Source of the DNA: Burkholderiales bacterium RIFCSPHIGHO2_12_FULL_61_11 | GTDB lineage: Bacteria > Pseudomonadota > Gammaproteobacteria > Burkholderiales > Burkholderiaceae_C | Direction of reading: 5' to 3' | Length of the DNA: 11,509 bases | Assembly: GCA_001770785.1 (NCBI GenBank) | Contig: MERZ01000408.1 | Location: 1-11,509, forward strand | In this document: positions 1 to 11,509 of the stretch, one piece after another | Layout of the letters: each line of letters begins with the position of its first letter | How positions within the stretch are numbered: the stretch's first letter is position 1 | The notes under the pieces: model-generated | Told to the model about the DNA's origin: nothing | Database searches by the model: none | Seen by the model: only the letters and a program-made list of their open reading frames with translations | Made by a program: the position numbers and the translations under genes

Positions 1-673
1 CTGCAGGAACGTGAAATTCTGCACGGCTGGCCTGCAACAGATGCCAGGAATCGTCAGCGGAAAAAGTCCCTGTCGGTGCTTGGGTGGTGGAAACAATCAA
101 GCCCTTTTTGTTGAATTCGAAAATCTGAATACCCTGCATTCTATTGTCATGCGACAGTTCTTTCACGTTGACCACATAGGTATTGTCGGCCTGCGTTTCT
201 TTCAGCCAGGCACCGGTCTGACCGATGGTGATCTTGCCCTGGTAGCGCGCCTTGAGCAATTGCGCGGCACGCTCACTGACGGGTGCCAGGTAGTCTCCCA
301 CGGCAAAACTGAACACCGCAAAAAATGCGCCTAGTGCCAGCAGCAGCTTGAGCGCCCGCCAGGGACCCAGGCCGCTGGTGCGCAAAATGGTGTATTCGGA
401 GCTCTGGGCCAGCCGGGCCATGACAAAAATGGTGCCGATCAGCACCGAGATGGGGAGCAACTCATACAGATGATTGGGTATCAGCAGCGTCACATACAAG
501 AGCGCGTGTTTGATCTGATAAATGTCGCCAGCGCGGCCAAGGCCATTGCTTTTGCCGAGGTGCTGCAATTCATCGACCAGGTCAAAAAAGAAAAACAGCG
601 CCAGGAAACCCAGGGCCACCAGCGCAATGGCGGCCAGCACTTCGCCATAAATCAGTCGGCGTATGGTTTTCAT
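1..673 (-). CDS. lptG: LptG, lipopolysaccharide export permease (partial, C-terminus beyond left edge)
   Basis: LptG pairs with LptF as the transmembrane half of the LptB2FG ABC transporter that extracts LPS from the inner membrane and feeds it to LptC. The reverse-strand frame is open from the ATG at 671-673 to the window edge, giving 224 codons. It begins MKTIRRLIYGEVLAAIALVA and runs into a hydrophobic segment with FFFFDLVDEL, typical of the first helix. A second membrane region includes LYELLPISVLIGTIFVMARL, followed by SSEYTILRTSGLG, the usual cytoplasmic coupling segment of this family, and then the start of the periplasmic beta-rich domain (GKITIGQTGAWLKE). The ATG overlaps the lptF stop codon as ATGA, so the two are probably translationally coupled. 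Full-length LptG is about 360 residues, so roughly the last third is missing only because the window ends. Recognition is by family sequence and gene order. Confidence 0.93.
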   Translation of the reverse strand, partial: MKTIRRLIYGEVLAAIALVALGFLALFFFFDLVDELQHLGKSNGLGRAGDIYQIKHALLYVTLLIPNHLYELLPISVLIGTIFVMARLAQSSEYTILRTSGLGPWRALKLLLALGAFFAVFSFAVGDYLAPVSERAAQLLKARYQGKITIGQTGAWLKETQADNTYVVNVKELSHDNRMQGIQIFEFNKKGLIVSTTQAPTGTFSADDSWHLLQASRAEFHVPA

Positions 674-1797
674 GGCTGGCGGCTTCCATTGACGCGCATG
701 GCAGGCGATGCGCGGCGTATGCGCGGAGGCAGCGTGAAAACCCAGTGGGTATGCCGCTTGGCCAGCCAGCCCAGGCCCAGCAGCAAGATGCCGCCATGCA
801 GGGCCACCAGGAAGTTGCCGAAACCGATGAGGCCCATCACGATCCAGCCTTGCCCCAGATTGAGCAGGTTGTTGTAAACCACAAATGCCAACAGAACAAA
901 AATCAGGTTGCCGCTGCGCCCGGCGCGTGGGTTCACGCTGGCCAGCGCCAAGGCCAGAACCACAAAGTTGATCGCTGACAGGGCCAGCCCAAAGCGCCAC
1001 GCCAGCTCACCGAGATTGACGCGGGTGGGGGTCCTGCTCAAGTCGCGAGTGGATAAAAGCCTGGCTTGCGGCACGCTTGCGCCGAGCGCGGTCGATTCGC
1101 CCGTTTTGGTGCCGTACTCTTTAAAATCACTGATTTTGAGGGCCGATTCCCCAATCACATTTTCCAGTCGCTGGCCGTTTTCGAGAATCAGGAACTGGGC
1201 CTCTCCCCTGGTTTCAATACGGCCTGATCGCGCCGTCGTGATGGAGCTTTTGCCTTTTTCGGTGGCGGCGATAAACACATTGTTGCTGGCCTGGTCGCCG
1301 GCCAGATTGCGGTCAATGAAAAATACCCGGTTGCCGCTGGACGACTCCTGAAACTGGCCTGGTGCAATGCGGTCCAGGTCGCCGCGCTGCTGGTAGCGGC
1401 TTTGCATGTCCCTGGTCTGCTGGTTGGTCCATGGCCAGACAAAAAGTGCCATCAGGGTAATCACCAGCAGAACCGGCCAGGCGAAGCGAAACAGGGGCAT
1501 CAGAAAGCCCGCCAGCCCTTGGCCGCTGGTGAACCAGACCACCATTTCACTGTCACGGTACATGCGTGACAGGGTGCTGACCATGGCAATGAAAAGCGAG
1601 AGCGTCAGGATGGTCGGCAGGCGGCCCAAAGCCGAGTAAGCCATGAAAAGCATGACGTCCTGCGGATTGAGGGAGCCGCGCGAGGCTTGCCCCAGCGTGC
1701 GGATCAGCACAATGGTCATCACAATGGTGACGAGCACCACCAGGGTTGCCCCGAAACTGTGAGCCAACTCTTTGCGAATCGAGGATTGGAATAACAT
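670..1797 (-). CDS. lptF: LptF, lipopolysaccharide export permease
   Basis: This is the partner permease of LptG in the LPS export transporter. The protein is 375 residues from the ATG at 1795-1797 (MLFQSSIRKELAHSFGATLV). Hydrophobic helices lie at about residues 14-34, 47-76 and 96-123, a hydrophilic periplasmic jellyroll domain spans about 125-260, and three more helices lie at about 265-287, 297-311 and 316-346, which is the six-helix LptF/LptG layout. The cytoplasmic segment RMYRDSEMVVWFTSGQG (79-95) is a family hallmark. The frame stays open upstream to 2022, but that would read antisense through pepA and adds a non-family N-terminus, so the start at 1797 is preferred. No strong Shine-Dalgarno precedes it. 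It is divergent from pepA, as in Escherichia coli. The stop overlaps the lptG start. Confidence 0.95.
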   Translation of the reverse strand: MLFQSSIRKELAHSFGATLVVLVTIVMTIVLIRTLGQASRGSLNPQDVMLFMAYSALGRLPTILTLSLFIAMVSTLSRMYRDSEMVVWFTSGQGLAGFLMPLFRFAWPVLLVITLMALFVWPWTNQQTRDMQSRYQQRGDLDRIAPGQFQESSSGNRVFFIDRNLAGDQASNNVFIAATEKGKSSITTARSGRIETRGEAQFLILENGQRLENVIGESALKISDFKEYGTKTGESTALGASVPQARLLSTRDLSRTPTRVNLGELAWRFGLALSAINFVVLALALASVNPRAGRSGNLIFVLLAFVVYNNLLNLGQGWIVMGLIGFGNFLVALHGGILLLGLGWLAKRHTHWVFTLPPRIRRASPAMRVNGSRQP

Positions 1798-1858
1798 TGA
1801 CCGAACTAGCCGCTTTCGTTTTACTTTATTTTTTATCTTATCTGCTGAACCCTGAATT
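1798..1858. promoter_or_regulatory. Divergent lptF / pepA promoter region
   Basis: This 61-bp AT-rich gap separates the two divergent starts and must hold, or overlap, promoters for both operons. On the + strand a TTGACC hexamer at 1797-1802 is followed, 17 bases on, by TTTACT at 1820-1825, a weak but properly spaced candidate for pepA; it would give a transcript leader of only about 25-30 bases. On the - strand TAAGAT (1840-1835) is a candidate -10 for lptF. Neither gene has a clear Shine-Dalgarno. The location is certain; the exact hexamers are inference. Confidence 0.4.
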
Positions 1859-3379
1859 ATGGACTTTGAACTGAAAACACTGACTCGTACCCGTGTATCT
1901 GGCGAAAAATGTGATGCCCTGCTTGTGCTCATACCCCAGGACTTGAGCTTGGAGGACGATCCCCTGTCGGCGCTGGCTGCGCTGGCCCTCAAATCGGGTG
2001 ACTTTGAAGCCAAACCGGGCAAGCTGCTCAGCGCCTACCGCACGCCAGGCATTGCGGCAACGCGGGTTTTTCTGGTGGGTGCAGGAGACGGCAGCCCAAA
2101 AAATGTTCGCACCGCTGTCAACGCCGGGTTGGCAGCATTGAAGAACGGCAATACCCAGCGCGCAGTGCTCTGCCTGAGCGCGCTGAACAAGCCGCAGGCC
2201 GATGCCGTGCGGGCAGCCGTGGTCGCCTGCGGCGATGCGCTCTACACCTACAGCACCACCAAATCCAAACCCGGCCCGACAAAACTGCAGCGTATCGTGC
2301 TTGCCGTGAACGATGCCGCAAGCGCCAAGGCGGGTTTCGACAAGGGGACAGCGCTGGTCAAGGGCATAGAGTTCGCCAAGGAATGGGCCAATCGGCCGGC
2401 CAACCACGCGACCCCGACTTTGCTGGCAGGCGCTGCCAAGGGGCTGGGGAAATTGCGCAACATCAAGGTTGAAGTGCTGGGCCCGAAGGAAGTTGCCGAT
2501 CTCGCAATGGGCGCGTTCATGGCAGTGGCCCAGGGCACGGCAGAGCCGTTGCGCTTTATTGTGCTGCGTTATGAGGGGGCAGCCAAGTCCGTGGCCCCGG
2601 TTGTGCTGGTTGGCAAGGGGATCACCTTCGATTCCGGCGGCATCTCGATCAAGCCTGCTGCCGAGATGGACGAGATGAAATTCGACATGTGCGGTGCCAC
2701 GAGTGTGCTCGGTACCTTTCGTGCGCTGGCCGAGCTGCAGCCTGCGCTGAACGTGGTCGGTCTGATTCCGGCGAGCGAAAACATGACAGGCGACAGTGCG
2801 GTCAAGCCCGGTGATGTGGTCACCAGCATGAGCGGGCAAACCATCGAAGTTCTGAACACCGATGCAGAAGGGCGACTGGTGCTGTGCGACGCATTGACCT
2901 ATGCGGAGCGCTTCAAGCCCAAGGCCGTGATCGATATCGCCACGCTGACCGGCGCTTGTGTGATCGCCCTGGGCGGGGTGCGCAGCGCACTTTTCTCGAC
3001 TGACGAGCCACTGGCCCAAGCGCTGACCCAGGCGGGTGAATCCTCTCTGGATCTGTGCTGGAGAATGCCGCTTGATGAGGAGTACGCAGAAGGGCTCAAA
3101 TCAAATTTTGCGGATGTCGCCAATATTGCAGGAAGAGCTGCAGGCGTGGTGACCGCTGCCAAGTTTTTACAGCGCTTTGCCACCCGGTTTCCCTGGGCGC
3201 ACCTGGACATCGCCGGCACGGCCTGGAAAGGTGGCACGGCGAAGGGCGCTACTGGTCGCCCCGTTCCCCTGCTGCTGGACTATTTGCTAAGCCAGGTTCC
3301 CGTGGCTGTGGCAGGAAAAGTGCCCGCAAGAGCCAAGCCCGTGAAGCGACGCGCGCCCGTCGCCAAAACCGGGGTATGA
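1859..3379 (+). CDS. pepA: Leucyl aminopeptidase PepA (cytosol aminopeptidase, M17)
   Basis: PepA is a hexameric, two-metal cytoplasmic peptidase that removes N-terminal residues such as leucine from peptides; in E. coli it also acts as a DNA-binding accessory factor. The 506-residue product carries the M17 signature NTDAEGRL at 333-340. Metal ligands expected from the E. coli enzyme are all present: K253 and D258 (VGKGITFDSGG), D276 (KFDMCGA), D335 and E337; the catalytic lysine is K265 (ISIKP) and the catalytic arginine R339. The non-catalytic N-domain is about residues 1-160 and the catalytic domain about 165-485. Relative to E. coli PepA the active-site residues come 17 positions earlier, while the C-terminus has about 20 extra residues forming a basic tail (487-503, rich in K, R, P and A). 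The ATG at 1859 lacks a good Shine-Dalgarno but fits the family N-terminus. The stop overlaps the holC start as ATGA. Confidence 0.97.
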   Translation: MDFELKTLTRTRVSGEKCDALLVLIPQDLSLEDDPLSALAALALKSGDFEAKPGKLLSAYRTPGIAATRVFLVGAGDGSPKNVRTAVNAGLAALKNGNTQRAVLCLSALNKPQADAVRAAVVACGDALYTYSTTKSKPGPTKLQRIVLAVNDAASAKAGFDKGTALVKGIEFAKEWANRPANHATPTLLAGAAKGLGKLRNIKVEVLGPKEVADLAMGAFMAVAQGTAEPLRFIVLRYEGAAKSVAPVVLVGKGITFDSGGISIKPAAEMDEMKFDMCGATSVLGTFRALAELQPALNVVGLIPASENMTGDSAVKPGDVVTSMSGQTIEVLNTDAEGRLVLCDALTYAERFKPKAVIDIATLTGACVIALGGVRSALFSTDEPLAQALTQAGESSLDLCWRMPLDEEYAEGLKSNFADVANIAGRAAGVVTAAKFLQRFATRFPWAHLDIAGTAWKGGTAKGATGRPVPLLLDYLLSQVPVAVAGKVPARAKPVKRRAPVAKTGV

Positions 3380-3813
3380 CCGAAATAGCCTTTCATTTCA
3401 ATGTGGCTGACAAGCTGCTGTACGGATGCCGATTGCTGCGCAAGGCCTATACCAGTGGTGCCAGCGTGGTGGTGACGGCAGAGCCCGAATTGCTGGCTGG
3501 ACTTGATCAGTTGCTGTGGAGCTTTTCCCCAACCGACTTTGTGCCCCATGGCCGACTCGGTGCAGGTGAACCCAGCCGTGGTGAGACGCCAGTGTTGCTT
3601 GCTGAGTCACTCGAATCGTGCTCAGGCTACAGTGTTCTGGTTAACCTGGGTCAGGCGGTTCCGCTCGAGTTCGAACGGTTTGAGCGTTTTATTGAGGTGG
3701 TGGCGCAGGGCGAGGAAGACCGCCTCGCTGCACGCATTCGCTGGAAGCATTACACCGACAGGGGTTACGCCATGAAACGACATGACCTTGCGACGGCCGG
3801 GGAGGGGACATGA
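3376..3813 (+). CDS. holC: DNA polymerase III chi subunit
   Basis: HolC (chi) is the clamp-loader accessory subunit that links the replicase to single-strand binding protein SSB through the SSB C-terminal tail, working with psi. The product is 145 residues, close to the E. coli length of 147. It shows the family's FHFNVADK start (6-13), the central LLWSFSPTDFVPHGRLG segment (46-62) and the C-terminal RWKHYTDRGYAMKRHD stretch (122-137). Its ATG (3376-3378) overlaps the pepA stop and its TGA (3811-3813) overlaps the next start, so expression is probably coupled on both sides. The pepA-holC order matches E. coli; there valS follows, but here it does not. Confidence 0.92.
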   Translation: MTEIAFHFNVADKLLYGCRLLRKAYTSGASVVVTAEPELLAGLDQLLWSFSPTDFVPHGRLGAGEPSRGETPVLLAESLESCSGYSVLVNLGQAVPLEFERFERFIEVVAQGEEDRLAARIRWKHYTDRGYAMKRHDLATAGEGT

Positions 3814-4139
3814 GCAATGCCTCGGGTCCGCCCCGTTTCGTGCCCACGCTGACGGAGGTCTTCCAGCCCGCGGTCATGCCCGCTCAAACACCGGTTTCAG
3901 ACAACGTTATTGGGCCGGTGGCGCTTGCTGCCGAGCTGGAAGAGCAAATGGTGCAACGCGTTTTGCAGCGGATAGACCTGACGCTGGAACGGCGTTTGCG
4001 GGAGGCTGTTGGGCAACTGATCCTGGAACAGACCCAAACCCTGGCGCCCCGTCTTCATGAAGAGATTGAGCGGGTCGTGCGCCAATCGGTGAATCAGGCC
4101 TTTGCACAGGAAGCGGCTCAAACGCCGCCCCGACCTTAG
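3810..4139 (+). CDS. Small conserved-looking helical protein of unknown function
   Basis: This 109-residue protein starts on an ATG that overlaps the holC stop (ATGA), which strongly suggests it is a real, coupled member of the pepA-holC operon. The N-terminal third (1-38) is proline-rich and probably disordered, with RFVPTLTEVF at 10-19 as its most distinctive segment. Residues 40-100 are rich in E, Q, R, L and V in a heptad-like pattern (AELEEQMVQRVLQRIDLTLERR onward), predicting one or two amphipathic helices or a coiled coil. No signal peptide or membrane segment is seen. I do not recognise a named family. Small proteins of this look follow holC in some Burkholderiales as far as I recall, but that is not checked. 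A role beside chi in replication is only a guess from position. Confidence 0.75.
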   Translation: MSNASGPPRFVPTLTEVFQPAVMPAQTPVSDNVIGPVALAAELEEQMVQRVLQRIDLTLERRLREAVGQLILEQTQTLAPRLHEEIERVVRQSVNQAFAQEAAQTPPRP

Positions 4140-4360
4140 GGAGGGTTTAGGGACGCTGGCAGGTTTTTACGCATTGGCCGCACCTTATCGGCAATCACTA
4201 CAACCGCATGCCCACAAACTTTCCCCGGGTAACCTCCTTATCAACAATAACCTAGGGACGTTGCTATGGTGCGGGCCAGAAATTTGCGTTATGTTCGAGC
4301 CCGTTGAGTAAAAAAACTATTCTCAACTTTTAATGGTAATTTTCTAATCGGAGTGTTTTT
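4140..4360 (+). promoter_or_regulatory. Intergenic region with leader of the binding-protein gene
   Basis: This 221-bp gap between the holC operon and the binding-protein gene should hold that gene's promoter. Visible elements are an imperfect hairpin at 4173-4195 (ATTG-CCG paired with CGG-CAAT, one bulged G) with no T-run, so not a convincing terminator, and an inverted repeat GTTGAG (4303-4308) / CTCAAC (4322-4327). TTGAGT at 4304-4309 is a possible -35 with TTTTAA at 4328-4333 as a poor -10 (18-bp spacer). A Shine-Dalgarno GGAG (4350-4353) sits 7 bases before the ATG at 4361. A short open frame at 4102-4311 crosses the region but has no protein-like character. Confidence 0.4.
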
Positions 4361-5491
4361 ATGCAAATGAAATTAAGAGTGACTGCCATGGCTACCCTCG
4401 CTATGGCAGCGGGTTTTGCTTCTGCACAAGATGCGGTGGTCAAAATTGGTCACGTCGCACCCATGTCCGGCTCACAGGCCCACTACGGCAAAGACAATGA
4501 AAATGGCGCGCGCATGGCCATTGAAGACCTGAACGCACAAAACCTTGTCATTGGTGGCAAGAAAGTCAAGTTTGAGCTGGTGGCTGAAGACGATGCCGCT
4601 GATCCGAAACAAGGCACGGCTGTTGCACAAAAACTGTGCGACCTGAAAGTTGCTGGCGTGGTCGGTCACCTGAACTCGGGCACGACGATTCCCGCTTCCA
4701 AGGTTTACCACGACTGCGGCATTCCCATGGTGACAGGTGCTGCCACCAACCCCGGTCTGACCAAGCCTGGCTACAAGAATGTTTTCCGCATCATTGCCAA
4801 TGACAACGCGCTGGGCGCCGGCCTGGCTTTTTATGCGGCTGATTCACTGAAACTGAAAAAAGTCGCCGTGATCGATGACCGTACCGCTTACGGCCAAGGT
4901 GTTGCTGAAGTGTTCAAAAAGACCGCTCTGACAAAAGGCATGACCGTGGTGGACGAGCAATTCACCACCGACAAAGCCACCGACTTCATGGCCATCCTCA
5001 CGGCTGTCAAATCCAAGCAGCCTGACGTGGTTTTCTTCGGCGGCATGGATGCACAAGGCGCGCCCATGCTGCGCCAGATGGAACAACTTGGCATGAGCAA
5101 CGTCAAGTATTTCGGCGGCGACGGCATCTGCACATCCGAGATTGCCAAGCTGGCAGCGGGCGCCAAGACCCTTGGCAATATGGTCTGTGCCGAAGGCGGT
5201 GCATCGCTGGCCAAAATGCCCGGCGGCCAAGCCTGGAAAAAGCGTTACGACGCCAAGTATCCCGGTCAGTTCCAGGTTTACAGCCCGTACACCTATGACG
5301 CGACCTTCCTGCTGGTTGATGCCATGAAGCGGGCCAATTCGACCGATCCAAAGGTCTACACCCCCGAGTTGGCAAAGTCCAACTTTAAAGGTGTCACCAC
5401 CACCATCGCGTTCGAGACCAATGGTGAATTGAAAAACCCGGCCATCACCTTGTATGTCTACAAAGACGGCAAGAAAACGGCCCTGAACTAA
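4361..5491 (+). CDS. Periplasmic substrate-binding protein, branched-chain amino acid (LivJ/LivK) type
   Basis: This 376-residue protein is a type I periplasmic binding protein of the high-affinity branched-chain amino acid ABC transporter family; it would capture a small ligand in the periplasm and deliver it to an inner-membrane permease. A Sec signal peptide is clear: basic start, hydrophobic 5-19, cleavage site ASA (20-22) before Q23. The mature domain begins VVKIGHVAPMSGSQAHYGKD. GHLNSGTTIPAS (102-113), TGAATNP (125-131) and TAYGQG (175-180) are the usual binding-cleft segments. Aligned by eye to E. coli LivJ, its ligand-contacting glutamate falls on Q232 (GGMDAQGAPMLRQ), so the ligand may not be Leu/Ile/Val. 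Four cysteines (93, 119, 257, 276) could form two disulfides. No permease or ATPase genes adjoin, so it is an orphan here. A GGAG Shine-Dalgarno sits 7 bases upstream; a strong terminator follows. Confidence 0.9.
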   Translation: MQMKLRVTAMATLAMAAGFASAQDAVVKIGHVAPMSGSQAHYGKDNENGARMAIEDLNAQNLVIGGKKVKFELVAEDDAADPKQGTAVAQKLCDLKVAGVVGHLNSGTTIPASKVYHDCGIPMVTGAATNPGLTKPGYKNVFRIIANDNALGAGLAFYAADSLKLKKVAVIDDRTAYGQGVAEVFKKTALTKGMTVVDEQFTTDKATDFMAILTAVKSKQPDVVFFGGMDAQGAPMLRQMEQLGMSNVKYFGGDGICTSEIAKLAAGAKTLGNMVCAEGGASLAKMPGGQAWKKRYDAKYPGQFQVYSPYTYDATFLLVDAMKRANSTDPKVYTPELAKSNFKGVTTTIAFETNGELKNPAITLYVYKDGKKTALN

Positions 5492-5507
5492 GTCGTTCAA
5501 GGCAAAC

Positions 5508-5535
5508 AAAAAACCACCGAAAGGTGGTTTTTTTT
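5508..5535 (+). terminator. Rho-independent terminator of the binding-protein gene
   Basis: ACCACC (5513-5518), a GAAA tetraloop (5519-5522) and GGTGGT (5523-5528) form a perfect stem followed by an eight-T run (5528-5535). An A-run (5508-5513) precedes the stem and can pair with the Ts, so it could also work in the opposite direction. It lies 17 bases after the stop codon and isolates this gene from the downstream cluster. Confidence 0.93.
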
Positions 5536-5571
5536 CGGCCCGCAGGGGTGTTGACGCATAAACTCATCCTA

Positions 5572-5734
5572 ATGCCCAATCCCAATCTCTCTTCTTTCAT
5601 CGGGTCCGTTGCCGACCTTCTTCGTGGCGACTTCAAACAATCCGAATACGGCAAGGTCACCCTACACCTCGCCGCTCGACCTCAAAAAGCTGATGGGAGA
5701 TCAAGACCACATTGGCGAAAACCTGCGCGCCTTG
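5572..5734 (+). pseudogene. Remnant of type I restriction-modification methylase gene hsdM
   Basis: Two adjoining fragments in different frames match what I know of the N-terminus of HsdM, the adenine methyltransferase subunit of type I restriction systems. From 5572 the frame reads [20 protein letters not shown] and continues [10 protein letters not shown] up to about 5661, like the intact [28 protein letters not shown] start. From about 5663, in another frame, it reads YTSPLDLKKLMGDQDHIGEN then LRA, like a segment that intact proteins carry tens of residues further on (YNTSPLDLKKLMGDQD). The two are joined with an internal deletion and a frame change right after GKV. Beyond LRA the similarity stops, and no catalytic methylase motif (NPPF) is present. 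It cannot encode a working enzyme and marks a lost restriction-modification locus. Recognition is from memory of the family and needs a translated search. Confidence 0.75.
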
Positions 5735-5892
5735 ACGGCCACCACCAACCCGTCCGGCAATAAAATGCTGCACCGACATGCGATGCCGACAAACCCTCCG
5801 CCGGTGTCGATGACAATGGCGAAAAATGGGCTCTTTGGCCAAATTTTGATATTTCAACAACGCCGCTTCGCGGCCATCTACTTTTTCCAGCC
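5735..5892. other. Unassigned spacer upstream of the MarR gene with small palindromes
   Basis: No gene is supported here. It contains the perfect 10-bp palindrome TTTGGCCAAA (5834-5843), an AT-rich stretch after it (5841-5855), and a hairpin GCCGC-TTC-GCGGC (5862-5874) ending 18 bases before the MarR start. The promoter of the regulator must lie here or further upstream, but no convincing -35/-10 pair was found. Open frames on both strands, including a - strand one of about 50 residues at roughly 5703-5850, are unrecognised and may be further decay debris. Confidence 0.4.
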
Positions 5893-6369
5893 ATGACCCA
5901 AGCTGCCGACACCCCGCCTTCCTTCAAGATTTATGACGAGCCGGGCCACCTGATTCGCCGCGCCCAGCAGATTGCGGTGTCCAAGTTTCACGAAGTTCAT
6001 GGCCGTCATGTCACGCCGATCCAGTACGCTATTTTGCGCACCCTGCATGAAACGCCAGGCGTTGACCAGGTGACTCTGGCCCAGCTGATTGCGCTGGACA
6101 CCTCAAGCACGGCCGATATCGCGACCCGCCTGGAGGCCAAGGGCTGGATCCTGCGCGAGATGCTGCCGCGGCGCCAGCGCCGCCTCTCGCTGACGCCGGA
6201 GGGCGAGGCGGTGCTGCGGGAACTTCGCCCGGGCGCGGAGGTCATGTACCTGGGCTTGATGGACAGCCTGGATGTAACGGAGCAGCGCGAGTTCATGCGC
6301 CTGCTGCGCAAGTTTGTGCATTTGAACGACCAGCAGAACAAGCCGGACGAAGTCAAAACAAAGGGTTAA
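5893..6369 (+). CDS. MarR-family transcriptional regulator, probable repressor of the van genes
   Basis: This 158-residue protein has the MarR dimer architecture: N-terminal helix (about 16-36), a winged helix-turn-helix at about 42-105, and C-terminal dimerisation helices (about 106-146). TPIQYAILRTLHETPGVDQV (41-60) leads into TLAQLIALDTSSTADIATRLEAKGW (61-85), the HTH with recognition helix near 70-82, and RRQRRLSLTPEG (93-104) is the wing, with the usual cluster of arginines. It sits 140 bp before vanA in the same direction, with two palindrome-like sites in between, so control of vanAB by vanillate or a related phenolic acid is likely. Known precedents are MarR regulators of lignin-phenol catabolism such as DesR of Sphingobium; VanR in Acinetobacter and Caulobacter is a GntR protein, so this is not that VanR. 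The ATG at 5893 has no visible Shine-Dalgarno. Domain is sure; target is inferred. Confidence 0.9.
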   Translation: MTQAADTPPSFKIYDEPGHLIRRAQQIAVSKFHEVHGRHVTPIQYAILRTLHETPGVDQVTLAQLIALDTSSTADIATRLEAKGWILREMLPRRQRRLSLTPEGEAVLRELRPGAEVMYLGLMDSLDVTEQREFMRLLRKFVHLNDQQNKPDEVKTKG

Positions 6370-6403
6370 TACTTAGATTTTCGGGCTTTCGCTACGGACA
6401 GTA

Positions 6404-6438
6404 ATTCAGTACAATGAATTTCATTCAGTATGCTGAAT
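6404..6438. promoter_or_regulatory. Tandem 16-bp operator-like sites upstream of vanA
   Basis: Two related dyads lie 19 bp apart, start to start: ATTCAGTACAATGAAT (6404-6419) and ATTCAGTATGCTGAAT (6423-6438). Both start ATTCAGTA and end TGAAT; the second has six-base perfect arms ATTCAG/CTGAAT. Between and overlapping them AATGAA-T-TTCATT (6413-6425) is another perfect dyad. Size and symmetry suit a MarR dimer, and the spacing is close to two helical turns, which would put both dimers on one face. The regulator gene lies immediately upstream. Binding is inference. Confidence 0.6.
6410..6415 (+). promoter_or_regulatory. Candidate -10 element of the vanAB promoter
   Basis: TACAAT matches the sigma-70 -10 consensus at 5 of 6 positions and lies inside the first operator-like dyad. 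The region 16-18 bases upstream (CTTTCGCT, 6386-6393) is a poor -35. A start near 6422 would give a leader of about 88 bases. A bound repressor at the dyad would block polymerase directly. Confidence 0.4.
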
Positions 6439-6494
6439 CATTGAATTGAAGCCCATCACCCACCTGCAGGGTCTGTTGCAGGACTTATTAACTG

Positions 6495-6502
6495 AAGGAG
6501 GT
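6495..6502 (+). promoter_or_regulatory. Strong ribosome binding site of vanA
   Basis: AAGGAGGT is a near-perfect complement to the 16S rRNA 3' end and lies 7 bases before the ATG at 6510. It is the strongest Shine-Dalgarno in the window, implying high VanA synthesis when the promoter is open. Just upstream, CCTGCA (6463-6468) and TGCAGG (6477-6482) can form a 6-bp hairpin with an 8-base loop. Confidence 0.8.
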
Positions 6503-6509
6503 CATCATC

Positions 6510-7562
6510 ATGTTCCCGAAAAACACTTGGTACGTCGCCTGCACCCCCAATGAGATCGACGAAAAACCGCTGGGCCGCAAGATCTGCGGCGAGAGCATTG
6601 TCTTCTACCGTGGTCAGGAAAATCGTGTCGCCGCCGTCGAGGATTTCTGCCCGCACCGTGGTGCGCCTTTGTCACTGGGTTTCGTATCCGAAGGCAAGCT
6701 GGTCTGCGGCTACCACGGCCTGGAGATGGGTTGCGACGGCAAGACCATCGCCATGCCGGGCCAGCGCGTGCGCGGCTTTCCGGCGATCCGCAGCTACCCC
6801 GTGGTCGAGCGCTATGGCTTCATCTGGGTCTGGCCCGGCGATGCGGCAAAAGCCGATGCCGACAAAATTCCGCACCTCGACTGGTACGACAACCCCGAGT
6901 GGGCCTATGGCGGTGGTTTGTTCCACATCAACTGCGACTACCGCCTGATGATCGACAATCTGATGGATTTGACGCACGAGACCTACGTGCATTCCGGCAG
7001 CATTGGGCAAAAGGAAATTGACGAATCCCCGTGCAAAACCACGATCGAAGGCGAGCAGGTCGTCACCAGCCGTTTCATGAACGACATCATGCCGCCGCCA
7101 TTCTGGAAACTGGCGCTGCGCGGCAACAATCTGGCCGATGACGTGTCCGTGGACCGCTGGCAGATCTGCCGCTTCACGCCGCCGAGCAACGTGATGATCG
7201 AAGTCGGCGTCGCCCACGCCGGCAAGGGCGGCTACGACGCGGCGCCAGAGCACAAGGCTTACGCCGTGGTGGTGGACTTCATCACGCCCGAGACCGAAAC
7301 CTCGATCCACTATTTCTGGGGCATGGCGCGCAAGTTCAACCCCAAGGACAAGGCGCTCACCGCCATCATCCGCGAAGGCCAGGGCAAGATATTCAGCGAA
7401 GACTTGCAGATGCTGGAACTGCAGCAAAAGAACCTGCTGGCGTACCCCGAGCGCGCCCTGCTCATGCTCAACATCGATGCCGGCGGCGTGCAGTCGCGCA
7501 AGATTCTGGACCGTCTGATGGCGCAGGAGCAACCAGGTGCCAGCCCCGCAGCCAGCGCCTGA
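6510..7562 (+). CDS. vanA: Vanillate O-demethylase oxygenase subunit (Rieske non-heme iron)
   Basis: VanA is the terminal oxygenase that hydroxylates the methoxy carbon of vanillate, yielding protocatechuate and formaldehyde, with electrons supplied by VanB. The 350-residue protein begins MFPKNTWYVACTPNEIDEKP, nearly the classical Pseudomonas VanA start. The Rieske [2Fe-2S] cluster ligands are C47 and H49 (CPHRGAPLSLG) and C66 and H69 (CGYHGLEM). The mononuclear iron site is NLMDLTHETYVH (150-161), with H156 and H161 as ligands, the bridging aspartate D153, and D298 (FSEDLQ) as the probable third ligand. The whole sequence, including MPGQRVRGFP and NIDAGGVQSR, follows VanA closely, so vanillate rather than isovanillate or dicamba is the most likely substrate, though specificity is inferred. 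A strong AAGGAGGT sits upstream; vanB follows after 9 bases. Confidence 0.95.
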   Translation: MFPKNTWYVACTPNEIDEKPLGRKICGESIVFYRGQENRVAAVEDFCPHRGAPLSLGFVSEGKLVCGYHGLEMGCDGKTIAMPGQRVRGFPAIRSYPVVERYGFIWVWPGDAAKADADKIPHLDWYDNPEWAYGGGLFHINCDYRLMIDNLMDLTHETYVHSGSIGQKEIDESPCKTTIEGEQVVTSRFMNDIMPPPFWKLALRGNNLADDVSVDRWQICRFTPPSNVMIEVGVAHAGKGGYDAAPEHKAYAVVVDFITPETETSIHYFWGMARKFNPKDKALTAIIREGQGKIFSEDLQMLELQQKNLLAYPERALLMLNIDAGGVQSRKILDRLMAQEQPGASPAASA

Positions 7563-7571
7563 GGACTGACC

Positions 7572-8540
7572 ATGAGCCCCTTATCGACCCTATCGGTCCG
7601 CGTGGCGCGCAAGGCGACGGAGGCCGCCGATATCTGCACCTTCGAGCTGGTGGATGTGGACGGCGGGCCGCTGCCGGCCTTCTCCGCTGGCTCGCATGTG
7701 GACGTGGCCCTGCCCAATGGTCTCACGCGCCAGTACTCGCTGTGCAATGACCCGAAGGAAACCCACCGCTACCTGATCGGCGTGCTGCGCGACCCGGCCT
7801 CGCGCGGCGGCTCGCAAGCGATGCACGAGCAGGTTCAGGAAGGGCAGCTGCTGCAAATCAGCGCTCCGAAGAACCACTTCCCGCTGGCGCACGATGTCCA
7901 GCGTCACCTGCTGCTGGCCGGCGGCATTGGTGTGACACCTATCCTCTGCATGGCAGAAAGGCTGGCTAATGTCGGCGTCGACTTCGAAATGCACTACTGC
8001 ACCCGCTCACCCGAGCGCACTGCTTTCCATCAACGCATTATTGGTTCCAGATTCTCTTCCCAAGTGCAGTTTCACTTCGACGACGGCATTGCCGAACAGA
8101 AACTGGACATCGCCGCGCTGCTGATCCCGCCGGCCAGCGGAGTGCACCTGTATGTCTGCGGGCCGAAAGGCTTCATGGACGCCGTGCTGAACACCGCGCG
8201 TGCGAAAGGCTGGCCCGAGCACCAGCTGCACTATGAGTTCTTCGCCGCCGAAGTGGTGCCGTCAGCGAGTGACGCGAGTTTCGAGGTCAAGCTGGCCAGC
8301 TCGGGCCGGATCATCACGGTGCCGAAGGACCAGACCGTGGTGCAGGCACTTGCCGCCGCTGGCGTCGAGGTGCAGACCGCCTGCGAGCAGGGGGTCTGCG
8401 GCACCTGTCTGACGCGCGTGCTGGAAGGCGTGCCGGACCATAAGGACATGTACCTGACGCCGGAGGAACAGGCCGCCAACGACCAGTTCACGCCCTGTTG
8501 TTCCCGTTCCAAAACGCCGATGCTGGTGCTGGATCTCTGA
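7572..8540 (+). CDS. vanB: Vanillate O-demethylase reductase subunit
   Basis: VanB is the NAD(P)H-dependent flavin/iron-sulfur reductase that passes electrons to the VanA Rieske cluster. The 322-residue protein has the class IA phthalate-dioxygenase-reductase order: flavin-binding barrel (about 5-105) with RQYSLCND (53-60), a nucleotide-binding domain (about 110-225) with LLAGGIGVTPI (114-124) and CGPKGFMDAV (196-205), and a C-terminal plant-type [2Fe-2S] ferredoxin domain (about 236-322). Cluster ligands are C271, C276 and C279 (ACEQGVCGTCL) and C309 (TPCCSRS). The start lies 9 bases after the vanA stop; GAGG overlapping that stop is the likely ribosome site, so the two genes are probably cotranscribed and coupled. 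Confidence 0.94.
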   Translation: MSPLSTLSVRVARKATEAADICTFELVDVDGGPLPAFSAGSHVDVALPNGLTRQYSLCNDPKETHRYLIGVLRDPASRGGSQAMHEQVQEGQLLQISAPKNHFPLAHDVQRHLLLAGGIGVTPILCMAERLANVGVDFEMHYCTRSPERTAFHQRIIGSRFSSQVQFHFDDGIAEQKLDIAALLIPPASGVHLYVCGPKGFMDAVLNTARAKGWPEHQLHYEFFAAEVVPSASDASFEVKLASSGRIITVPKDQTVVQALAAAGVEVQTACEQGVCGTCLTRVLEGVPDHKDMYLTPEEQAANDQFTPCCSRSKTPMLVLDL

Positions 8541-8626
8541 GTTGTCAAGTAAAAGAAGTTTAATTTTTTCTCAACGGATACGACAAGTTTTTAGTGCTGT
8601 TTTAAGTAATTACATAGGAGATAGAC

Positions 8627-9823
8627 ATGGCTACAAATCGAGGTGTTGTTTACGTCGAACAAGGCAAAGTGGAAGTCCGCGCCATCGACTTCCCAAAACT
8701 GCTCAATCCCAAAGGGCGAACGGCCAACCACGGCGTGATCCTCAAGGTGCTAACCACCAACATCTGCGGCTCCGATCAGCACATGGTTCGCGGGCGCACC
8801 ACTGCGCCGGCCGGTTTGGTTCTCGGCCATGAGATCACAGGCGAAGTCATTGAGGCGGGCAAGGACGTCGAGACGGTGGAAGTGGGCGACATCGTCTCGG
8901 TGCCGTTTAACGTTGCGTGTGGGCGTTGCCGTCAGTGCAAGGAGCGTCAAACCGGCGTGTGCCTGACCGTCAATCCGGCACGTCCGGGCGGTGCCTACGG
9001 CTATGTTGACATGGGCGGCTGGGTCGGCGGCCAGGCCGAGTACGTCATGGTTCCCTATGCCGACTTCAACCTGCTCAAATTCCCTGATCGCGCCCAAGCC
9101 ATCGAGAAGATTCGCGACCTGACCTGTCTGTCGGACATTCTGCCCACCGGCTACCACGGCGCCGTGACCGCAGGCGTTGGTCCGGGCAGCACGGTGTATG
9201 TGGCCGGTGCCGGTCCGGTGGGATTGGCGGCGGCAGCATCCGCGCGCCTGTTGGGTGCAGCGGTGATCATTGTTGGTGATGTCAACCCCGCACGCCTCAA
9301 GCATGCGAAGAGCGTGGGTTTCGAGACAGCAGATTTATCCACCGACGTGCCCTTGGCCGACCAGATCGCGCAAATACTGGGCGTTCCAGAAGTGGACAGT
9401 GCCATCGATGCGGTGGGATTCGAAGCCCGTGGTCACGGGCACGAAGGTGCGCAGCATGAGGCACCGGCTACAGTGCTCAACTCATTGATGGAGATTACCC
9501 GTGCGGCGGGCAAGATCGGCATTCCCGGTCTCTATGTCACAGAGGATCCGGGTGGCGTGGACAAGGCGGCGAAGACCGGCTCACTGAGCATCCGGCTAGG
9601 GCTGGGTTGGGCCAAGTCCCATAGTTTCATGACCGGCCAAACACCAGTGATGCAATACAACCGCGCGCTGATGCAAGCCATTTTGTGGGACCGCATCAAG
9701 ATTGCCGACATCGTAGGCGTAAAGGTCATCTCGCTGGATGAAGCACCTGCTGGTTACGCGCAGTTTGATGCGGGCGCTCCCACAAAATTCGTCATCGACC
9801 CGCACAATCAACTGCTCAAGTAG
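8627..9823 (+). CDS. fdhA: Glutathione-independent formaldehyde dehydrogenase
   Basis: This zinc-dependent medium-chain dehydrogenase oxidises free formaldehyde to formate using NAD without glutathione, as in Pseudomonas putida. At 398 residues it has that enzyme's length. Catalytic zinc ligands are C47 (NICGSDQH), H68 (LGHEITGE) and D170 (CLSDILPTGYHGA); the structural zinc is held by C98, C101, C104 and C112 (CGRCRQCKERQTGVC). YVAGAGPVGLAAAA (191-204) is the nucleotide-binding Rossmann glycine motif. The Asp rather than Cys zinc ligand and the long insert with GGWVGGQAEYVMVPYAD distinguish it from glutathione-dependent AdhC/FrmA. AGGAG (8616-8620) sits 6 bases before the ATG. It lies 86 bp after vanB, an AT-rich gap that might hold its own promoter. 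Its role here is to remove formaldehyde released by VanAB. Confidence 0.94.
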   Translation: MATNRGVVYVEQGKVEVRAIDFPKLLNPKGRTANHGVILKVLTTNICGSDQHMVRGRTTAPAGLVLGHEITGEVIEAGKDVETVEVGDIVSVPFNVACGRCRQCKERQTGVCLTVNPARPGGAYGYVDMGGWVGGQAEYVMVPYADFNLLKFPDRAQAIEKIRDLTCLSDILPTGYHGAVTAGVGPGSTVYVAGAGPVGLAAAASARLLGAAVIIVGDVNPARLKHAKSVGFETADLSTDVPLADQIAQILGVPEVDSAIDAVGFEARGHGHEGAQHEAPATVLNSLMEITRAAGKIGIPGLYVTEDPGGVDKAAKTGSLSIRLGLGWAKSHSFMTGQTPVMQYNRALMQAILWDRIKIADIVGVKVISLDEAPAGYAQFDAGAPTKFVIDPHNQLLK

Positions 9824-9938
9824 TGGCGGACCATCACAACGTTCAGAAATCATGATGGACTTGTAGCTGTTGCCTTAGCTGAGGCAGCTTGACGCAGCAA
9901 CGGGTCCATCGATTTCAGCGACTACTCAGCAGGTGTCC
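9824..9938 (+). other. Intergenic region between fdhA and the metF-like gene
   Basis: About 115 bases without a gene. An imperfect hairpin GCTG-tt-GCCT / AGGC-AGC lies at 9866-9888 but is not followed by a T-run, so it is at best a weak terminator or a processing site. AGG (9930-9932) before the ATG at 9939 is a modest ribosome site. No good promoter was seen, so readthrough from fdhA is possible. Confidence 0.35.
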
Positions 9939-11354
9939 ATGCTTTCACTTCGTCTCTGGTCAGTCCGTCATGCCCGTGGCTTGCGCCGGGCGTATGACTA
10001 TTTCTCGCGACTGGCTCCCTTGGCCGCGCCAGTTGCCCGAGCCATTGGCGCGTCAGGTACCGAGGCTTTGTTGCGTCCGTTGGAACGCGGCGCCAAGGGG
10101 TTGCTGTTTGATTGCAGAATGTGCGGCCAATGCGTGCTCTCCGCCACCGGCATGGCCTGCCCCATGAACTGCGCCAAGGAAATGCGCAATGGCCCGTGCG
10201 GCGGTGTGCGCGCCAACGGCCATTGCGAGGTGAAGCCCGAGATGCGCTGCGTCTGGGTGGAGGCCATCGAAGGCACCAAACGCATCGCGCCCGACCACTT
10301 GGACCACCCGACCACGCTGCTGCCCGCAATTGACCAGCGCAAACGCGGCAGTTCCAGCTGGATCCATGTGATTCACGGTAGTCCAGACCCGGCCTTGCAG
10401 CCCCCGGTAGGCGAGCGGATTACCCCCGAAGCACAACAGGGTCCGCTCGAGCGCGCCTGCCGCTCAGGCCGTTTTGTCATCACGGTTGAAGTGGCGCCGC
10501 CTGACTCGGCCGATCCCCAAACCCTGCTGGCGAAGGCGGCCCCGTTCAAAGGCTTGGTGGATGCCATCAACATCACGGACGGCGCTGGCGGCAACTGCCA
10601 CATGTCCAGCGTCGCCGCCTCGGCGATCCTCGCAGCCCACGGCTTTACCCCGGTCTACCAGGTGGCCTGCCGTGACCGCAACCGCATTGCCATCCAGGGC
10701 GACATTCTCGGCGCTAGCGCATTAGGGGTACAAAACATTTTGTGCCTGACAGGCGACGACGTCAGCCAGGGCGACCATCCGCAGGCCAAGCCGGTATTTG
10801 ATCTGGATGCGGTCTCGCTCTTGCACATTGCCCGGGGCATGTGCGACCGCGGCGAATACGCCTCCGGTCGCAAGCTGCAAACACCGCCTGACCTGTTCAT
10901 CGGCGCCACGGCAAACCCCTTTGTGCCGCCCTTTGGCGACCGCATCGCCAACCTGGAGAAAAAAGTCGCCGCCGGTGCCCGTTTCATCCAGACCCAGTTC
11001 TGTTTCGATCTGGCGATGCTGGACGACTTCATGCGCCGGGTCCGCGAGCGCCAACTGCACGAGCGCGCGCACATCATCGTCGGCGTTGGCACCCTGAGCA
11101 GCGCCAAGGCACTGAGCTGGATGGCCAATCATGTGCCAGGCGTCCATGTACCGCCAGCGCTGCTGGCACGCATCGCAGCCGCGGCTGACCAGAAAGCCGA
11201 AGCCAAGCAGATATGCATCGAGACCATCCAGGCGCTGGCCAGCATCGAGGGCGTCGCCGGCGTCCACGTGATGGGCCACAAGAACGAGGATGTCCTCGCC
11301 GAGATCATTGCCGAATGTGGTTTGCGCCGGCAAACCCGTCTGCATTCCGTATGA
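9939..11354 (+). CDS. MetV-MetF fusion: methylenetetrahydrofolate reductase with N-terminal cysteine-rich domain
   Basis: The C-terminal part (about 176-465) is a MetF-type TIM barrel, the flavoenzyme interconverting 5,10-methylene-THF and 5-methyl-THF: VITVEVAPP (180-188, E184 in the catalytic glutamate position), DAINITDGAGG (208-218), NILCLTGDD (266-274, flavin site) and IQTQFCFD (350-357). The first ~110 residues carry eight cysteines (C59, 62, 65, 74, 78, 87, 96, 104) in CRMCGQCVLSATGMACPMNC followed by NGPCGGV, the pattern of the MetV-type domain (Pfam MTHFR_C) that pairs with MetF in acetogens as a separate zinc-binding subunit. Here both are one 471-residue chain, against about 300 for ordinary MetF. 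The ATG at 9939 is chosen over an in-frame GTG at 9933 because AGG at 9930-9932 spaces correctly. A corrinoid gene follows after 28 bp, so it may run toward methyl-THF oxidation. Confidence 0.88.
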   Translation: MLSLRLWSVRHARGLRRAYDYFSRLAPLAAPVARAIGASGTEALLRPLERGAKGLLFDCRMCGQCVLSATGMACPMNCAKEMRNGPCGGVRANGHCEVKPEMRCVWVEAIEGTKRIAPDHLDHPTTLLPAIDQRKRGSSSWIHVIHGSPDPALQPPVGERITPEAQQGPLERACRSGRFVITVEVAPPDSADPQTLLAKAAPFKGLVDAINITDGAGGNCHMSSVAASAILAAHGFTPVYQVACRDRNRIAIQGDILGASALGVQNILCLTGDDVSQGDHPQAKPVFDLDAVSLLHIARGMCDRGEYASGRKLQTPPDLFIGATANPFVPPFGDRIANLEKKVAAGARFIQTQFCFDLAMLDDFMRRVRERQLHERAHIIVGVGTLSSAKALSWMANHVPGVHVPPALLARIAAAADQKAEAKQICIETIQALASIEGVAGVHVMGHKNEDVLAEIIAECGLRRQTRLHSV

Positions 11355-11382
11355 ATTTTTGACCCCCCAGGAGACTAGAACC

Positions 11383-11509
11383 ATGAATGACATGAACGAG
11401 CAGGAAAAACAGCTGGTCGAATGGCTGTCCGACATGAACGAAGATGATGCCTTGGCCCTGTCCAACAAGATGCTGTTCGAGGAAGGCGCCGACCCCCTGC
11501 GCGTGCTGG
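11383..11509 (+). CDS. Probable corrinoid (cobalamin-binding) methyltransferase protein, N-terminus only
   Basis: Only 42 codons are present before the right edge. The start ATG (11383) has AGGAG at 11369-11373, nine bases upstream. The peptide is acidic and helical (MNDMNEQEKQLVEWLSDMNE), then EEGADPLRVL (33-42), which resembles the GxDPxxxL segment of the methionine-synthase-type helical cap that precedes the B12-binding domain in MtaC/MtbC/MtvC-like corrinoid proteins. The decisive DxHxxG cobalt-ligand motif would lie outside the window. The preceding MetV-MetF gene, 28 bases away, supports the call. It could instead be another small helical protein. Confidence 0.55.
   Translation, partial: MNDMNEQEKQLVEWLSDMNEDDALALSNKMLFEEGADPLRVL

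Follow-up and report, generated by a model that had tools for sequence, protein, structure and literature searches.

Candidate oxygenase and corrinoid routes of methoxyaromatic O-demethylation in one betaproteobacterial locus

Our analysis favours a model, to which we assign a probability of a little over 70%, in which one locus of a facultatively anaerobic betaproteobacterium demethylates methoxyaromatic acids either with O2, by the Rieske oxygenase VanAB, or by a corrinoid-dependent module. With O2 present, VanAB would oxidise the methoxy carbon of vanillate, or of a comparable methoxybenzoate, to formaldehyde, which FdhA would oxidise further. With O2 scarce, a methyltransferase of the UroD type would load the methyl group onto a corrinoid protein in its Co(I) state, a second methyltransferase (MeTr) would move it on to tetrahydrofolate (THF), and the resulting methyl-THF would be oxidised by MetVF and then by FolD, while a RACo-type activator, and probably a 225-residue protein (p225) too, would reactivate corrinoid that has lapsed into Co(II). 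Both routes would yield the same dihydroxybenzoate, whose ring could be opened by LigAB with O2 or enter the benzoyl-CoA pathway without it. We infer that the two routes share one substrate, that MetVF runs in the methyl-THF-oxidising direction, that oxygen divides the labour between the routes and that the oxygenase and corrinoid genes are jointly regulated. The idea that two demethylation routes lie in one locus was put forward in the sequence-only reading of this DNA, and it gains support from a complete corrinoid module on a second contig and from genes elsewhere in the genome for ring breakdown of both kinds and for a terminal oxidase.

Genes of the window and their putative continuation on a second contig

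The window, that is, the whole stretch of 11,509 nucleotides analysed (G000:C408:1-11509), ends on the right where its contig, C408, terminates. Open reading frames and profiles place vanA, vanB, fdhA, metVF and the start of a corrinoid-protein gene on one shared + strand between 6510 and 11509, which bears out the gene row first read from the letters, with only 42 residues of the corrinoid gene inside the window. VanA (6510..7562, +) matches VanA_C at 171 bits and Rieske at 75 bits, both above cut-off, and is the sole VanA_C-family match found in its genome; its nearest solved relative by PDB sequence comparison is the dicamba O-demethylase DdmC (E 1.7e-55). VanB (7572..8540, +) is a reductase with a C-terminal 2Fe-2S domain (Fer2, 51 bits, cut-off 21), and its top NCBIfam matches are reductases of other oxygenases, every one below its own cut-off. 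By Pfam and NCBIfam the VanAB-type domain set is complete, with Rieske and VanA_C domains and an adjoining 2Fe-2S reductase, and the pair is assigned by domain family to the vanillate O-demethylase type, with vanillate as its putative substrate. FdhA (8627..9823, +) is a glutathione-independent formaldehyde dehydrogenase (TIGR02819, 745 bits, cut-off 637). MetVF (9933..11354, +) fuses the MetV C-terminal domain (DUF5981, residues 48-119, 85.5 bits) to a methylene-THF reductase (MTHFR, residues 173-462, 124.9 bits), both above their Pfam cut-offs. Upstream, 140 bases before vanA, a MarR-family gene (5893..6369, +; PF01047, 40.8 bits, cut-off 24.6) encodes a candidate substrate-responsive regulator; in several relatives a GntR regulator stands in its place. 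A promoter scan of the window returned 0 sites (1.7 expected), and terminator-like sites numbered 7 against 6.0 expected.

The last gene of the window (11383..11509, +; codons 11383-11508) encodes an N-terminal piece of 42 residues to which Pfam and NCBIfam profiles gave no match by itself. We read it as a corrinoid protein because it is 85% identical to the start of its ortholog in Rhodoferax MAG_BA11 (locus L008), a protein of 220 residues encoded behind metVF whose own best PDB sequence match is the corrinoid protein of a Desulfitobacterium O-demethylase (4jgi, E 3.5e-50). The B12-binding family occurs in four places in the window's own genome, a MAG of 3.77 Mb in 416 contigs that is 93.8% complete. 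Three of these are frames of 748, 954 and 1121 residues, which by their length would be mutases and MetH; the fourth lies in a frame that runs off the end of contig C409.

Read in reverse (- strand), C409 encodes the C-terminal part of a corrinoid protein, a UroD-type methyltransferase, p225, the RACo-type activator, MeTr, an amidohydrolase and a FolD fragment, beyond which follow ligA and ligB on the opposite strand and then a solute-binding protein. The corrinoid part comprises the last 138 residues (L005:11197-11610) and matches the B12-binding domain at 80.8 bits, above cut-off. The substrate methyltransferase, of 424 residues, is assigned to the UroD superfamily, and p225 is without a Pfam or NCBIfam match. 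The activator exceeds the cut-offs for RACo_C_ter (245 bits), Raco_middle (162 bits) and the 2Fe-2S domain Fer2 (40 bits), with RACo 3zyy as its nearest PDB match (E 2.6e-84). MeTr carries a pterin-binding domain (Pterin_bind, 36.3 bits, above cut-off), and its nearest PDB matches are methyl-THF:corrinoid methyltransferases (2yci, E 5e-12). LigA scores 200 bits against the NCBIfam model of protocatechuate 4,5-dioxygenase (cut-off 161). C409 thus holds what the sequence-only reading had expected past the right edge, namely an MT-I methyltransferase, a corrinoid activator, a second methyltransferase and a protein with a B12-binding domain; of the two folate genes that it also named, folD is encoded elsewhere in the genome in addition to the fragment on C409, and fhs (FTHFS) was not found in the 93.8% complete MAG.

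Complementary halves of the corrinoid gene, rather than spanning sequence, lead us to infer that C408 and C409 adjoin in the genome. C409 is the site of the only small corrinoid-protein half, and of the only copy of the UroD-type methyltransferase, found in this genome. In the Rhodoferax MAG, whose MetVF is the nearest among the best 80 of 577 stretches, the genes from metVF through the amidohydrolase run uninterrupted in the same order as C408 followed by C409, an order that recurs unbroken in further relatives, with L008 identities of 89% for MetVF, 85% and 92% for the two corrinoid parts, 87% for the methyltransferase, 74% for p225, 78% for RACo, 72% for MeTr and 75% for the amidohydrolase. 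The starts of the two corrinoid-gene parts are exactly 246 bases apart there, a spacing shared by 20 of the 30 relatives in which both parts were matched (in some of the others the corrinoid match begins at a later residue); about 120 bases would then lie between the ends of C408 and C409. If the contigs join in this way, all four parts of an O-demethylase adjoin vanAB.

Recurrence of the module and its oxygenase neighbours

A scan of genome contigs for MetVF gave 577 confirmed stretches, and we considered the best 80, divided into the 39 nearest loci (L008-L046) and 41 more distant ones; genes in GC-rich loci were called by codon score, with approximate starts and gaps. The more distant loci come mostly from Rhizobiales. 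Among the 39 nearest (best 80 of 577, C409 excluded), the corrinoid protein was present in 31, the methyltransferase in 29, MeTr in 28, p225 and RACo in 27 each and the amidohydrolase in 26; many of the missing module genes go with short contigs. L031 and L036 carry a MetVF but lack the module. Taxa with MetVF loci include Rhodoferax, Ramlibacter, Rubrivivax, Sulfuritalea, Azoarcus, Aromatoleum anaerobium, Azospirillum, Desulfuromonadales, Geobacter and Terriglobia. The candidate gene set is present in the cultured bacteria Aromatoleum anaerobium and Azospirillum sp. TSO22-1, and a contig end of Thauera phenylacetica (L023) carries metVF, MeTr, the amidohydrolase and a partial RACo.

The substrate methyltransferase was found in 2 of the 399 genomes sampled from the order (E <= 1e-60) and in 7 of the 399 sampled from the family (E <= 1e-100), the window's own genome included in both counts, and in none of the five other genomes listed from the same genus, which argues for an accessory module. 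A protein search returned 1121 homologs of the methyltransferase at E <= 1e-20 and 670 of p225 at E <= 1e-5, and the 120 names listed for each went no further than hypothetical protein or uroporphyrinogen decarboxylase; the locus draws attention to a large methyltransferase family to which no function is assigned.

The association of the module with VanA-family oxygenases recurs. A VanA-family gene was found in 12 of the 39 nearest MetVF loci and in 0 of the 41 distant ones (best 80 of 577; Fisher p 6e-5, over rows that are not independent), and all 12 belong to the 34 of the 39 that have at least 3 kb of upstream sequence. In nine of them (L009, L013, L015, L018, L020, L030, L033, L038 and L043) the oxygenase gene immediately precedes metVF and shares its strand; by the approximate gene calls, the gaps in L013, L015, L020 and L030 measure 12 to 21 bases. 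In L021 and L022, vanA and fdhA both have the reverse orientation, and in L034 the oxygenase pair lies downstream. VanA_C scored above cut-off in all six of the 12 loci that were scanned with Pfam. A further case, L124, has two tandem modules and a VanA-like gene of 32% identity. No VanA-family gene was seen in the other 27 of the 39 nearest loci (best 80 of 577), 22 of which have at least 3 kb upstream, and the module can thus do without VanA.

The paired oxygenases differ in type. Type V (L020, L021 and L022) is 71-76% identical to the window's VanA, type D occurs in L009, L015, L034 and L038, type E1 in L013, L018 and L030 (84-89% alike) and type E2 in L033 and L043 (93% alike); because L021 and L022 are 92% alike, the independent cases number nearer eight than twelve. 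On a tree of 30 methyltransferases, in which L024 sits on a very long branch, the three methyltransferases that stand beside type V fall within one supported clade of nine (3/9 versus 0/21, p 0.021); among the rows with oxygenases, however, type V requires two changes, a value equally low in 113 of 500 shuffles, which amounts to weak clustering. Type D is scattered over the tree (four changes, equally low in 500 of 500 shuffles), types E1 and E2 taken as one group require two changes (44 of 500 shuffles), and all types together require four (17 of 200 shuffles). The repeated association is well founded, and a one-to-one substrate match between oxygenase type and methyltransferase is only hinted at.

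A fuller account, which we think less likely than not, makes the locus an O-demethylation operon indifferent to oxygen: a regulator responsive to the substrate, of the MarR family here and of the GntR family in several relatives, would induce the oxygenase and the corrinoid methyltransferase jointly, O2 itself would select the route, RACo and a MetH-like protein would rescue the B12 enzyme in O2-exposed cells, and the pairing would have come about repeatedly, with Rieske oxygenases that differ from case to case.

Methyl donor and competing explanations

By its gene context, the substrate of the methyltransferase would be a methoxyaromatic acid. A rival explanation, which we consider unlikely but worth weighing, is that the module takes its methyl group from another donor, a possibility that the sequence-only reading had also named. 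Chloromethane, dichloromethane, methanol or a methylated amine could be that donor, and the module would then adjoin vanAB through a shared folate and formaldehyde one-carbon metabolism. The best PDB sequence match of the methyltransferase is indeed the chloromethane enzyme CdmB (130 bits), the UroD superfamily also includes haloalkane dehalogenases according to the excerpts of PMC13222342, and the 27 of the 39 nearest loci (best 80 of 577) without a visible VanA-family gene would fit such a donor. The match to CdmB says little, however, since the same excerpts place MtvB, OdmB and VdmB among the close relatives of CdmB and the sequences of these three were outside the compared set. CdmB was likewise not among the re-listed Foldseek fold matches of the methyltransferase, an absence that carries no meaning; the structure alignment of this protein comprised 52 rows picked from loci and matches, a subset of all matches. 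Moreover, aromatic-breakdown neighbours recur, with the VanA family in 12 of the 39 nearest loci (best 80 of 577) and ligAB in 3 of the 39 and also on C409, which argues against another donor.

Quite improbable, in our view, is that both routes are real but serve distinct methoxyaromatics, or separate methoxy groups within one molecule, and so complement each other rather than being oxic and anoxic alternatives. Oxygenases of types V, D, E1 and E2 adjoin related methyltransferases and type D is scattered over the tree, as this explanation would have it, but the methyltransferases beside type V lie in one clade, and the independent cases are few. The suggestion that MetVF merely drains methylene-THF formed from VanAB-derived formaldehyde towards methionine, with C409 unrelated to the window, is hardly credible, since, although FdhA and MetVF adjoin and the gap between the contigs has no spanning sequence, it leaves the corrinoid module unaccounted for: a corrinoid gene begins behind metVF inside the window, in 20 of 30 relatives its two parts have exactly the spacing that leaves a short gap between the contigs, and MetVF leads the module in relatives that lack vanAB, including L008. 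As a sole role for MetVF, such a formaldehyde drain was rejected in view of the corrinoid gene in the window together with the whole module on C409.

Host metabolism and relation to described systems

The preferred reading, with oxygenase and corrinoid routes acting on one methoxyaromatic acid, fits what the genome encodes. Contig C187 carries a BcrABCD benzoyl-CoA reductase and a 6-oxocyclohex-1-ene-1-carbonyl-CoA hydratase, each above its NCBIfam cut-off, and C196 a second benzoyl-CoA-reductase-like set that falls below the subunit cut-offs. CcoN of a cbb3 oxidase exceeds its NCBIfam cut-off, and the COX1 family has seven matches in the genome, some of them only pieces; for a COX1-family protein of 759 residues, NCBIfam gave no match at E <= 1e-50. 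An N-terminal piece of NarG at a contig edge, below cut-off, no more than hints at nitrate respiration. By gene content the host would be a facultative anaerobe with both aerobic (LigAB) and anaerobic (BcrABCD) ring breakdown, and in an organism that opens rings both ways two demethylation routes would make sense. No S-methyl_trans domain was found in the 93.8% complete MAG. The host is a soil- or water-type betaproteobacterium known from its assembled genome alone.

An O-demethylase has four parts according to the excerpts of PMC3727330: a substrate methyltransferase, a corrinoid protein, a THF methyltransferase and a reductive activator. All four are matched here by family to the corrinoid-dependent O-demethylases found in anaerobes (MtvABC of Moorella, Odm and Vdm of Acetobacterium, those of Desulfitobacterium and the archaeal Mto system, which is MtvB-like as excerpted from PMC8630106). 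Unlike in those anaerobes, the locus is found in a facultative betaproteobacterium, beside vanAB-fdhA and with metVF heading the row; set against the four-part description, rather than against acetogen loci, it has p225 and a conserved amidohydrolase in addition. CdmBCA of Acetobacterium dehalogenans likewise comprises a UroD-type methyltransferase, a corrinoid protein and a THF methyltransferase (excerpts of PMC13222342), but its neighbours differ from those of this locus. With Rieske VanAB systems the window shares the VanA_C and Rieske domains, the adjoining reductase and the formaldehyde dehydrogenase next door, and it differs from them in having a corrinoid system as a neighbour on the same strand.

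In sphingomonads, LigM and DesA are THF-dependent O-demethylases of the GcvT fold that need no corrinoid. They would likewise feed methyl-THF to a MetF-type reductase, and neither was found in the window or on C409. Such a locus with a close MetVF (59% identical) is L036, from Paraburkholderia SG-MS1, which also encodes a DesA/LigM-like enzyme (552 bits against the DesA-like model, cut-off 800; 501 against the LigM model, cut-off 580), PurU (320 bits, cut-off 286) and FolD; this neighbourhood supports methyl-THF handling by a MetVF of the window's type.

The arrangement is real and recurrent, and it apparently combines known families in a new way. According to excerpts of PMC10805028, genes for mtxB-type methyltransferases occur across 19 bacterial phyla, and the Proteobacteria are one of the chief phyla; such genes in Proteobacteria are thus not new by themselves. 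Anaerobic breakdown of methoxylated aromatics by nitrate-reducing Thauera has been published, judging by a title cited in PMC6486533; among the literature matches listed, titles and abstract openings named no O-demethylating enzymes of such Proteobacteria, and no pairing of VanAB with a corrinoid system was seen in the portions of text that these matches offered. The locus thus provides a concrete candidate gene set for anaerobic O-demethylation in Proteobacteria. If our model is correct, the same lignin-derived food would be usable with or without oxygen, methoxyl turnover at oxic-anoxic boundaries would not be confined to acetogens and methanogens, and the upkeep of a corrinoid enzyme in an O2-respiring cell would become testable.

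Two accessory proteins may bear on that upkeep and on electron flow. p225 is predicted to be a stand-alone protein with the fold of the MetH activation (reactivation) domain, and it probably helps return Co(II) corrinoid to service; its structure alignment comprised 68 rows picked from loci and matches, a subset of all matches. It is 18% identical to TM0269, the separate protein that reactivates methionine synthase in Thermotoga, from which it differs in that, judged by gene position, it would serve a corrinoid methyl carrier and in that an invariant C-x2-C-x5-C closes its sequence. The module of L022 is followed by genes for FolD and for a flavin/iron-sulphur protein, and the latter, read as HdrA-like, is a possible electron partner.

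Constituents and duplication of the corrinoid module

The amidohydrolase (PF01979) is a regular constituent of the corrinoid module, being called on the minus strand of contig C409 of the window's genome (locus L005, 5276-6526) and in 26 of the 39 related loci nearest by MetVF, with 63-75% identity across many betaproteobacterial loci. On the same contig (L005, 4120-5246), a minus-strand FolD reading frame stops after approximately 40 residues and meets the terminus of ligB on the opposite strand. Either a deletion or an assembly fault may have broken this FolD; an intact FolD is located on contig C15 of the same genome. In another genome (L124, contig C105), the region 1719-17452 carries two tandem copies of the module, with methyltransferases that are 63% and 62% like that of the window's genome, and a VanA-like gene on the opposite strand; the two copies possibly serve two methoxyaromatic substrates.

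MetVF in other settings

In Paraburkholderia sp. SG-MS1 (L036, 2024-11461), MetVF is present without a corrinoid system, together with a DesA/LigM-like demethylase, PurU, FolD, and a LigB-family dioxygenase. In 41 more distant loci (L047-L087), mostly from Rhizobiales, MetVF is 45-50% identical and lies near a different corrinoid protein (~40% identical), in some cases with a RACo-like gene nearby; the methyl donor of these corrinoid loci probably differs from that of the window-type module. In L022, the genes behind the module (18146-21422) encode FolD and a flavin/4Fe-4S protein, the latter of which may be the electron partner of MetVF.

Neighboring genes and a second reductase-like set

In L009, L015, and L038, the VanA-like and VanB-like genes are separated by a GntR-type gene. 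GntR-type genes are found in 11 of the 39 related loci; the window carries a MarR gene instead. The upstream part of the window (1-5491) contains genes that, read by eye, we take to be lptF/lptG-, pepA-, and holC-like, followed by a binding protein of the branched-chain amino acid type (4361-5491). Elsewhere in this genome, a second four-gene set resembling benzoyl-CoA reductase (contig C196, 569-4912) scores below the NCBIfam subunit cut-offs for that enzyme and, therefore, perhaps acts on another aromatic CoA ester.
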